From: Bacillota bacterium
GTDB lineage: Bacteria > Bacillota > Clostridia > Peptostreptococcales > Acidaminobacteraceae
Direction of reading: 5' to 3'
Length of the DNA stretch: 64,000 nucleotides
Assembly: GCA_030529225.1 (NCBI GenBank)
Contig: JAUMXH010000009.1
Coordinates: 1-64,000, forward strand
Both the position numbers and the translations under genes were made by a program. The stretch's first letter is position 1. The number at the start of each line of letters is the position of its first letter. The notes beneath the pieces were generated by a model. It was not told the origin of the DNA. It was given only the letters and a program-made list of their open reading frames with translations, and made no database searches. Positions 1 to 64,000 of the stretch are shown here, in pieces.

Positions 1-119
1 GGTCATTAACATTATACAGAATCATGGAGAGCCTTTTTATTGCATTTTATTTTACTACTCGCCAAAATTATTTTGCTAAAAATCGGCCTCGAACGCGAAG
101 ACTTGTTTAAGTTTTTCTT

Positions 120-149
120 CTCCCGTCCGATACTCTTTCGTGGTATAAT
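120..149 (+). promoter_or_regulatory. Probable promoter for the GGDEF/EAL gene
   Basis: A perfect -10 hexamer TATAAT lies at 144-149, about 70 nt upstream of the ATG at 218. The -35 region is poor (no good TTGACA match at 16-18 nt spacing), so the call rests on the -10 alone. A GGAGGAAA ribosome site follows at 200-207. Nothing else recognisable lies in bases 1-217; the short open frame there has no coding character. Confidence 0.4.
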
Positions 150-217
150 ACGAAGGGATTTTTTGTTTTATTTACTAATCATAAGCACTTTGCAGAAACG
201 GAGGAAAGAAAAATTCA

Positions 218-3200
218 ATGGATAGCATTCCTTTCATCATCTCACTTCTTTTCGGAGGAATCAGTCTGGTATATACGACGATCAGCTTTTACGGCCTCTC
301 GCTAAACTTCAACAGCAAGAACAATCGCCTGTTCTTTCTGATGACCTTGTCCCTCGCGTTCTGGGGCATCTGCTACGCCATCACGAGTTTGACCGATTCC
401 AAGGAAATCGCGTTAAAGATGAGCCAACTCACGGTCTTCGGCTGGGGACTCTTTTACAGCTTGATCCTGCACTTCATTAAGTCGGTCGCAACCGGAAAAC
501 GATTGCGCTTGGGAGAGCTCATTTTTCTATATGCGCCTCCGGCCTTCTTTATCTACACCTTTCTGCTCGCCGATACGGCTCCCGCACAGTTCAACATCAC
601 CTACAGCAAGTGGGGCTACACGACCTCTTCCCCTTCGACTGTCAGCAACAATCTCTTTATGGTTTATGCGCTCCTCTACAGCGTCCTCTGCGTGAAAGAG
701 CTCATCAGCTGGCACAACAGAATCCAGAACGAGAAAACCAAGGGCTTGATCAAATTGACCACCCTGGCTTCGGCGATTGCGATCGTGCTGGCATCTCTAA
801 CCGACTATTTGATGCGAAACTATTTGAACATCCTCCTGCCGCAGAGCACCATCCTGTGGCTGATTTTGCCGATTTTATCCTTCTTTTACCTGCTCTTAAA
901 GAGTAAGTTCATTCACGAGGACTTCGACAAGAACTTTAACAGCATCATCGACGACAAATCCAAGCAGACCGTGTTTCGTATTGTGGGTTATATCTACATT
1001 CTGCTCGCATACGGAACCTTTTTCATTCACTATTCTCACGATTCGGTCCTCGACGGATACCAGATCATCATCAGCGTCGTCGCGCTGATTTTTGCCTTTG
1101 CCCACATCTTCCTGACTTCCTTCACCAAGAAACAGGAGTATCAATATTTGGTCATCACCCTGCTCTACACCGTCATCATCTCGCTCTTCGCCTACATTTA
1201 CGCGGAGAACATGGCGATCACGGTATGGGCGATCTTCTTCTGCTATATGATTCTGGTGACCATATTCGAGCGCGTCATTTACGGGTTCTTCATGTCGGCT
1301 TACATGATCTTCCTACAGGTCATCATGTGGATTCACCTGCCGGATGAAATTCCGGTGGATTTTGACTGGAGCGACCACTTTGCCAGAATATTGATTATCA
1401 CGCTCTTCTCCTACCTCACCTTCTACATCAACTACGCCTATCGAAAAAAGGTCAAGGAGAACCTGCTTCAGATCAGCGCCCAGAACGTAATCAAGAACTT
1501 TTCGAACGAGATGCAGAGCATCAGCATCCACAATGCCAATGAAAAGATTGCCTCCCTGCTCGGCTTGATCAATGAAGGCTTCGATATTAAGCGCTCCACC
1601 TACATCCATCTGAACAAGGACGACAACGAGGTCTTTGAGCGCGGTTACACCTGTGAAGACAATGAGATTAGCAAACTGGACGGCTACGCCTCGACCATCT
1701 TCGCCCTCAATCCGAAGTGGCTGCAGGAGGTGAAGCTGAACAACATCGTTTCGTATTTCAACATCTTTTTGGAATTCAAGAACAGCGAGGACGAGGTCTG
1801 CATGAATGTGAAGGACGCCTTTGAAAGACGCGGCATCACCGGGTTTTACTCCTTCCCCATCCTCTACGGTTCCAAGCTCAGGGGGATCGGCGTCTTCGAG
1901 TTCTCGTTCAGCGAAGAAAACAAGTTGCTGCACTCCTACCTGGAAATTTTAAAAACCCTGACTTCCGAAGCCTTAGACAGGCTCGACAGCCAGAGAGCCC
2001 TCTTTACCAGGGCGAACTTTGACAGCGTGACCGGACTCCGAAGCAAGGACTACTTCCTGGAGGCGGTCGATGAAATTTTGGAGCGCGAAGAAGAGCAGTC
2101 CTGCTTTATGCTCTACATCGACATCGACAGCTTCAACTCGATCAACGATACCTTCGGGCACTCTACGGGCGATGAGGTCCTGAAGAACGCGGCCGAGATT
2201 TTCAGCAAAGAAGGGCCGGAAGAAAAGCTCCTCACAAGGTTTACCAACGACGAGTTCGCGGTCTTCTTTTACGGCGCCTGCAACCGGGACACCGTGACCA
2301 TGTACTGCGCGCGAACCGTTGAGCTGTTTAAAAAGGGCATCAACATCAGCGGCAACAATTTCAGGCTGAACATCTTTATCGGAATCTCCTCTCTGCCCAA
2401 GGACGGCACACAGTCCAACGACCTGCTGAAAAACGCGGCCCTCGCGATGAACAGCTCCAAGAAGCTCGGCTACATCAAGCACCACTTCTGCGACGAGACG
2501 GACAAGAGGCAGACCTTCCTGAACTCGATCTATACCGACAGGCTCTACAGTGCCCTGGACAACGGGGAATTTAAGCTCGCCTACCAGCCGCAGGTCGATA
2601 CCTTCAGCGAACACATCATCGGCGTCGAGGCCCTCTTAAGGTGGGAATCGGAGGAGTTCGGCTTTGTGCCGCCCTTCAAGTTCATCCCGATTTTGGAGCA
2701 CACCGGCCTGATCATCAGCGTCGGAGAGTGGATCATAGAAGAATGTATTCGAGAGCAGAAGAGGATAGAGGAAGCCGGTTTCGGCAAGATTCGCTTCTCG
2801 ATCAACCTCTCTGCGGCGCAGTTTATGGATACGACCCTGATTCAGACGATTTACGAGCTGAAGGAAAAATACCGCGTCGATCCCGAGTTTCTGGAATTTG
2901 AAATCACCGAGAGCGTCGCGATCAACAACAGCGACTTCGTTCTGGACAGCTTCAACAGCCTCAAAGAAATGTGCTTTACGATCGCGATCGACGATTTCGG
3001 AACCGGTTTTTCTTCCCTGAACAGCTTGCAGAACCTGCCGATCGACAGGCTGAAGATTGACAAGAGCTTCATCGACGGCATCGGCATGAACGACAAGCGG
3101 GAGTCCATCGTCAACCTCGTCATCGAGCTGGCAAAGATTCTGAACCTGCACTCGATCGCCGAGGGCGTGGAAGTCAAATCCCAGCTGGATTACTTGCGGG

Positions 3201-3307
3201 AGCGCGGCTGTGAAGAAATTCAAGGCTACTACTACGCCAAGCCGATGTTTCCGGACGAGTTGCGAAACTTTTTAAAGAGTTTTCATCCCGAGGAGAGTGC
3301 GGAATGA
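218..3307 (+). CDS. Membrane-bound GGDEF/EAL protein (probable c-di-GMP phosphodiesterase)
   Basis: A 1029-residue inner-membrane signalling protein. About 12 hydrophobic segments fill residues 1-410, the first seven resembling the 7TM sensor block of some histidine kinases. A GAF-like region covers about 430-590, GGDEF about 600-760 and EAL about 765-1020. The cyclase signature is TNDEF (near residue 674) instead of GGDEF, so cyclase activity is unlikely; such domains often act as GTP or c-di-GMP sensors. The phosphodiesterase half looks complete: VEALLRW near residue 801, EFEITES, IDDFGTG, LKIDKSF and AEGVE. I infer that it lowers c-di-GMP in response to a membrane signal. The start is chosen from GGAGGAAA 11 nt upstream. 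The stop overlaps the next ATG as ATGA, implying translational coupling to the YoaK-like protein. Confidence 0.93.
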   Translation: MDSIPFIISLLFGGISLVYTTISFYGLSLNFNSKNNRLFFLMTLSLAFWGICYAITSLTDSKEIALKMSQLTVFGWGLFYSLILHFIKSVATGKRLRLGELIFLYAPPAFFIYTFLLADTAPAQFNITYSKWGYTTSSPSTVSNNLFMVYALLYSVLCVKELISWHNRIQNEKTKGLIKLTTLASAIAIVLASLTDYLMRNYLNILLPQSTILWLILPILSFFYLLLKSKFIHEDFDKNFNSIIDDKSKQTVFRIVGYIYILLAYGTFFIHYSHDSVLDGYQIIISVVALIFAFAHIFLTSFTKKQEYQYLVITLLYTVIISLFAYIYAENMAITVWAIFFCYMILVTIFERVIYGFFMSAYMIFLQVIMWIHLPDEIPVDFDWSDHFARILIITLFSYLTFYINYAYRKKVKENLLQISAQNVIKNFSNEMQSISIHNANEKIASLLGLINEGFDIKRSTYIHLNKDDNEVFERGYTCEDNEISKLDGYASTIFALNPKWLQEVKLNNIVSYFNIFLEFKNSEDEVCMNVKDAFERRGITGFYSFPILYGSKLRGIGVFEFSFSEENKLLHSYLEILKTLTSEALDRLDSQRALFTRANFDSVTGLRSKDYFLEAVDEILEREEEQSCFMLYIDIDSFNSINDTFGHSTGDEVLKNAAEIFSKEGPEEKLLTRFTNDEFAVFFYGACNRDTVTMYCARTVELFKKGINISGNNFRLNIFIGISSLPKDGTQSNDLLKNAALAMNSSKKLGYIKHHFCDETDKRQTFLNSIYTDRLYSALDNGEFKLAYQPQVDTFSEHIIGVEALLRWESEEFGFVPPFKFIPILEHTGLIISVGEWIIEECIREQKRIEEAGFGKIRFSINLSAAQFMDTTLIQTIYELKEKYRVDPEFLEFEITESVAINNSDFVLDSFNSLKEMCFTIAIDDFGTGFSSLNSLQNLPIDRLKIDKSFIDGIGMNDKRESIVNLVIELAKILNLHSIAEGVEVKSQLDYLRERGCEEIQGYYYAKPMFPDELRNFLKSFHPEESAE

Positions 3308-3984
3308 GAGAACGTAGCGACCTTGCAGGCTCTCTGCGATTTGCGGCCCTCCTGACCCTGGCCGGAGGATTACAGGACAGTTACTCCTACCTGCTGAGAG
3401 GCGAAGTCTTCGCCAATGCACAGACCGGAAACATCGTCCTTTTGGCGCACAACCTGGCGAGCGGGAACTGGGAGGTCGCTTCCAACTACCTCCTGCCCCT
3501 GCTCTCCTTCATCCTGGGGGTCTATGTGACCGTGCCGATTTTACTCAGATGCAACAGGACTAAGCGCCTCTCTCACTTGGAGCTCATCCTTTTGATAGAG
3601 CTGATCCTCCTCTTTTATGTGGGCTTTCTTCCCTCCAAGTTCGACGTGCTCGCAAACTCCCTGATGAGCTTTACCTGTGCGATGCAGGTCAACACCTTCA
3701 AAACCTTTAAGGGTCTCCCTGCGGCCACGACCATGTGCATCGGCAACATCCGCTCGGGCACCGACCTTCTGGCGCGCTACGTGTCGACCGGCGAGAAGGC
3801 CTACTTCAAGCAGAGCAGCTACTACTTTACCATCATCTTTATCTTTTTTAGCGGCGCGGCTCTGGGGAGCCTTCTAAAATCTTTTTTGGGCTTAAAAAGC
3901 ATCTGGGTCTCGGCCCTCTTCCTCTTAGTTGCCTTTTTGCTGCTCTTTCATGAGCGAAACACGCGGGGCACTAAAAATTCCTAA
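3304..3984 (+). CDS. YoaK/DUF1275-family membrane protein
   Basis: 226 residues with about six hydrophobic segments. The N-terminal block, with AGGLQDSYSYL, the AQTGNIVLL motif and later the FKTFKGLPAATTMCIGNIRSG stretch (split here as FKTFKG and TTMCIGNIR), is typical of the DUF1275 (YoaK) family of small integral membrane proteins whose transport substrate is not established. It starts inside the stop codon of the c-di-GMP gene (ATGA overlap), so the two are probably co-translated. That pairing suggests the YoaK protein belongs to the same signalling or envelope response, but this is only context. No terminator with a T-run is seen immediately after it. Confidence 0.85.
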   Translation: MRERSDLAGSLRFAALLTLAGGLQDSYSYLLRGEVFANAQTGNIVLLAHNLASGNWEVASNYLLPLLSFILGVYVTVPILLRCNRTKRLSHLELILLIELILLFYVGFLPSKFDVLANSLMSFTCAMQVNTFKTFKGLPAATTMCIGNIRSGTDLLARYVSTGEKAYFKQSSYYFTIIFIFFSGAALGSLLKSFLGLKSIWVSALFLLVAFLLLFHERNTRGTKNS

Positions 3985-4098
3985 AATGTTTTATTTTATT
4001 TTTTTCTCCCTCGTGGGTATAAATAGTCAGAATCATCGATCAGACTTATATACAAGTAAGGATTTGTTACAAGTAAAGAGAGGAGAAAATCAACAAAA

Positions 4099-5208
4099 AT
4101 GAAGAAAAATTCTTTGATAGCATTGTTTATGATTTTCGCCGTGCTCCTGACAGCCTGTCAAAATACTCAGGAACCGAATAAAAATTCGGAGAAGGCATCC
4201 GGCGCAAAGACGGAACGGGAAGGGGAACACGCAAAGGACAAGGAAGGAGAAGTCCCAATGAACGTGAAAAAAGAAAACATCAGAACCATTTACCTGGCGG
4301 GCGGATGTTTCTGGGGAGTGGAAGGCTACTTCAGCAGAATCAAGGGGGTTGTGGCCACGGACGCCGGATACGCGAACGGCGAAACGGATGACACCAACTA
4401 CGAGAAAATCGCCTCTACCAAACACGCGGAGACCGTCAAAATCGACTACGACATGAGCATTGTCTCGTTGGAGGAAATCCTCCTACACTACTTCCGCGTC
4501 ATCGATCCGACCTCGGTCAACAAGCAGGGCAATGACGTGGGCGTGCAGTACAGAACCGGCGTCTACTACACGGACGAGAAGGATTTGGAGACCATCGAAA
4601 AGGTGTTCAAATACGAGGAGAGCATACACGGCAAATTGGCGGTGGAAAAAGAGCCGTTGAAACACTTTGTCCTCGCGGAGGACTACCACCAGGACTACTT
4701 GGAAAAGAATCCGAACGGGTACTGCCACATCAACTTAAAGTCGGCAGAAGAGCCTCTATTTAAGGAAGAATATAAAAAATTCACCGAAGAAGAATTGAAA
4801 AAGAACCTGGACGAGCTTTCCTACTCGGTGCTCCGTGAAAACGCGACCGAGAGACCGGGAAGTTCGGAGCTCAACGACGAGTACAGAAAGGGAATCTACG
4901 TGGACAAGATCACCGGAGAAGCCCTCTTCGCCTCAAAGGACAAGTTTGATTCCGGTTGCGGATGGCCGAGTTTCTCTAAGCCGATCACGACCGATAAAAT
5001 CAACTATCTGGAAGATACCTCTCACGGTATGAACCGCGTGGAAGTCAGATCAAACGGCGGAGACAACCACCTGGGTCACGTCTTCAACGACGGACCGGAA
5101 GAGATGGGCGGCCTCCGATACTGCATCAACGGCGCCTCTCTGGAATTCATCCCGTTTGAAGAAATGGAAGCGAGAGAATACAAGGACTACATGATCTTCT
5201 GCGAATAA
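4099..5208 (+). CDS. msrAB: Lipoprotein peptide-methionine sulfoxide reductase MsrA-MsrB fusion
   Basis: 369 residues that repair both S- and R-methionine sulfoxide in proteins. A lipoprotein signal (lipobox LLTAC, about residues 16-20) is followed by a charged linker (about 21-53), MsrA (about 60-215; nucleophile in GGCFWG near Cys71) and MsrB (about 235-365; SGCGWPSF, HLGHVF and the catalytic Cys in RYCIN). The zinc CxxC pairs of many MsrB domains are absent, as in streptococcal fusions. The signal predicts anchoring outside the membrane. Oddly, Met54 at nt 4258 begins the enzyme proper and is preceded by GGAG at 4246-4249 with 8 nt spacing, so a second, cytosolic product is possible. Its own start has GAGGAG at 4080-4085. 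A terminator follows at 5236-5268. Confidence 0.95.
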   Translation: MKKNSLIALFMIFAVLLTACQNTQEPNKNSEKASGAKTEREGEHAKDKEGEVPMNVKKENIRTIYLAGGCFWGVEGYFSRIKGVVATDAGYANGETDDTNYEKIASTKHAETVKIDYDMSIVSLEEILLHYFRVIDPTSVNKQGNDVGVQYRTGVYYTDEKDLETIEKVFKYEESIHGKLAVEKEPLKHFVLAEDYHQDYLEKNPNGYCHINLKSAEEPLFKEEYKKFTEEELKKNLDELSYSVLRENATERPGSSELNDEYRKGIYVDKITGEALFASKDKFDSGCGWPSFSKPITTDKINYLEDTSHGMNRVEVRSNGGDNHLGHVFNDGPEEMGGLRYCINGASLEFIPFEEMEAREYKDYMIFCE

Positions 5209-5235
5209 TTTGGAATTCGATAAGAAATTGCGAGT

Positions 5236-5268
5236 TGCCGGCCACCTGGCGTGACCGGCACTTTTTTT
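5236..5268 (+). terminator. Rho-independent terminator after msrAB
   Basis: TGCCGG-c-CAC, loop CTGGC, GTG-a-CCGGCA: ten stem positions with one internal mismatch, followed directly by C and seven T. It lies 28 nt after the msrAB stop and upstream of the znuA promoter, separating the two units. Confidence 0.9.
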
Positions 5269-5300
5269 GAAAAAAATGCAAATAGAAAATGGTTTTCATA

Positions 5301-5329
5301 TTTCTTTTTCATTTCTTTTATGGTATAAT
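5301..5329 (+). promoter_or_regulatory. Promoter of the znu operon
   Basis: A perfect -10 TATAAT at 5324-5329 with a TTTCTT sequence 17 nt upstream (5301-5306) as a weak -35. It sits between the msrAB terminator and the AGGAGG site of znuA. I see no clear Zur-type palindrome, so metal control cannot be read directly from the sequence. Confidence 0.6.
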
Positions 5330-5361
5330 CGCTCAAGAAAGAAAAAAAGGAGGACAAAAAC

Positions 5362-6354
5362 TTGAAAAAAACAATACTCTTCCTCTGTCTGCTCCTGCTC
5401 CTCGCGAGCTGTTCGGGCGGAGGACAGGCCAAGCAAAACACAGAAAATCAGGCTCAAGGCGAAACAGCAAAGGCGAGCACAGAAGCGAACAACGACGAAA
5501 AACAGACCGAAGCTACCGAAAAGAAGCGGGTTTACGCGAGCTTCTTCCCGGTCTATGACCTGACCAAGAGGATTGTCGGAGAGAAGATGGACGTTCAGAT
5601 GATTATGGATGTCGATTCGGAGCCCCACAGCTTTGAACTCAAAATCAACGACATGGCAAAGCTTGCGGATGCGGACTTGATCATCTACAACGGGGCAGGC
5701 ATGGAGCTCTTCATCGACGATTTGAAACAAGTGATCGCCGACGAGAGGAATCAGGATGCGGACGCGTTTTTTCTGGACTTATCTCAAGGTCTGACCCTCC
5801 TGAAGGCGGACGAATCGGAGGACTTGAGTTCCATTAACCCGCACACCTGGCTCAGCGTGAAAAATGCGATGATTCAACTCGACACCGTGTATCAAAAAGT
5901 TTCGAGCATGGACCCGGAGAACGACGCCTATTATAAAGAAAATTTAGAACGGGCCCTGCAGGAGTTCGGCGCCCTGGAGCAAAAGATGCAGGAGGAGCTC
6001 GGCAAGCTCACGAACCGGGAAAAATACTTTGTCACTTCGCATGCGGCCTTCAACTACCTCGCCTATGACTACGGTCTGAAGCAGGTTGCGGCGACCGGTA
6101 TTTCTCCGGATTTGGAGCCTTCGGCAAAGGAGCTGAAGGACATCGCGGACTTTGTCAGAAGCCACGGTATCAAGACCATCTTCTTTGAGGGCAAGGCGAC
6201 GCCTAAGGTAGCCGAGACCCTGGCAAAGGAGACCGGCGTGAAGACCGCGACCCTCTACACGATGGAACACCTCAGTGACGAAGAGGCGAAGATGGGATAC
6301 CTAAAGCTGATGGAACACAACCTGAACGAGTTGGTGAAGTCCTTCCATGAATAA
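5362..6354 (+). CDS. znuA: Zinc-type ABC transporter substrate-binding lipoprotein
   Basis: 330 residues, cluster A-I metal-binding receptor of the ZnuA/AdcA/MntA kind. The start is TTG at 5362, chosen because GGAGG lies at 5349-5353 and the encoded signal peptide with lipobox LLASC begins there. A polar linker (about residues 20-55) precedes the binding fold. Expected metal ligands are visible as EPHSFEL, NPHTWLS and TSHAAFN; a His at the third position is the zinc pattern, where manganese receptors usually carry Glu. The His-rich loop of many ZnuA proteins is missing. Its gene overlaps znuC by 8 nt, and the operon continues into znuB and a His-repeat lipoprotein, which supports zinc as substrate. 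Confidence 0.88.
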   Translation: MKKTILFLCLLLLLASCSGGGQAKQNTENQAQGETAKASTEANNDEKQTEATEKKRVYASFFPVYDLTKRIVGEKMDVQMIMDVDSEPHSFELKINDMAKLADADLIIYNGAGMELFIDDLKQVIADERNQDADAFFLDLSQGLTLLKADESEDLSSINPHTWLSVKNAMIQLDTVYQKVSSMDPENDAYYKENLERALQEFGALEQKMQEELGKLTNREKYFVTSHAAFNYLAYDYGLKQVAATGISPDLEPSAKELKDIADFVRSHGIKTIFFEGKATPKVAETLAKETGVKTATLYTMEHLSDEEAKMGYLKLMEHNLNELVKSFHE

Positions 6355-7057
6355 GCAGAAGCAAACGATTGTGGAGGTCAGAAACCTGAGCTTTTCTTAC
6401 GACTCTTCCCCCGTCCTGAAGGACGTGAACATAGAAATGAAGGAGGGCGAGTTCGTCGCCCTGATCGGTGCCAACGGGGCCGGAAAGTCCACCTTTTTCG
6501 GTCTCCTGCTCTCCCGCTTGAAGGCGAGCGGCGGAAGCATCCGCCTCTTCGGAGACGAAATCGAAAAGGACAAGCACTTTCGGGACATCGCCTACATCTC
6601 TCAGAACTCGATCCTGGCTTATCGCGATTTTCCGACCACGGTCGAAGAGCTGATCAAGGTCCACCTGAAGCACTTGAAAATCAAGCGGGACGCCAAGCTC
6701 TTTTTGCGGGAGATCGGACTCGAAGGGCATCGCAACAACACGCTCAAGCAGCTTTCCGGCGGGCAGCTGCAGAGGCTCGCCCTCTCGATCGCCCTGCTGA
6801 AGGACGCCAAGCTCCTCTTCCTTGACGAGCCGACCAGCGGAATCGACAAGGACTTCAGCCGGGAGCTCTTCGGGATTCTAAGAGCGCTCTGCGATCAGGG
6901 AAGGACGGTTTTGATGGCCACGCACAACCTGCAGGATGCGATGCCTTACATTGACAAGGTGACCTGTATTCAGCACGGGACCTGCAGGATTTTGAACGAA
7001 GTGCAGTTGGAAAAGGAGTTGAAGCGCCAAGATGATGCAGATTACAGACTTATTTAG
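6347..7057 (+). CDS. znuC: Zinc-type ABC transporter ATP-binding protein
   Basis: 236 residues, the cytoplasmic ATPase of the metal importer. Walker A is GANGAGKST (near residue 43), the signature is LSGGQLQR, Walker B is LLFLDEPTSGID, and the switch His is in MATHNL. The start ATG lies inside the last codons of znuA (8 nt overlap) and the end overlaps znuB by 26 nt, so the three subunits are tightly coupled. Metal specificity is inherited from the neighbouring receptor; the ATPase alone cannot tell zinc from manganese. Confidence 0.9.
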   Translation: MNKQKQTIVEVRNLSFSYDSSPVLKDVNIEMKEGEFVALIGANGAGKSTFFGLLLSRLKASGGSIRLFGDEIEKDKHFRDIAYISQNSILAYRDFPTTVEELIKVHLKHLKIKRDAKLFLREIGLEGHRNNTLKQLSGGQLQRLALSIALLKDAKLLFLDEPTSGIDKDFSRELFGILRALCDQGRTVLMATHNLQDAMPYIDKVTCIQHGTCRILNEVQLEKELKRQDDADYRLI

Positions 7058-7838
7058 ATACGAATTCATGCAGCGGGCGATCATCGTCGGCATCCTGCTC
7101 GCGATCATCCTACCCTGCATCGGATTCAGCATAGTCCTAAAGCGGCTCTCGATGATTGGAGATACCCTATCGCACTCCTCGCTGGCCGGCGTTTCAATCG
7201 GACTGTTTATGGGCTTCAACCCCCTGCTCGGCTCCATCATCGCCTGCGTCATCGCGGGGTTCAGCATCGAGTTCATCCGCAGCAAACTCAAGTCCTACCA
7301 GGAGATTTCGACCGTGATCATCCTCGCGGCATCGATCGGCCTGGCCGGGGTCTTCTCGAGCTTTCTGAGCAACACCAACTCGATCACCTCCTACCTCTTC
7401 GGATCGATCGTGACGATCAGCGACAGTGAGTTTTATCTGGTTTTGGGGGTTTCGGCCTTTGTCCTGATCAGTTATAAATTGCTCTACAACAAGCTTTATT
7501 TAAGCGTCTTCGACCCGAATGCGGCGCCCTTAATCGGCATCAATGTGAAGTTGATCAACTTCGCCTTCACGATTTTGAGCGCCATCGCAATCTCGATTTC
7601 GGCGAAGACCATCGGCTCGCTCATTGTATCCTCGCTGCTGGTGATTCCGTCGATCACCGCGATGCAATTTACCAAGACTTACAAGAGTACGCTGATCTTA
7701 TCGATTTTTTTGTCGATCGGCTTCGTGCTGACCGGACTGGTTCTTTCGTATTTTTACAACTTGAAGCCCGGCTCGGTCATCGTTTTAATCGCAGTAAGTG
7801 CCTTGATGATCTCCCTGTTCATCAAGAGAAAGGAATAG
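7032..7838 (+). CDS. znuB: Zinc-type ABC transporter permease
   Basis: 268 residues, ABC-3 family integral membrane subunit with about eight hydrophobic helices. The N-terminal stretch with LKRLSMIGDTLSHSSLAG is the typical family signature, and SAKTIGSLIVSSLLVIPS near the C-terminal third is another. It begins within znuC; ATG codons at 7032 and 7035 are both possible and AAGGAG at 7013-7018 is the nearest ribosome site. Only 5 nt separate its stop from the His-repeat lipoprotein gene, so that protein is almost certainly made with the transporter. Confidence 0.9.
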   Translation: MMQITDLFRYEFMQRAIIVGILLAIILPCIGFSIVLKRLSMIGDTLSHSSLAGVSIGLFMGFNPLLGSIIACVIAGFSIEFIRSKLKSYQEISTVIILAASIGLAGVFSSFLSNTNSITSYLFGSIVTISDSEFYLVLGVSAFVLISYKLLYNKLYLSVFDPNAAPLIGINVKLINFAFTILSAIAISISAKTIGSLIVSSLLVIPSITAMQFTKTYKSTLILSIFLSIGFVLTGLVLSYFYNLKPGSVIVLIAVSALMISLFIKRKE

Positions 7839-7843
7839 ACAAG

Positions 7844-10800
7844 ATGAAACAACTCGCATTGGTTCTGGCCCTCCTCCTCGCGCTGAGCGCCTGCTCGTTC
7901 GAAGATGAGGCTAAGAAGATGACAGAAAACGGAAGGCAGGATTCTGCAGGAAGCGAGGCCGCTTCAGGCAAGGATCGGGACGCTTCCGACAAGCAAAGCA
8001 AAAAAGAGAAACCTTTCGTCGCAAAGGAGACCAAGTATGCGGTGGACGAGACCACCGAAGTCCTACTCGACGCGCCTACCCTCGCGCACAGCGAGATCAA
8101 GTCGTACTACAAGCACGGCGACCACTGGCACGTCTTTACTTGGGACGGGCGCGAATACATCACCTACAAGGACCCTGCCAAGATGAGCGCAAGCGAGCAG
8201 AACAACCTGGCCTCTGTGGCGAAGGAAACTGAGGTCTACAGCCCCGAGCAGATCGTGGCCCACATCGAAAAAGTCTACGAAAAGAACGGCGCCATTATCT
8301 TGAAATGGCACCACATCGACCACTACCACGACTCGATTGTGGGGGTCAGCGAGGACATTGGCGGCGTCATCGTCGAGGCGGCTCCGGTGGGCTACCTTCC
8401 GGATCTTTCTAAAGAAATCCCGTCTTTTGTAAAAAACACCAGGTATTTCAGACACGGAAGCAAGGTCTACTTTTTAGCCGGCGAAAGCCAAGCGGAGTAC
8501 AAGCCGACAGAGCCGGAAAAGGCGAAGGATCAGAAAAAGAGCGAGGGCGACTACGAGAAGTATAACGCGAAGAAGATCGTGGAGCACACTGAGAAAATCT
8601 ATGAGAAAAACGGTCTTTTGATTATCAAATGGCTCCACTTCGACCACTACCACGAGTCGGCATACGGCATTAGTGATGACATCGAAGGGCTGAAAATTGA
8701 GCCTGCTCCAATCGGCTTCCTAATTGATGCGAGCAAGGAAATCCCTTCTACCGTAAAAAATAAGCGATTCTTCAGAGCCGGTGACAAAATTTACTTCCTC
8801 TTTGACAAGAACAAGAAGGTCGTGCCGGAAAAACAGGAAGAAGAAAAGGATAAGAAGGTGCCGAAGGACGGCGAAAAAGAGAAGAAGGACGAGCGGGAAG
8901 GCGCGGAGGAGAATATCTCCGGCGAGGACATTGTGCGCGGAATCGAGAACATTTACATGAAGAACGGGCACCTGGTCATCTACTGGTTCCATAATGTGCC
9001 GGGAAATCCGCACCACCACACTTCGATTGTCGGCGTTTCGGAGGACATCAAGGCGCTTAGAATCGTGGAAGCGACGCGGGCCCAAGTTGCCTTTTTGGAA
9101 GAGATTCCGTCAAGCGTGGACGGCAAGAAATATTACCGAGGCGAAGGAAGCGATGCGGACACCGTCTTTTATGTAGTGTTGCAGAGCGGATCGAACGACG
9201 GCTCCGGCAACGGCGGCGGTTCGAACGGCTCCGGTAGCGATGGCGGCAATGGCGGAAACGCGGGATCAAGCCCGCAAAACCCGAGCAAGCCTGCCCTGGA
9301 AGCAAAAGAAAATGCGCAAATCACGCTGAACGGTAACTTGCCGCAAATCGGCGCAGGAAACTTGGAATTTTCCGCAAAAGAAGTGAGTCATCAGGTGCAG
9401 GTTCCGGCTCTTGTCGGCAAGGAACACGCGCTCTACGATTTCAACCTTAAGAATAAACTGACCGGGCTCACCGTTCAGCCGAGCGGCGCGGTAGTCGTCA
9501 GCGTTCCGGTACAAAAAGCCGTGCGTAAGGTCTACCATGTGAGCGCCTCGGGCGCCCTGGAAGAGAAGCGAATCGTAAAACAGGACGCTAATTCTGTGAG
9601 CTTTGAAACCACGCACTTCTCTTACTACGCTTTGGTTTACGGAAAGCCAAGCGTCGACGCGGAGAGCGACATCTCGGGATTTGAAATCGTGGCGAATATA
9701 GAGAAAATCTACATGAAAAACGGGCTCCTGATCCTGAAATGGCTCCACAAGGTTCCGGGACACGAGCACTACCACGAATCGGCAGTCGGCTTCAGTGATG
9801 ACATCAAGAATGTAAAGTTCGTTGAGAATCCTGTTGGCTATGTTCCAAACGCAAAGGATGAAATCCCGTCTGAAGTCGCGGGCAAAAAATATTACAGAGG
9901 AAGCGGAAGCAAGGGCGATACCATCTTCGTCATCACGCAAACGGCCGGACTCTTTGACAAGGTAGTCGACAACGGCGACCAAATCGAGGTCGTATACAAA
10001 GGCAAGACCTACACCATCCATCCGCAGGAATACAAGATGGCGCTGAAAGAAAACCGCTTCTTCCCGAATGAGGAATCGGAAATTACTATCGATACGAGGT
10101 TCGACAAAAGCAGGGTCATCACAGTTGCCGAAGACAAACTGGAAGACGGGTTGGACTTTTGGGCTGCCTGGAAACGCGAAGATTTCGATACCCTGACTCA
10201 GAGCCCGGACTTCGGCAGGTTTCGATGGTACATCCTGAGAAAGGATGCGAATGAATACACCGAAATCGAGGTGGATGAAGAAGATAGCTCCGAGATCAAT
10301 GCTTCTCACTACACGTTGAGCAAGGACGATGACGGCGCAATTCTGAAGGTTGCGGTCGTGAACAAACAAAATGAGCCGATCGATGAGGCCAAGTATTTGA
10401 TTAAAATCACCCTGAATGCACACACGGGAGAGGTCAGCGAGAAGACCAAGGAAATCATTCAGCACACCAGAAAGGTACTGAATCGAAACGGGGTGCTGAC
10501 CGTGAAATGGTGGCACATCAACCACTGGCACTATGAGCCTGCGGGATGGTACGGGGACCTCGTGATTGAAAAAGCACCGGCCGGATACCGAGCGGACAAC
10601 GCGAAACAGATTGACGAACTCTCTCTGCAGGATGCGTTTTTAAACAAAATCTACTACCTGGAAGAGGATAAAATCGTGTTCGTGGAAGTGGATGCGGCAG
10701 AGTTTTTAAGAGTTAAGGGAGAAGAAATCCTGAGAAGGGCCGATCGATTCCAGCGCGAAACGGATGAAGGGAAGAGAGTCGAGTACGAATACTTGGAAGC

Positions 10801-11269
10801 GGAGCAAAAACGCGATGTGACAAGATTTCTCGAGCTCTACGGACAGCTTGACGAAGCCGAAAAACCGGGGCTGGCCGACCTGAAAGCCAGGCTGGAATAC
10901 CTTGCGGGGCTCTCAGACAAGCCTTCGCCTGTGAACAAGAACCCGCTCCCTCTTGAGGGCGCGGGCGCTGCGGAGGATGCAGGGGCAAATAGCGCGCCCG
11001 GCACAGTGGAAGCAGGTAGCGAGAATAAGATACCGGGCGGAAGCGCGGCGGATGATGAAGCTGCGCCAAGCAACGAAGCTGCAGCGGATTCTGCAAATGC
11101 ACCCGCTTCGTCAGAGTCAAACGAGCCCGACGCTGCCGGCGCAGCTCAAGCGGATTCTCTGAACGCAGAAGCTCTGAAACCGGAGGAGGAAGACGAGTCT
11201 GCCCTCACCGATATGAACCGGTATTCTGTCTCCTACTCGACCTTGCTTTCTTTGCTCGTGAGGAAATAA
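7844..11269 (+). CDS. Giant His-repeat lipoprotein, probable zinc-capture surface protein
   Basis: 1141 residues. The lipobox is LSAC (about residues 14-17). A classical His-triad block HGDHWHV starts near residue 91. Five longer repeats start near residues 137, 245, 363, 616 and 871, each following the pattern (I/V)xKxYxKNGxLxxKWxH then a dense His cluster: HHIDHYHD, HFDHYHE, HHHTS, HEHYHES and HINHWHY. Between them lie Lys/Glu-rich linkers, a Gly/Ser/Asn linker (about 447-485), a beta-like region (about 490-605), a helical FIVAR-like region (about 940-1020) and an Ala/Glu-rich tail. HxxHxH motifs recall streptococcal Pht proteins that bind zinc and hand it to AdcA; here the gene is the last in the znu operon. 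Odd: the final three codons and stop lie in a duplicated segment, so the native C-terminus may have been lost. Confidence 0.88.
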   Translation: MKQLALVLALLLALSACSFEDEAKKMTENGRQDSAGSEAASGKDRDASDKQSKKEKPFVAKETKYAVDETTEVLLDAPTLAHSEIKSYYKHGDHWHVFTWDGREYITYKDPAKMSASEQNNLASVAKETEVYSPEQIVAHIEKVYEKNGAIILKWHHIDHYHDSIVGVSEDIGGVIVEAAPVGYLPDLSKEIPSFVKNTRYFRHGSKVYFLAGESQAEYKPTEPEKAKDQKKSEGDYEKYNAKKIVEHTEKIYEKNGLLIIKWLHFDHYHESAYGISDDIEGLKIEPAPIGFLIDASKEIPSTVKNKRFFRAGDKIYFLFDKNKKVVPEKQEEEKDKKVPKDGEKEKKDEREGAEENISGEDIVRGIENIYMKNGHLVIYWFHNVPGNPHHHTSIVGVSEDIKALRIVEATRAQVAFLEEIPSSVDGKKYYRGEGSDADTVFYVVLQSGSNDGSGNGGGSNGSGSDGGNGGNAGSSPQNPSKPALEAKENAQITLNGNLPQIGAGNLEFSAKEVSHQVQVPALVGKEHALYDFNLKNKLTGLTVQPSGAVVVSVPVQKAVRKVYHVSASGALEEKRIVKQDANSVSFETTHFSYYALVYGKPSVDAESDISGFEIVANIEKIYMKNGLLILKWLHKVPGHEHYHESAVGFSDDIKNVKFVENPVGYVPNAKDEIPSEVAGKKYYRGSGSKGDTIFVITQTAGLFDKVVDNGDQIEVVYKGKTYTIHPQEYKMALKENRFFPNEESEITIDTRFDKSRVITVAEDKLEDGLDFWAAWKREDFDTLTQSPDFGRFRWYILRKDANEYTEIEVDEEDSSEINASHYTLSKDDDGAILKVAVVNKQNEPIDEAKYLIKITLNAHTGEVSEKTKEIIQHTRKVLNRNGVLTVKWWHINHWHYEPAGWYGDLVIEKAPAGYRADNAKQIDELSLQDAFLNKIYYLEEDKIVFVEVDAAEFLRVKGEEILRRADRFQRETDEGKRVEYEYLEAEQKRDVTRFLELYGQLDEAEKPGLADLKARLEYLAGLSDKPSPVNKNPLPLEGAGAAEDAGANSAPGTVEAGSENKIPGGSAADDEAAPSNEAAADSANAPASSESNEPDAAGAAQADSLNAEALKPEEEDESALTDMNRYSVSYSTLLSLLVRK

Positions 11270-11385
11270 AACATCCGTATGTACAAGAGTACATCCCGGG
11301 ACAGGGCAATATCAAAGGAACTGTTGACATAGCGGCCTTTGTCTCCTCTTTCTTCGATATCTATGAGAACAGTTTCAAGTGACGA
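11256..11385 (+). pseudogene. Truncated copy of the secreted-protein gene at 13946 (repeat copy A')
   Basis: From TCGTGAGG at 11256 to GTGACGA at 11385 this matches 14002-14362 almost base for base, except that the internal part is gone. The missing part lies between two GCAGCCTTT-like repeats (coding Ala-Ala-Phe), leaving an in-frame fusion that would read VDIAAFVSSFFDIYE. The signal-peptide end is replaced by the end of the His-repeat lipoprotein gene, so there is no start. Only a few substitutions separate the copies, suggesting a recent duplication. Confidence 0.85.
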
Positions 11386-11427
11386 TGATACATTTTTGGA
11401 AATACCACACTTATCAGGAGGCTTGTT

Positions 11428-11925
11428 ATGAATCATTTTATGGAAGCGTTATTAGGAGAAAAATCAGAGAACAGTACGATATTCTCACCTCTCATTGGAG
11501 AATGGGACATTGAATGGGTAGACGGAAAAGGAACCGAAAACGAAAGACATGTAATTGGGGAGTGGCTGTTTTCGGAAATCTTGAATGGACAAGGCATCCA
11601 AGATGTTTTCATTTGTCCTTCCAGGGCAGAACGATTACTCCATCCACAGCCGGATGCCGAGTATGGCACAACCTTAAGAATCTATAACCCGAAAAAGAAA
11701 AAGTGGGATATTTGCTATTCCTGTTTGGGAAAAATGGTTTATCTGGAAGCTGAAAAAATAAGCGAAAAAATTGTTCTTGTAAACAAAAGTGAAACCGAGT
11801 TTCTAAATCATTGGGTGTTTTCCGATATTACACCCGAAACCTTCCATTGGGAAAGCAAAACCTCATTTGATGGCGGAGAAAGCTGGATGACAAACGGCGA
11901 AGCCTTTGCAAAAAGAAAAAGTTAG
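11428..11925 (+). CDS. DUF1579-like small protein
   Basis: 165 residues, no signal peptide or membrane segment. Tryptophan and acid rich, with GEWDIEW near the N-terminus, WLFSEILNGQGIQDVF, and a C-terminal WESKTSFDGGESW. This pattern, a predicted lipocalin-like barrel opening with a GxW motif, resembles DUF1579-type proteins of unknown function; I call it by resemblance only. AGGAGG is 8 nt before the ATG. It lies between the two duplicated fragments A' and B' and shares a terminator (11962-11998) with the remnant permease on the other strand. It has no counterpart in the second copy of the duplication. Confidence 0.7.
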   Translation: MNHFMEALLGEKSENSTIFSPLIGEWDIEWVDGKGTENERHVIGEWLFSEILNGQGIQDVFICPSRAERLLHPQPDAEYGTTLRIYNPKKKKWDICYSCLGKMVYLEAEKISEKIVLVNKSETEFLNHWVFSDITPETFHWESKTSFDGGESWMTNGEAFAKRKS

Positions 11926-11961
11926 AATAAAAGAGATAAAAAATGTCGTATCTTCCCACTA

Positions 11962-11998
11962 AAAAGCCGGAACCCATCGGGTCTCCGGCTTTTATTTT
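11962..11998. terminator. Terminator hairpin, copy 1
   Basis: AAAAGCCGGA, then CCC-atc-GGG within the loop, then TCCGGCTTTT and ATTTT. A-rich on the left and T-rich on the right, so it can stop transcription from both sides. It is the first element of duplicated block B' and is identical to 14661-14697. Confidence 0.85.
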
Positions 11999-12008
11999 GC
12001 AAGCGCTC

Positions 12009-12241
12009 CTATCCCCTCATCTTTCGTTTAAACAGCAATATGGCTGACACGAGGATGATGAGCGCGTATCCGATGACAACGAAAAGGTGTGGAAAAATGC
12101 GAGAAAAGTTCCCGTTCAAAGTGACTCGAATCACTTCTACACTGTGGTAGAACGGCAGCAAGAAAGGTAATCGTCGCTTGGGCAATCGTCATCCCGAACA
12201 TGGGCAAGCTATAACCCAAAATAAAATCAATCGCGTTCATA
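12009..12241 (-). pseudogene. Remnant of the ABC-2 permease gene (repeat copy B')
   Basis: Matches the permease gene at 14708-15173 on the same strand. It keeps the last part, including the stop codon, and a middle piece coding for MNAIDFILGYSLPMFG, but lacks the section between the GCAACAAG-like and GCAGCAAG repeats and the whole N-terminal third. The deletion shifts the frame, so no product is expected. The identity ends at TTCATA (12241), beyond which unrelated sequence leads into abiEii. Confidence 0.88.
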
Positions 12242-12296
12242 AGACACGAACGAGATGCAGAAATGATAAAAAAGTCAATAGCCCGATTTCTGATTA

Positions 12297-13151
12297 TTAA
12301 CCGGGCCATTCAGAATACAAACCTGCCTTCAGAGAAAGACAACGAACGGAGCACATCACCACTTTCCAAGGATACTCTTTTGCATAGTGGTATTTGTTCC
12401 GATATCGTTCCCATAATTCCGCCATTTTTTCGTCAGATTCAAGCGCTCTCAAGACTGTTTCGGCGTTTTTCATCAATTTTAAACTGCCTCTTTTTGAGGC
12501 AGTTCTTTTTAGTGCAACCTTTAGAATTTCACAGTCTACTCTTTGTGATTCTAATAGTCTATGAATGTCATAAAAATCCCTCATTCTTGTATTTGTAATA
12601 GATCTGGAAACCACTGTTTCTAATTTTTCCGCCAAAACAGTCTCGATGGGATAGGCTAATATAAGAATATTTCTATCTTCAAACATCAGCTTATATTCAT
12701 ACTTCATCTCCTTCGGCGTAATTAAATCCCCAGTAGAAATATCAATCTTTAGTGGGATGACTGCGCGATCCAAAAACGCATCCACGCTGAACCTGATTCC
12801 TGAGTATTCACTCTCATCCATGATTTCAGTGACTTTTTTCATTTTGAAGACAACATTATCATCTAAAGGGATATCGAAAATCTCCAAAATAATCTTACTC
12901 ATTCCGGTAATGGACATAGAAATACCCTTTATTGTAGCGTCCATATCCATAGTTGCCCTGGATTCTACTCCGACAAAAGCGGATACCAACATCCCACCTT
13001 TCAAAATAAAATGTTCGACATAGTTTGATTTTGAAAGCCGTTCTAAAAAGCGTTCCATCATATACTTTCTAAGCAGAACTTCGGATTCTATTCCACTCTC
13101 TTTTGATAAATTGCGTATTAAATCCTTCAACTGTCTTGATGTGCGAATCAT
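12297..13151 (-). CDS. abiEii: AbiEii-type nucleotidyltransferase toxin
   Basis: 284 residues, cytoplasmic, of the AbiEii/AbiGii toxin family (type IV toxin-antitoxin and phage-abortive systems). The nucleotidyltransferase signature is visible as FILKGGMLVSAF followed by TMDMDA, with the GG and DxD residues of the family, near residues 45-70. The family is proposed to transfer nucleotides onto RNA targets. The ATG overlaps the abiEi stop as TAATG, so antitoxin comes first and is coupled. The last about 15 residues run into the junction with the decayed duplication, so the C-terminus may be slightly altered. Base composition is visibly AT-richer than the flanking housekeeping genes, consistent with transfer. 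Confidence 0.9.
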   Translation of the reverse strand: MIRTSRQLKDLIRNLSKESGIESEVLLRKYMMERFLERLSKSNYVEHFILKGGMLVSAFVGVESRATMDMDATIKGISMSITGMSKIILEIFDIPLDDNVVFKMKKVTEIMDESEYSGIRFSVDAFLDRAVIPLKIDISTGDLITPKEMKYEYKLMFEDRNILILAYPIETVLAEKLETVVSRSITNTRMRDFYDIHRLLESQRVDCEILKVALKRTASKRGSLKLMKNAETVLRALESDEKMAELWERYRNKYHYAKEYPWKVVMCSVRCLSLKAGLYSEWPG

Positions 13152-13744
13152 TACAACAACACCTCCAAGTAACTTCTAAGTATATTGGCTACGTGGAGCT
13201 TGTCAGCACACTCCATCAGATAATGTAGATTCTTACTCCTGCGTTTCGCATACTCTTTTACTGCATCCTGAAATATTTGCAAATCAACTGTTGAACGATT
13301 ACGAATCAAATCGCATAGAGTTCGCTCCGGATTATAAATTTTAACTTCATTTCCAAAAGGGGTTTTTACATTCACTACACCAAGCTCAAACAACTCTTTC
13401 TTGATAGCATACACTTTTACACCGTCTTCTCTCAAATGGCTTGCATTGTATCCGGACTTTACCGTAACGGTATACTGATGTGGATCTTGGTCGGTCATAT
13501 CTAATAAGTACAATGCCGTTTCATGAGAAAATATAGTCTTCGGACAACGAAGCTGCAATAAATATAAGCCATCCTCCCAAACATCGGGAGAACAATAGAT
13601 GCCTCGGGAAACACGCTCATACCCATATTGCTCAACAAACTTTGCCAGGGTCGGCTTACTGATTCCGTTCTTCAGAACGACCTTCGTTTGAAGAACTCCA
13701 TTGTTTTCACTGGAGATTCTTTCGATTCGATCAAATGGATTCAT
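13151..13744 (-). CDS. abiEi: AbiEi-type antitoxin and autorepressor
   Basis: 197 residues. The N-terminal winged-helix region (about residues 15-60, GISKPTLAKFVEQYGYERVSRG split by families as the AbiEi wHTH) and the following YCSPDVW, FSHETALYLLDMTDQDP and NPERTLCDLIRNR blocks are characteristic of the AbiEi antitoxin. In characterised pairs AbiEi neutralises AbiEii and represses its own promoter through inverted repeats. Here a 9-bp inverted repeat overlaps the promoter just upstream (13763-13788). ATG at 13744 is preceded by AAAGGAT. Confidence 0.9.
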   Translation of the reverse strand: MNPFDRIERISSENNGVLQTKVVLKNGISKPTLAKFVEQYGYERVSRGIYCSPDVWEDGLYLLQLRCPKTIFSHETALYLLDMTDQDPHQYTVTVKSGYNASHLREDGVKVYAIKKELFELGVVNVKTPFGNEVKIYNPERTLCDLIRNRSTVDLQIFQDAVKEYAKRRSKNLHYLMECADKLHVANILRSYLEVLL

Positions 13745-13762
13745 CTCTTTTTTATCCTTTCA

Positions 13763-13798
13763 CGCTCATATTCTAAACTATATGAGCGAAGAAGTAAA
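13763..13798 (-). promoter_or_regulatory. abiE promoter with operator-like inverted repeat
   Basis: Reading the minus strand, TTTACT (13798-13793), 17 nt, TAGAAT (13775-13770). An inverted repeat CGCTCATAT, 8 nt, ATATGAGCG (13763-13788) covers the -10 and spacer. AbiEi antitoxins are known to bind inverted repeats over their promoters, so this is the likely autoregulation site. Confidence 0.75.
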
Positions 13799-13945
13799 GT
13801 TTCTTCTTGCCAACAAAAGAAAAAACAACGGAAAAGTAACATATCACTTCCACCATGGAAAAAATCATCAAAAAATGTTATGATTGATAATAGGAATCTC
13901 CAGCTTTATGAATGAAACAGTCTACCATTCTCGGAGGTGATTCTA

Positions 13946-14359
13946 ATGAAAAAATACTTGGTGGCGGCATTCTGTCTCCTACTCGCCCTCAATTTCTTCC
14001 TTCGTGAGGAAATAAAACATCCGTATGTACAAGAGTACATCCCGGGACAGGGCAATATCAAAGGAACTGTTGACATAGCAGCCTTTTACGAACGCGATCA
14101 ACGATTTGAAGTCGGCGCTTCAAAAGACGGATACGCCGTTTTTAAAGACCCGCATCAGGCTTACAGGGCTCTCTTGGAAAAGTACTCTGACGGACTATCC
14201 TTGATTCGGGATGAGTATCAGCTGGCTCCCATCAATAAGCACAATTACCAATCTTACGCAAATTATGGATGCCGAGTCACGACCGGCTCGGAAGAAGAAC
14301 GAAATAAAGCAGCCTTTGTCTCCTCTTTCTTCGATATCTATGAGAACAGTTTCAGGTGA
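13946..14359 (+). CDS. Small secreted protein of unknown function
   Basis: 137 residues. ATG at 13946 is chosen because GGAGGTGA lies at 13933-13940. A hydrophobic segment (about residues 4-18) predicts export or an N-terminal anchor; no lipobox Cys is present. The mature part contains HPYVQEYIPGQGNIKG, ANKDG-like GASKDGYAVF and ends FFDIYENSF. I recognise this as resembling a hypothetical family found in Clostridia but know no function. Codons from 14002 onward are duplicated, with an internal deletion, at 11256-11385, making this the intact parent copy. Confidence 0.8.
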   Translation: MKKYLVAAFCLLLALNFFLREEIKHPYVQEYIPGQGNIKGTVDIAAFYERDQRFEVGASKDGYAVFKDPHQAYRALLEKYSDGLSLIRDEYQLAPINKHNYQSYANYGCRVTTGSEEERNKAAFVSSFFDIYENSFR

Positions 14360-14500
14360 CGACTCTTACAAAAAGTTTTTATAGAAACATTCCGATATAA
14401 AATAGGATACCTGAGTCAGAATTGCATTCCGGCGGGTCGGGTTTAGAAAGGCTCATTTCAGAATCGTTTCCCACATAGGAACATTGTTAGGAGGTGGCGT

Positions 14501-14746
14501 ATGGGATTTTTTGATAGGTTCAGAAAGAAAGAGAAACCGGAAAAGGTAGAAATACCGCAAACAAGCGAAGCGACAGAGCGCAAAGAGCATAAGGAAACGC
14601 TGATGGAAAGCATTCTAAAAGGCGCGGAGTGGGCAAAAGCGAACCTTAACAAGACAGTTCAAAAGCCGGAACCCATCGGGTCTCCGGCTTTTATTTTGCA
14701 AGCGCTCCTATCCCCTCATCTTTCGTTTAAACAGCAATATGGCTGA
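14501..14746 (+). pseudogene. Broken small gene, N-terminal fragment
   Basis: AGGAGGTGG sits directly before ATG at 14501 and the first about 50 residues (MGFFDRFRKKEKPEK, then a charged helical stretch to LKGAEWAKANLNK) look like a real protein start. From 14661 the frame runs through a terminator hairpin and then antisense to the 3' end of the permease gene, giving a meaningless tail. The break coincides exactly with the left edge of duplicated block B, so the native 3' part was lost when the block arrived. Function unknown. Confidence 0.6.
14661..14697. terminator. Terminator hairpin, copy 2
   Basis: Same AAAAGCCGGA / TCCGGCTTTT stem with inner CCC-atc-GGG as at 11962. It lies just beyond the permease stop on the minus strand and inside the broken frame on the plus strand. 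Confidence 0.85.
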
Positions 14747-15448
14747 CACGAGGATGATGAGCGCGTATCCGATGACAACGAAAAGGTGTGGAAAAATGCG
14801 AGAGAAGTTCCCGTTCAAAGTGACTCGAATCACTTCTACACTGTGGTAGAACGGCAACAAGTGCGTAATCGTTTTAAACGACCCGCCTATCAAATCAATC
14901 GGAATGAATACCCCCGAGAGCCACCCGGCAACATTGGTCAGCAGGGCCCCACAGATCCCGCCGACAGCTCTTTCATTCAACAAACTTCCGAAAAATAGAC
15001 CTGTCCCAACAAACAGTAAAGAAATCACCGCCGTGATAACAAGTGCAATAAGGATGTTTGCATTTAGTTCAAGTCCTAAGACACTCGCAGCAAGAAAGGT
15101 AATCGCCGCCTGGGCAATCGTCATCCCGAACATGGGCAAGCTATAACCCAAAATAAAATCAATCGCATTCATAGGTGAAGTAAAGAGCCTCATTAAGTAC
15201 GAGCTTGTGCGGTCTTTCGATAAGAGCATACCGGCGAACAGAGCCATAAACACCGTTCCAAACATCGCCAATCCCGGTGCAAGGTGTTCGATTTCAAACA
15301 TCGGGTTTTCCGCTTCAGGCGGAATCGCAGCATTGATGATTGACAATAAAATCAAAAGCACCAAAGGAAATCCCAAACCGAAAAAAAAGTTGACCGGGTC
15401 TCGCAAGACCTCTTTGGTATTTCGTTTTGCAAATAATAGGATTCTCAT
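14708..15448 (-). CDS. ABC-2 type exporter permease
   Basis: 246 residues with six predicted membrane helices and the ABC-2 pattern (N-terminal cytoplasmic RNTKEVLRDPVN, then helices; SGVFIPIDLIGG between helices 5 and 6; LPFYHSVEVIRV near the end). It pairs with the ATPase immediately upstream (4 nt overlap) to form a two-gene exporter of the drug, lipid or antimicrobial-peptide type; the substrate cannot be read from the sequence. The 3' two thirds are present again as the remnant at 12009-12241. Confidence 0.88.
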   Translation of the reverse strand: MRILLFAKRNTKEVLRDPVNFFFGLGFPLVLLILLSIINAAIPPEAENPMFEIEHLAPGLAMFGTVFMALFAGMLLSKDRTSSYLMRLFTSPMNAIDFILGYSLPMFGMTIAQAAITFLAASVLGLELNANILIALVITAVISLLFVGTGLFFGSLLNERAVGGICGALLTNVAGWLSGVFIPIDLIGGSFKTITHLLPFYHSVEVIRVTLNGNFSRIFPHLFVVIGYALIILVSAILLFKRKMRG

Positions 15449-16170
15449 AGCATACCCCCCGAAAGCGCGATAAAGGCATCCTCCAACTTACTTGTGGCGC
15501 TTCTCGCCGTCAGTTCCGCCACAGTACCAACTGCCGCTATTTTGCCGCTTGCCATAATTCCGACTCTGTCTGACAAGTGCTCCACCTCATCCATATAATG
15601 CGTGGTCAGGATGATGGTCACCCTCCCCTTTAAGGCTTGAATAGATGCCCACAGTTCACGCCGAGCGAGGACATCCAGACCCAGAGTCGGCTCATCCAGA
15701 AACAAAAGTTCCGGATCGGAAATGAGAGCCATAGCGATTGAAAGGCGCCTCTGCATCCCTCCTGACAAGCGCTTGGCCTTCTTATTCAGTTCCTGCTCCA
15801 ATCCAAAGGTTTCTGCCATTCTAAAAGCATTCTTCTTCGCCGTTTTCCTGTCTTGCCCATAGATTCCGGCAATCAACTCCAGATTCTCGCGCACCGACAA
15901 ATTCGGGGCCACTGCCGTTTCCTGTGGGGAAATATTGATTTTTTGTTTCACTGCCTGCGGGTTTGAAACGATACTGTTCCCGAGCACCAAAGCGTCTCCG
16001 CTCGTCGGCTTTATCAGGCAGGAAAGCATTTTGACGGTCGTGCTCTTTCCGGCACCATTGACCCCCAATAAGGCAAAGAGTTCCCCCTGTTCAATGGTCA
16101 AATCGAGATGATCCACGGCGACTGCGTCTCCATACGCCTTGCTGAGTTGTGTCGCAACGATAGCACTCAT
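15445..16170 (-). CDS. ABC exporter ATP-binding protein
   Basis: 241 residues. Walker A GVNGAGKST, signature LSGGMQRR, Walker B LLFLDEPTLGLD, His switch LTTHYMDE: a DrrA/CcmA-type ATPase. It overlaps the AbrB-like gene upstream and the permease downstream by 4 nt each, so the three form one operon. Likely role is energising export by the permease at 14708-15448. Confidence 0.92.
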   Translation of the reverse strand: MSAIVATQLSKAYGDAVAVDHLDLTIEQGELFALLGVNGAGKSTTVKMLSCLIKPTSGDALVLGNSIVSNPQAVKQKINISPQETAVAPNLSVRENLELIAGIYGQDRKTAKKNAFRMAETFGLEQELNKKAKRLSGGMQRRLSIAMALISDPELLFLDEPTLGLDVLARRELWASIQALKGRVTIILTTHYMDEVEHLSDRVGIMASGKIAAVGTVAELTARSATSKLEDAFIALSGGML

Positions 16171-16391
16171 TCTTCCCCCTCCTTCGGAACATCGCCCCCA
16201 AAAACAGTGTCGATGATAGATGCGAACATAGTTTTAGGAGGGATTGCAATCCCCTGGTTGATATCGCCGAGAACAATCAAGGTGTCGCCCGGCTTAATGT
16301 CAAAGACATCTCGAGCCTCCTTTGGAATCACAAACTGTCCCTTTTCTCCCACTTTCACCGTCCAAGCATATTTCCTTTTTGGATAATTCAT
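16167..16391 (-). CDS. AbrB/MazE-type DNA-binding regulator
   Basis: 74 residues. The start at 16391 is set by GGAGGA 5-10 nt upstream; the frame is open further but without a ribosome site. The swapped-hairpin AbrB fold is visible as WTVKVGEKGQFVIPKEAR and DIKPGDTLIVLGD. These regulators bind DNA as dimers or tetramers. As first gene of the exporter operon, it probably controls its own promoter, where a direct repeat GTATGAT-tt-GTATGAT is found at 16415-16430 between promoter and start. Confidence 0.87.
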   Translation of the reverse strand: MNYPKRKYAWTVKVGEKGQFVIPKEARDVFDIKPGDTLIVLGDINQGIAIPPKTMFASIIDTVFGGDVPKEGEE

Positions 16392-16414
16392 AGTTCCTCC
16401 TCTCAGTTCAATAA

Positions 16415-16469
16415 GTATGATTTGTATGATCGCTAATACAAAAATAACATAATTTCGTTTTTGTGTCAA
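16415..16469 (-). promoter_or_regulatory. Promoter and direct repeat of the AbrB-ABC operon
   Basis: On the minus strand TTGACA (16469-16464), 17 nt, TATTTT (16446-16441): a perfect -35 and a fair -10. Downstream, in the leader, two GTATGAT units (plus-strand reading, 16415-16430) are separated by 2 nt, a plausible AbrB-family binding site. Confidence 0.75.
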
Positions 16470-16602
16470 CCCATTCAAAGCCGCAACTCGAAAGAAGCTG
16501 AAAAAAAGGTTCGACCCTTTCAGAATGGTTGCAAAAAGAGTATAATAATATATACAGTCAGAGAAAATATGAGAGCTCACAAAGGAAAAAGGAGCTTACC
16601 GA

Positions 16603-16926
16603 ATGAACGAAGAACTCTTAAATATAATCTATTACGCCTCGATGGAATTTGGGAAGGACTTTGGCAAACCTCTCATCGAGCTCATCGAAGAGCTATACCC
16701 GGAACTTCCGCTTGAGCAGAAAGACGCGCTTGCAACAAGCATAGAACAGACAAAAAGAGCGGTGGAGCAATATTTTTTTGATTCTTACGATACCAAAAAC
16801 GAAGAGGCGAATCAAACCTTGCAAGAGCGAGGAAAACAATGGATTAAAGAACAGTACCCTTGGATGGATGAGGAAAATGTGAATCGTGCCGCCGGCCAAG
16901 GAATGTATTTCGCTTGGCATGGCTAG
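16603..16926 (+). CDS. Hypothetical acidic cytosolic protein
   Basis: 107 residues, acidic, helical, no signal peptide, no family recognised. Features: EFGKDFGKPLIELIEELYP near the start and WIKEQYPWMDEENV near the end. AAAGGAG lies before ATG 16603 and TATAAT is at 16541-16546. It is followed at once by a membrane protein gene and probably shares its transcript. Such small acidic proteins occur among toxin immunity genes, but there is no direct evidence for that here. Confidence 0.65.
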   Translation: MNEELLNIIYYASMEFGKDFGKPLIELIEELYPELPLEQKDALATSIEQTKRAVEQYFFDSYDTKNEEANQTLQERGKQWIKEQYPWMDEENVNRAAGQGMYFAWHG

Positions 16927-16937
16927 GAGGTAGCATT

Positions 16938-17963
16938 TTGGGCAGACTTTACCTAATCGGTATGATGGCAATTCTTGGGATAGCCTTTGTTTTTCTTACT
17001 TTTTTTCTGTACAGCGCTTACAAAAAAATCATGGTCAACGGGAAATCCTTGCTGGAGGAACCGGTCAACGAATCCACAAACACGGATAAAATGGGCTTCG
17101 GGGAGATTCTACTTTACACCCTGATGTTTCTGATTGCCGCAATCTTTGCCTTGCAGATTCTTTACAAGGGCAGTACCTTCCCGTCCGCAACAGCGGTTTT
17201 GCTACGCGTGATTCTCCTAGTGCCGATTATGGCTCTGTTTAACGCGCGAAAGCGTACCGGAAAAGCCATAGTCGCCCTCTTTGCCTCCGGGTTCTTCCTG
17301 ATTTTTTGCACCATCGCCTACCTGGCCATCGGCCTGCCGGTAAAAGCCCCTGTTCTGATGATTGATCAAACCGAACTGCGACCCGGTGAGACGACCGTGA
17401 AAGAGCTGATGGACGGAGGTTTTGAAATTTACATGAAAAAAGAAGATGCGACAAAATCGGATTTGCGGGAATTTCCGAATTCCGACCGGTTTGAGAAGTT
17501 CACCGGTGACCCGTCTGTCACCTTGCGAAAAGGCTACCACTTTTACGGCGCAAGAGCGATTCCCCATGCCGAGGGAATCCTGGTCAAGGATGATTGCATC
17601 CTCGCAGAACTCGTATTCTTCGGCAGTTTGACGGAGGACATCCCACTCAAAGACTGCAGCATCATCCGATTCAATACGAGTGAGAGCTTCCTTTTGAATG
17701 CCGGAAAAACAGGCACTTCCCTCTCTCTGGACGGAGTCGACCTTCTCTCCGGGATGGATGCGAAAAAGATAAAAAAGACCTTTGGGCGCAAACTCCTGAG
17801 AGCGAATAAAGCACAAGAGGAGAAGCTCTATATCATTTCTTGGGACACGAGCAGCAATCATTTATTTTACAACACTTATGGGGCAAAGATTGAGTTGAAT
17901 GAAGAGGATTCTGTCAGCGACTTAGAACTGAGCTGCCGGATTGCAAGAGAAGCGGACGAATAA
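16938..17963 (+). CDS. Hypothetical membrane protein with C-terminal extracytoplasmic domain
   Basis: 341 residues. I choose TTG at 16938 because AGGAGG is at 16925-16930; an in-frame ATG at 16914 would sit before that site and inside the previous gene. Four hydrophobic segments occupy about residues 1-135, followed by a soluble domain of about 200 residues containing VKELMDGGFEIY, LRKGYHFYGAR and LDGVDLLSGMDAKKIKKTFG. No family recognised. Co-oriented with, and close to, the genes on each side (12 and 9 nt). Confidence 0.72.
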   Translation: MGRLYLIGMMAILGIAFVFLTFFLYSAYKKIMVNGKSLLEEPVNESTNTDKMGFGEILLYTLMFLIAAIFALQILYKGSTFPSATAVLLRVILLVPIMALFNARKRTGKAIVALFASGFFLIFCTIAYLAIGLPVKAPVLMIDQTELRPGETTVKELMDGGFEIYMKKEDATKSDLREFPNSDRFEKFTGDPSVTLRKGYHFYGARAIPHAEGILVKDDCILAELVFFGSLTEDIPLKDCSIIRFNTSESFLLNAGKTGTSLSLDGVDLLSGMDAKKIKKTFGRKLLRANKAQEEKLYIISWDTSSNHLFYNTYGAKIELNEEDSVSDLELSCRIAREADE

Positions 17964-17972
17964 GGAGAAACC

Positions 17973-18539
17973 ATGAACATTGACGGTTGGGAATATGAGT
18001 ACCAAAGCCTTTCGGGCTGGGAGGTCCACGACAAGCTGCCCTGGTGCACGGACAAAATGCGAAGCAACCCCGAGTCTAACACAGCTTGCCTCATCTATTC
18101 CATCGGAGAGGTCAGGATGGGCACGGAGATGGGATATTTAGCGCTCTTTCAAGATAAACAGGCACCGCGTTTGCTCTTGAACGTGACTTCTATGATGTTT
18201 CCAATCCAGGACCCCTTTTATAGCAAAGACGGTCGATATCTGGTTCTGAAAGCTCAAGTCTATGTGGAAGCAGAGCATAGCTTGGACTGTCCGATTCTTT
18301 TTTTGAATCTTGCGGAAAGAAGCTTTGCCAAATTTAAGATGAGAGGGAACAACTACAATTACGGAATCAAAGAGCTTTCACCTACTCGTTTTCGTATTCT
18401 TGTGGACGAGTATCAAAAATCGAAAGGGTTTGACGAAGATGCGATTGTCGATGTCAACGATTTGACTTGGACTCCGTTTCGTAAATGTCCCTTCTGTGAC
18501 CGATTGCAAGTGCAAGAATCACACAGTCCTGATCTCTGA
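17973..18539 (+). CDS. Hypothetical protein whose 3' end overlaps relE antisense
   Basis: 188 residues with AAGGAG 7 nt before the ATG. No signal, no recognised family; aromatic-rich with GEVRMGTEMGYLALFQDK and FYSKDGRYLVLKAQVY, suggesting a beta-propeller-like or SUKH-like fold only loosely. The last about 28 codons are antisense to the 3' end of the RelE-type toxin gene (18454-18741). Residues after DLTWTPF therefore look like readthrough of acquired DNA rather than native protein. Confidence 0.65.
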   Translation: MNIDGWEYEYQSLSGWEVHDKLPWCTDKMRSNPESNTACLIYSIGEVRMGTEMGYLALFQDKQAPRLLLNVTSMMFPIQDPFYSKDGRYLVLKAQVYVEAEHSLDCPILFLNLAERSFAKFKMRGNNYNYGIKELSPTRFRILVDEYQKSKGFDEDAIVDVNDLTWTPFRKCPFCDRLQVQESHSPDL

Positions 18540-18741
18540 TTTGACAAAGCAATCGATATGTTCCAATTCGATACCTCCACTGACCCTGATAAGCGCCAAG
18601 AAGCGGACGACCTAAATTTCTTGGATGTTCACATGATACCAAATTCTTCGTAATCCAGGCCCGAATCATTTTTTGTGTGTAGCGATCGAGCTTTTTAAAC
18701 TGTCTGTCAAAAGCAGGTGTCGTCTTGAGTTGATATTTCAT
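18454..18741 (-). CDS. relE: RelE/ParE-family toxin
   Basis: 95 residues of the RelE fold: MKYQLKTTPAFDRQFKKLD, then VSCEHPRNLGRPLLGAYQG, WRYRIGTYRLLCQI and the terminal GHRRDIY. Basic residues in YRIGTYR and GHRR match the mRNA-cleaving RelE group. It overlaps the antitoxin by 4 nt. Residues after RDIYE (TESKSNR) come from sequence shared with the convergent gene and are probably not conserved. Family members cleave mRNA in the ribosome; some ParE relatives hit gyrase. Confidence 0.9.
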   Translation of the reverse strand: MKYQLKTTPAFDRQFKKLDRYTQKMIRAWITKNLVSCEHPRNLGRPLLGAYQGQWRYRIGTYRLLCQIRDQDCVILALAIGHRRDIYETESKSNR

Positions 18742-18956
18742 AATCCCAATTCATCCCATAATTCTTCTATCGGACGACTTTCCCCTGTTCTTTCATATTC
18801 GGCACATGCCTCATCAGCAATTTTGATATCGTACTCCTCTTCAATTTTTTCGAAGAGGGCTCTTTTGAAAGCCTCCGCCATTGAAATGGAATGTAAAGCT
18901 GCATAACCGGCAGCCAATTTTTTTTCTTCTTCTGACAATCTGATTGAAAACGCCAT
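18738..18956 (-). CDS. relB: RelB/DUF6290-type antitoxin
   Basis: 72 residues. An N-terminal ribbon-helix-helix (FSIRLSEEEKKLAAGYA, SISMAEAFKRALF) gives DNA binding, and the acidic C-terminal tail (RPIEELWDELGL) should wrap the toxin. First gene of the pair, with a strong promoter and a palindrome covering the -10 region upstream (19016-19050). This is the normal order for autoregulated RelBE modules. Confidence 0.9.
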   Translation of the reverse strand: MAFSIRLSEEEKKLAAGYAALHSISMAEAFKRALFEKIEEEYDIKIADEACAEYERTGESRPIEELWDELGL

Positions 18957-19015
18957 CGTTCTCCCTCCCTCTCTGAAATGAATCTTCAGGATTCCCTTTT
19001 CTATGCTTTTTTCTA

Positions 19016-19050
19016 TAGTACATTGTACTACAAAAAGAGTTTCCTGTCAA
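19016..19050 (-). promoter_or_regulatory. relBE promoter and operator
   Basis: Minus strand: TTGACA (19050-19045), exactly 17 nt, TACAAT (19027-19022). The perfect palindrome TAGTAC-att-GTACTA at 19016-19030 covers the -10 hexamer, the expected place for repression by a ribbon-helix-helix antitoxin. Confidence 0.85.
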
Positions 19051-19202
19051 AAGCGACTTTTTCTTTCGCATTACTATGCACAAGCTCCAACTGACAAAAT
19101 TCCCTGCCGCGAAACATCGAACATTTTTTTTAAGAATGAGTCAAAAATGTTCTGAAAAATGCTATACTAATAGCAAAGAAAAAACGGAGTCCGTATTTTA
19201 GC

Positions 19203-19616
19203 GTGGGGGATGTGCTCGCGATTCAATTTGGGGAACAATACGGAATCGCCTTTGTTTCGGCGCTCAACGAGAGTCCACGAAAAATAGAATACCACTTGGC
19301 TTGCACGCGCACCTTGCAAAAAAGCAAGCCGAATATGGATGATTTTCTGAATAGCGAACTCGCTTGTGGAAAGCAAAACCATTCGTACTGCCTGAGCACG
19401 GATTGTTGGTTCAATCACAAGGATTTAGGGCTCCTTCTGGATTATATTGAGAAAATAGGCAAAGTTCAGCCGGAAAACTACTTCTTGGGAACCCTGTGCC
19501 CCGCTTCCACGCTGCAGGATATTTACACGCAAATCACAAGAAGCAGGGATGTATGGCAATTCGAACTAACAGAGGTCTTTTCTCTCATCAAAGACTTTGA
19601 GGCATGCGAGTCTTAA
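19203..19616 (+). CDS. Hypothetical cytosolic protein
   Basis: 137 residues starting at GTG 19203; GGAG at 19187-19190 is about 12 nt away, so the start is uncertain. TATACT at 19163-19168 may be its -10. No signal peptide. Contains VLAIQFGEQYGIAF and ends IKDFEACES. No family recognised; its position among small, independently started genes resembles a toxin-immunity or orphan-gene cluster. Confidence 0.55.
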   Translation: MGDVLAIQFGEQYGIAFVSALNESPRKIEYHLACTRTLQKSKPNMDDFLNSELACGKQNHSYCLSTDCWFNHKDLGLLLDYIEKIGKVQPENYFLGTLCPASTLQDIYTQITRSRDVWQFELTEVFSLIKDFEACES

Positions 19617-19647
19617 GGCAAGTCAAAAACGCGGAAAGGAGGAAGCA

Positions 19648-20589
19648 ATGAGACGCAAATGGTTTCTTTTACTCATCGGAATACTGATTCTTTTGACCCC
19701 GATATTATTCTTAATCAACGCCTGCTTTGGCAATCCGATTTCAATGCGAATCGCGGACCGCGCCGCTGACAAGTACATCGCCCAAACTTATCAGAAGCTC
19801 GACTTGGAGCGGGGAGAGGTTTTTTACGATTTCAAAGACGGCTATTATAAGGTCCATCTACAGGACAAAAACAGCGAGGACACCAAATTTACCGTCTCCT
19901 TTGACGGCTTGGGAAGGCTCAGGGACGATAACTATGAACACAGAAGTTTCAACACTTTGCGTCGTTTTCAAAAAGCCCTCTTTGATTACGGAAAATCGAT
20001 AGAGAAAAAGGAAAAGGTGAACTACGAAATCAATCTCCACATTCTGGATGAAGAAAACCGCGCCGATTCCTTGCGTTTGGACGAAAAAGTTGACTTTAAG
20101 AAGTTTCCGTTCTCGGTAGAGGCGACGGTGTTTACCTTTCGGGAAGAACCGAGCTACGAAGAGGCGCTCGCAATTTTAAAAGAACTCCGGGCAATCATGG
20201 ACAAAGAGCCCTTCGATGTCAAGGTCTATTCCATCATCATCGTTCCGGAAAAAGACAGGGCGAGCGAAAACGAGGCGCAAACCTGGGTCAATGCGCTGAC
20301 GATACACGAGATTCCGGAAGAGCTGATTCAAAACGGAAGCGTGGAAGACCTCAAAAAACATGAGTCCAAGATGGAGAACCGTCCATCCTCGGCTGAGAGT
20401 CCTACGGAAGCAGTCTTTCCCCCTTTTGTCCAAGTGGATGGAAAGCTGTATCAGGATACCGGATATGTGAACAGAGCTATCAAGTGCGGCACCCCGGATG
20501 GAATCATCAGCTCCTCCGTACCCGCTTCTGAAATGCCTCAAAAAGACAATCAATCCAACTTTGGAACAAATTACGAATATCAGCGTTGA
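19648..20589 (+). CDS. Secreted or membrane-anchored hypothetical protein with disrupted C-terminus
   Basis: 313 residues. ATG 19648 has AAAGGAGGAAG just before it; upstream in-frame codons lack a site. One N-terminal hydrophobic segment, ending LINAC (possible weak lipobox). A long alpha/beta region follows, then TEAVFPPFVQVDGKLYQDTG, CGTPDGIISSSV and NQSNFGT: this last block is a recurrent C-terminal domain of clostridial membrane proteins that normally continues with a GYxYQ and a NxKW motif. Here the frame stops right after YEYQR, so the domain is cut short. Sequence coding in other frames continues to 20979 (see next entry). Confidence 0.65.
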   Translation: MRRKWFLLLIGILILLTPILFLINACFGNPISMRIADRAADKYIAQTYQKLDLERGEVFYDFKDGYYKVHLQDKNSEDTKFTVSFDGLGRLRDDNYEHRSFNTLRRFQKALFDYGKSIEKKEKVNYEINLHILDEENRADSLRLDEKVDFKKFPFSVEATVFTFREEPSYEEALAILKELRAIMDKEPFDVKVYSIIIVPEKDRASENEAQTWVNALTIHEIPEELIQNGSVEDLKKHESKMENRPSSAESPTEAVFPPFVQVDGKLYQDTGYVNRAIKCGTPDGIISSSVPASEMPQKDNQSNFGTNYEYQR

Positions 20590-20979
20590 ACCAAAGGATA
20601 TCTCAATCTTAGAATACGTGATCGATGGATTCTCTTTCGGGAGATTTCGATTCCAAACGATTCCATCCCCGAAGGGGTAGCAAACTTTAAAGCAAAGGTA
20701 ATTGAGGCCAAGGAAGGAACTTTGATTGTCAGTGCAGCAGAGATTCCCGATGAATTCCGGCGAATTTTTGATTCAAAACCTGTGGAACAAATCAAGCCGA
20801 TTTCTCTCAGCACCGAAAACCTGATTTTGGAGTCCGATACAAAACCAAACGATTCTGACTCTATGATTGGCAAAAGCGTTCACATTTGGTTCGACGGGGT
20901 CATAAAACAATCGGAAAAAAGGGCATCTGATTTGTTAGAATTGGGGCAAACCTATCGAGTTTCTATCGTAAAGGAATAG
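20566..20979 (+). pseudogene. Out-of-frame remnants downstream, DUF3221-like
   Basis: Two stretches in different frames. The first (about 20566-20680) reads ITNISVEPKDIS and then loses sense. The second, open from about 20600 and meaningful from about 20640 to the stop at 20979, reads SIPEGVANFKAKVIEAKEG, LIVSAAEIPDEF, GKSVHIWFDGVIKQS and YRVSIVKE; this matches the style of small DUF3221-type domains of secreted proteins. There is no start codon with a ribosome site. I interpret it as the tails of one or two deleted genes fused after the end of the preceding protein. Confidence 0.6.
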
Positions 20980-21023
20980 CGACAAACTTGCCTCTTAAAG
21001 AATGAGTACAAAGGAGAAGCAAT

Positions 21024-21668
21024 ATGAAACAATCTATCATAAATCGAATCCGAGCCTTAGGTGGCGATACCTCAAAGATGAACGGAGAGTCGATGAGCGC
21101 AGACTTATGTAGCATCACCTTTTCCACGGTCCTCTACCGAAAGCCGCTGGATACTCCCTGGGCAAAAGTAGAGGAACAAGAGCCTATTGACGGATTGGGG
21201 GACTTTATCCAAGAAAATCTGGACCTATTCAAGAAGGATAAAGAGCGCTTTTTCGATACCCTCTACCATACCTTTTTTACGCTAACGGAAGAACCTTATG
21301 GCCAATACTTTTGGCTGGGAGAGAAATTTACCCCATTCCGGAAGGAGAGCAAGGATTTTGAGGAATTTCATTACCTGTTTGACCCTCCTTCCCCGGAGTT
21401 TGCAAAGATTCTTTCTGTGACCAACGGAGTGGAAACCGACTTCGTTCACCTATTTTACGGTTTCGCTTATCCCGATGGCATCTTTGTCGCGAGTGTGGAC
21501 AAGAATCCTGAGAATCCGACGGTCTTCGGAACTGACCACGAAGCATTCTTCTACGAGATTGATGAAGAGGGAGATTTGGAAAGCTATCTTCAAAGCTTCT
21601 GGACCAAGGATGAGCTCAGAGAGGTGCTTGAAAAGTATATGGAAGAGCTGTCGGGAGGCTCTTTATGA
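21024..21668 (+). CDS. Hypothetical protein, possibly of immunity (SUKH-like) type
   Basis: 214 residues, acidic, cytosolic. GGAGAAG lies before ATG 21024. It opens MKQSIINRIRALGGD, then SITFSTVLYRKPLDTPW, later FAKILSVTNGVETDFVHLFYGFAYPDGIFVA and a charged C-terminus. Similar acidic proteins are found next to polymorphic toxin loci, but the assignment is weak. Its stop overlaps, as ATGA, the start of an 18-codon gene stub. Confidence 0.65.
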   Translation: MKQSIINRIRALGGDTSKMNGESMSADLCSITFSTVLYRKPLDTPWAKVEEQEPIDGLGDFIQENLDLFKKDKERFFDTLYHTFFTLTEEPYGQYFWLGEKFTPFRKESKDFEEFHYLFDPPSPEFAKILSVTNGVETDFVHLFYGFAYPDGIFVASVDKNPENPTVFGTDHEAFFYEIDEEGDLESYLQSFWTKDELREVLEKYMEELSGGSL

Positions 21669-21721
21669 AGCAAGACGAGCTATATAAAGAATGGAAAAAG
21701 GAAGAGTCTCCCGCGAGATAA
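21665..21721 (+). pseudogene. 18-codon stub, start of a SAM-dependent methyltransferase gene
   Basis: ATG 21665 overlaps the previous stop. The 18 residues begin MKQDELYKEWKKEES and then stop at TAA. That opening is, from memory, the N-terminus of class I SAM-dependent methyltransferases that continue with a HxxGWDFS motif; only the first 15 residues survive. Identification from such a short piece is tentative. Confidence 0.4.
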
Positions 21722-21858
21722 TAAATATTTACTTTCTGCAAAAAAAATGATACGATAATTTTGACAATGCACAATAGAATTAGCTACAGAATAGTAACTT
21801 TAAGAGGATTTGTGATTCACAACAAGCACATCAATCTGTGAATAAAAAGGAGGTAACT

Positions 21859-22335
21859 ATGGGCTTATTTGGATTTGGAAAGAAAAAGGAATGGGATCTT
21901 GAAAGATCCGATGCGAACAAAAGCAGGATGAGGGAACTCTTCAACGGCGTTATGCCGGATGGCGACACCTGGAAAATCGTTTACGGCTACGGTCTGAACA
22001 TCAAGAACAGCAGCTACATCATTGCCCGGAAGACCACTTACACCTACACCAGCTTAATCATCGGATATCGCGAATCCGACATGAGCATCGCATTGGTACA
22101 AACGACTCCGGAACTCGAAGGATGCAGCGAGGCGGAACGCTTCCAAAAAGATGCGATCAAAAAAGCAAAGATTTCTACCGGCATGTACACCATTTACCAC
22201 CAGGGCGGCATGATGGCCGGCTACACACAGTTTGCAGCGATAGCGGAAAACGATGAGAAGTTCCTTGCCTACGTCTACCAACCGGAAGAGTTCGACGACT
22301 TTGAGGCCTTCTTCAAAAAGTTCTCGGGAAAATAG
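21859..22335 (+). CDS. Hypothetical cytosolic protein
   Basis: 158 residues. AAAGGAGGTAACT directly precedes ATG 21859, which decides the start against an upstream GTG. It opens MGLFGFGKKKEWDLE, a style shared with small housekeeping-adjacent orphan proteins, then a mixed alpha/beta region with YGYGLNIKNSSYIIAR and VYQPEEFDDFEAFFKKF. No family recognised. The small membrane protein gene follows after 9 nt. Confidence 0.68.
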   Translation: MGLFGFGKKKEWDLERSDANKSRMRELFNGVMPDGDTWKIVYGYGLNIKNSSYIIARKTTYTYTSLIIGYRESDMSIALVQTTPELEGCSEAERFQKDAIKKAKISTGMYTIYHQGGMMAGYTQFAAIAENDEKFLAYVYQPEEFDDFEAFFKKFSGK

Positions 22336-22344
22336 GAAAACGAC

Positions 22345-22533
22345 ATGACTTGGTTTGAATTTTTTATAGTTTTGGTAATCCTCTGCGTCGTTTCCTTTTT
22401 CATCCGAATCGTGTGGGTAAAGGGAATCGACTTCCTCCTCTCCCTCGTAAAAAGAGCCTTCGGGCTCCATAAAAAAGAAGAGCCGGAGACCTGGCACAGC
22501 CTGGAGGAGATTCGAAAACATAATCAGAAATAA
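22345..22533 (+). CDS. Small single-span membrane protein
   Basis: 62 residues: one strongly hydrophobic helix (FFIVLVILCVVSFFIRIVW, residues 6-24) and a basic/acidic tail. Last gene before a strong terminator (22542-22574), co-transcribed with the preceding gene (GGAAAA before ATG). Function unknown. Confidence 0.6.
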   Translation: MTWFEFFIVLVILCVVSFFIRIVWVKGIDFLLSLVKRAFGLHKKEEPETWHSLEEIRKHNQK

Positions 22534-22541
22534 GAAAGAAC

Positions 22542-22574
22542 AAAACTTCGCCTGTAGGCGAAGTTTTCTTTTTG
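22542..22574 (+). terminator. Rho-independent terminator
   Basis: AAAACTTCGCC, loop TGTA, GGCGAAGTTTT followed by CTTTTT. Eleven perfect pairs. Closes the accessory region before the hydrolase gene. Confidence 0.95.
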
Positions 22575-22607
22575 GGTATGAATAAGATACTACAGGAGGT
22601 ATTGAAC

Positions 22608-23174
22608 ATGAATTTCAACAAAAATCGAGAGAGAATCCGCTTGGACAGCTCTGTGCTGATGCTCATAGATATTCAGGAAAAACTCTTCCCCTTCATCGCG
22701 AACAAGGAAGACGTTTTGAAGAACAATCAGATTTTACTGGACGGGGCGAAGGCGCTTGGCTTGCAAACGGTCGTGACCGAGCAGTACCCGGAAGGCCTGG
22801 GACCCACTGTGGAAGGCTTGCAGAGCAAAATTCAGGGTTTGGACTTGTGGCAAAAGAGAAGCTTTTCAGTCGCGATTGACAACAGTGGGGAAGTCGATGC
22901 CCTGGTCAAATCGGGTAAGGACACCTTCCTTCTGAGCGGAATCGAGAGCCACATTTGCGTCTACCAAACGGCAAAGGACCTGCTTTTGCGGGGGCTTAGG
23001 GTTTGCCTGATTTACGATGCCTGCGGCTCGAGAAAGACCGAGAACCACCTGCAGATTCTGTCTACCTTGAGGGAACTCGGGGCTCTGATTCTACCTACCG
23101 AAAGCGTCCTGTTTGAGCTGATGTCGGATTCCAAGCATCCGTCATTCAGAACCGTATCGGGCTTGGTCAAATAG
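22608..23174 (+). CDS. Isochorismatase-family cysteine hydrolase
   Basis: 188 residues, cytosolic. The start at 22608 has AGGAGGT at 22594-22600; the ATG at 22578 lacks one. The family triad is visible: Asp in VLMLIDIQEKL, Lys in LWQKRSFS, and Cys in GIESHICVYQTA. Members hydrolyse isochorismate, nicotinamide or other amides; closeness to the YcaC-like group suggests an unassigned amidase. Preceded by a terminator and followed by the PFL promoter, so it is probably a single-gene unit. Confidence 0.87.
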   Translation: MNFNKNRERIRLDSSVLMLIDIQEKLFPFIANKEDVLKNNQILLDGAKALGLQTVVTEQYPEGLGPTVEGLQSKIQGLDLWQKRSFSVAIDNSGEVDALVKSGKDTFLLSGIESHICVYQTAKDLLLRGLRVCLIYDACGSRKTENHLQILSTLRELGALILPTESVLFELMSDSKHPSFRTVSGLVK

Positions 23175-23202
23175 AAAATATAGTGTTGTTTCTATAATGT
23201 AA

Positions 23203-23231
23203 TAAGTTTTAAGCACAAGATGTAGTATAAT
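23203..23231 (+). promoter_or_regulatory. Probable promoter of the PFL operon
   Basis: TATAAT at 23226-23231, 32 nt upstream of the ATG at 23263, with an imperfect -35 (TAAGTT) 17 nt before it. AAGGAGGT precedes the start. A second TATAAT occurs at 23193-23198. No FNR or Rex-type operator is obvious to me. Confidence 0.5.
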
Positions 23232-23262
23232 CTCGAATACACACAACGAACAAGGAGGTCTC

Positions 23263-25347
23263 ATGAAAGAAGCGTGGAACACTTTTATACCGGGTAAGTG
23301 GTGCGAAAAAATTGATGTTCGCAATTTCATACAGTTAAACTATGCAGAGTACACAGGCGACAGCTCTTTTTTGGAAGGCCCCACCGAAGCCACAGAAAAA
23401 CTGTGGAGCATTATAATGGACCTGACCAAACAGGAGCGGGAAGCGGGCGGCGTCCTGGACATGGACACCAAGATCATTTCTACCGTTTCCTCTCACGGTC
23501 CGGGATACTTGGAGAAAAGCTTGGAAAAAATCGTCGGATTGCAGACGGACAAGCCTTTTAAAAGGGCGCTCCAGCCGTTCGGCGGCATCAAGGTTTCGGC
23601 CAGCTCGTGCAAGGCCTACGGCTACGAGGTGGACGAGGAAGTGATGGAGCTCTTCGACAAGTACCGAAAAACACACAACCAAGGCGTTTTTGACGTCTAT
23701 ACACCGGAGATGCTGGAGGCGCGTTCGGCCGGCATCATCACAGGTCTACCGGATGCCTACGGCAGAGGCAGAATCATCGGAGACTACAGACGGGTTGCCC
23801 TCTATGGAGTCGACAGGCTGATCGAGGACAAAGAGGAGCAAAAGGCGAGCACTTCGACGGATATGTCGGATACCGATGTCATCCGACTCAGAGAAGAACT
23901 CACCGACCAGATTCGTTCGCTCGAAGAGTTGAAGGAACTTGGGAAATCGTACGGATTTGATATTTCAAGGCCTGCTGAAACCGCAATCGAGGCGGTTCAA
24001 TGGCTCTATTTTGCGTACCTGGCGGCGACCAAGGAGCAGAACGGCGCGGCGATGAGCTTGGGAAGAACTTCGAGCTTTTTGGATATCTACATCCAAAGAG
24101 ACTTGGAAAAGGGCATCCTCACAGAAAAAGAAGCCCAAGAAATCATCGACCACTTCATCATGAAACTCAGAATCATAAAATACGCGAGAACGCCGGAATA
24201 CAACTCGCTCTTCTCGGGCGACCCGACCTGGGTGACCGAGTCTTTGGCGGGCATGAGCCTGGACGGCAGAAGCTTGGTTACTAAAACTTCATTCCGATAC
24301 CTGCACACACTGAGCAATCTGGGCACGGCGCCGGAACCGAACATGACGGTGCTCTGGTCTAAGAGCTTGCCGGCCAACTTTAAATCTTACTGCGCGGAGA
24401 TGTCGATCAAGACTTCGTCGATTCAATACGAGAACGACGATTTGATGCGGGGCAAAAAGGGCGATGACTATGCGATTGCCTGCTGCGTATCGTCTATGAT
24501 CGTCGGAAAGGAGATGCAGTTCTTCGGCGCGAGGGCCAACCTTGCCAAGGCGCTCCTCTACGCGATCAACGGCGGAAAGGATGAGAAGACCGGCCATCAG
24601 GTAGGGCCAAGATACAGGCCGATCACTTCGGAATATCTGAACTACGAGGAACTCATGGTCGCATACAAGGACATGCTGGAATGGCTCGCAGGCCTCTATG
24701 TCAACACCCTGAACGTCATCCACTACATGCACGATAAATACTGCTACGAGAAGATTCAGATGGCGCTCCACGACAGGGACGTGACCAGACTCTTCGCGAC
24801 AGGTATGGCGGGGCTCTCGGTGGTTGCGGACTCCTTAAGTGCCGTGAAATACGCCAAGGTCAAGGTTCTCAGAAATGAAGAGGGTCTCGCGGTCGACTAC
24901 GAGGTCGAGGGCGATTACCCTTGCTACGGCAACAACGACGAGAGGGTCGACGAGATTGCATCTGAGCTGGTTGAGAGCTTTATGAATATGATCAGAAAGC
25001 ACAAGACCTACCGAAACGGCGTTCCGACCATGTCAATCCTAACGATTACATCGAATGTCGTCTACGGCAAGAAGACCGGAAGTACACCGGACGGAAGAAA
25101 GGCCGGAGAACCGTTTGCTCCGGGCGCGAACCCGATGCACGGAAGGGATAAAAAAGGCGCTTTGGCTTCGCTCTCTTCGGTTGCAAAGCTGCCTTATGAG
25201 CACTCGGAAGACGGAATTTCCAACACCTTCTCGGTGATACCGGATGCGCTCGGAAAAGATTTGACCGTCTTCTCCGGAGAACTGGATTTGGACAAATTGT
25301 GCGGAGGCGGCTCTTGCGCGATTCCGAACTTGAGCATCGAAGACTAG
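23263..25347 (+). CDS. pflB: Pyruvate formate-lyase catalytic chain lacking the glycyl-radical domain
   Basis: 694 residues. Converts pyruvate and CoA to acetyl-CoA and formate. The 10-stranded barrel is present with the active-site pair Cys407-Cys408 (IACCVSSM) and the usual [20 protein letters not shown] and [19 protein letters not shown] blocks. Normal PFL (about 750 residues) continues from DALGKD straight into the C-terminal radical domain. Here it ends with an unusual tail of about 28 residues containing [10 protein letters not shown], then a stop. The missing domain is encoded by a separate gene 143 nt downstream. The enzyme must therefore be assembled from two chains, or this chain is inactive alone. 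Activase follows in the same operon. Confidence 0.92.
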
Positions 25348-25490
25348 AAAAGTGATGTTCACAGCGGAAGAACGAAACGCAAGGAAGGCTTATGAAAGTA
25401 CAATATAACGTACTAAAAAGTTAAAAGGAAAGAGCTGAACGAAGCTCACGGAAACATAAATCACAGGATAAGAATCCAAAGGAGGATGGA

Positions 25491-25730
25491 ATGGTAAACA
25501 AGTCACAAGTAGAAAATTTGGTGAACATGCTGGACGGCTATATGGAGCAGGGCGGACACCATCTGAACATAAACGTATTTAACAGGGAAACCTTGCTCGA
25601 TGCACAAAGGCATCCGGAAAACTACCCGCAGCTGACCGTCAGAGTATCCGGCTATGCGGTAAACTTCAACAAGTTGACCGAAGAGCAGCAGAACGATGTC
25701 ATCAGCAGAACCTTCCACGAGAATATGTAG
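25491..25730 (+). CDS. Stand-alone glycyl-radical domain of pyruvate formate-lyase
   Basis: 79 residues that equal the C-terminal domain of [32 protein letters not shown], the radical loop VRVSGYAV (Gly54) and the terminal [12 protein letters not shown]. It has its own AGGAGG 8 nt before ATG 25491. It resembles GrcA (YfiD), the spare-part protein that replaces damaged radical domains in E. coli, but lacks its N-terminal extension and starts exactly where the catalytic chain leaves off. Since no other radical domain exists in the preceding gene, I infer an obligate partner. The activase gene begins 6 nt after its stop. Confidence 0.92.
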
Positions 25731-25736
25731 GGTTTG

Positions 25737-26498
25737 ATGCAGGGCTACGTACATTCAATTGAGACCATGGGGACTGTCGACGGTCCCGGTCTCAGGTATG
25801 TTGTATTTACGGCGGGTTGCCCCCTAAGGTGCAAGTACTGTCACAACCCGGACACCTGGAACATGCAAAACGGCAAGAAGATGAGCAGTGAGGAAATCAT
25901 CCGAGACTTCGAAAAGTACAGGCCGTACTTGCGAAGCGGAGGAATCACGGTGACCGGCGGAGAACCCCTGGTCCAAATCGACTTCGTGACCGACTTGTTT
26001 CGGCTCGCAAAAAAACGGGGCGTGCACACCTGTCTTGACACCAGCGGGGCAACGTTCAGCCTGCGCGAAGACAGGTTGGCAAAGTTTGAACTGCTCTGCA
26101 AGTACACCGACCTTGTCATGCTCGATATCAAGCATATCGATGCTCAAAAGTACAAAGATTTGACCGCCGGGGAGCTGAGCGAGACCCTGGCTTTTTTGGA
26201 CTTTCTGGAGGCGCAGGGAACTTGCGATATCTGGATCAGGCATGTCATCCTGGAACACTGGACCTACGATACCAAGTACTTATACAGACTGGGCTACCAC
26301 CTGGGCGGATACAAAAAAATCAAGGCCCTGGACGTCCTCCCCTACCACAGCATGGGGGTCAACAAGTATGAAAAGATCGGTCTGGACTATCCGCTCAAGG
26401 ACGCGAGAGCGATGACAAAGGAAGAGGCGGCAAAGGCAAGAAGCGTGATGGAAGCCGGCATCCGGGATAAACTGCTCGGAAGGGAAGCCCAACTGTAA
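25737..26498 (+). CDS. pflA: Pyruvate formate-lyase activating enzyme
   Basis: 253 residues, radical SAM protein that abstracts a hydrogen from the glycine of the radical domain. The 4Fe-4S motif CPLRCKYC is near residue 28; TVTGGEPLVQ and CLDTSGA are the family's SAM- and peptide-contact motifs. ATG 25737 (or TTG 25734) is 6 nt after the radical-domain gene; the ribosome site is weak, suggesting coupling. Its presence in the operon supports the split pair as a functional PFL. Confidence 0.94.
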   Translation: MQGYVHSIETMGTVDGPGLRYVVFTAGCPLRCKYCHNPDTWNMQNGKKMSSEEIIRDFEKYRPYLRSGGITVTGGEPLVQIDFVTDLFRLAKKRGVHTCLDTSGATFSLREDRLAKFELLCKYTDLVMLDIKHIDAQKYKDLTAGELSETLAFLDFLEAQGTCDIWIRHVILEHWTYDTKYLYRLGYHLGGYKKIKALDVLPYHSMGVNKYEKIGLDYPLKDARAMTKEEAAKARSVMEAGIRDKLLGREAQL

Positions 26499-26537
26499 AA
26501 TAATTTGGTCTTTTTCGCCCTCGGCTAAAAAAACTAC

Positions 26538-26566
26538 TTGATTATATTTGCAGATTATGTTATGAT
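26538..26566 (+). promoter_or_regulatory. tRNA-Leu promoter
   Basis: TTGATT (26538-26543), 17 nt, TATGAT (26561-26566), ending 14 nt before the tRNA 5' end. Confidence 0.7.
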
Positions 26567-26580
26567 TCTCTTCGTAGTGA

Positions 26581-26667
26581 GCCGAAGTGGTGGAATCGGT
26601 AGACGCGTCGGATTCAAAATCCGAAGCTCTTCGGGGCGTGAGGGTTCGAGTCCCTCCTTCGGCACCA
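26581..26667 (+). tRNA. tRNA-Leu (anticodon CAA)
   Basis: Acceptor stem GCCGAAG/CTTCGGC, D-arm with GGTAGAC, anticodon stem-loop CGGATTCAAAATCCG with CAA, a long variable arm (class II), T-loop GGTTCGAGTCC and encoded CCA end. Reads UUG codons. Confidence 0.97.
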
Positions 26668-26678
26668 AGCAAAGAAAT

Positions 26679-26708
26679 AGCCCGTTCATACGAACGGGCT
26701 GTTTTATT
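26679..26708 (+). terminator. Terminator after tRNA-Leu
   Basis: AGCCCGTTC, loop ATAC, GAACGGGCT, then GTTTTATT. Nine perfect pairs. Confidence 0.88.
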
Positions 26709-26750
26709 ATCAAAAAGCCGAGCGAATTGACCGCGTCACGCTTTTCTCGT

Positions 26751-27035
26751 TTACAAATAAAAATCCTGAATCGCCTGAGACAGCATCTCCGACCACGAAG
26801 AAAACTCGCTGACCTTGGAAAAGACCTCATCCAACTTCTCTACCGGAAATTCCTCAATCTTGTCCAAATCGACATCGATCCCGAACTTTGCAAAGATTTC
26901 GTCCAAGCTCTTGTACTCGGTGTACTTGCTGATAAAGTCGGGACTCAAGAGCTCCCTGACATTGACTCCCTCGGGTTCAAAGTCCTCGTTGATGCCGTCT
27001 TCAGAATCATCAAATCCCACAAATTTCTCAATCAT
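26751..27035 (-). CDS. Hypothetical acidic protein after addA
   Basis: 94 residues, very acidic, helical, no signal peptide; FGIDVDLDKIEEFPVEKLDEVF is its core. Its ATG overlaps the addA stop by 4 nt, so it is translated with addA, and GGAAAGGAGAAGGG lies just upstream. No family recognised. The coupling suggests a link to AddAB, but it may simply share the transcript. Confidence 0.7.
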   Translation of the reverse strand: MIEKFVGFDDSEDGINEDFEPEGVNVRELLSPDFISKYTEYKSLDEIFAKFGIDVDLDKIEEFPVEKLDEVFSKVSEFSSWSEMLSQAIQDFYL

Positions 27036-30000
27036 AGCCCTTCTCCTTTCCTCACATTCCCTTTAAGATTATTATACCCAAAACTCTTGTGAATCTCAAA
27101 ACTATAAATCAGACTCTCCTTGACCTCGTAGCCTGAAATCTTGGCAATCGCCTCCGAATAGAGCTCGAGCTGCAGGCCGTAGCACTCCAAAAAGGCCGCT
27201 TCCTCGCGCAAACGGTCGGTCTTAAAATCCAGGACGACGAGCTTGTCATCCCGGTCCAGAAAGGCCAGGTCGATGATTCCCTGAAGGTGGTACTCTTCCC
27301 CGTCGATCTCCTTCTTGTAGACAAAGGGCTTTTCGGTCCAAAACTGCTTGGCATCCAGGATTCTTTGGTAGAGTTCCTGCTCGCAGAACGCCCGAATGCG
27401 GCTCAGTTCGATTCGCTTCAGCTCTTCCTCCGACAGATAGCGCCTTTCCAGGTTCAGGGCCAGAAACTCTTCCAGCCCCAGCCTGCTCCTCAAGAAGACT
27501 TGCATAAACTTGTGGTAGGCGTTTCCTCTCTCGGTGCCGCCTTCCCCGCCGCTCGCCTTCCCTGTTATCTTGGCCTTTCTGTTCTCCCTTTCCTTCAGCT
27601 GACTGACCGTCTTCCTGGACACGCCCTTCATCACGGGATAGTCCATCGCGCTAAACGACTGCAGGATTCGATTCAAACTCTCATCCTTTTCGGCCGGCTC
27701 CGGCTCGTCCTGCGCGTTCAGAGCCGCCTCCAAATCGTCGATGAAGCAGGTCCAGTTTTCGTTGATCGCAAAGGACCGCTCCTCCGATACCCCGACTCCC
27801 TCGGACAAGATCCCGCAGAAGGACAGGGCGTGCAAAATCCAAGAAAGGTAGGACTCCGATTCCAAAAGTGCCCGCTCGCTCGCCTGAAAATTCTTTACCG
27901 AAAGGGACTCGGCCTTCACCTTCGCGAAGAGCTCGAGCCGGTGCTCCGCCCGGGTCATCGCCACATACAAAAGGCGCATCTCCTCCAGGGTCTCAAGGGC
28001 AAGCTTTTTGTTCTTCTCGATGTAAAACTTGGGGTTGGAATGCTTGATTCCCTGCTCCCGGTACACGTTTTTGGAAACCAGCCCCCACTGATCGGAAATC
28101 AGCGTCATATCGCTGTGCGACTTGTTGAAGCTCTTCTGCATATCCTGCAGAATGACATACTTGAACTGAAGACCCTTGGATTTGTGGATGGACAGGAGCT
28201 TTACGCTCTCGGATTCATTCTGCATCTTGGACTGATACATCAGAACCCCTCCGCGCTTTCTCATCTCGTCAAAGTGCTCCAAAAGGCGGTACAGTCCGTA
28301 CTTGCCGGAGCGCTCGAAGGCATCTATATAAGCCAAAAAGTCCTGCAGGGCATGGTAGATGCTGTAGGCGCCGCGCTTTCCGAGGCAGTGATACAAGTAC
28401 TTGCTGTCCTGCAAGAGATCCCCGAGCCTGTGCCTTACGCTCAAATAATCCCGTGTTCGGAAGCGCTCCAGCTTTTCGCTCAGCGAGCGGAGCTTCGCAA
28501 GGATGGCCGGCGGAATCGGCTCTCCGTTTTTATCTTGTGAATTTGTTGCAAAAGATTCACAGAGAAAGTCTGCGTAGTACCTTCTCTCAAAGTTGGAGAG
28601 GACAAAGAGCTCATCATCCGTAAACTGCCCGATGGCGGAGCGCATGACCGAGAGGAGGGCCATGTCGTTCTTCGGGTTGGAGACCAGGTTCAGAAAGTCG
28701 ATCAAAACCAGGATTTCCGGAACCTCAAAGAGGTTTTCCTCGATGTCTATGCTCAAAGGAATCCCGTGGTCCTCAAAGACTTTTTTAATCCAAGCCGCCC
28801 TGCGGTTCGGGCTCCTGCTCAAAATACAAATGTCCCCATAGGTAAAATGCCGCTCCTCGACCGGCTCTCCCGCTTCGTCAAAGACCGGATAGGTCTCCTT
28901 GCGGATTTCCTTGATCCTGCGGATGATCGCCTTTAGGGTCAGCTCGTCCGTACTCAGGGTCTCGTCCTCGCTGATCAGCTGCTTCATCCAATCGGTATCC
29001 AGGAATCTGAGGTAGCTCTTTTGCCCGTACTGCGCGGGATCGGCAATCTTCTTTCCGGACTTCAGCATCGCCGTCTTCGCGTAGTCGATGCCCCCGTAGG
29101 ATTTGCTCATCAGACGTTCAAATACGTCGTTGACCGAGCTGAGCACCCTCGGCATCGAGCGGAAGTTTTCATTCAGCTCTATGGTCTTGGCCCCGTCCGA
29201 GGCCGCAAAGGCATCGTACTTTTGCAAAAAGAGCTCCGGTCTGGCCTTTCGGAACGCGTAGATGCTCTGCTTGTAGTCTCCGACGATGAACAGGTAGTTG
29301 CCCTCGCTCTTCAGGCGCGAAATGATCGCATCCTGCACATCGCTGGTGTCCTGGAACTCGTCGATAAACAAGTACTTGAGCTGCCTCTGATAGCTCTCTC
29401 TGAGATCCCGATCGTCCAGGACCTTGAGCGCAAAATGCTGCATGTCGTCAAAGTCAATCAGGTTGTTTTTGCGCTTCTTTTCGGCGTACTTGTTCGTAAA
29501 GAGGGCGGTCAGCTTGAGAAGGGAGACCGAAAGCTCCTGCGCGTTCTCCATGTCCCGCTCGAGCTGCTCATAAGAGAACAAAAAGTAGTGTTTGGCCAGC
29601 TGCGAGCCCATCGCTTTTATGGCATCTCTCTCGTCTTTGAACGCCGCAGCGGTCTCCGAGTCGATGAGCTCCTTCACCTTTCCCCGCGCGGCCGGCATGG
29701 CCTCAAAGCTGTGGGCTTGGAACAGTCTGTGAATCGCTTGATAGCTGTCCGGGCTCAGAGAGTCGGACTCCTTTAAGAGTTCCTCCACCGTGAAGAAGAC
29801 CGCCAAATCCTTTTTGGCCGTTTCCAAGTACTTGTCAAAGCCGCTCGCCTCGGCAAGCCTGTAATAGGAGTCTTTGCGGCCCAGGATGCGCTCCAAATCA
29901 AGGAGGGCATGCCCTCTGATCTCGGCCAGGACATCGTAATCCGCCAGCGTCTTTTGCATAGTGGATTCCAGAAAGAGGACGGGATCCTTGGACCCCGCAG

Positions 30001-30541
30001 CCTCTCGGAAAATATTCATGACGATTTCCCGCAGGGCATCGTCCGAATAGGCCTGCGCAAAGGCCAAGATGGCCGGACGCATCTCCTCGCGCGATTCCGC
30101 CTCCTCGATCGCCTGCTCAAAACTCTCCTCCTGCAGGGAGCTCATTTCCGAGTTGTCGGCCACCCGAACATCCGGTTCTATTCCGAGCAGGGTGACATTT
30201 TCTTCGATCAAACGCTTGCAGAACCCGTGAATCGTCGAAATATTGGCCGAAGGCAGGAGGGAAATCTGGGTACTCAAATGCTTTAAGTCGCCCGACTCCT
30301 CCTCGAGGGCCCTCTGTAACCTGTCGTAAATTCTGGTCTTCAGCTCCCGAGCCGCCGCCTCTGTGAACGTCACAATCAAAAATTCATCGATGCTCGCCGC
30401 GTCCTCCAGAATCAGGGTGCAAACCCGTTCAATCAGAACCGCGGTCTTTCCCGTTCCGGCGGAAGCCGAGACCAAGAGGTCCCTACCCCTGTCAAAGATC
30501 GCCTCTCTCTGCTCTACATTAAACATAGTCTTTCCATCCAA
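27032..30541 (-). CDS. addA: ATP-dependent helicase/nuclease subunit A
   Basis: 1169 residues, the motor subunit of the AddAB recombination complex that processes double-strand ends for RecA. UvrD-type helicase motifs: Walker A SASAGTGKT (about residue 25), motif II FIDEFQDTS, QSIYAFRKA, and motif VI LYVAMTRAEHRL; the C-terminal nuclease has LVVLDFKTDRL. Length fits the Bacillota family (1200-1240), slightly short. It lies 12 nt after addB. Probable coupling to the small acidic gene downstream. Confidence 0.95.
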   Translation of the reverse strand: MDGKTMFNVEQREAIFDRGRDLLVSASAGTGKTAVLIERVCTLILEDAASIDEFLIVTFTEAAARELKTRIYDRLQRALEEESGDLKHLSTQISLLPSANISTIHGFCKRLIEENVTLLGIEPDVRVADNSEMSSLQEESFEQAIEEAESREEMRPAILAFAQAYSDDALREIVMNIFREAAGSKDPVLFLESTMQKTLADYDVLAEIRGHALLDLERILGRKDSYYRLAEASGFDKYLETAKKDLAVFFTVEELLKESDSLSPDSYQAIHRLFQAHSFEAMPAARGKVKELIDSETAAAFKDERDAIKAMGSQLAKHYFLFSYEQLERDMENAQELSVSLLKLTALFTNKYAEKKRKNNLIDFDDMQHFALKVLDDRDLRESYQRQLKYLFIDEFQDTSDVQDAIISRLKSEGNYLFIVGDYKQSIYAFRKARPELFLQKYDAFAASDGAKTIELNENFRSMPRVLSSVNDVFERLMSKSYGGIDYAKTAMLKSGKKIADPAQYGQKSYLRFLDTDWMKQLISEDETLSTDELTLKAIIRRIKEIRKETYPVFDEAGEPVEERHFTYGDICILSRSPNRRAAWIKKVFEDHGIPLSIDIEENLFEVPEILVLIDFLNLVSNPKNDMALLSVMRSAIGQFTDDELFVLSNFERRYYADFLCESFATNSQDKNGEPIPPAILAKLRSLSEKLERFRTRDYLSVRHRLGDLLQDSKYLYHCLGKRGAYSIYHALQDFLAYIDAFERSGKYGLYRLLEHFDEMRKRGGVLMYQSKMQNESESVKLLSIHKSKGLQFKYVILQDMQKSFNKSHSDMTLISDQWGLVSKNVYREQGIKHSNPKFYIEKNKKLALETLEEMRLLYVAMTRAEHRLELFAKVKAESLSVKNFQASERALLESESYLSWILHALSFCGILSEGVGVSEERSFAINENWTCFIDDLEAALNAQDEPEPAEKDESLNRILQSFSAMDYPVMKGVSRKTVSQLKERENRKAKITGKASGGEGGTERGNAYHKFMQVFLRSRLGLEEFLALNLERRYLSEEELKRIELSRIRAFCEQELYQRILDAKQFWTEKPFVYKKEIDGEEYHLQGIIDLAFLDRDDKLVVLDFKTDRLREEAAFLECYGLQLELYSEAIAKISGYEVKESLIYSFEIHKSFGYNNLKGNVRKGEGL

Positions 30542-30553
30542 TCCCTCATCCGC

Positions 30554-33500
30554 TTACTCGGATGCCTCGCTTTCCGAGGCGTCTTCCCGCCCCTTCTTGT
30601 CAACAAACTGTTCGCGGTACCTGTTTTTATCGAGTTTGAGAATCCCGTTGTAACCGCAGTACGGGCAGGGATAGTCCCTGCTGTCGTGATTCTTGACCGA
30701 GATCTTGGCCGAGTTAATCTCATCCAGCAGCCTCCAAATGTTGCGGTCACTAACTTCCAAGAGTTCTTGAAAGCGCTCCTCATCGATCAACGTCGCCGAC
30801 CTCTTGCTCAGAGAGCCGGACTTTAAGAGACTCAAATTGGTAGAGAGCGACTCGCCCGATTCCGCAAGAGCCCTGTCCGCCGCCTTGATCAAGTCCTCGT
30901 TATGCAGATACCTTCCGCTCAAGCGGTACTGCTTGAGAATTTCCGCCTCCGTGGCGCCCGCTTCCCCGATTTCGGCGAGGTCGGAAAAGGACTCTCTGAC
31001 CGAGTGATAAAAGGCTCCGAGCGCTTCGGCGCCCTTATATTCGCCTTCGAGCAGGGCCCTTAGGTAGGTGAGGAGCTGGAGCTGGGTGCCCTCTCTGACA
31101 TCCTTCTCGCTGAACTCCTTGTTCCCGGTCTTGTAGTCGATGACCCTGAGGTAGTCCTTGCCCCTAAAGTGCAAAAGGTCCACCCTGTCGATTTTTCCCT
31201 CTATCAGGAGCTCCTTGTCCCCGTTTCGGAATCGGTGCTCGAATTCCTTCTCGGTGTAAGTTTGCATCTCACAGGCATCCGTGCTCTGAAGCTGGCTCAA
31301 CACCGACCTTGCGATGTACTTGATCGACGGCTCAAAATACTGAAAACGCTTCTTGAATGCCGCATTGATCTTGAGCACCTCTTCTTCCTGCTGGCTTTCC
31401 CAAAAGAGTTCCTTTAAAATGGCTTCCGAACGCGCGCTGAAGTCCTCCTTGTCTTCGGCACTTTGATAGCCCTTGATGAAGTTCTCGAGCGCCCTGTGAA
31501 AGACGTTTCCGATCATCGCGTAGTCGACGCTCTCATACTCGTTTTGCACGGGTTTAAGGGCGTACTGCACAAAGAATCCGTACGGGCAGGCCGCCTGCCG
31601 TTCCAGTCTGGAAACGCTGAGACGGTAAGACTTCAGGCCGTCCTCTTCCCGCAAGCGGGCAACCTTTTTCACATATTCGTCCGCGTGTTCGAGCAGCTCC
31701 CCCTGCAATCTGTTCTCCGCCTGCAGGAACGATGAATATTCTTCCGAATATTCACTGTCGAAACCCCTGTTCTGAAAGTAGCGCGGATTCGTCTGTAGAA
31801 AGAGTTCTTCATAAAAAGGCTGTTTTCGGCCGCTTTCCCCGATTGCCCGAAGCCCGTGCTCGTAGTATTTTTCTTCGATCCCAAAGTGCTTTTTCAGACT
31901 CTTGATCCAGTTCGATTCGGTCAGCTCATCCTTCTTTTCATCCGTCGTCGGGTAGGTAAACACCGTCTTCTCCGATGCATAGATGATCTTCTCGTAGAGG
32001 TCAAAGATTTCCTTGTCGATAAACTTGCTGACGGTTTTAAAATCATACTCGCTCAGTTCATCCAGATAAGAGAGCTCCGACGAGCTGAAAATTGACTTTG
32101 CCCCGAACTTCGCCTGCGGGAGAGCCCCGTCGTTCGCGCCGGCCACATAGAGGATTTTCACGCCCAAAAACTTGCTTCTCTCTATGCTCCCCGAAAGCAC
32201 TTTCAGGCCGCTCGAAGGGCTGATGCCCGCCTGATAGGAACTGAGCGCCGACAAAAAGAGCTCTACAAAGCTTTCCGCGTCCGACTCCGTCTCGCCCGAG
32301 AAAGCCTCGATTTGAACAAAGACTTCCTCCAGGCCCCGCTTGATCGCCGCGTACTTTCCGTACTCGTCTTCCTCCTCCGATTCGGCATGGCGGAAGAGCT
32401 TCTCTTCAAGGAACTCAAAGAACGCAAAGCGATCCAGGTAGCTTTTGAAGCAAAGCGACTTTTCTTTCACAGTCGGGGCTTCCTGAAAGGCATCCCGAAG
32501 CTCCCTGAGCGCCGTCAAAATCTCATCCTTGAACGCGAGCATCCCGCCGCGCTCCTCTTCGCCCAAATCCTCTGCAAAAAACTGAAAGCTCTCCTGCCTG
32601 AACCACCTGTCATAGCCGAGGTTCATGCTCAGCGCGTAGCGCTCGATCTCGCTCGCCGCCGCGTAGCGCGCAGCCCCCTCCTCCTCGTCAAGAGACAAAG
32701 AGCTCGCAAACTTGAGACAATCGATGACCTGCTTGGTGCCGAAATTGCCGGCGACCGCCCGAAGGGAGCTGATCAAAAAGAGCACCGCATCAAAAGAGAC
32801 AATCGGCACATTCTCATCCCTAAAGTAAGGGATTTGATAGCTCTGAAAAACCTTGTCGACGCTGTACTCGTAGACCTCCATGTTGGAGGTGACGAGAGCA
32901 AACTCGTTCCACTTGTAGTTCCCGCTCCTCATGTGCGATAGGATGTCCTGCGCGATGTAAGCGAGTTCCTCCTCCCTGCTCCCGGCCGAAACGATCTCAA
33001 AATTGGGCCTTGTAGGATACCTTTTGTTCTCGTAGTCGAAGAGGGAGGCAAAGGCCTGCGCGTTCTTTTCCGACTGTCCCGGCGGATAACTGATGCGCTC
33101 GATTTGATAGCTTTGTCCGCTCTCGCGGAAGGCCTGTTCCATTTGAGCGAGAAACTTGTGCGCGTACCTCGCCGCGACCCCGCTACCTGCGTGGAGCATA
33201 CGAAACACCGCGTTTTCCGCCTTCGATGCCATCGCCGTCAGCAGAGACAGCTCGGAAGAGGACATGCCGGTAAAGAAGTCGACCACCAAATCGTAGTCAT
33301 CGAGTAAACGGCCGCCTTCCTCGGCAAGAAAATGCTCGGTGAGGCGCCTTGCGAGCTCGATCTGATCGATCTTCCCGCCCTCAAAGAAGTGCAGGTACTC
33401 GTTCATAATCAAGGAGAGCTCATAGAGTTTCTTGGCCAGGGTCGGCTGTGATGTGCGAACGCTCTCACTGAGCCGGAGCAGGTCTTCCGTTCCGATTTCC

Positions 33501-33886
33501 TCGCTCCTGAGCGCATCGAGTTGGGAAAGAATCAGCTCCGTCAAAGACTTGGAGCGGTAGGACGCCCTGTAGGTTTCCAGCTTGGCATCCAGGCGTTTTA
33601 AGAGCTGCATCAGAACCAGCATCTTCCCGAATTCACTGATCAGGTTCTCGGGCCCGATTCCCACAAGATAGCCGAGCTCGTGCAGAAGTTTCTGAAATCC
33701 GTAAACCCTAACATGAAAAAGCCCCTCATATCCCGCTTGGTTTATGAGGTACTTTTCCGCATCAAAGGCAACCTGTTCCGGCACGACCAGAATCACATTC
33801 CCCCGAAGAATATCGAGCCCCTTGATATAGTCAAGTTCCATATGCGGAACTTGACTCGGGGTATGAATTACTTTTATCGTATTCAC
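30554..33886 (-). CDS. addB: ATP-dependent nuclease subunit B
   Basis: 1110 residues counted from GTG 33886, chosen because it overlaps the cyclophilin stop by one base and begins the conserved VIHTPSQ stretch; ribosome site weak. AddB supplies the second nuclease and Chi recognition. The nuclease core DYKTGNKEF is visible. Of the four Fe-S cysteines described for B. subtilis AddB, the first (QAACPYGFF) and the CPYC pair are present, but the fourth, six residues after the CPYC pair's second Cys, is Leu (CGYNGIL). The cluster ligand set is thus incomplete or shifted. Upstream neighbour cyclophilin, downstream addA: one operon. Confidence 0.94.
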   Translation of the reverse strand: MNTIKVIHTPSQVPHMELDYIKGLDILRGNVILVVPEQVAFDAEKYLINQAGYEGLFHVRVYGFQKLLHELGYLVGIGPENLISEFGKMLVLMQLLKRLDAKLETYRASYRSKSLTELILSQLDALRSEEIGTEDLLRLSESVRTSQPTLAKKLYELSLIMNEYLHFFEGGKIDQIELARRLTEHFLAEEGGRLLDDYDLVVDFFTGMSSSELSLLTAMASKAENAVFRMLHAGSGVAARYAHKFLAQMEQAFRESGQSYQIERISYPPGQSEKNAQAFASLFDYENKRYPTRPNFEIVSAGSREEELAYIAQDILSHMRSGNYKWNEFALVTSNMEVYEYSVDKVFQSYQIPYFRDENVPIVSFDAVLFLISSLRAVAGNFGTKQVIDCLKFASSLSLDEEEGAARYAAASEIERYALSMNLGYDRWFRQESFQFFAEDLGEEERGGMLAFKDEILTALRELRDAFQEAPTVKEKSLCFKSYLDRFAFFEFLEEKLFRHAESEEEDEYGKYAAIKRGLEEVFVQIEAFSGETESDAESFVELFLSALSSYQAGISPSSGLKVLSGSIERSKFLGVKILYVAGANDGALPQAKFGAKSIFSSSELSYLDELSEYDFKTVSKFIDKEIFDLYEKIIYASEKTVFTYPTTDEKKDELTESNWIKSLKKHFGIEEKYYEHGLRAIGESGRKQPFYEELFLQTNPRYFQNRGFDSEYSEEYSSFLQAENRLQGELLEHADEYVKKVARLREEDGLKSYRLSVSRLERQAACPYGFFVQYALKPVQNEYESVDYAMIGNVFHRALENFIKGYQSAEDKEDFSARSEAILKELFWESQQEEEVLKINAAFKKRFQYFEPSIKYIARSVLSQLQSTDACEMQTYTEKEFEHRFRNGDKELLIEGKIDRVDLLHFRGKDYLRVIDYKTGNKEFSEKDVREGTQLQLLTYLRALLEGEYKGAEALGAFYHSVRESFSDLAEIGEAGATEAEILKQYRLSGRYLHNEDLIKAADRALAESGESLSTNLSLLKSGSLSKRSATLIDEERFQELLEVSDRNIWRLLDEINSAKISVKNHDSRDYPCPYCGYNGILKLDKNRYREQFVDKKGREDASESEASE

Positions 33887-34647
33887 TAGTTCTTTTCTAC
33901 TTCCGGCACTTCGTAGCCGTTGAGCTCCACAGTCACCTTGGTGATTACGCAAGCAACGGCAGGCTTGTCATTCGGGCCGGTTTCGACTTCCGCGAGTGCA
34001 TCCAGGCTCTCTTCTCCCTCAGTCAGTGCGCCGAAGGCCGCATATTCGCCGTCCAGGAACAAGGCGTCCTTGTGGCAGATGAAGAATTGAGATCCCGCGC
34101 TGTTCGGCATCTGTGATCTGGCCATCGAGATGACGCCGCGCTTGTGCTGAATGTCGTTGCTCGCAAAGCCGTTTGATGCGAACTCTCCGAAGATTCCGTA
34201 TCCCGGGCCGCCCATGCCGGTTCCCTGAGGGTCTCCGCCTTGAATCATAAATCCTGAGATGATTCTGTGAAAGCCCAAGCCGTCATAGTAGCCGTCCTGA
34301 GCGAGGGAAACAAAGTTTGCCACCGTGTTCGGCGCCTTCTCAGGATAGAGTTCCAACTTCATATCCGCGAGGTCCTTGTCCCCGATCTTTGTGCTGATTG
34401 TTACTACCGGATGATTTGCCATATCGTTTTCTCCTTTTTGTTCTTCTTGACTCTTGTCCGTATTTTCCTGATCTTTTTGTTGATCCTTTTGTTCTTCCTG
34501 TTTTTGCTGCTCCGCTTCGTCCTTTTGCTCTTCTTCCGCAGCGCCCTTTGTCTCCTCAGCGGGCTTATCTCCTCCGCTGCCCGCCCCGCAGGCAGTGAGC
34601 GCCAAGACCAAACATAGAACCGACAACAGTGAAATGATTTTTTTCAT
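33886..34647 (-). CDS. Lipoprotein cyclophilin-type peptidyl-prolyl isomerase
   Basis: 253 residues. Lipobox LTAC (about residues 17-20), a Glu/Gln/Lys-rich linker to about residue 75, then a cyclophilin domain: FHRIISGFMIQGGDPQGTG, GVISMARS, NSAGSQFFI and AAFGALTEG. Catalyses prolyl isomerisation of exported proteins at the membrane surface. Met76 (nt 34422) starts the enzyme domain and is preceded by GGAG at 34434-34431, 8 nt away, so a cytosolic form could be made from the same mRNA, as in msrAB. It lies between cinA and addB in the long minus-strand run. Confidence 0.93.
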   Translation of the reverse strand: MKKIISLLSVLCLVLALTACGAGSGGDKPAEETKGAAEEEQKDEAEQQKQEEQKDQQKDQENTDKSQEEQKGENDMANHPVVTISTKIGDKDLADMKLELYPEKAPNTVANFVSLAQDGYYDGLGFHRIISGFMIQGGDPQGTGMGGPGYGIFGEFASNGFASNDIQHKRGVISMARSQMPNSAGSQFFICHKDALFLDGEYAAFGALTEGEESLDALAEVETGPNDKPAVACVITKVTVELNGYEVPEVEKN

Positions 34648-34722
34648 AGCTTCCTCCTAAATTCTTGCTCCGAACGAAATCCGATCCGAGGCCCAATCCG
34701 TGCCCCGCCCGACCTTGCCCGT

Positions 34723-35961
34723 CTAATAGAGCCGCTCCAAGACCTCAAAGAAGGCCCTTCTGCAACTGTTCTCGCGAACGATTTCCCTGTCTCCGATGAG
34801 CTTGTAAGACTTCGCAATGTTCCTGTCCCCGTACAAAATCGCAATGTAGACCATTCCCACCGGAGTCTTCTCGGTACCGCCCTCCGGACCCGCCACGCCG
34901 CTGATCGACACGCAGACATCCGCCTTGCTGAGTTCGTACAGGCCGTCATTCATCGCGAGCACGCATTGGGCGGAAACCGCACCGTGCTCTTCCAAGACTT
35001 CTTTGGGAACCCCGAGCCGCTCGATTTTTTGCTGATTGGAATAGGTCACGATGCCCAGGTCAAAGACCGCTGACGAGCCCGGAACATCGGTCAAAAACTT
35101 GGATGCCAGGCCGCCGGTGCAGCTCTCGGCAATCGCAATTTTCAGGTTTTTCTCCTTTAAGACTTTGTAGAGCTTCTCGTTCAGGTCCTCTCCCTCATAG
35201 GAGAAGATATTCCTTTCGAGCCGCTCCCGCAGTTGTGTCACGACCGGTTCAAAAACTTCCTCCGCCTCGCGCTCCGTATGTTTCATCGTGGAAAGTCGGA
35301 GTTTTACGAGGCCCGGAGAGGCGTAGATGCCGATGCTCGGGTCGGTTTGACCCGCAAAGATGTCATCGATCAAAGTCGCGCACTTCGATTCCCCGATTCC
35401 GAACAGGTGAATGAACTTATTGAAGAGGTGCAGATCCCCGTCCTCCAAGAGGCGCTTGAGCGGTGCCAAAACCGCTTCGAGTTCTCTGGGAGGCCCCGGC
35501 AGACAGATGATGGTGAGCCCGTCCTTACTGACCAGGAAGCCGGCCGCCGTGCCGAGCGGGTTCGGAAGGATGCGCGCGCCCTCGGGAAAAAAGGCCTGGG
35601 AACTGTTGTTTTCCGTAAACTCAAAGCCCTTTTGACGGAAGATGCGCTTCATCTCGGCCATCACGTTTTCGTCTTCGACCAGGCGCAAGCCCAGAAAGTC
35701 CGCGACCACATCCCTGCTGATGTCATCGAGCGTTGGCCCGAGCCCGCCGGTACAAATAATCAAGTCACTGCTGTGAGACAAAAACTCCAAGGCATCCTTG
35801 ATGCGCTCGGGATTGTCCCCCACCGACAGGTGATTGTAAACCGAGTAGCCCAGGTCGTTGAGTTCCCTGGACAACACATTCGCGTGGGTGTTCAAAGTGT
35901 GCCCCACCAACAGTTCCGACCCGATGTTCAGAATCCCGACTCTCTTGCCTATCTTGTCCAT
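34723..35961 (-). CDS. cinA: CinA family protein (NMN deamidase-type)
   Basis: 412 residues. N-terminal MoCF-biosynthesis domain (GSELLVGHTLNTHA; TGGLGPTLDD; GIGESK) and C-terminal PncC-type domain (AESCTGGL; SGVAGPEGGT; PVGMVYI). The family hydrolyses ADP-ribose and nicotinamide mononucleotide and is competence-associated in Bacillota, often next to recA. Here it follows pgsA by 8 nt, which is the common cinA-pgsA order. GGGGGAAAC precedes the ATG. Confidence 0.95.
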   Translation of the reverse strand: MDKIGKRVGILNIGSELLVGHTLNTHANVLSRELNDLGYSVYNHLSVGDNPERIKDALEFLSHSSDLIICTGGLGPTLDDISRDVVADFLGLRLVEDENVMAEMKRIFRQKGFEFTENNSSQAFFPEGARILPNPLGTAAGFLVSKDGLTIICLPGPPRELEAVLAPLKRLLEDGDLHLFNKFIHLFGIGESKCATLIDDIFAGQTDPSIGIYASPGLVKLRLSTMKHTEREAEEVFEPVVTQLRERLERNIFSYEGEDLNEKLYKVLKEKNLKIAIAESCTGGLASKFLTDVPGSSAVFDLGIVTYSNQQKIERLGVPKEVLEEHGAVSAQCVLAMNDGLYELSKADVCVSISGVAGPEGGTEKTPVGMVYIAILYGDRNIAKSYKLIGDREIVRENSCRRAFFEVLERLY

Positions 35962-35969
35962 GTTTCCCC

Positions 35970-36506
35970 CTATTCTTCCAAGACTCGCCTGTTTTTATAA
36001 ATGTAATTCACGCCCGAAAGGATGGTCAGAACGACCGCAAGCAGAAGCAGGGCGTAGCCCGCTCGGAAGATGAGATCCACTTTAAAGGCCTTCCCGAACA
36101 GAATCATCAGGATGGAAATCATCTGAAAGACTGTCTTGATTTTGCCCAGAATATCCGCCGCAATCACGATGTTGTGCGCGGCCGCGACCGCTCTGAAAAT
36201 ACTCATCATCAAATCCCTGGAAAGGATGACGATGACGAGCCAGCCGTAGATGTAGCCCTTTTCCACCAGGAGAATCAGCGCCGAAAAAACCAGGATTTTA
36301 TCCGCCAAGGGGTCCGTCAACTTGCCGAGCTTGGTAATCTGGTTGTATTTTCTGGCGATGTAGCCATCCAAAAAATCGGTAAACGAAGCCGCGGCAAACA
36401 CAAAAAAAGCAGCGATCTGAGCGTACATATGGTTCACATAAAACAGCACGATGAACAGGACGGCCAGGCCGAACCGAAGCATGGTGAGCTTATTTGCGGT
36501 ATTCAA
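35970..36506 (-). CDS. pgsA: CDP-diacylglycerol-glycerol-3-phosphate 3-phosphatidyltransferase
   Basis: 178 residues with four or five hydrophobic helices. The CDP-alcohol phosphotransferase motif DG-x2-AR-x8-G-x3-D-x3-D is seen as DGYIARK then GKLTDPLADK. It makes phosphatidylglycerol phosphate. TTG start at 36506 after a GGGGGAAC ribosome site. In the run rimO-pgsA-cinA, typical for Bacillota. Confidence 0.95.
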   Translation of the reverse strand: MNTANKLTMLRFGLAVLFIVLFYVNHMYAQIAAFFVFAAASFTDFLDGYIARKYNQITKLGKLTDPLADKILVFSALILLVEKGYIYGWLVIVILSRDLMMSIFRAVAAAHNIVIAADILGKIKTVFQMISILMILFGKAFKVDLIFRAGYALLLLAVVLTILSGVNYIYKNRRVLEE

Positions 36507-36587
36507 TTTTGTTCCCCCTTCCGGAATCCCTGACGGAATCCAAATTTTTTTTTACTTGCAAAAGGCGAAGCCCGCCTTTCTTTTTTT

Positions 36588-37937
36588 CTATCTTTCTACC
36601 CTACAATATACATCATGTTCATCGGCATTTACAACCCTTACATCCACAAATTCGCCCGGCTTTAAAGGCGCTCCCTGCGGAGCTTCCACGTAGCTCAGAC
36701 CGTCCACATCCGGAGAGTCCCGGTAGGTCCTGCCCACATAGGACTGCCCGTCGAATCCGTCGATGAGGACGCGCTCTATCCGGCCGATTCTCGCCTCCTG
36801 CTTTTGGAAGGAAATCTCCTCCTGCAGCGACATCAGCTCCGCCCTTCGCATCTCCTTGACATCCTCGCTCAGCTTCCCGTCGAGGGTAGAAGAGTGGCTT
36901 CCTTCCTCGTCCGAGTACGCGAAGACGCCGACCCGGTCCAGCCTGCACTCGGCCAAAAAGGCCATCAACTCCTCAAAGTCTTCTTCGGTCTCGCCCGGAA
37001 ACCCGGCGATAAAGGTGCTGCGGATGCAAGCCTCGGGCATGCTTTCCCGAATCTTTCGAATCAAGCGCAGGATATCGCCCTTGCTCGTGTTTCTGCGCAT
37101 GCGTTTCAGCATGCGGTCGCTGATGTGTTGCAGCGGGATGTCAAAGTAGGGAAGCACCTTCTCCGAGCCCGCGATATAGTCGATCAAATCGTCTCTGATG
37201 ACGTCCGGATACATATAGTGGAGCCGGATCCACTCGATGCCCTCGACCTGCTCGAGCTCCTTCAGCAGAGCAAGGAGGCTTACCCCGCTCCCCAGATCGA
37301 TGCCGTAGCGAGAGGTATCCTGGGCGATCACGATCAGCTCCTTCGTTCCCGACTCCGCCAAATAGCGACTTTCCTTCAGCAAGTCCTCGATGCCGAGCGA
37401 CTTGTAGCGCCCCTTGAGCTGCGGAATGATGCAGAAGGAGCAGGCGTTGTTGCAGCCCTCCGAAATCTTTAAAAACGAGTAGTGGGACGGGGTGCTGAGG
37501 TAGCGGTTCACCGTCGGATTGTAGATTCTGTCCAGGTTGCCGGTGTAGTCCTGAAAGCCGAGCCCCAGGCGCAACTTTGTCATCACCTCGACCACCCTGT
37601 CGTAGTTCGCGGTCCCGATCAAAGCGTCGAGTTCGGGGATCTCGTCCCTGAGCTCCCTTGGGTAGCGCTCGGCCAGGCAACCCGCAAGCAACAATTTTTT
37701 TTCGGGGTACTCCTCCTTTAAAACCGCCATTTCACAAGCGAGTTCGACCGATTCCATCTTGGCATCGAGGATGAAGGAACAGGTGTTGATCACGATGAAG
37801 TCGGCTTCCGACGGGTGATCGATCAGTTCGCAGCCCGCTTCCAGGATGGCCCCCGCCATCACCTCGCTGTCGACTGTATTCTTCGCGCAGCCCAGGCTCT
37901 CTATCGCTACCTTGAGACCCCTCAGTCCGTTATGCAT
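36588..37937 (-). CDS. rimO: Ribosomal protein S12 methylthiotransferase
   Basis: 449 residues. Methylthiolates an Asp of ribosomal protein S12. UPF0004 domain with ESLGCAKNTVDSE and INTCSF, radical SAM cluster CNNACSFC, and C-terminal TRAM-like region. ATG 37937 is chosen (GAGGA upstream); GTG 37949 is possible. The start overlaps the ftsK 3' end by 8 nt. Confidence 0.95.
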   Translation of the reverse strand: MHNGLRGLKVAIESLGCAKNTVDSEVMAGAILEAGCELIDHPSEADFIVINTCSFILDAKMESVELACEMAVLKEEYPEKKLLLAGCLAERYPRELRDEIPELDALIGTANYDRVVEVMTKLRLGLGFQDYTGNLDRIYNPTVNRYLSTPSHYSFLKISEGCNNACSFCIIPQLKGRYKSLGIEDLLKESRYLAESGTKELIVIAQDTSRYGIDLGSGVSLLALLKELEQVEGIEWIRLHYMYPDVIRDDLIDYIAGSEKVLPYFDIPLQHISDRMLKRMRRNTSKGDILRLIRKIRESMPEACIRSTFIAGFPGETEEDFEELMAFLAECRLDRVGVFAYSDEEGSHSSTLDGKLSEDVKEMRRAELMSLQEEISFQKQEARIGRIERVLIDGFDGQSYVGRTYRDSPDVDGLSYVEAPQGAPLKPGEFVDVRVVNADEHDVYCRVER

Positions 37938-40755
37938 CGTAATCCTCACTCTCCCAATGGCCGCCGCTGATCAAAACCTCCCGCGGTTTTGCGCCCCTGC
38001 TCGGGCCGACGACGCCCTTCTCTTCCATCTCTTCTATGATTCTGGCGGCGCGGTTGTAGCCGATTCTGAACTTGCGCTGTATCATCGAGGTCGAGGCCTT
38101 CTCCGAGCGAATCACAAACTGAATCGCCGCGTCCAGCAGCTCGTCGCTCTCGCCGTCCTCGCCGCTCGCATAGTCCTGCAAATGGCTGCCGTCCACGACC
38201 GACTCGTTATACTCGAGCTCCCCGTCATACTGCTGCTTCACATAGTCGACCAGGGCCTCCACCTCGTGGTCGGTCACCAGGGCGCCCTGCACCCTGGTCG
38301 GCTTGGACTTGCCGGCGCTCAGGAAGAGCATGTCGCCCTTTCCGAGGAGCTTGTCGGCCCCCTGCTCGTCCAGAATGGTGCGGGAATCGATCTGCGAGGA
38401 AACCGCAAAGGCGATGCGGGAAGGGATGTTGGCCTTGATGAGACCGGTGATGACGTCCACCGAAGGTCTCTGGGTCGCGACGATCAGGTGCATGCCGGCG
38501 GCCCTTGCCATCTGTGCGATTCTGGCGATCGACTCCTCGACCTGCTTTCCGGCGACGACCATCAGGTCGGCCAGCTCGTCGATGATGATGACGATGCGCG
38601 GCATGAACTCCATCTCTGCTTCGGGTTCCTCGTTCACGACCTTGTAAACGAAGCCGTCCTCGGCATCTTCGTCAAACGGCGCGGGAGCCTCCGCATCGAA
38701 GTCCTCTTCCAGGATGCCGTTTTCGCGAATCTCTTCCTCGGCTTCGCGAAGGGCCTCGCTCTCGCGCTTCCACTCCTCGTATTTTTCGTTGTAAGAATTG
38801 ATATCTTTGACCCTGTACTCGGCAAACTTCGCGTACCTTTGGGTCATCTCATTGACCGCCCAGCTTAGGGCGACCGAGGCCTTGCTCGGATCGGTCACGA
38901 CCGGCAGCAAGAGGTGGGGAATCCCGTTGTAAATGCTGAGCTCGACCACCTTGGGGTCTATCATCAGGAACTTGACCTCGCTCGGCTTGGCGTTAAACAG
39001 GATACTGCTGATGATCGTGTTCACGCAGACGCTCTTGCCGGAACCGGTGGCGCCGGCAATCAAAAGGTGGGGCATCTTTGCGAGGTCCGCGACGATCTCC
39101 TCGCCCGAGATGTCCTTGCCCAGACCGAACTTGATCTTGGATGCTTGATTGGCATAGGCCTTGGATTCCAGGACTTCCCGGAGCCGGACCATCGAGATGT
39201 TATCGTTCGGGACCTCGATTCCGACCGCGGATTTTCCGGGAATCGGCGCCAGAATTCTGACGTTGGTCGCCGCGAGCCGCATCGCGATGTCATCGCTCAA
39301 AGCCGCAATCTTGCTGATCTTGACCCCCGCCCTCGGCTTCACCTCAAAACGCGTAATCATCGGCCCCTGGACCGCGCTGGTCACGCTCGCCTCGACCTTA
39401 AAACTGCGGAAGGTCTCCTCCAGGATCGCCGCCTTGTTCATAATGGCAATCTCGCTCTCCTCGCTCTTGGAAGATTCCCCGCGAATCAGCAAATCAAAGC
39501 TCGGGAGCACGTAGTCCTCGTCTCCCTCTCTCCTTTCCGCCTGTCGGAGCGGCGCGATCTCAGCAGATTCCGGCTTTTCTTCGGGCTTTCTTCTCTGTAT
39601 CACAAAGGCAGGCTTAAGCAATGCCTCTTCCTCCTCAAGCTCGCCCTCAGGCGGCTCGGTCTCCCCTTCCGGGCGCGGATTCGGCCCCCCTTCTTCCGCC
39701 ATGGATTCCGCCTCGGAATAGCTCAGCCCCCTCTCTTCCAGGGCGTCGTCGTACTTGTAATACGACGCCTGCTCCGCTTCCGGAACGATTAAGTCCGCAA
39801 GTTTTGAGGCCTTGGAGCCCGGGATGTCGATGAACTTGAACTCCTCGGAGCTCCTCTCATAAAAATCCGAGGCGTCGTCGTAAACGGACGCCCCCACTGC
39901 AGCAGAGCTCTTCCTCCAGGCCTGCACGGCCTTCTCGTAGTCAAATTCTCCAAAGCCGCCGAGCTCTTCCAAGCGCTCCACCTTGTCCCAATCGATGTGG
40001 TCGAGGTCAATAGAGGCCGCAGCAGGCTTCTTGGCAAGCGACTCGCCGGCGTCCGGCTCCGCCTCGTTCGCGGCGACGCCGTCAAAGAGGCTCCTTCTGC
40101 CCTCCATCGCCTTTTCGCCGGTCTTTTTGATGCCCTTCCCGAAGAGCAGCATCAGTTCCGAGAGCTGAAAGCGCGAGGCCAAAATCAGAAAAATCAGGCT
40201 CAGGGCGATGATGCCGAGGATGGTTCCCGCATAGCCGAGCAGGCCGTAAGTCGGTACAAAAATCAGGTTTCCGACCAAGCCCGCGCCGATGAACTTCGTG
40301 CCGTTCACATAGACCTTGCTGATGTCCGCAAAGCTCAGACTCAGCGGAAGGGCCGCCGCCCTGCTGTAAAATCCCACCAGGAGAGTCTGTGCGATAAATA
40401 GGGCGAGCAGGGCGAGCAAATATCGCTTCCTCGCGCGCCTGAGCTTCCCGATGATCGAGGTCAGCAGAATCGCCATAAAAAAGTACGGGATAAAGTACAT
40501 CGAAACCGAGAAGAGGCCCGAGAGAATGTCCCGCGTCGCCTCCCCTACGATCCCCATCGGGAATCCGTGCACCGATACCGCGAGCGCCACCGACAAGAGG
40601 AAGAACACGATCAGCTTTAACTCGAACACGAGGTTCTGATCCAAGCGCTCGTCCCTTCCGGCCGCTTTTTTAGAAGGCGCCTTGGAACTTGCAGCCTTCT
40701 TCGGCGCCGCTTTTTTAGCGGTTTTGCCCGTTTTTTTACTGTCTTTTTTTGCCAT
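37930..40755 (-). CDS. ftsK: DNA translocase FtsK/SpoIIIE
   Basis: 941 residues. Four N-terminal membrane helices (about residues 25-185), a long acidic linker, then the RecA-like motor with Walker A AGATGSGKSVCVN and Walker B IIIDELADLM, and a gamma winged helix (RKFRIGYNRAARII). It pumps chromosome DNA through the septum. Unusual: between VKDINSYNEKY and MPRIVIIIDELAD there is a stretch of about 60 residues rich in Asp/Glu, longer than in relatives I know. A Lys/Ala-rich N-terminus precedes the first helix. ATG 40755 or TTG 40764 may be the start. Confidence 0.95.
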   Translation of the reverse strand: MAKKDSKKTGKTAKKAAPKKAASSKAPSKKAAGRDERLDQNLVFELKLIVFFLLSVALAVSVHGFPMGIVGEATRDILSGLFSVSMYFIPYFFMAILLTSIIGKLRRARKRYLLALLALFIAQTLLVGFYSRAAALPLSLSFADISKVYVNGTKFIGAGLVGNLIFVPTYGLLGYAGTILGIIALSLIFLILASRFQLSELMLLFGKGIKKTGEKAMEGRRSLFDGVAANEAEPDAGESLAKKPAAASIDLDHIDWDKVERLEELGGFGEFDYEKAVQAWRKSSAAVGASVYDDASDFYERSSEEFKFIDIPGSKASKLADLIVPEAEQASYYKYDDALEERGLSYSEAESMAEEGGPNPRPEGETEPPEGELEEEEALLKPAFVIQRRKPEEKPESAEIAPLRQAERREGDEDYVLPSFDLLIRGESSKSEESEIAIMNKAAILEETFRSFKVEASVTSAVQGPMITRFEVKPRAGVKISKIAALSDDIAMRLAATNVRILAPIPGKSAVGIEVPNDNISMVRLREVLESKAYANQASKIKFGLGKDISGEEIVADLAKMPHLLIAGATGSGKSVCVNTIISSILFNAKPSEVKFLMIDPKVVELSIYNGIPHLLLPVVTDPSKASVALSWAVNEMTQRYAKFAEYRVKDINSYNEKYEEWKRESEALREAEEEIRENGILEEDFDAEAPAPFDEDAEDGFVYKVVNEEPEAEMEFMPRIVIIIDELADLMVVAGKQVEESIARIAQMARAAGMHLIVATQRPSVDVITGLIKANIPSRIAFAVSSQIDSRTILDEQGADKLLGKGDMLFLSAGKSKPTRVQGALVTDHEVEALVDYVKQQYDGELEYNESVVDGSHLQDYASGEDGESDELLDAAIQFVIRSEKASTSMIQRKFRIGYNRAARIIEEMEEKGVVGPSRGAKPREVLISGGHWESEDYDA

Positions 40756-40865
40756 GTTTACCAAACCTATCTATACTTACTGTTTTGATTCTTTTATTTT
40801 GATTCCGTTTCCGCATATTGATTCACGCTCCGCGCGCCTCATTCCCGTTCCCGAGCTCGCCGGTT

Positions 40866-41405
40866 TTAAGAGAAGAGGCTCATCGTATCGGATTCTTCGA
40901 GCTCCGGAAGCTCCGAAATATTCTTCAATCCGAACTTGACCAAAAAGGTTTCGGTCGTCCCGTAAATCACCGGAAGGCCCGGAGCATCCTTCTTGCCGAT
41001 CGGCTCGATCAAATCGAGGTCAATCAGGCTCTGCACGATCTTCGCCGAGTTTACCCCCCGTATCCGCTCAATGTCGCGCTTGGTCGCCTCCTGCCGGTAC
41101 GCCACAATCGACAGAACCTCGAGCTGAGGCTTGCTGAGCCCCTTGCTCTTGTCGGTCTCAAAGAGCAGGTCCACCGATTCGGCATAGTCGGGCTTCACGA
41201 CGATCTGCAGGGACAGGTTGAGCTCCAAGAGTTCGAGTGCGGACTCTTCCTTGTAGCGCTCCCGCAAGAGCTCGATCGCCCCCTTCAGGTCCTCAAACTC
41301 CACTCCCAGAATCTTGGTGCACTTTCGATAAGACAGGGGCTCCGCATACGAAAACAGGATGGCCTCCAGTCTCTTACTCAGTTCTTTCCATTCGCTCCGT
41401 TCCAT
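40866..41405 (-). CDS. scpB: Segregation and condensation protein B
   Basis: 179 residues, two winged-helix domains (KRLEAILFSYAEPLS; QLEVLSIVAYRQEATKRDIERIRG). Binds ScpA and, with SMC, condenses the chromosome. ATG 41405 follows the scpA stop directly; ATG 41420 inside scpA is an alternative. 110 nt separate it from ftsK. Confidence 0.93.
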   Translation of the reverse strand: MERSEWKELSKRLEAILFSYAEPLSYRKCTKILGVEFEDLKGAIELLRERYKEESALELLELNLSLQIVVKPDYAESVDLLFETDKSKGLSKPQLEVLSIVAYRQEATKRDIERIRGVNSAKIVQSLIDLDLIEPIGKKDAPGLPVIYGTTETFLVKFGLKNISELPELEESDTMSLFS

Positions 41406-41406
41406 A

Positions 41407-42153
41407 TTACACGCCCACATATTCCAATTCGATTTCGCCGTACTGCTTCTCCTGCACCGCTTGCAGGAGCTTATCCTTCATCAGGTTGAGAATCGACATG
41501 AAGCTGACAATCAGCTCCTCCGCCGAGTGTAAATCCTGTATCAGTTCCATAAAATTCGCCTTTTTTGCGCCCTTCATAAAGTGTAAAATGCGCTCTGTCC
41601 GCTCCTCCAGGTCGATGCTCTCCCGCTCGATGGACTCAAAAAAGCCCTTCCGGCTCTCATCCTCCAGCGGCATGCGCAGGAGCAGTTTTCGATACAGGGC
41701 GCCGAGGAGTTCCGAATCGATGCCCTCAAAACTCAGCTTGTCCTCTTTCATGCGCGGCAGCGACTTGGCTTCCTTAAAGCGCCTGCCCCCGTACCTGTCG
41801 TAGAGAAGCGCCAGCTCCTCGCTGAGTTGTTTAAACTGCTTGTACTCGATCAGGCGCTGCATCAAATCGTACCTCGGATCCTCCTCCGAAAGGAGCATCA
41901 CATCCTGATAGGCACTCTCGTTGTTCGGCAGAAGCATCCTCGCCTTGATTTCAAGCAGGTTGGAAGCCATCAGAACGAACTCTGTGGCGAGCTCAATCCT
42001 GTTTCTTTTGACCGCCTCCAGGTAGGCCAAAAACTGGTCTGTGATGACCGAGATTTCGATGTCGTAGAGGTCGATGTCGTTTTTTTCGATTAAGTGCAAC
42101 AGGAGTGACAGGGGTCCGTCAAAGTGTTGCAAGGTCAAATGTAAATCCTGCAT
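41407..42153 (-). CDS. scpA: Segregation and condensation protein A (kleisin)
   Basis: 248 residues. N-terminal FDGPLSLLLHLIEKNDIDLYD is the SMC-binding signature; FVLMASNLLEIKARMLLP and the C-terminal winged helix complete the kleisin. First gene of the long minus-strand run ending at 26751. TATAGAAT upstream (about 42220) may be the -10. Confidence 0.95.
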   Translation of the reverse strand: MQDLHLTLQHFDGPLSLLLHLIEKNDIDLYDIEISVITDQFLAYLEAVKRNRIELATEFVLMASNLLEIKARMLLPNNESAYQDVMLLSEEDPRYDLMQRLIEYKQFKQLSEELALLYDRYGGRRFKEAKSLPRMKEDKLSFEGIDSELLGALYRKLLLRMPLEDESRKGFFESIERESIDLEERTERILHFMKGAKKANFMELIQDLHSAEELIVSFMSILNLMKDKLLQAVQEKQYGEIELEYVGV

Positions 42154-42330
42154 GAAAGCGTCTATCCTATTCGTTTTAAAGCATCACAAACTTGCGCTTC
42201 CCGTTGAGCGCTACTTCTAATTCTATAACAAAAGGGGGCGATATGCAAGCTTTGAAGCCGAGCTTCCCGCCCCTCTTTTTGCCTGCAAACAGCGCGCTGA
42301 AAGGCCTCCCACGCCCCGGAATCCGCGCAT

Positions 42331-42362
42331 AAAAAAAGCGCCTTTTCGGTCAGAAAAGCCGC
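42331..42362 (-). terminator. Terminator of the small-partner/arsA/YjfB unit
   Basis: On the minus strand GCGGCTTTTC, loop TGACC, GAAAAGGCGC with one mismatch, then seven T. Lies 22 nt after the YjfB stop. The remaining bases 42154-42330 hold the likely scpA promoter and no gene. Confidence 0.85.
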
Positions 42363-42383
42363 CTTTCTTGTAGGAAGCGAGGA

Positions 42384-42560
42384 TCAAGCCTTCAAATCGA
42401 TGTGACGGCCCAAACCGGTCGTCTCCGAAAAGTTCGACGCCATCTCCATGACGGCCTGAACGGCCTCGGCATCTTGGCTCATCTCCTTGGCGAGCATCGC
42501 CATTCCAAGCGCCTGTTTCACGCTGTATGTCTGCATTTGAATCGCATCCGAGAGATACAT
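42384..42560 (-). CDS. YjfB-like small protein
   Basis: 58 residues, found by reading between genes. AAAGGAGCG precedes ATG 42560. Sequence begins MYLSDAIQMQTYSVKQALG, a helix with many Met, then KEMSQDAEAVQAVMEM and ends GLGRHIDLKA. This matches the style of the YjfB putative-motility family (short, helix-rich, of unknown role). It is the last gene of the unit 43796-42384. No flagellar genes are visible in the window. Confidence 0.72.
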   Translation of the reverse strand: MYLSDAIQMQTYSVKQALGMAMLAKEMSQDAEAVQAVMEMASNFSETTGLGRHIDLKA

Positions 42561-42594
42561 AAAACGCTCCTTTTCCGATTCCTCCCGAGCCGGT

Positions 42595-43509
42595 TCAGAT
42601 AAAGTTTTCCGCGATGCTCTCGACCTCGTTCCGGTTCATATCGCTAACCAGGAGAGGGATTTTATAGATTCTCGCATAGCGGAAGGCCTCTTCGATTTCC
42701 TGCAAGTGCTTGGCCTCAATCTCTTTTTTCTTTCGCCAAAATTCGTCGCTCTGCTGCTCGGGCAGGATTCTGTTTACGACAAACCCCGCAATCGGGATAT
42801 TGTACTTATTCAGGATATCGGCAGCTTTCCTGGTTTCGTCAATAGCCAGCTTCTCGGCATTCAGAACAAAGAAAAATCCGAGCTTTCCGGAATCCAAAAG
42901 GATGCTCTTCGCCTTCTTCAGACTCTCCTGGCGTCGGGTCAGAATCTCAATGATCTCGTCCTTGCTGGTTCCGACCTTGGTCTGTTCGCGCATCTCCTTG
43001 TACCTGACGGTTTCCTTCCTCTTTCTTAAAAGGCTGTTCACCCACGAATCCAAGAGGTCCGGCAGCGTCAAAAGCCGGACCGTGTGGCCGGTCGGCGCGG
43101 TGTCAAAGATGATGTAATCGTAGGACTCGCTGGTTTCATTGATGATCTTGACGATGCAATCAAAGAGGGCCGCCTCATAGGTTCCCGGCGAGAGCTTGGC
43201 CGAATCCAGCTGTTTGTTGATTTCGGCGATCACGACCTGGCTGTAGATTTTGCTGATGTTCTTTCGGATTCCCTCGATGTACTTCTCGGCCTCCTGTTCG
43301 GCATCGATCTCGGTCGCGTACAGGTTCTCCCTGATCTTGATGATCTCATTTCCGATCTTACACTCAAAAAGATCCGAGACCGAGTGGGCCGGGTCCGTGG
43401 AAATCAAAAGAACCTTCTTGCCTTCCCTGCTCCTCTGTAGGGCATAGGCACTCGAACAACTCGTTTTTCCGACGCCGCCCTTTCCTCCGAAAAATAGAAT
43501 TTTTCCCAT
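42595..43509 (-). CDS. ArsA/GET3-family anion-transporting ATPase
   Basis: 304 residues. Deviant Walker A GGKGGVGKTS at the N-terminus, STDPAHSVSDLF (switch I) and FDTAPTGHTVRLL (switch II): the single-domain ArsA/Get3 group. No arsenite-binding Cys triad and no arsB/arsR nearby, so arsenic resistance is unlikely; membrane-protein insertion or assembly is a possible role. Genes on either side are small: a conserved-looking partner upstream and the YjfB-like gene downstream. Confidence 0.85.
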   Translation of the reverse strand: MGKILFFGGKGGVGKTSCSSAYALQRSREGKKVLLISTDPAHSVSDLFECKIGNEIIKIRENLYATEIDAEQEAEKYIEGIRKNISKIYSQVVIAEINKQLDSAKLSPGTYEAALFDCIVKIINETSESYDYIIFDTAPTGHTVRLLTLPDLLDSWVNSLLRKRKETVRYKEMREQTKVGTSKDEIIEILTRRQESLKKAKSILLDSGKLGFFFVLNAEKLAIDETRKAADILNKYNIPIAGFVVNRILPEQQSDEFWRKKKEIEAKHLQEIEEAFRYARIYKIPLLVSDMNRNEVESIAENFI

Positions 43510-43520
43510 GGTTTTACTCC

Positions 43521-43796
43521 TTAGTAATCGAATCCGAGCTTAGAGCCCTTGTCTTCCCATACCGACTTTCTGCTGTTTGAAAAGTCTTTCCACCGCATGA
43601 TGTCCTCTGCCAGGTAGGGATAGAGCTCCAGAGAGTAGTACGTAGTGGGAAGCTCGATTCCCAAAACATCACTGAAGGCCAGTAACATGAACTCTTCCAG
43701 GCTGTCATCGTACGAGTAGGAAATCTGCCCGGTCGACATGTTTTTGAGGTCAAAGGCCCCCTTAAAAAACTGCCCGATAAAATGAAACAGTTTCAT
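43521..43796 (-). CDS. Small partner protein of the ArsA-type ATPase
   Basis: 91 residues. ATG 43796 has GGGAGGA at the right distance; an upstream in-frame ATG lacks one. Pattern: an N-terminal amphipathic FHFIGQFFKGAF, then EEFMLLAFSDVLGIELPTTYYSLELYPYLAEDI. This resembles the small 'cory-CC-star' proteins reported beside ArsA-like ATPases, but the terminal Cys-Cys of that family is absent (it ends GFDY). Stop is 11 nt before the ATPase start. Confidence 0.55.
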   Translation of the reverse strand: MKLFHFIGQFFKGAFDLKNMSTGQISYSYDDSLEEFMLLAFSDVLGIELPTTYYSLELYPYLAEDIMRWKDFSNSRKSVWEDKGSKLGFDY

Positions 43797-43818
43797 AAAT
43801 CCTCCCTTCTTCAAGTAC

Positions 43819-43849
43819 GATGAAAGCTAGCACCGGGCTAGCTTTCATC
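43819..43849. other. Strong 12-bp hairpin between cstA and the ArsA unit
   Basis: GATGAAAGCTAG, loop CACCGGG, CTAGCTTTCATC. No T-run follows on either strand, so it is not a standard terminator; it sits in the leader of the 43796 gene and just after the cstA stop and could pause, attenuate or bind a protein. Confidence 0.75.
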
Positions 43850-43892
43850 CTCAAAAAACAATCTATTTGTTTCAGCACCTTAGTTTGTATGC

Positions 43893-45542
43893 TTATTTGT
43901 TCTCGTGCTGCACCGCATCGTCCTTTTTAAAGGTCTTGAGAGCGAGTCCGATGAGGACGATCGACAATAAGAAGAGCGCCGCCGCGAAGAACACGAGTAC
44001 GTACTTCTTAGGATCCTCCGCTCCGCCGATGATGTTGTTCTTAATCAAGAAGACAAGCGCGGTAAGGGTTACCAGGAACATCACGATCATCGGTAACACG
44101 ATCATAGAGAATTTCTTTCCGTTCTTCTTCAAGAATACTGCGAGTGCAAGAAGGGCAACCGCCGCCAACAACTGGTTCGCTGAACCGAAGATCGGCCAAA
44201 TGACAGACCAACCTACAAAGGTGAGTACGCCTGAAAGCAGGACGGTGATTCCGGTCGAAACGTATCTGTTGGTAAGGACGTTCGCAGACTGGTTCGCGTT
44301 CTCTCCCGCCTTCGCAAAGGCCTCTTGGAAGATGAAGCGCGCAAGTCTTGTCGCCGTATCGAGTGAAGTCAAGGCAAACGCTGAAATCGCAAGTGCGGTA
44401 AAGCTGTTTCCGAGTTCAAACGGCACGCCGAACGATGTCATAAAGGTTCCCAAACCGTAAGAGAAGATTGCAATCGGGCTCTTGAGTCCGAGCTCGGCCG
44501 CTTGACCGGTTGCGAGGAATCCGACAGTAATTAGGGCGACAATCGCCAACACACCTTCAATCAACATCGCGCCCAATCCGATGACCTTGAGGTCTTTTTC
44601 AGAGTCAAGCTGCTTTGAAGTGGTTCCCGAGCCTACCAGTGAGTGGAATCCTGAAATCGCTCCGCAGGCTACGGTTACAAAGAGGAACGGGAACATATAC
44701 TGCACTGCCGCGCCCTCTCCGACTGCGAACGATGTGAACGCAGGAATCTGAATTTTCGGTGCGAAGATGAACACGCCGATGATACCGCCGATCAACATAC
44801 CGTAGAGTAGGAATGAGTTCAGGTAGTCACGAGGCTGGAGTAGAATCCAAACAGGCGTTACCGAAGCGATGAATACATAGGCCAGGAGGATGATCATCCA
44901 AGTGTTTGCACTGAGGTGGAGCGGATAAAGCTGTCCCACCCAGATACTGAGTGCCAAACCGATGATTCCCAATACGGTTCCCAAAGCGAGGTTCACGCCT
45001 TTTCTGTAGACGAAGAATCCGAACACGATCGCCAAGAGGATGAACAACATCGATGCCGTTGCCGCAGAAGGCACAGACACGAAGGTGTTCGCTACGATGT
45101 TGGTAAACGCCGCAACAACCAAAAGAAGGGTCAGCCAAGCGAAGGCTGAGAAAAGGAGCTTTCCTTTCTTACCCAAGTTAACGCCGATAACCTCTCCCAA
45201 AGACTTACTGTCGTGACGGACAGAAGCGAAGAGAGAGCCCATGTCGTGGACGCCTCCGAAGAAAATCGATCCGAATACGACCCACAAGAAGACCGGCACC
45301 CAGCCGAAGATAGCTGCCGCAATCGGTCCTACGATAGGACCTGCACCTGCGATAGAAGAAAAATGGTGACCCAAAAGAACAGGCGCGCTCGCCGGAACAT
45401 AGTCCACATCGTCTCTCAATGTGTGTGCAGGCGTTTTTCTTGCAGGATCAAATCCCCATTTTCTGGCCAACCAACCGCCGTACGCTACGTACGCGATGGC
45501 GAATAGGATGACGGCCACTACAATCAATACAACAGAATTCAT
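43893..45542 (-). CDS. cstA: Carbon starvation protein CstA, probable peptide/pyruvate transporter
   Basis: 549 residues, about 15-16 membrane helices, GPIVGPIAAAIFGWVP and the FHSLVGSGTTSKQL segment are CstA-typical. Shorter than E. coli CstA (about 700). Imports peptides or pyruvate under carbon limitation, which fits an anaerobic fermenter. Proton-coupled by family inference. GGGGTATAGT precedes ATG 45542; single-gene transcript or joined to 46056. Confidence 0.92.
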   Translation of the reverse strand: MNSVVLIVVAVILFAIAYVAYGGWLARKWGFDPARKTPAHTLRDDVDYVPASAPVLLGHHFSSIAGAGPIVGPIAAAIFGWVPVFLWVVFGSIFFGGVHDMGSLFASVRHDSKSLGEVIGVNLGKKGKLLFSAFAWLTLLLVVAAFTNIVANTFVSVPSAATASMLFILLAIVFGFFVYRKGVNLALGTVLGIIGLALSIWVGQLYPLHLSANTWMIILLAYVFIASVTPVWILLQPRDYLNSFLLYGMLIGGIIGVFIFAPKIQIPAFTSFAVGEGAAVQYMFPFLFVTVACGAISGFHSLVGSGTTSKQLDSEKDLKVIGLGAMLIEGVLAIVALITVGFLATGQAAELGLKSPIAIFSYGLGTFMTSFGVPFELGNSFTALAISAFALTSLDTATRLARFIFQEAFAKAGENANQSANVLTNRYVSTGITVLLSGVLTFVGWSVIWPIFGSANQLLAAVALLALAVFLKKNGKKFSMIVLPMIVMFLVTLTALVFLIKNNIIGGAEDPKKYVLVFFAAALFLLSIVLIGLALKTFKKDDAVQHENK

Positions 45543-45570
45543 ACTATACCCCTTTCATAACACAGAACGC

Positions 45571-46056
45571 CTAAGCAAGAAGCTTCAACCTGGCCGCATC
45601 CCCTCTTGCAAATTTGTTCTCGTATGCCTTGTTTTGAGAGAGATCCAAAACAATCAGCTTTCCATGCACATAGCCTTTTAACCCGAACAGATAGGACTTG
45701 TAGAATTTAAAGGATTGAATCTGTTTCCGCTCGGACTCTTCGAGCTTGTCGACCGCATAAATCACCGTAATGACCGTAGACATATGCTTGTCGTCCGGCT
45801 GGATAAACTCGTTGCACATGTAAAGATAGAAATTTCTCAGCTCCTCAAAATCGATCGAACGATCACCGAGAGTTCTGTAGAACAGATGCTCGTTGTTGGA
45901 AAATGAATATATTTCAAGCTTTTTGCTTCCAAAATAACGCGTGTTCTCTTGATAATACCTTGCATACAAATCAAAGGAATAGGGTCCGAGAACAAACGGA
46001 TCCTGAAAATCAAAGACACCGGAATAATTGCTTTTAAGAGATTCTACAACTCGCAT
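45571..46056 (-). CDS. Hypothetical protein upstream of cstA
   Basis: 161 residues, cytosolic, no recognised family. Basic/aromatic with FVLGPYSFDLYARYYQENTRYF and a C-terminal FKFYKSYLFGLKGYVHGKLIVLDL. Preceded by GGGGGA. It ends 28 nt before the cstA start and may share its transcript. Confidence 0.65.
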   Translation of the reverse strand: MRVVESLKSNYSGVFDFQDPFVLGPYSFDLYARYYQENTRYFGSKKLEIYSFSNNEHLFYRTLGDRSIDFEELRNFYLYMCNEFIQPDDKHMSTVITVIYAVDKLEESERKQIQSFKFYKSYLFGLKGYVHGKLIVLDLSQNKAYENKFARGDAARLKLLA

Positions 46057-46159
46057 TTCTTTGTCCCCCTCTCATGCATATTATAGTCCTTAATGAATAT
46101 CATTTCAACAAATTTTTTGTTACGCTTTTATCAATTTTAGGTATTCGCATCCCCGGTCG

Positions 46160-46188
46160 GTGACTTTTCAAATCGTTCATGCTATAAT
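46160..46188 (+). promoter_or_regulatory. Promoter of the truncated peptidase gene
   Basis: TATAAT at 46183-46188 with GTGACT at 46160-46165 (17 nt spacing). AAAGGAC lies before ATG 46254. Confidence 0.5.
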
Positions 46189-46253
46189 ATACCCAAATTT
46201 TCAGAAAAGCCAAATCAGTTGCAGCGAGCCGGGCTCGCAAAAAGGACGAAATT

Positions 46254-46817
46254 ATGAAAAAACCTTTGATTTTCATATCGGGCGGCATAGAGCGCTACGA
46301 GAGCGGACTCTTTTCAGGACACCACAGAGTTTTTGCGGTTGCAAACTACTCCGAGTCCATCCTTCGGGCGGGAGGCGTTCCGATCATCGTGCCGCCCACA
46401 AGGGACTTTGCGCCTGCAGATTATGTGGAAGAGCTCTCGGAAGTGGCGGACGGCCTGCTGTTGACCGGCGGAAACGACATCGACCCCTTCCTGTATGGCG
46501 AGGAGCCGCACCCAAAAATCGGAGAATTCATGGTAGAAAAAGACCGGATGGAATTTGCCCTGCTAAATCGAGCCTTTGCGCTGGGAGTCCCGATTTTCGG
46601 CATTTGCAGAGGACTTCAGATTTTGAATGTGTATCTGGGCGGAACTCTTTCAGGTTTTTGTCCGCCTCTGTCAAAAAGAGCCGCTGTAACAGCGGCTCCA
46701 CGCAAAGCTTACTTGAATTCATCCGGCGTGAATGTGACCGCGATATCGGTGATCAACATTCTGCTCTTTGGCAAGAGAATGCGGCCATCCCGTCCGTTTA
46801 TGATTTCACTGTTTTGA
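46254..46817 (+). pseudogene. Truncated gamma-glutamyl-GABA hydrolase-like (peptidase C26) gene
   Basis: The first about 132 residues are a good class-I glutamine amidotransferase: GGVPIIVPPT, LLLTGGNDIDPFLYGEEP and the nucleophile elbow GICRGLQILNVYLGGTL. Family members are about 240 residues; the catalytic His and Glu of the C-terminal half are missing. From about 46650 the frame crosses a terminator and then the antisense strand of the lipoprotein gene 46709-47575. The 3' half was evidently replaced by the incoming lipoprotein operon. Promoter and ribosome site are intact, so a dead protein may still be made. Confidence 0.85.
46673..46698 (-). terminator. Terminator of the comEA-lipoprotein operon
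   Basis: Minus strand GAGCCGCTG, loop TTA, CAGCGGCTC then TTTTT. Nine perfect pairs, 11 nt after the lipoprotein stop. Marks the junction with the truncated amidotransferase gene. Confidence 0.9.
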
Positions 46818-47575
46818 GATGAACGAAAAAGCACACTCCATTCCTTCCCGTCATATTTATAGTCATAAAGCACACCGAACACATCGTGTTCAGAAGGAGC
46901 GCCGAGTTTCTCGTACATTTCATTCAGCGTGCTACCCACACCGATTCCGTCCACTGTAATCTTCGCCTTGCCCAAGTTCCTCAAGCGGGAAGAGGACAAC
47001 TTTGTGATTTTTCCGCTCTTCTTGTCTACCCGGAGACACATGATCAATGCGGAATCCTTGTCCAAAAGATACGCACTCAGGTTGTCAAGATTCTCTTCTT
47101 TGGCAGTAATCTTGTTTCCGGTCTTCGGGTCCGTATAGGTGAAGGGCTTCTCTTCCACATCCACAAAGTCTTTGAAGTCTATCAGATCAAAGACTGCATA
47201 TTCCTCGCCCAAATCCTCAAACCTACATGGGAGACTAAGCGGCTTGTCATTTACCGTCAGCACCTCAGAAATATCCTGAATGATGCCCTCAGACAAGGGA
47301 GCATTCGGATTCACCTTGCTCCAGTTAAATTTTCCATCCTCGGTAATATCCGCATAGCGCCCCGTGTTCGCCCTACTTTCTCCATCTTTCAGGAAAAACT
47401 CGTCGTAATCGAGGTACGAGACTACATAATCATCCGTACTATAAGTAAATTCAGCGGAATAAAGCAAGGCCTCTGTTTCTCGAGATGCAGACTGATCCGC
47501 AGCACCACAGGCGCTCAAAGATACTGCCGTTAAAATTCCAATCAAGGTTTTTGCCATAAAATTATGATGCTTCAT
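46709..47575 (-). CDS. Lipoprotein of unknown function, paralog 2
   Basis: 288 residues, lipobox SLSAC. Shares with its upstream neighbour the blocks SYLDYDEFFLKDGE, TGRYADITEDGK, LTVNDKPLSLPC(R/K)F, DLGEEYAVFD and GVGSTLNEMYEKLGAP. The last block recalls the dimer motif of small BLIP/SmpA-like outer domains. No substrate known. Its ATG overlaps the stop of a 24-codon frame (ATGA). Confidence 0.8.
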   Translation of the reverse strand: MKHHNFMAKTLIGILTAVSLSACGAADQSASRETEALLYSAEFTYSTDDYVVSYLDYDEFFLKDGESRANTGRYADITEDGKFNWSKVNPNAPLSEGIIQDISEVLTVNDKPLSLPCRFEDLGEEYAVFDLIDFKDFVDVEEKPFTYTDPKTGNKITAKEENLDNLSAYLLDKDSALIMCLRVDKKSGKITKLSSSRLRNLGKAKITVDGIGVGSTLNEMYEKLGAPSEHDVFGVLYDYKYDGKEWSVLFRSSQNSEIINGRDGRILLPKSRMLITDIAVTFTPDEFK

Positions 47576-47646
47576 CTTGCTTTTTTCCCTTTTTCTATCG
47601 CCGCTATATCTTGCTCATCAAATACTATTTCTTGCTCAGTTGCCAT
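47572..47646 (-). CDS. 24-codon frame between the tandem lipoproteins
   Basis: MATEQEIVFDEQDIAAIEKGK and three more residues. The ATG lies inside the last codons of the upstream lipoprotein gene and the stop overlaps the next ATG, so it bridges the two genes by coupled translation. It could be a coupling peptide, a gene remnant or chance. Confidence 0.35.
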   Translation of the reverse strand: MATEQEIVFDEQDIAAIEKGKKAR

Positions 47647-48598
47647 GTTTTACCTCCTGGTGTAGACTAACACTAATTTTTGTAATCACATTTGTGCCCT
47701 TAGTTGGCTTGCCGGAATATCCCTGATCATAGATTTCTTTGTCAGATACAAAATGAACATTATAAGTTTGATCACCATCCCGGTTTAAAAAATTTGTCAT
47801 ATGAATGCCCCCATGATGATGCCAGGGCGTACCTAATTGTTCATACGCCTCATTCAGTGTGCTTCCTATTTGGATTTCCCCTGCCTTAATTTTCATAAGA
47901 GAGATCTCGTGAACAACACCGGACGATACTTTTACTATTTCTCCCTTTTCAAGCTGAACATGCACACTTACAATTAATTCCGAGTCCTGATTTATCAATT
48001 TCAAATCCTCCTGACCACCCCACTTATCCAGAAACTCGTTGCTTATTGCGGTTAAACTCGCTCCTGTTTGGGTGTCAGTTATTGTGAAGGGAAAAAGGTT
48101 TGCATCCGTCATAAGCGAAAAATCTATTTTATCAAACACTGCATACTCTTCCCCCAAGTCAGCAAATTTACAAGGCAATCGGAAGGGTTTATCATTCAAG
48201 GTTACCAAGTCCTCCATTTTCATTTCTCTTGCGTCCGCCTCCTTGTAGAACTCCCTACCATCCTTATTCGCCCAATCTATTTTCCCATCCGGAGTAATGT
48301 CTGCGTACTTACCGGTAGTGAGTATTTCCTCCCCGTCTTTTAAACACAACTCATCGTAGTCAAGATAAGGAACTCTATAGCCTTTCTTGGTAAATGTATA
48401 GTCGTTTCTATACACGAGCTGTCCGTCCGCTCCTACAAGCATTTTTTCCACTTTGGATGAGTCGACTGCGGCCTTACGAGGCATATCATCCGCGGTGGTA
48501 GAAGATGTGCCCTCTCCCTGTCCGCAAGCGTTTAGGACGATTGCCAAGAGTAACACCGTCAAAACTTGAGCCGATAATTTCATATTATTTCGATGCAT
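47636..48598 (-). CDS. Lipoprotein of unknown function, paralog 1
   Basis: 320 residues; lipobox VLNAC. Parallel to paralog 2: PYLDYDELCLKDGEE, TGKYADITPDGKIDW, TLNDKPFRLPCKFADLGEEYAVFD and IQIGSTLNEAYEQLGTP. A Ser/Thr-rich linker follows the signal. A small His cluster (WHHHGGIH) is unique to this copy. Expected at the outer face of the membrane. Lies 18 nt after comEA. Confidence 0.8.
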   Translation of the reverse strand: MHRNNMKLSAQVLTVLLLAIVLNACGQGEGTSSTTADDMPRKAAVDSSKVEKMLVGADGQLVYRNDYTFTKKGYRVPYLDYDELCLKDGEEILTTGKYADITPDGKIDWANKDGREFYKEADAREMKMEDLVTLNDKPFRLPCKFADLGEEYAVFDKIDFSLMTDANLFPFTITDTQTGASLTAISNEFLDKWGGQEDLKLINQDSELIVSVHVQLEKGEIVKVSSGVVHEISLMKIKAGEIQIGSTLNEAYEQLGTPWHHHGGIHMTNFLNRDGDQTYNVHFVSDKEIYDQGYSGKPTKGTNVITKISVSLHQEVKHGN

Positions 48599-48616
48599 TC
48601 TTTATCTCCTTTCCTA

Positions 48617-49078
48617 TCACGTTCCCAGTATTTTTTTCAGTTTTTTCTCGCCGATGCCCTTTACCTTGGTGAGTTCCTTGACGTCGGCAAAGGGGCCGTG
48701 TTCGGTGCGGTACTCCACGATGCGCTTGGAGAGCGCCTTTCCGATTCCCTTCAGCGCCGTGAGTTCGCTCGCCCGGCAGCTGTTCAAATCGATATCTCCG
48801 GCCTCTGCCCGCACGATCACCCCACGCACGAGTTTCTGCTTCTTGCAGATGCGGTACAGTTTGAGCTCTTCCCGAGCGTTTTTCAGGATCAAAAAGCGAC
48901 TCTTCTTTGCCGCGTCTTTCTGCTCGGACGGAGCGTTTTCTTGCTCGGCTTCGGCACCTAACTGTTGGGAACTCAGATTGGGATTGTCCCTTTTTTGCAA
49001 GTTTTCGGAATCCGCCAGGAGATACATGGCCAGGAAGATGACCAAAACCACAACGGCTTCTTGCAGGAGTTTTTTCAT
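48617..49078 (-). CDS. comEA: ComEA-like helix-hairpin-helix DNA-binding protein
   Basis: 153 residues. A single N-terminal membrane helix (residues 8-22), a polar linker, then two HhH motifs: LTALKGIGKALSKRI and LTKVKGIGEKKLKKIL, the DNA-binding unit of ComEA. Family role: DNA receptor on the outer membrane face in transformation. Shorter than usual (about 200) because the SLBB-like part is reduced. GAAGGAAAAG precedes the ATG. No comEC or pilus genes nearby. Confidence 0.87.
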   Translation of the reverse strand: MKKLLQEAVVVLVIFLAMYLLADSENLQKRDNPNLSSQQLGAEAEQENAPSEQKDAAKKSRFLILKNAREELKLYRICKKQKLVRGVIVRAEAGDIDLNSCRASELTALKGIGKALSKRIVEYRTEHGPFADVKELTKVKGIGEKKLKKILGT

Positions 49079-49194
49079 GTTCTTTTCCTTCTTTCTCGAT
49101 TTTTCTATTTTTCTTTTTCTCTTCTTGTATTCTTTTTTGCTCTGCAGCTTGGGATTCAGTCCCTTGTCCGGAATCCCGCACGGGAGGCGCTATG

Positions 49195-49239
49195 AAAAAA
49201 GGGAGAAAACGAAACCCTGCGGCTCCGCAATTCTCCCTT
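49195..49239 (-). terminator. ftsH terminator
   Basis: AAGGGAGAA ... TTCTCCCTT with an inner GCGGagCCGC, then TTTT on the minus strand. Separates ftsH from comEA. The region 49080-49190 is a purine-rich minus-strand leader of comEA. Confidence 0.75.
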
Positions 49240-49257
49240 GTCTCTCTATACGGACTC

Positions 49258-51255
49258 TTATTCCGAATCCTCACGATCAGGCTTTTGGAACGGATGAATG
49301 ACTTCCTGAGCGGCAGCCTGTGCTCTCTCCCGCTCCTCAAATGCCTTTCTTTCCGCTTCTTCTTTCGCCTTTTTCTCGTTGTATTCGTCCATCGACTCCT
49401 TATTTTTTTGTCGGGTGTTCGCCCTGACTTCTCTAACTTTTTCGATGCCGTGGCTGAAGGCAGCTTCAAACTCATCGTTGTAGATGGTCTCAAACTCCAA
49501 TAGTGCCTCGGCCACGCGCTCCAAGTGCGGCATATACTCTCTGAGTATGGCCTCCGTCTTGTCGTAAGCGGTGTCGACGATTCTTCTGACCGCCCTGTCG
49601 ATTTCAGCCTGTACCTGCTCCGAGTTCTGCTTCACATGTCCCATAGACTTTCCGAGAAAGACCTCGTCATCGTCCGATGCGTAAGACATCGCGGAAAGCT
49701 CCTCGGCCATACCGTACTTGGTCACCATCGCTCTGGCGAGCTTGGTCACCTTTTCCAAATCGTTGCTCGCGCCGGTTGAGATATCGCCCATCACGAGCTT
49801 TTCTCCCATCCTGCCGCCGAGCAGAACGCAAATTTCGTTTTCAATCTCCGTCTTAGACTTATAATACCTCTCATCCAACGGAAGCTGCAGGGTAAATCCG
49901 CCCGCCATACCCCTTGGGATGATGGTGACTTGGTGAATCGGGTTCTCCGGCATCAGCACCCTGCCGACCACCGCGTGTCCACCCTCGTGGAAGGCGGTCA
50001 GCTTTCTTTCCTTCTCGGTAATCACGCGGCTCTTCTTTTCGACGCCGGCGATAATCTTGGTGGTCGCTTCCTCTATGGTGTTCTCGGTGATCTGCGACTC
50101 GTTCTTTCTCGCCGAAAGGATGGCCGCTTCGTTCAAAACGTTCTCCAGGTCTGCCGGCGTGAATCCCGGCGTTCCTCTCGCGATGACTTTGAAGTCAACG
50201 TGCGGCGCCACCGGCTTGTTTCTTGAGTGGATTTGCAGAATCTGTTCTCTCTCCTCAATGTCCGGAAGGCCGATCATAATCTCCCTGTCAAATCTGCCCG
50301 GTCTGAGTAGCGCCGGGTCGAGGATGTCGGGTCTGTTGGTCGCCGCCATAATGATGATGCCCTGGTTGTCCGAGAAGCCGTCCATCTCGACCAAAAGCTG
50401 GTTGAGCGTCTGCTCTCTCTCGTCGTGTCCGCCGCCGAGGCCGGCTCCACGCCTTCTTCCCACCGCATCGATCTCGTCGATGAAGATGATGCACGGCGCG
50501 TTCTTCTTCGCGTTTTCAAACATGTCCCGCACCCTTGAGGCACCGACACCGACGAACATTTCAACGAAGTCCGATCCGCTGATGCTGAAGAACGGAACGC
50601 CCGCTTCTCCGGCAACGGCGCGAGAGAGGTACGTTTTACCGGTACCCGGTCTGCCGACCATCAGCACGCCCTTCGGAATCCTCGCTCCCAGAGAATTGTA
50701 TTTGGCCGGGTTCTTCAGGAAGTCCACGAGTTCATAGAGCTCTTCCTTCTCTTCCTTCAAGCCCGCCACATCCGCAAACAGGACTCTTTTTCCTTTTTCC
50801 GCCTTGTGCAGCTTCGCCTTGGACTTGCCGAAGCTCATCGCCTTGGAACCGCCGCCCGCGGAGTTCTGCATAAACAGGAACCATATCAGACCGAAGACCA
50901 GAACCGTGAATACCATCGGCAGAAGATCGAGCAAAATAGACCTCTCTTGAGGCTGCTCACCCTCTATCTTCATCTTGTTCTCGGTGGCCTTTTGATAAAG
51001 CACCTTGCCTATTTCATCCTTCAAAACGTACGGAATGTAGCTGTCAAACTGCTTGCCTCCCGTGGTTTCTCCGGTGATCAGTGTATTGTTCTTAATGCTG
51101 ATTTTGTTTACCGATCCATTTTCTATCTCTATAATGGTCTTTGAGATGGGCCAATTCTCTCTGGAACCGGTGTTATCCCATATCAACCAGTAAATCAACA
51201 ATATTGTCAAGGCTAGGACTACATAAACTCCACTACCTTTCAATATTTTTCTCAT
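49258..51255 (-). CDS. ftsH: ATP-dependent zinc metalloprotease FtsH
   Basis: 665 residues. Two membrane helices (about residues 8-24 and 110-130) bracket an extracytoplasmic domain; AAA module with Walker A GRPGTGKT, Walker [12 protein letters not shown] and [22 protein letters not shown]; zinc site HEGGH and the later Asp ligand. Degrades membrane and regulatory proteins. Walker A has Arg in place of the usual Pro (GPPGTGKT). C-terminal tail rich in Glu/Lys. AGGAGGT lies upstream of ATG 51255. Confidence 0.96.
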
Positions 51256-51337
51256 CCATACCTCCTACTGTATCCAAAATTTCAAGTACTCTATTACCAT
51301 ATTCAGCACCTGTTATGGTATCATAAAAGTCGCGCAA

Positions 51338-52750
51338 TCACAAGCTCAAAAGCTCTATTACTACAAAGTTTTCATTTTCATAGAGCCGGTACAAAGCTTG
51401 GGTGTATGAGCTTTCAAAGCCGGGTATCCACAAGACTTCCTCGCCGAGGGCCAGGAGAATTCGCCTCTCCTTTTCGAGCCCTGCGAGCTTTTGGTCAATA
51501 AAGAGTTTTTTTACGCTCTTGGACCTCCCCTTGAGTCTCTCCGGCCTGATCCGATCCCCAGAACGACGGTAGCGCAGCTGCAAGCCCCGTTTGAAATAAG
51601 CCTCGGGAAGGAGGATTCGCGCCGCAGATCCGTTTCGCTCCCCGGCTGCACGCTTTGCCCCCTCAAAATCGATTCGGGAAGCGCGGAATCGAGCCCCGCC
51701 AAAAACCTGCTCCCCAAGGGTGAGCGTATGCACCTCGTCGCCGTGCTGAAATGCCGGCCCGACAAAGAGCCTGCCCCTGCCGACCTCGAAGACGATGCCC
51801 TTAAAAAGGATGTGTTTTCCGCTCTTGTCGTTTTCACTCAAAAGCAGGAGTTCCTCGATGATGGAAGAGTAGACGTCTATCAGATCGCCCTTTTGTTCCT
51901 CGATGATCAGCCGCAGCACGCGCTTTTTGATGGCCGGGTCGAGCGCGCGAAAGGCGCTCAGGTCTAAGCACAGGATCTCCGAATGGAAAAAACGGGAAGC
52001 ATCCTCGTGCAATCGGATCCGCTCCAAGCTCATTTTTGCCTGATTTTGCAAGTAATCCCTGTCTTCTCTGAACTGCTCCGAGGCCCTTTTCAGCGTGTAT
52101 TTAAAGTTGGGATTCAGCTTCTCAATCTGCGGAATCAGCGTGTGGCGAATCAGGTTTCTGGTAAAGTCCGGGTCAAAATTGCTCCAATCCTGCCGGTACG
52201 GAATCTCAAAGTGCTCCGCAAGCTCCAAAATTTCACTCTTGGAAATCGCTAAGAAAGGGCGTAGAAATCGCCCATTTTGAAAGCTCATGCCGCTCAAACC
52301 CTGCACGGAGCTTCCGCGGATAAAGTTGTGAACTATGCCTTCCACGCTGTCATCCAGGTGATGGGCGGTCAAGATGAAGTCGCAAGCCTTTTGGCGCCGT
52401 ACTTCTTCCGCCAGCTCCAGGCGAATCTCCCTCGCGCAGTGCTCAAATCCCAGTTTTCGCTCTTTGGCAATCTTGGGAACATCCCTGGACTCTATGACAC
52501 AGTCCAGGCCATGCTGTTCGCAGAAATCCCGCACAAAGGCGGCATCTTTGTCTGCCTCCTCCCCCCGGTACTGATGGTTCAGGTGAAAACAGGTGAGCTT
52601 CAGCCCCAACGCATCTTTCAGCCTCAACAAAAAAAATGCAAGCACCATAGAGTCCACCCCCCCACTGAGCATGAGGAGGAGCTTGTCAGACTCATAGGCT
52701 TGCATCCTATCCTTGAATGATTCCAAGTACGTTTCTATGTTTTTACTCAT
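51338..52750 (-). CDS. tilS: tRNA(Ile)-lysidine synthase
   Basis: 470 residues. N-terminal PP-loop SGGVDSMVLAFFL, HLNHQYRGEEADKDAAF, CAREIRLEL and the RQDWSNFDPDFTRNLIR substrate motif; C-terminal TilS domain with RYRRSGDRIRP. Makes lysidine-34 in tRNA-Ile(CAU). Follows metK by 12 nt and lies before ftsH, the common order tilS-(hpt)-ftsH here without hpt. Confidence 0.95.
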   Translation of the reverse strand: MSKNIETYLESFKDRMQAYESDKLLLMLSGGVDSMVLAFFLLRLKDALGLKLTCFHLNHQYRGEEADKDAAFVRDFCEQHGLDCVIESRDVPKIAKERKLGFEHCAREIRLELAEEVRRQKACDFILTAHHLDDSVEGIVHNFIRGSSVQGLSGMSFQNGRFLRPFLAISKSEILELAEHFEIPYRQDWSNFDPDFTRNLIRHTLIPQIEKLNPNFKYTLKRASEQFREDRDYLQNQAKMSLERIRLHEDASRFFHSEILCLDLSAFRALDPAIKKRVLRLIIEEQKGDLIDVYSSIIEELLLLSENDKSGKHILFKGIVFEVGRGRLFVGPAFQHGDEVHTLTLGEQVFGGARFRASRIDFEGAKRAAGERNGSAARILLPEAYFKRGLQLRYRRSGDRIRPERLKGRSKSVKKLFIDQKLAGLEKERRILLALGEEVLWIPGFESSYTQALYRLYENENFVVIELLSL

Positions 52751-52762
52751 CTTTTGTTTTTA

Positions 52763-53944
52763 TTACTTGAGGTACTTCTTCAGATCCTCGACCCTGTTCA
52801 AACGCTCCCAAGGAAGGTCCAAATCGTTTCTGCCGAAGTGACCGTAAGCCGCACACTGCTTGTAAATCGGTTTTCTCAAATCCAAGGCGTCGATGATTGC
52901 AGCCGGTCTCAAATCAAATTCCTTGCGGATGATGTCTTCAATCTCATTTTCCGGCAATTTTCCGGTTCCGTGGGTTTCCACCAGGATAGAGAGCGGTCTG
53001 GCGATGCCGATTGCATACGAAAGTTCAATCTCACACCTGTCCGCCAATCCCGCTGCAACGATGTTCTTCGCAACCCATCTGGCCGCATAGGCCGCCGACC
53101 TGTCGACCTTGGTCGCATCCTTTCCGGAGAACGCACCGCCGCCGTGTCTCGCGTATCCGCCGTAGGTATCCACGATAATCTTTCTTCCGGTCAGTCCGGC
53201 ATCGCCCTTCGGCCCGCCAATCACGAATCGGCCGGTCGGGTTCACATAAATCTTGGTGTTTTCATCCAGCATGTTCTGCGGAATCACCTGCTCAATCAGT
53301 TCTCCGACCAAATCTTCTTTGATTTGCTCCAGGCTGACTTCCGGCGCGTGCTGCGTAGAAACGACGATGGTGTCGATTCTGACCGGTACATCGTCGTGGT
53401 ACTCCACGGTCACTTGGGTCTTGCCGTCCGGTCTCAAGTAGGTCAAAACGCCTTCCTTTCTGAGAGCGGTAAGCTTTTTCGCCAAGAGGTGGGCGAAGTG
53501 AATCGGCATAGGCAGGTAACTGTCAGTCTCGTTGTCGGCGTATCCGAACATCAAACCCTGGTCTCCCGCGCCGGTGCTGTACTGATCGGTGTCCAAGCCA
53601 ATCTTGTGCTCAAAGTCGTTGTCGACGCCCATCGCGATGTCGCCCGACTGCTCGTCCAGCGCTACGATGACCCCGCAGGTCTCGGCATCAAAGCCGTATT
53701 CCGCGTTGTTAAAGCCAATCTCGCTGATGGTCGACCTGGCAATTTTTTGAATGTCGATGTAGCAGTTTGTGCTGATCTCCCCGCTCACCAGGAGTAGGCC
53801 GGTGGTAATCGAGCACTCGCAAGCCACCCTGCCGTTCGGGTCTTTCGCCATAATAGCATCTAAGACCGCATCTGAAATTTGGTCGCATATTTTGTCCGGA
53901 TGTCCCTCAGTCACGGATTCCGATGTAAAAAATCGTTTTCTCAT
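52763..53944 (-). CDS. metK: S-adenosylmethionine synthetase
   Basis: 393 residues. [29 protein letters not shown] and [16 protein letters not shown] are MetK hallmarks; length is normal. Makes SAM from methionine and ATP. Controlled by a SAM-I riboswitch and terminator in its leader (54001-54150). GGAGGC precedes ATG 53944. Confidence 0.97.
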
Positions 53945-54000
53945 TGTCGCCTCCTTTATAAATTCCTATTAGGTATTACACATTATCAAGTAGCTCTATC

Positions 54001-54033
54001 AAAAATAAAAACCCCTTCTATCTTAAGAAAGGG
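54001..54033 (-). terminator. Intrinsic terminator controlled by the SAM riboswitch
   Basis: CCCTTTCT, loop TAAGAT, AGAAGGGG then TTTTTATTTTT on the minus strand, between the aptamer and metK. Confidence 0.87.
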
Positions 54034-54049
54034 CGAATTTCAAATCTGC

Positions 54050-54150
54050 TTCTTATCTTCAGACAGAACTGTCTCCGGATTTGGCACCGTTGCACATCAG
54101 TACAGGTTGCCGGGCTTCACAGGGCCGATCCCTCCGCCACTCTTGATAAG
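54050..54150 (-). promoter_or_regulatory. SAM-I (S-box) riboswitch of metK
   Basis: Minus-strand consensus present: CTTATCAAGAG...GGCGGAGGGA, GGCCCTGTGAAGCCCGGCAACC, GGTGCCAAATCC and closing GAAGATAAG. P1 pairs CTTATC with GATAAG. High SAM should favour the terminator 17 nt downstream and lower metK-tilS expression. Confidence 0.97.
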
Positions 54151-54160
54151 TTGTATCGGT

Positions 54161-54189
54161 ATTATAGCATTTTTCTTCAGACAATACAA
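54161..54189 (-). promoter_or_regulatory. metK promoter
   Basis: TTGTAT (54189-54184), 17 nt, TATAAT (54166-54161) on the minus strand, just before the riboswitch. Confidence 0.85.
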
Positions 54190-54248
54190 GGTATAATTTT
54201 TCGACATTTGTAGACGGGCACAGGATTTGTCTTCTTCCATTTTCGCAA

Positions 54249-54285
54249 ACAAAAACCCCTTTTATCGGAGTTCCGACAAAAGGGG
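54249..54285 (-). terminator. Terminator of potABCD
   Basis: CCCCTTTTGTCGGA, loop ACT, CCGATAAAAGGGG, then TTTTTG on the minus strand; one wobble pair. 43 nt after the potD stop. Confidence 0.93.
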
Positions 54286-54328
54286 CATCCTATTCTGATA
54301 TTTTGAGTTATCCGGCTAAGGCGTCAAG

Positions 54329-55390
54329 TTACTTCTGCTTGACTTCCAGCCACGCCCTCGAGATGTACTTCAGGTTCTCGGGCGAGTATCTGAACACCTC
54401 GCAGCGCCTGATGTAGTCCTCCGGCGGATAAGAAGCGATGCTGTCCGCCCAGTCCTTATCCAGGAGGCCTCTCACTTCTTTGTTTGCGCTCGTGTAGCCG
54501 GTAAAGAGCATATTTTTGAGCGCGATGTCGTCCCGGCACATAAAGTTGATAAAGGCCTCGGCTCCCTCTTTGTTCCTGCAATTCTTGGGAATCGCAAAGG
54601 CATCCACCCATAGGTTGCTCGGCTCTTTCGGAATCGCGAATCTAAGGTCCGGATTCTCCTCCATCGCGATCGCCGCCTGTCCCGACCAAACCAGGGCGAT
54701 GGCCGCCTCTTCGGTCACCATCTTGTCCTGCAGCTCGTCGATAACATAGGCGAGAACCAGCGGTTTCTGCTTGATTAAGAGCTCTTTTGCTTCTTCAATC
54801 TCGTGCTTGTCCTGCGAGTTCATCGAGTGCCCCAGGTAGGTCAGCGCGACCATGAAGGTATCCCTCTCCGAGTCGTACATCAGGATTTTATCCTTGTACC
54901 TCTCATCGAAGAAGACGGACCAGCCGGTCGGCTCCTCGTCAATGAGCTTGGAGTTGTAAAGGATGCCCACCGTGCCCCAAAAGTACGGCACCGAGTATTG
55001 GTTTTGCTTGTCATATTCCAGGTTTTTGAGCACATCGTCAATCTTGTCATAGTTCGGGATGTTATCGAAGTTGATCTCCGCGAGCAACCCGTCCTCTTTC
55101 AGACGCTGCACCATGTAATCGGAAGGAACGATGACATCATAGGGTTCGGCCCCGGTCACGACCTTGGTATACATCTCCTCGTTCGCGGTAAAGAGCCGGT
55201 AGTTCACCTTGTATCCGGTCTCTTCCTCAAATTGGTCGATCACCTCCGGGTCGATATACTCCCCCCAGTTATAAACGGTCACTTCTTTCGAAGGATTGGA
55301 GCTGCCGGTCTCTTCCGCCTTATCACAAGCGCTGAGCCCTACCAGCAGCACCGCCATGCAAAGCATGCTTAACAGATATCTTTTTCCCAT
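54329..55390 (-). CDS. potD: Spermidine/putrescine-binding lipoprotein
   Basis: 353 residues. Lipobox GLSAC, then VTVYNWGEYIDPEVIDQFEE, a PotD/PotF hallmark, and VPSDYMVQRL. Periplasm-facing polyamine receptor tethered to the membrane. Last of four genes; polyamine versus other cation specificity is from family. Confidence 0.95.
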   Translation of the reverse strand: MGKRYLLSMLCMAVLLVGLSACDKAEETGSSNPSKEVTVYNWGEYIDPEVIDQFEEETGYKVNYRLFTANEEMYTKVVTGAEPYDVIVPSDYMVQRLKEDGLLAEINFDNIPNYDKIDDVLKNLEYDKQNQYSVPYFWGTVGILYNSKLIDEEPTGWSVFFDERYKDKILMYDSERDTFMVALTYLGHSMNSQDKHEIEEAKELLIKQKPLVLAYVIDELQDKMVTEEAAIALVWSGQAAIAMEENPDLRFAIPKEPSNLWVDAFAIPKNCRNKEGAEAFINFMCRDDIALKNMLFTGYTSANKEVRGLLDKDWADSIASYPPEDYIRRCEVFRYSPENLKYISRAWLEVKQK

Positions 55391-55411
55391 TTCTCATCTC
55401 CCATCCAAAGC

Positions 55412-56203
55412 TTAGTTCGTTACCTTCGTCTTCTCCTGCTTGTTCTTTCGGTACTCCACGACGATCATCAGGAGCAGAACCGTCACAAACATAATGGTAG
55501 AGACGGCATTTACCTTAGGACTGATCTTCATCCTCGCCATCGAGTAGACCTCGATCGAAATGTTGGAAACGCCGGAAGCCGTTGTAAAGTAACTGATTAC
55601 GAAGTCGTCGATACTCATGGTAAAGGCGAGCAGGAAGCCCGTGATGATGCCCGGCTTGATGTCCGGAAGAACCACCTTAAAGAGGGCCTGCATCGGCGTG
55701 CACCCCAAATCCAAAGCCGCTTCGTAGAGCTTGCTGTCCGATTGTCTGAGCTTCGGCAAGACGCTCAGGATGACAAACGGAATCCCGAAGGTGATGTGGG
55801 CAATCAACATGGTGTTGAAACCCAGGCTGATCTTGAAGAATAGGAAGAGGAGCATCAACGAGATACCCGTTACAATATCCGGGTTCAGCACCGGGATGTA
55901 CGAGATGAACATCACGAGCTTTTGCAGTTTTTTGCTCTTAAAGTTGCTCAGCGCGATGCTGGCAGCCGTTCCGATCACGGTCGAAATCACCGCCGACAGG
56001 AGGGCCACGACGATGGTGTAGTAGAGCGCCATCATAATCGCCTCATCCGCAAGCAATTCCCGGTACCAGTTCAGGGTGAAGCCTCCCCACTTTGCGCGGA
56101 AGCGCGACTCGTTGAAGGAGTTGACCACCAGAACCCCGATCGGCACATAGAGGAAGAGGAGCAACAGATATAAGTACATTTTTTGGAATACTTTTCTCAT
56201 CAT
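55412..56203 (-). CDS. potC: Polyamine ABC transporter permease C
   Basis: 263 residues, six helices, the EAA loop EAALDLGCTPMQALFKVVLP contacts PotA. It pairs with PotB. Gap to potD 21 nt, to potB 7 nt. Confidence 0.94.
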   Translation of the reverse strand: MMRKVFQKMYLYLLLLFLYVPIGVLVVNSFNESRFRAKWGGFTLNWYRELLADEAIMMALYYTIVVALLSAVISTVIGTAASIALSNFKSKKLQKLVMFISYIPVLNPDIVTGISLMLLFLFFKISLGFNTMLIAHITFGIPFVILSVLPKLRQSDSKLYEAALDLGCTPMQALFKVVLPDIKPGIITGFLLAFTMSIDDFVISYFTTASGVSNISIEVYSMARMKISPKVNAVSTIMFVTVLLLMIVVEYRKNKQEKTKVTN

Positions 56204-56210
56204 TTCCCTC

Positions 56211-57029
56211 CTAGATTATGTTCGCTTCTTCAATGTCGTCAAGATCAATGAAGAGCATGCTGAACAGGATCAGCACCATCAATACAATAGAGAGGAAGGA
56301 ACCGAAGTTCCAGTTGTTGTTGCGTAAGAATTCCTGCTCGATCACGTTCCCGATCAGGTTGACCTTACCGCCGCTGAGCAGGCGCGGGATCACGAAGGAA
56401 CTCATCGCCGGGACGAAGACCATGATGCAGCCCGAGTAGAGTCCGCCCAGACTGAGCGGAAAGACCACCTTGCGGATGCTGTAAAATTCGCTCGCGCCAA
56501 GGTCTCTGGCGGCCTCGATCACGCTCTTGTCGATCTTGATCAGAACCGTGTAAATCGGCAGGACCATAAACGGCAGGAAGTTGTAGACCATGCCCAGGAT
56601 CACCGCCGCTTCGTTATACATCAATTTGTACGGCCCCATGCCGATGTAAGAGAGCAGGCTGTTAATCAGGCCGTTGTTTTCCAGCAGGGTCAGCCAAGAG
56701 TAGGTTCTGAGCAGCATGTTGATCCACATAGGAAGGATGATCAGCATCAGAAACACGGTCTTGTGCTTGAAGTCTCCCCGCGCCAGAAAGTAGGCCGCCG
56801 GGTAGGCGATAATCGCGCAAACCACGGTCGTTTCAAAGGCGACGAGGAGGGATTTAAACAGGACCCTCAAAAAGAGAGGGGTAAAAAATTCGCTCAAATT
56901 GGCAAACGAAAACGCGTAGCCGGTCTCGGTTTTTACGGTGAAGGCAAAAAAGATGACCAGCAAGAGTGGCGTTACAATAAAGAGCACCATCCAAAGAAGG
57001 TAGGGCGCCGACAATCTTGATTTTTCCAT
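56211..57029 (-). CDS. potB: Polyamine ABC transporter permease B
   Basis: 272 residues, six helices; EAA loop EAARDLGASEFYSIRKVVFP. ATG 57029 is chosen over the longer frame because it follows GGGGGGCGA and lies just after the potA stop. Co-transcribed with potA, C, D. Confidence 0.94.
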   Translation of the reverse strand: MEKSRLSAPYLLWMVLFIVTPLLLVIFFAFTVKTETGYAFSFANLSEFFTPLFLRVLFKSLLVAFETTVVCAIIAYPAAYFLARGDFKHKTVFLMLIILPMWINMLLRTYSWLTLLENNGLINSLLSYIGMGPYKLMYNEAAVILGMVYNFLPFMVLPIYTVLIKIDKSVIEAARDLGASEFYSIRKVVFPLSLGGLYSGCIMVFVPAMSSFVIPRLLSGGKVNLIGNVIEQEFLRNNNWNFGSFLSIVLMVLILFSMLFIDLDDIEEANII

Positions 57030-57039
57030 ACTCGCCCCC

Positions 57040-58194
57040 CTATTTTTCTTTGTTGATTTGTGAAAGGACGGAATCCTCCGAATAGATGTCGAAGAGACCG
57101 TCCGCGCTGTCCTCGTCGACGTCGTGCTCGACGTCTTTGAGCGACATCTGGTACTCCGCAACCGGTTTTCTCATGATGTGGATGTCGTCGGCGTTCAGGT
57201 AGATGCCGACCTTTTCTCCCTCGTACTTGCTCTCCGTATTGTGTGATAGCCACTCCGTTCCGTTGATATCGATCAGCATCTCGTAGTGAACGCCCTTGAA
57301 CACGGTAGAGACGACCTCTCCGTTCAGCATGCCTTGGTTGTACTCGGTGAACTTGATGTCCTCCGGTCTGATGACCATGTCCACCGGCTCGTTCGGCTCA
57401 AAGCCCTTGTCCAGGCACTTCAGCTTGTGGCCCTCGTAGTTTACCAGGTAGTCGGCCTCCATGTGGGCACTCAACAGGTTACTGTCGCCAATGAAGTCGG
57501 CAACAAAGGCGTTTTCCGGCTCGTTGTAGATGTCGGTAGGCGAACCGATCTGCTGAATCAGACCCTCGTTCATCACGATGATCTTATCGCTCATGGTCAG
57601 CGCCTCCTCCTGATCGTGCGTAACATAAATAAAGGTTATGCCGAGTTCCTTCTGCATATCCTTGAGTTCAATCTGCATGTTCTTTCTGAGGTTCAGATCC
57701 AATGCGCCCAAAGGCTCGTCCAACAAGAGAACCTTCGGCTTGTTGACCAAGGCTCTCGCGATGGCAATTCTCTGCTGTTGTCCCCCTGAAAGAGAATCGA
57801 TTTTTCTTTTTCCGAATTTTGACAGGTTAATTAGGGATAGCATTTTCTCTACCCTATCTTTGATTTCGTCCTCCGGCAGCTTCTTCACCCGAAGTCCGAA
57901 TGCGATATTTTCAAATACGTTCAAATGTGGAAATAATGCATACCTCTGGAAGACCGTATTGATCGCTCTCTCATGCGGAGCCAGATTGTTGATAATCTGC
58001 CCGTCAAAGAGAATGTCTCCCGAGTCTTGTTTATCAAACCCGGCAATAAGTCTTAATGTGGTAGTTTTACCGCATCCTGAGGGTCCCAGCAAAGTCAAAA
58101 ACTCGCCTTCTTTGACCCAGATGTTAAGCTTGTCCAGAACCGTTTCGGATCCGTACGATTTACATAAGTTTCTTGTTTCGATGATTTTACTCAT
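57040..58194 (-). CDS. potA: Polyamine ABC transporter ATPase
   Basis: 384 residues. Walker A GPSGCGKTTT, signature LSGGQQQRIAIARAL, Walker B VLLLDEPLGALD; C-terminal TOBE-like region and an acidic tail. ATG 58194 has AGGGGGG nine bases before; TTG 58203 is too close to it. Confidence 0.95.
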   Translation of the reverse strand: MSKIIETRNLCKSYGSETVLDKLNIWVKEGEFLTLLGPSGCGKTTTLRLIAGFDKQDSGDILFDGQIINNLAPHERAINTVFQRYALFPHLNVFENIAFGLRVKKLPEDEIKDRVEKMLSLINLSKFGKRKIDSLSGGQQQRIAIARALVNKPKVLLLDEPLGALDLNLRKNMQIELKDMQKELGITFIYVTHDQEEALTMSDKIIVMNEGLIQQIGSPTDIYNEPENAFVADFIGDSNLLSAHMEADYLVNYEGHKLKCLDKGFEPNEPVDMVIRPEDIKFTEYNQGMLNGEVVSTVFKGVHYEMLIDINGTEWLSHNTESKYEGEKVGIYLNADDIHIMRKPVAEYQMSLKDVEHDVDEDSADGLFDIYSEDSVLSQINKEK

Positions 58195-58252
58195 AAAGCT
58201 CAACCCCCCCTAAAACCAGTATTTTTATTTTATGTTGAAGTCAATGTGATGT

Positions 58253-58281
58253 ATTATACCAAACTTTACCCCCTCATGCAA
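58253..58281 (-). promoter_or_regulatory. potABCD promoter
   Basis: TTGCAT (58281-58276), 17 nt, TATAAT (58258-58253) on the minus strand. The gap 58195-58590 (about 390 nt) carries this promoter, a 23-nt direct repeat (58383-58427) and the leader of the patatin gene, and no further gene. Confidence 0.85.
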
Positions 58282-58382
58282 AAGAAATCATGCCTCCTCA
58301 CAAAAAAATGCGTGCAAAGCTTGATTTTTCAACAAAAAATTTGTGTTTTTCAGGGTTTTTTTTGAGCGTTTTTCTTCCTTAT

Positions 58383-58427
58383 TAGGGCAACTTTTACCGG
58401 CTCGATAGGGCAACTCGCAGCGGCTCG
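58383..58427. repeat. Two copies of a 23-nt direct repeat
   Basis: TAGGGCAACT-(5 nt)-CGGCTCG occurs at 58383-58404 and again at 58406-58427, in the divergent region between potA and the patatin gene. It could be a protein binding site. Confidence 0.6.
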
Positions 58428-58590
58428 CGCTCCCCGGGAAAAATCAGGGGGGCTCCGTGGGGAAGGCATCTTCCGGGTGCAGAGAAATTCCTTTCATGAG
58501 AGAACTGTTCAAAATCGGTTTTTCGTGATAAAATCAAAGCAGGAAAGCATTCAAAAAAAGCAGGCCGTTTTTTGCGGAAAGGAGCAGAAT

Positions 58591-59730
58591 ATGAGACCGG
58601 ACAAAGACATCACTTACGCACTCTCTCTTTCGGGAGGGGGATACAAGGGCGCTTACCAGGCGGGCATACTCCGCGCCTTGCATGAAGAGGGCTTCCGATT
58701 CGGCGCCGTCTGCGGGACCTCGATCGGAGCGTTAAACGGCATTTTGGTCATGCAGGAAGAATTCGACAAACTCAAGGACATGTGGTGCGTGGACTGCAAG
58801 GATGTCTTCCACCTGGACAGCGAGGATTTGGAGAACTTTCTCAAGCTGAACCTGAGCAAGGTCAACATTTTGGAGCTCGGCAAGGGAATCTTTGACTTGA
58901 GCAAAAAGAAGGGCGTCGACGTCACACCGCTCAAGGAGATGATTGAGGCCCACACCGACGAAGCCCTGCTCCGCAAAAAGGGCGCGAAGTTCGGCTTGGT
59001 GACAATCAACCTGACCGACAAGCGGGGAGAGGAGCTCATGCTCGAGGACATCCCCGAGGGGCAGCTGACCGACTACCTGCTCGCGACCGCCTACCTCCCC
59101 TTCCTGCAAAAGATAAAGCTGAACGGGAAGTACTACCTGGACGGCGGCTACTACAACAACACGCCGACCAACATGCTGGTGGAACGGGGCTATCAGGACA
59201 TCATCGAGATTCGCCTGAATGACAAGGAAAAGGTCAAGCGCTACAAGGCGAACGTGCTGAGCGTCATCCCTTCCGAGGACCTGGGAAGTTCGATACTTCA
59301 CGACGATGAAACCATCCTCTACAACTACAATTTGGGTTACTTTGACGGCTTGAGACTCGCCAAAAATTGCCTGGGATACAAGTATGTGATCGACTCGGAT
59401 CAAAAAGAAGCCTTCTTTATTAACCGTTTTTTGGAGCTCGATGCGCATGTGATTTTGGAATTCGAGACCAAGACGGCGCGCTATGAATCCACTGAAAGGG
59501 CCATTTTGAGCGCCTTTTCGACCGGATTGGCCAAGCGGCTGGGCTTGAAAAAGAACTTTTCGTATCAAAGGCTCTACCTCAGCGTCCTGGAGTACGCGGC
59601 GGACGCCCTCGGCCTGGAGCGCTTCCGGATATACAGCTTGAAATCCTTTGAGGCCGAGCTGCGGGACCGATTCCAAAAAGAGCCGCAGGATGACCTGCTC
59701 GTAAAGCTCGCAATCAGACTGATTTCGTAA
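58591..59730 (+). CDS. Patatin-like phospholipase
   Basis: 379 residues. Oxyanion motif SGGGYKGAYQAG, serine elbow GTSIG (Ser near residue 48) and Asp of DGGYYNN: a patatin Ser-Asp dyad. No signal peptide, so probably cytosolic lipid acyl hydrolase. The start ATG 58591 has AAAGGAG just before it; the longer frame lacks one. TAAAAT near 58536 is a possible -10. Confidence 0.92.
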   Translation: MRPDKDITYALSLSGGGYKGAYQAGILRALHEEGFRFGAVCGTSIGALNGILVMQEEFDKLKDMWCVDCKDVFHLDSEDLENFLKLNLSKVNILELGKGIFDLSKKKGVDVTPLKEMIEAHTDEALLRKKGAKFGLVTINLTDKRGEELMLEDIPEGQLTDYLLATAYLPFLQKIKLNGKYYLDGGYYNNTPTNMLVERGYQDIIEIRLNDKEKVKRYKANVLSVIPSEDLGSSILHDDETILYNYNLGYFDGLRLAKNCLGYKYVIDSDQKEAFFINRFLELDAHVILEFETKTARYESTERAILSAFSTGLAKRLGLKKNFSYQRLYLSVLEYAADALGLERFRIYSLKSFEAELRDRFQKEPQDDLLVKLAIRLIS

Positions 59731-59912
59731 GGCGGCGGGCGACGGGGTCCGAGATTCAAAGCTCTCTAGCGGATGAAAAAAACGTTCAGACCGAATCCAA
59801 GAAGGCACCGAGTCCCTATGAGTATCCTCGCATTTCCATCAGGAGAATCCCTACCAAATCGAGGAAGTCCGGCTGCTCAGGAGGTGAAACGCGGAGACTC
59901 TTCTATAAACTT

Positions 59913-59941
59913 CTTGCTTTTTGGGCGTTTTAGGTATAAAA
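59913..59941 (+). promoter_or_regulatory. typA promoter
   Basis: TTGCTT (59913-59918), 17 nt, TAAAAT (59936-59941), 56 nt before the typA ATG. The rest of 59731-59996 holds no gene that I trust. Confidence 0.6.
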
Positions 59942-59996
59942 TACTTTGCCGGAAGCAGGCTGAGCAAATGCGAACCAGAATAGAGAGAGTATCTAT

Positions 59997-61805
59997 ATGA
60001 AGATTATCAACATAGCAATTATCGCCCACGTCGATGCGGGCAAATCCACCCTGGTGGACGCCTTTTTTAACCAAGCGGGCGTGTTTCGGGAGAACGAAGA
60101 ACACGTGGAGCAGGTCATGGACTCGGACGATATCGAGAGGGAGCGCGGAATTACGATTTATTCCAAGAACTGCTCCATCAATTATAAAGACTACAAAATC
60201 AACATCGTGGACACGCCGGGCCACGCGGATTTCAGCGGCGAGGTCGAGCGCATCATCAAGACCGTAGACACCGTCATCCTCCTGGTGGACAGCGTGGAAG
60301 GGCCGATGCCGCAGACCAAGTTCGTGCTGAAAAAAGCCCTCGAAATGAACCTGAACCCCATCCTCTTCATCAACAAGATCGACAAGAAGGACCAGAGGGC
60401 CGAGGAAGTCGTGGACATGGTCTTCGACCTCTTCGTGGAGCTCGATGCAACGGAAGAACAGCTCGATTTCCCCATCCTCTACGGGGCGACCAAAGACGGC
60501 TACGCCATCCGCGACCTGGCCGACGAAAAAGTCAACCTGGAACCGCTTTTGGAGACCATCGTCTCGCACACCGAGCCGTATCCGGACTACAGCGAGGAGC
60601 CGCTTCAGCTCCAAATCAGTGCCCTCAGCTACGACGATTATATAGGAAGACTCGGAATCGGCAGGATTTCAAAGGGCTATATCAGCTCGGGCCAGACCGT
60701 CACGGTCTGCAAGCGAGACGGTTCGGTCAAGACCGGAAAGATCGGCAAGTTGCAGTGCTATAAGGGCTTGCAAAAAGTGGAGACCGACGAGCTTGGAAGC
60801 GGCGACATCGCGATCATCAGCGGAATCGCGGACATCTCGATCGGGGAAACCGTGTGCGACCTCTACAAGGTCAAGCCGATGGAAATGATTACCATAGAGG
60901 AACCGACCCTGTCGATGAACTTTCTGATCAACTCCTCTCCGTTTGCCGGCAGAGTCGGAAAGTTTGTGACCACCCGACACCTGCGCGACAGGTTGATGAA
61001 GGAACTCGAGGTAAATGTGGCGCTCAAGGTTGAAGAACTCGGCGGCACCGACGGATTCAAGGTGTCCGGACGGGGCGAACTCCACCTGTCCATCCTGATT
61101 GAAAATATGCGCAGAGAGGGCTACGAGCTCAACGTCTCAAGGCCGGAGGTCATCTTCCACAAGGAGGCCGGCAAGACCCTGGAACCGATCGAGGAACTGA
61201 TTGTCTCGCTTCCGGACGAATACCTGGGGGCCGCAATCTCTTCTCTGAACGACAGGAAGGGCGAAATGCTGAATATGGAATCGGTGAACGGGACGACCAA
61301 GCTCACCTATAAGGTTCCGACCAGGGGACTGCTCGGATTCCGCAGCTACATGATTACCAAATCTCGCGGAGAGGCCATCATCAGCCGCTCGCTGATCGGC
61401 TTTGAGGAGTTTAAGGGACAGATCACCAGCCGCAGCAACGGCGTTCTGGTCAGCGGAGACAACGGGGTCGCGACCTCCTACTCGCTGGACAACCTATCGG
61501 ACAGAGGAACTATGATTATCCACCCGAGCACCGAGGTCTACGAGGGCATGATTATCGGCATCAACAACAGGACCGATGACATCGTGGTGAACCCGACCAA
61601 GTCGAAAAAGCTCACCAACACCAGGGCATCGGGCAGCGACGATGCGATCAAGCTCGAACCGCCGAAAATCTTCACCTTGGAAGAGGCGATGGAGTTCATC
61701 GACGATGACGAGTACATTGAAGTCACGCCGGACGCGATTCGCATCCGCAAAAAGATTCTGAATGAAATCGAGCGGAAAAAAGCCAACAAAAAAATCCCTA
61801 AATAA
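59997..61805 (+). CDS. typA: GTP-binding protein TypA/BipA
   Basis: 602 residues, ribosome-associated translational GTPase. G1 AHVDAGKST, G2 ERERGITI, G3 DTPGHADF, G4 INKIDK, then EF-G-like domains III and V and the TypA-specific C-terminal domain (SGRGELHLSIL, PTRGLLGFRSYMITKSRGEA). G1 has Ala-Gly-Lys-Ser, as in EF-G/TetM, where BipA usually has His-Gly-Lys-Thr. The stop codon lies inside the terminator stem. Confidence 0.95.
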   Translation: MKIINIAIIAHVDAGKSTLVDAFFNQAGVFRENEEHVEQVMDSDDIERERGITIYSKNCSINYKDYKINIVDTPGHADFSGEVERIIKTVDTVILLVDSVEGPMPQTKFVLKKALEMNLNPILFINKIDKKDQRAEEVVDMVFDLFVELDATEEQLDFPILYGATKDGYAIRDLADEKVNLEPLLETIVSHTEPYPDYSEEPLQLQISALSYDDYIGRLGIGRISKGYISSGQTVTVCKRDGSVKTGKIGKLQCYKGLQKVETDELGSGDIAIISGIADISIGETVCDLYKVKPMEMITIEEPTLSMNFLINSSPFAGRVGKFVTTRHLRDRLMKELEVNVALKVEELGGTDGFKVSGRGELHLSILIENMRREGYELNVSRPEVIFHKEAGKTLEPIEELIVSLPDEYLGAAISSLNDRKGEMLNMESVNGTTKLTYKVPTRGLLGFRSYMITKSRGEAIISRSLIGFEEFKGQITSRSNGVLVSGDNGVATSYSLDNLSDRGTMIIHPSTEVYEGMIIGINNRTDDIVVNPTKSKKLTNTRASGSDDAIKLEPPKIFTLEEAMEFIDDDEYIEVTPDAIRIRKKILNEIERKKANKKIPK

Positions 61806-61817
61806 GGGATTTTTTTC
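61788..61817 (+). terminator. typA terminator
   Basis: AAAAAATCCCT, loop AAAT, AAGGGATTTTTTT. Also usable from the opposite side by the SLH-CAP gene. Confidence 0.88.
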
Positions 61818-61835
61818 TGCCCGTCAGCGCTGCGC

Positions 61836-63023
61836 CTATTCCGGGGTATAGAAAATCTGCGACCAGTACCAGCCCATCTCGGAACCCGCATCGTAGTAGA
61901 TGCCGACGCTGAGCTCCTCAAAGTTCGGGTTCAGGATGTTGGCCTTGTGACCCGGAGATTCCATCCATGACTTCATGACAATCGCAGGACTCGTCTGTCC
62001 CGCGGCGATGTTTTCGCCGGCCGCAAGAAAACTGCACATGCCGGAAAAACAGCTGCTTCCGTTCGGGCGCGTGTGGCTGAAGAGCTGAACGGTCTCCTTG
62101 GCCCTGGTATCGGCGTAGGCCCGGTAAGTTTGGCCTTCTCTCAGCGCTTTCAAGCCGACCTTGGCCCTCTCCTCGTTGACCAGGCGCAAGACTTCGGCCT
62201 TGTAGCCGGCCAACTTATCTTCAAAGGATCCGGTCGCCTTCTCGCCGCTAATGTCCACCTGCGAAATCGCATCCTTGGCCTTCTCCGGCACACTGCCCTT
62301 TTTCTTCACGCTCAAATCGTTCGCGTTCTTGGGTTTCTTCAGCAAGTCCTCCGAAATCAGGGCGTACCTGTACGCGTCATAAAACTTGACGGTCGCGAGC
62401 ATGCCCTGCTCCCTGGTATAGCTTCCCTTCGGGTCGAACTTGTTTCCGCCGACCCCGTCCATGATGTTGAGCTTATCCAAGAGGTAAATCTCGTCCCTCG
62501 CCCAGTCCGAAATCTGCGCATCGTCCGAAAACGGTGTGTAAACAAAGCGCAAATCGTAGCCGATCCCCTTGTCCTTAATCATCTTGTCAAAGGCACTCAT
62601 CAGCATCTTGGCAGCCTGCTCCCGGTTGATGCTGCTGTGCGGGGCAAAGCTCGTCTCGGACATGCCCTTTACGATGCCCAAGGAAGTTGCCGCCAGCACG
62701 TACTTCACATCCCCGTCCTGCAGGTTCAAATCGTGAAACTTTGTGTGCAGGGCGCCCAAGTCGTAGTGAAGCCCGTTCTTGAGCAAGTCGTCGATGTCCG
62801 CATATTCGTTCTCTTTGATGTAGACGTGGATGATCAATTTACAAAAGTCCTGCCTGGTAATCTTGCTGCGGTAGGCCGCGTTGAGATCCAGGGGGAGAAT
62901 GCCCTCCGACAAGCCCCTCTCTATATCAGCCCTCGCCCAAGGCGAAGAGCCCTCGGCCGAGTCCGCAAAGGTTGGCAGGAAAGCAAACACAAATGCCAAC
63001 ATCAAGCATAGTATCTTCTTCAT
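61836..63023 (-). CDS. Secreted SLH-CAP domain protein
   Basis: 395 residues. Signal peptide (1-20, ends AFLPTFADSAEG), three SLH-type repeats (about residues 25-205: TRQDFCKLIIH, INREQAAKMLMSAFD, YTREQGMLATVKF), a Lys-rich linker and a C-terminal CAP/SCP domain (about 270-395: LVNEERAKVGLKAL, FSHTRPNG, AAGENIAAG, WMESPGHKANIL). The SLH repeats suggest wall-polymer binding; CAP domains occur in secreted bacterial proteins of unclear activity. Single gene. Confidence 0.92.
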   Translation of the reverse strand: MKKILCLMLAFVFAFLPTFADSAEGSSPWARADIERGLSEGILPLDLNAAYRSKITRQDFCKLIIHVYIKENEYADIDDLLKNGLHYDLGALHTKFHDLNLQDGDVKYVLAATSLGIVKGMSETSFAPHSSINREQAAKMLMSAFDKMIKDKGIGYDLRFVYTPFSDDAQISDWARDEIYLLDKLNIMDGVGGNKFDPKGSYTREQGMLATVKFYDAYRYALISEDLLKKPKNANDLSVKKKGSVPEKAKDAISQVDISGEKATGSFEDKLAGYKAEVLRLVNEERAKVGLKALREGQTYRAYADTRAKETVQLFSHTRPNGSSCFSGMCSFLAAGENIAAGQTSPAIVMKSWMESPGHKANILNPNFEELSVGIYYDAGSEMGWYWSQIFYTPE

Positions 63024-63066
63024 ATTCCCTCCAAAAACCTTAGTTTTTACAATACTTCCGTCTTAT

Positions 63067-64000
63067 CTACACAATGCCGATTTCCCGCATCAACTCTTTG
63101 GCGTTGGTGCTTTCACACTTGCCCGCCTTAATCTTGTGACTGAAGACCATCTTTCCGTCTCGGTACTCTTCCGAAAAATGGTAGTTCTTAATTTTTCCGT
63201 CCTCCATCTCACAGAGTTCAAAGTCGTGGGTGGTCAAAAACACAATGCAGGGAATTCGGCTCAGTTGTTCCAAAACTTTTTTGGCCCCATATATTCTATC
63301 GGCATAATTGGTGCCTTTAAATATCTCATCAATAAAAACGATGATGGGCCGCTCCGATTTCTTCACAAAATCCAGGATGTCCCTGATGCGGAGCAACTCT
63401 CCGTAAAACGTAGAGATGCCCTTGCTGATGTCGTCCTTGACGTTGATCGAAGTGAAGAGGCGCAAAATCGGAACCCGAAACCCGCTCGCGTTCGCAAAGG
63501 CGCCGGCGTAAGTCAGAACCATGTTCACGCCGATCGATCTCATAAAAGAAGTTTTTCCGCTCATGTTGGAGCCGGTGATGATGTTCAGCTCCTCCCCGCA
63601 GGCGAAGTCGTTGCTGACGCAAAGTTCCTCCGGAATCAGCGGATAGACCAAGCCCTCGGCCGCAAATTCGGTCACGGACAGAATCTCGGGCTTACAGATC
63701 GTTTCCTTTAAAAGATTGACGCTGCAGAGACTGATCAACAGCTCAAACTCTTCGATGGCCCGCAAACTGCGAATCATGGCCTGCTTGTCCTCTTCCAAAA
63801 TCGAGTAGTAGCGATACGCGATCCACGCGTTAATCGAGCAAAACCCGTTAAAAAAGAGGTAGGAAAAGATGTTCTTGCGCAGGGAATCCAGGTTATCCAG
63901 GCGCCTGAACTTTTTTAAGGATGCGATGCCTTCCGCGATGTCCGCACGCAGCGCCACGTTCTTTTCGGCCGCAAAGTCCATATTCACAATAAAGCTATAC
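63067..64000 (-). CDS. MutS-family ATPase, partial (5' end outside the window)
   Basis: At least 311 residues, open to the window edge; the first ATG within is 63987 or 63981. Walker A TGSNMSGKTSFMRSIGVN, Walker B IIVFIDEIFKGTN and FLTTHDFELCE show a MutS-type ATPase. The N-terminal part visible has hydrophobic helices, matching the MutS-related membrane or MutS2-like proteins without mismatch-binding domain. Function beyond ATPase cannot be assigned. Confidence 0.85.
   Translation of the reverse strand, partial: YSFIVNMDFAAEKNVALRADIAEGIASLKKFRRLDNLDSLRKNIFSYLFFNGFCSINAWIAYRYYSILEEDKQAMIRSLRAIEEFELLISLCSVNLLKETICKPEILSVTEFAAEGLVYPLIPEELCVSNDFACGEELNIITGSNMSGKTSFMRSIGVNMVLTYAGAFANASGFRVPILRLFTSINVKDDISKGISTFYGELLRIRDILDFVKKSERPIIVFIDEIFKGTNYADRIYGAKKVLEQLSRIPCIVFLTTHDFELCEMEDGKIKNYHFSEEYRDGKMVFSHKIKAGKCESTNAKELMREIGIV

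Follow-up and report, generated by a model that had tools for sequence, protein, structure and literature searches.

The Operon and Its Final Gene

The window, i.e., the whole stretch of 64,000 nucleotides that was analyzed, holds an intact operon in which the genes of a substrate-binding protein (SBP), an ATPase and a permease overlap consecutively (Table 1). ZnuA, ABC_tran and ABC-3 domains are found together in this trio, the combination that defines a Cluster A-I zinc ABC importer by Pfam domains. Directly 5' of the operon lies a gene for a lipoprotein fusion of the methionine sulfoxide reductases MsrA and MsrB (window 4099-5208).

The fourth and last gene of the operon starts 5 nt past the permease stop and is open across 1141 codons. 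The product, here called the giant protein, has the N-terminus MKQLALVLALLLALSAC, with the lipobox LSAC ending at Cys17, the sole cysteine of the protein. This arrangement is as described in an earlier note on this DNA, where a giant lipoprotein was placed at the end of a znuA-C-B operon, 5 nt after znuB.

The 3' end of the gene lies within a duplication (window 11219-11385 and 13965-14362). The segment at 11219-11385 copies a small open reading frame at 13937-14359 in part, with an internal deletion (93% over 122 nt, 96% over 55 nt), and the last ~15 codons of the giant gene are an out-of-frame reading of this segment. The C-terminus has been shaped by rearrangement, and the ancestral one may have differed. 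Between both copies of the duplicated segment is a gene for an AbiEii nucleotidyltransferase-type toxin (12297-13744, reverse strand), which has an AbiEi-like partner, as in type IV toxin-antitoxin systems.

Table 1. Features of the zinc-transporter operon and of its final gene, in window coordinates
Feature	Position	Strand	Evidence
Candidate Fur/Zur operator ATATGAAAACCATTTTC, common to the other zinc operon (weak)	5285..5301	-	
Zinc-type substrate-binding lipoprotein (ZnuA/AztC-like), without His-rich loop	5362..6354	+	PF01297 2.4e-78
Operon ABC ATPase	6347..7057	+	PF00005 3.8e-28
ABC-3 family metal permease	7032..7838	+	PF00950 4e-60
Giant His-triad lipoprotein, 1141 aa, final operon gene	7844..11269	+	
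Signal peptide and lipobox MKQLALVLALLLALSAC, Cys17	7844..7894	+	sequence
Module 0, short Pht-like triad EIKSYYKHGDHWHVFTWDGREYITYKDP, H91/H94/H96	8093..8179	+	
Repeat 1, HIDHYH at H157	8228..8494	+	repeat alignment; AF2 pLDDT 61
Repeat 2, HFDHYH at H265	8552..8818	+	repeat alignment; AF2 pLDDT 92.2, pTM 0.81; top PDB match PhtD 3zfj
Repeat 3, expanded triad HNVPGNPHHH at H383	8906..9182	+	repeat alignment
Gly/Ser-rich linker and middle segment without His triad	9185..9652	+	sequence; no family match
Repeat 4, expanded triad HKVPGHEHYH at H635	9662..9938	+	repeat alignment
Second segment without His triad	9938..10441	+	no family match
Repeat 5, HINHWH at H891	10442..10703	+	repeat alignment
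Charged region, then Ala/Glu-rich low-complexity tail; last ~15 codons within rearranged duplicate	10704..11266	+	

Repeats and Histidine Triads

The giant protein contains five repeats of ~89 residues each, which align over their full length and are 32-55% identical to repeat 1, as well as one short module with the triad HGDHWH at H91; at least five repeats had been claimed. Ten columns are invariant across the five repeats (I, N, G, W, H, H, H, G, D and I). Exact HxxHxH is found in four of the six His clusters, while the other two are expanded triads. In composition-preserving shuffles (n=10,000) the HxxHxH motif occurred 0.03 times on average and twice at most, i.e., none of the 10,000 reached four. 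Repeat 5 is only 32% identical to repeat 1, yet the triad histidines are unchanged, and within the protein three His are invariant in every repeat. Consequently, the His positions of the clusters are not "degenerate", as the clusters had been called; rather, the triad histidines are the best-conserved part of the repeat.

Seventeen residues ahead of the triad, directly behind the helix, repeats 1, 2 and 5 have a His; in repeats 3 and 4 the position is taken by Gly or Asn, and these two are exactly those that have an expanded triad with an extra His. This coincidence suggests that a putative fourth ligand has been swapped between the -17 His and the extra triad His, as far as five repeats can indicate.

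Predicted Structure of a Repeat

Prediction with AlphaFold2 resulted in a poor model of repeat 1 (pLDDT 61) and in a confident model of repeat 2 (pLDDT 92.2, pTM 0.81; 89.3 to 92.2 across five models). The latter is composed of a helix (residues 4-9), strands at 11-17, 20-27, 30-35 and 46-49 and a second hairpin (69-74/77-82), where His1 is located at the end of the second strand and His2 and His3 within the third. In the zinc-bound N-terminal domain of PhtD, a helix (56-63) is followed by strands at 70-75, 78-83 (H83), 86-90 (H86, H88) and 99-101, and by a second sheet within 118-137 (PMC3842936). The predicted order of elements in repeat 2 is thus that of the PhtD zinc domain, and the repeat may have a PhtD-like fold.

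Among the 350,542 PDB chains to which the repeat 2 model was compared using Foldseek, PhtD (3zfj) took the top rank. Its probability (0.51, across 81 columns) was the best of all and its TM-score was 0.36, but the E-value of 0.14 is not significant. The weak repeat 1 model found both PhtD and PhtA among 56 sub-threshold matches (E 3.8 and 8.6). A search of viral structures returned noise only, reaching E 0.18, which shows that values near 0.1-0.2 can be chance. Because Pht was the hypothesis named before the search, the ranking counts for more than its E-value by itself would suggest, yet it falls short of proof.

Homologues and Relation to Pht Proteins

Neither a Pfam match nor a meaningful NCBIfam match was obtained for the giant protein, and the middle segments that lack triads matched no family. 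A PDB sequence search returned only His-tags and antibody linkers, with no solved relative. The whole protein found no homologue among 99 relatives (one Gly-rich chance match), and the repeat profile found no relative in 394 sampled genomes of the order or, at E≤5, in 398 sampled genomes of the phylum, where the best candidates, checked in translation, look like chance, several of them with stops. The same holds for 41 genomes of the family and 265 sampled genomes of the class, the latter yielding one chance match to a GH42-type enzyme. GTDB contigs, plasmids and viral contigs contained no relative either in scans for short peptide patterns, which distant relatives would escape. Judged from these comparisons of sequence, the giant protein is an orphan, unlike any protein found. 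Downstream of the zinc transporter trio in a related genome (locus L084, 4614-5765), a gene encodes a 383-residue protein in which His makes up 6.3% and HxxHxH occurs three times.

The HxxHxH pattern is the motif of the streptococcal Pht proteins (PMC3842936), so that the contrast with Pht drawn in the earlier note ("differently built") was overstated: it applies to the surrounding sequence, but not to the triad itself. Like the Pht proteins (PhtA/B/D/E; PF04270, TIGR01363), the giant protein carries multiple such clusters within one long surface protein and its gene is linked to that of a zinc SBP; like PhtD in particular, it is predicted to have modules with this order of elements, PhtD being the best, though non-significant, structural match in the PDB. 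Unlike Pht, the unit is ~89 residues long and has an NG and a W conserved ahead of the triad, four additional residues expand two of the triads, and the gene is found with an entire transporter rather than with an SBP alone; detectable Pht sequence homology and family-model matches are absent. The published strict PROSITE-type Pht motif with hydrophobic flanks (PMC3842936) has no strict or core match in the giant protein, and PF04270 (Strep_his_triad) has none in the protein, its repeats or its own genome. Applied to the phylum sample, this model does recover a true Pht with five triads from another genome (G685), where the gene is located 7 nt behind a metal-SBP-like gene. In hhalign, HMMER and Smith-Waterman comparisons with the latter protein, the similarity was no better than that of triad-preserving shuffles, and membership of the Pht family by sequence was rejected because everything beyond the triad is at the level of shuffled controls. 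Most likely, the giant protein works like Pht; membership of the family is unsupported by sequence and, judged by structure, possible.

Transporter, Receptor and Regulation

The best NCBIfam model for the SBP is AztC (7.7e-53, below cut-off); manganese MntC models also score, all below cut-off. Homologous SBPs (E at most 1e-40) are found in 38 of the 394 genomes of the order, own genome counted. Twenty of these loci were read and are mostly SBP-ATPase-permease operons, several of them beside Fur-family regulators and CobW-type GTPases; permeases that adjoin Fur-family or CobW-like genes in related genomes share up to 52-54% identity with the permease of the operon. Both kinds of gene are typical of zinc limitation, and these neighbors therefore indicate zinc. 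Together with the operon position and the invariant triads, they uphold the tie to metal capture that had been proposed. The giant gene is present in none of the 20 loci, i.e., the suggested survey of the operon in related genomes showed the transporter to be conserved, but not the giant gene.

Alignment with the other SBPs of the genome confirmed that the receptor in the window lacks the usual His-rich loop: the corresponding loop, ADESEDLSSINPH, has no His ahead of the ligand His. In the earlier note the giant protein was proposed as a possible replacement for this loop. A second ZnuA of this genome (C26:89666), encoded behind a Fur-family gene on contig 26 (region L040 7077-8683), has an ~80-residue loop rich in His and Asp. 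The genome therefore relies on two distinct designs outside the cell, possibly for one and the same metal. In the second ZnuA, GDRFPF occupies the place of the xHxAF-type motif of the other SBPs, so that this SBP may lack its third metal-ligand His. The operon on contig 4, the third system of the genome, is probably of manganese type, judged by its gene set.

Expression of the operon would depend on zinc. The 17-nt pattern ATATGAAAACCATTTTC has two exact matches in the genome, which are its two source sites upstream of the two zinc operons, and a third match, with one mismatch, inside purN. Because the pattern was drawn from both sites and their similarity is within the shuffle range for 14- to 17-mers (50/150 for 17-mers), it is a lead only.

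Proposed Function and Alternatives

We consider it likely that the giant protein, an orphan by sequence, scavenges zinc in the manner of Pht and supplies it to its own ABC importer. Anchored in the membrane and facing outward, the five PhtD-like modules and the short triad module would each bind one zinc ion by three His on a beta-hairpin, probably with an added fourth ligand. The chain of modules would catch zinc outside the membrane and pass it to the loop-less SBP of the same operon, and the loaded SBP would deliver it to its own ABC transporter for import. Established by the analysis are the gene with its lipobox, repeats and invariant His, the operon and the transporter family; the fold is predicted, and the identity of the metal as zinc, a single ion in each module, the hand-over to the SBP and an expression that depends on zinc are inferred. 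Zinc transfer from PhtD to AdcAII has been published (PMC3842936). In favor of this model are the location in a zinc operon, the 5-nt gap, the Fur-family and CobW neighbors of transporter relatives, the invariant triads, the four exact HxxHxH clusters, the PhtD-order model, the first rank of PhtD and the true Pht gene of G685 behind a metal-SBP-like gene. Against it count the non-significant Foldseek E-values, the restriction of Pht similarity to the triad, the unmatched strict motif, the lack, in the genomes searched, of an orthologue that could show a conserved operon link, the transporter relatives that do without such a protein, and the presence in this genome of a further ZnuA that has a His loop itself. 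A more specific version, which we regard as possible but doubtful, is that the protein represents a family of modular His-triad zinc relays that evolved independently and whose fourth ligand swaps position; graded affinities of the modules could then pass zinc along the chain to the loop-less receptor.

Size, repeats, a low-complexity tail and middle segments are usual among Gram-positive surface proteins, and streptococcal Pht is reported to recruit complement factor H, according to a title cited within PMC6689063; the protein might therefore be an adhesin or a binder of host factors, in which metal at the His sites serves structural stability only. The placement of the gene at the end of a zinc transporter operon and the invariance of a triad in repeats that diverge to 32% identity make this improbable. 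The many predicted binding sites per chain would suit a buffer or store, which would protect the cell surface when zinc is in excess or fluctuates and would have no part in feeding the importer, but a protein for excess zinc is not expected in an importer operon, and we judge this role quite improbable.

Handling of another metal, e.g., manganese, nickel or cobalt, would be compatible with the sub-threshold scores of the SBP to both AztC and MntC models. AztC, a zinc protein, is nevertheless the best of these models, relatives of the transporter adjoin Fur-family and CobW genes, and the probable manganese system is a separate operon on contig 4. Zinc is also favored over manganese by His-rich sites, and a different metal is very improbable. 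That the gene is decaying and its operon position accidental can hardly be credited: although it is an orphan with a 3' end inside a partial, rearranged copy of a neighboring gene, 1141 codons are open and every triad is intact.

Comparison with Other Zinc Systems

AztD is an extracellular zinc donor to the SBP of the AztABCD system (PMC6689063, PMC7463823). Like AztD, the giant protein is encoded as a fourth component in one operon alongside an AztABC-like zinc transporter; unlike the giant protein, AztD is a beta-propeller and requires a three-His loop in AztC, which the SBP in the window lacks. At E≤1 the giant protein matches neither the NCBIfam AztD model nor those of the anchored-repeat relay proteins (TIGR03769 and relatives). 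In Corynebacterium diphtheriae, ZnuE, ZnuF and ZnuG are surface proteins of the znu cluster that serve ZnuABC; they resemble the giant protein as membrane or wall proteins of a zinc cluster, some with repeated zinc-motif domains, but they have the motif HxD/HxH, are described as distinct from Pht in sequence, and are actinobacterial and partly wall-localized (PMC12445094). The second ZnuA of the present genome would likewise capture zinc outside the cell by a His-rich element close to an ABC importer, but this element is a loop inside the SBP, whereas the giant protein is separate and modular.

Reports of proteins with the Pht motif come almost exclusively from streptococci, other Lactobacillales and Gemella (motif survey, PMC3842936). 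If the proposed function is correct, Pht-like modules in a distant lineage, in one operon with a whole transporter and lacking relatives in sequence, would mean that the plan of a scavenger coupled to an importer either goes back much further or evolved repeatedly. The five repeats, with their swapped putative fourth ligand, would constitute a natural series on how module affinity directs zinc to the receptor.
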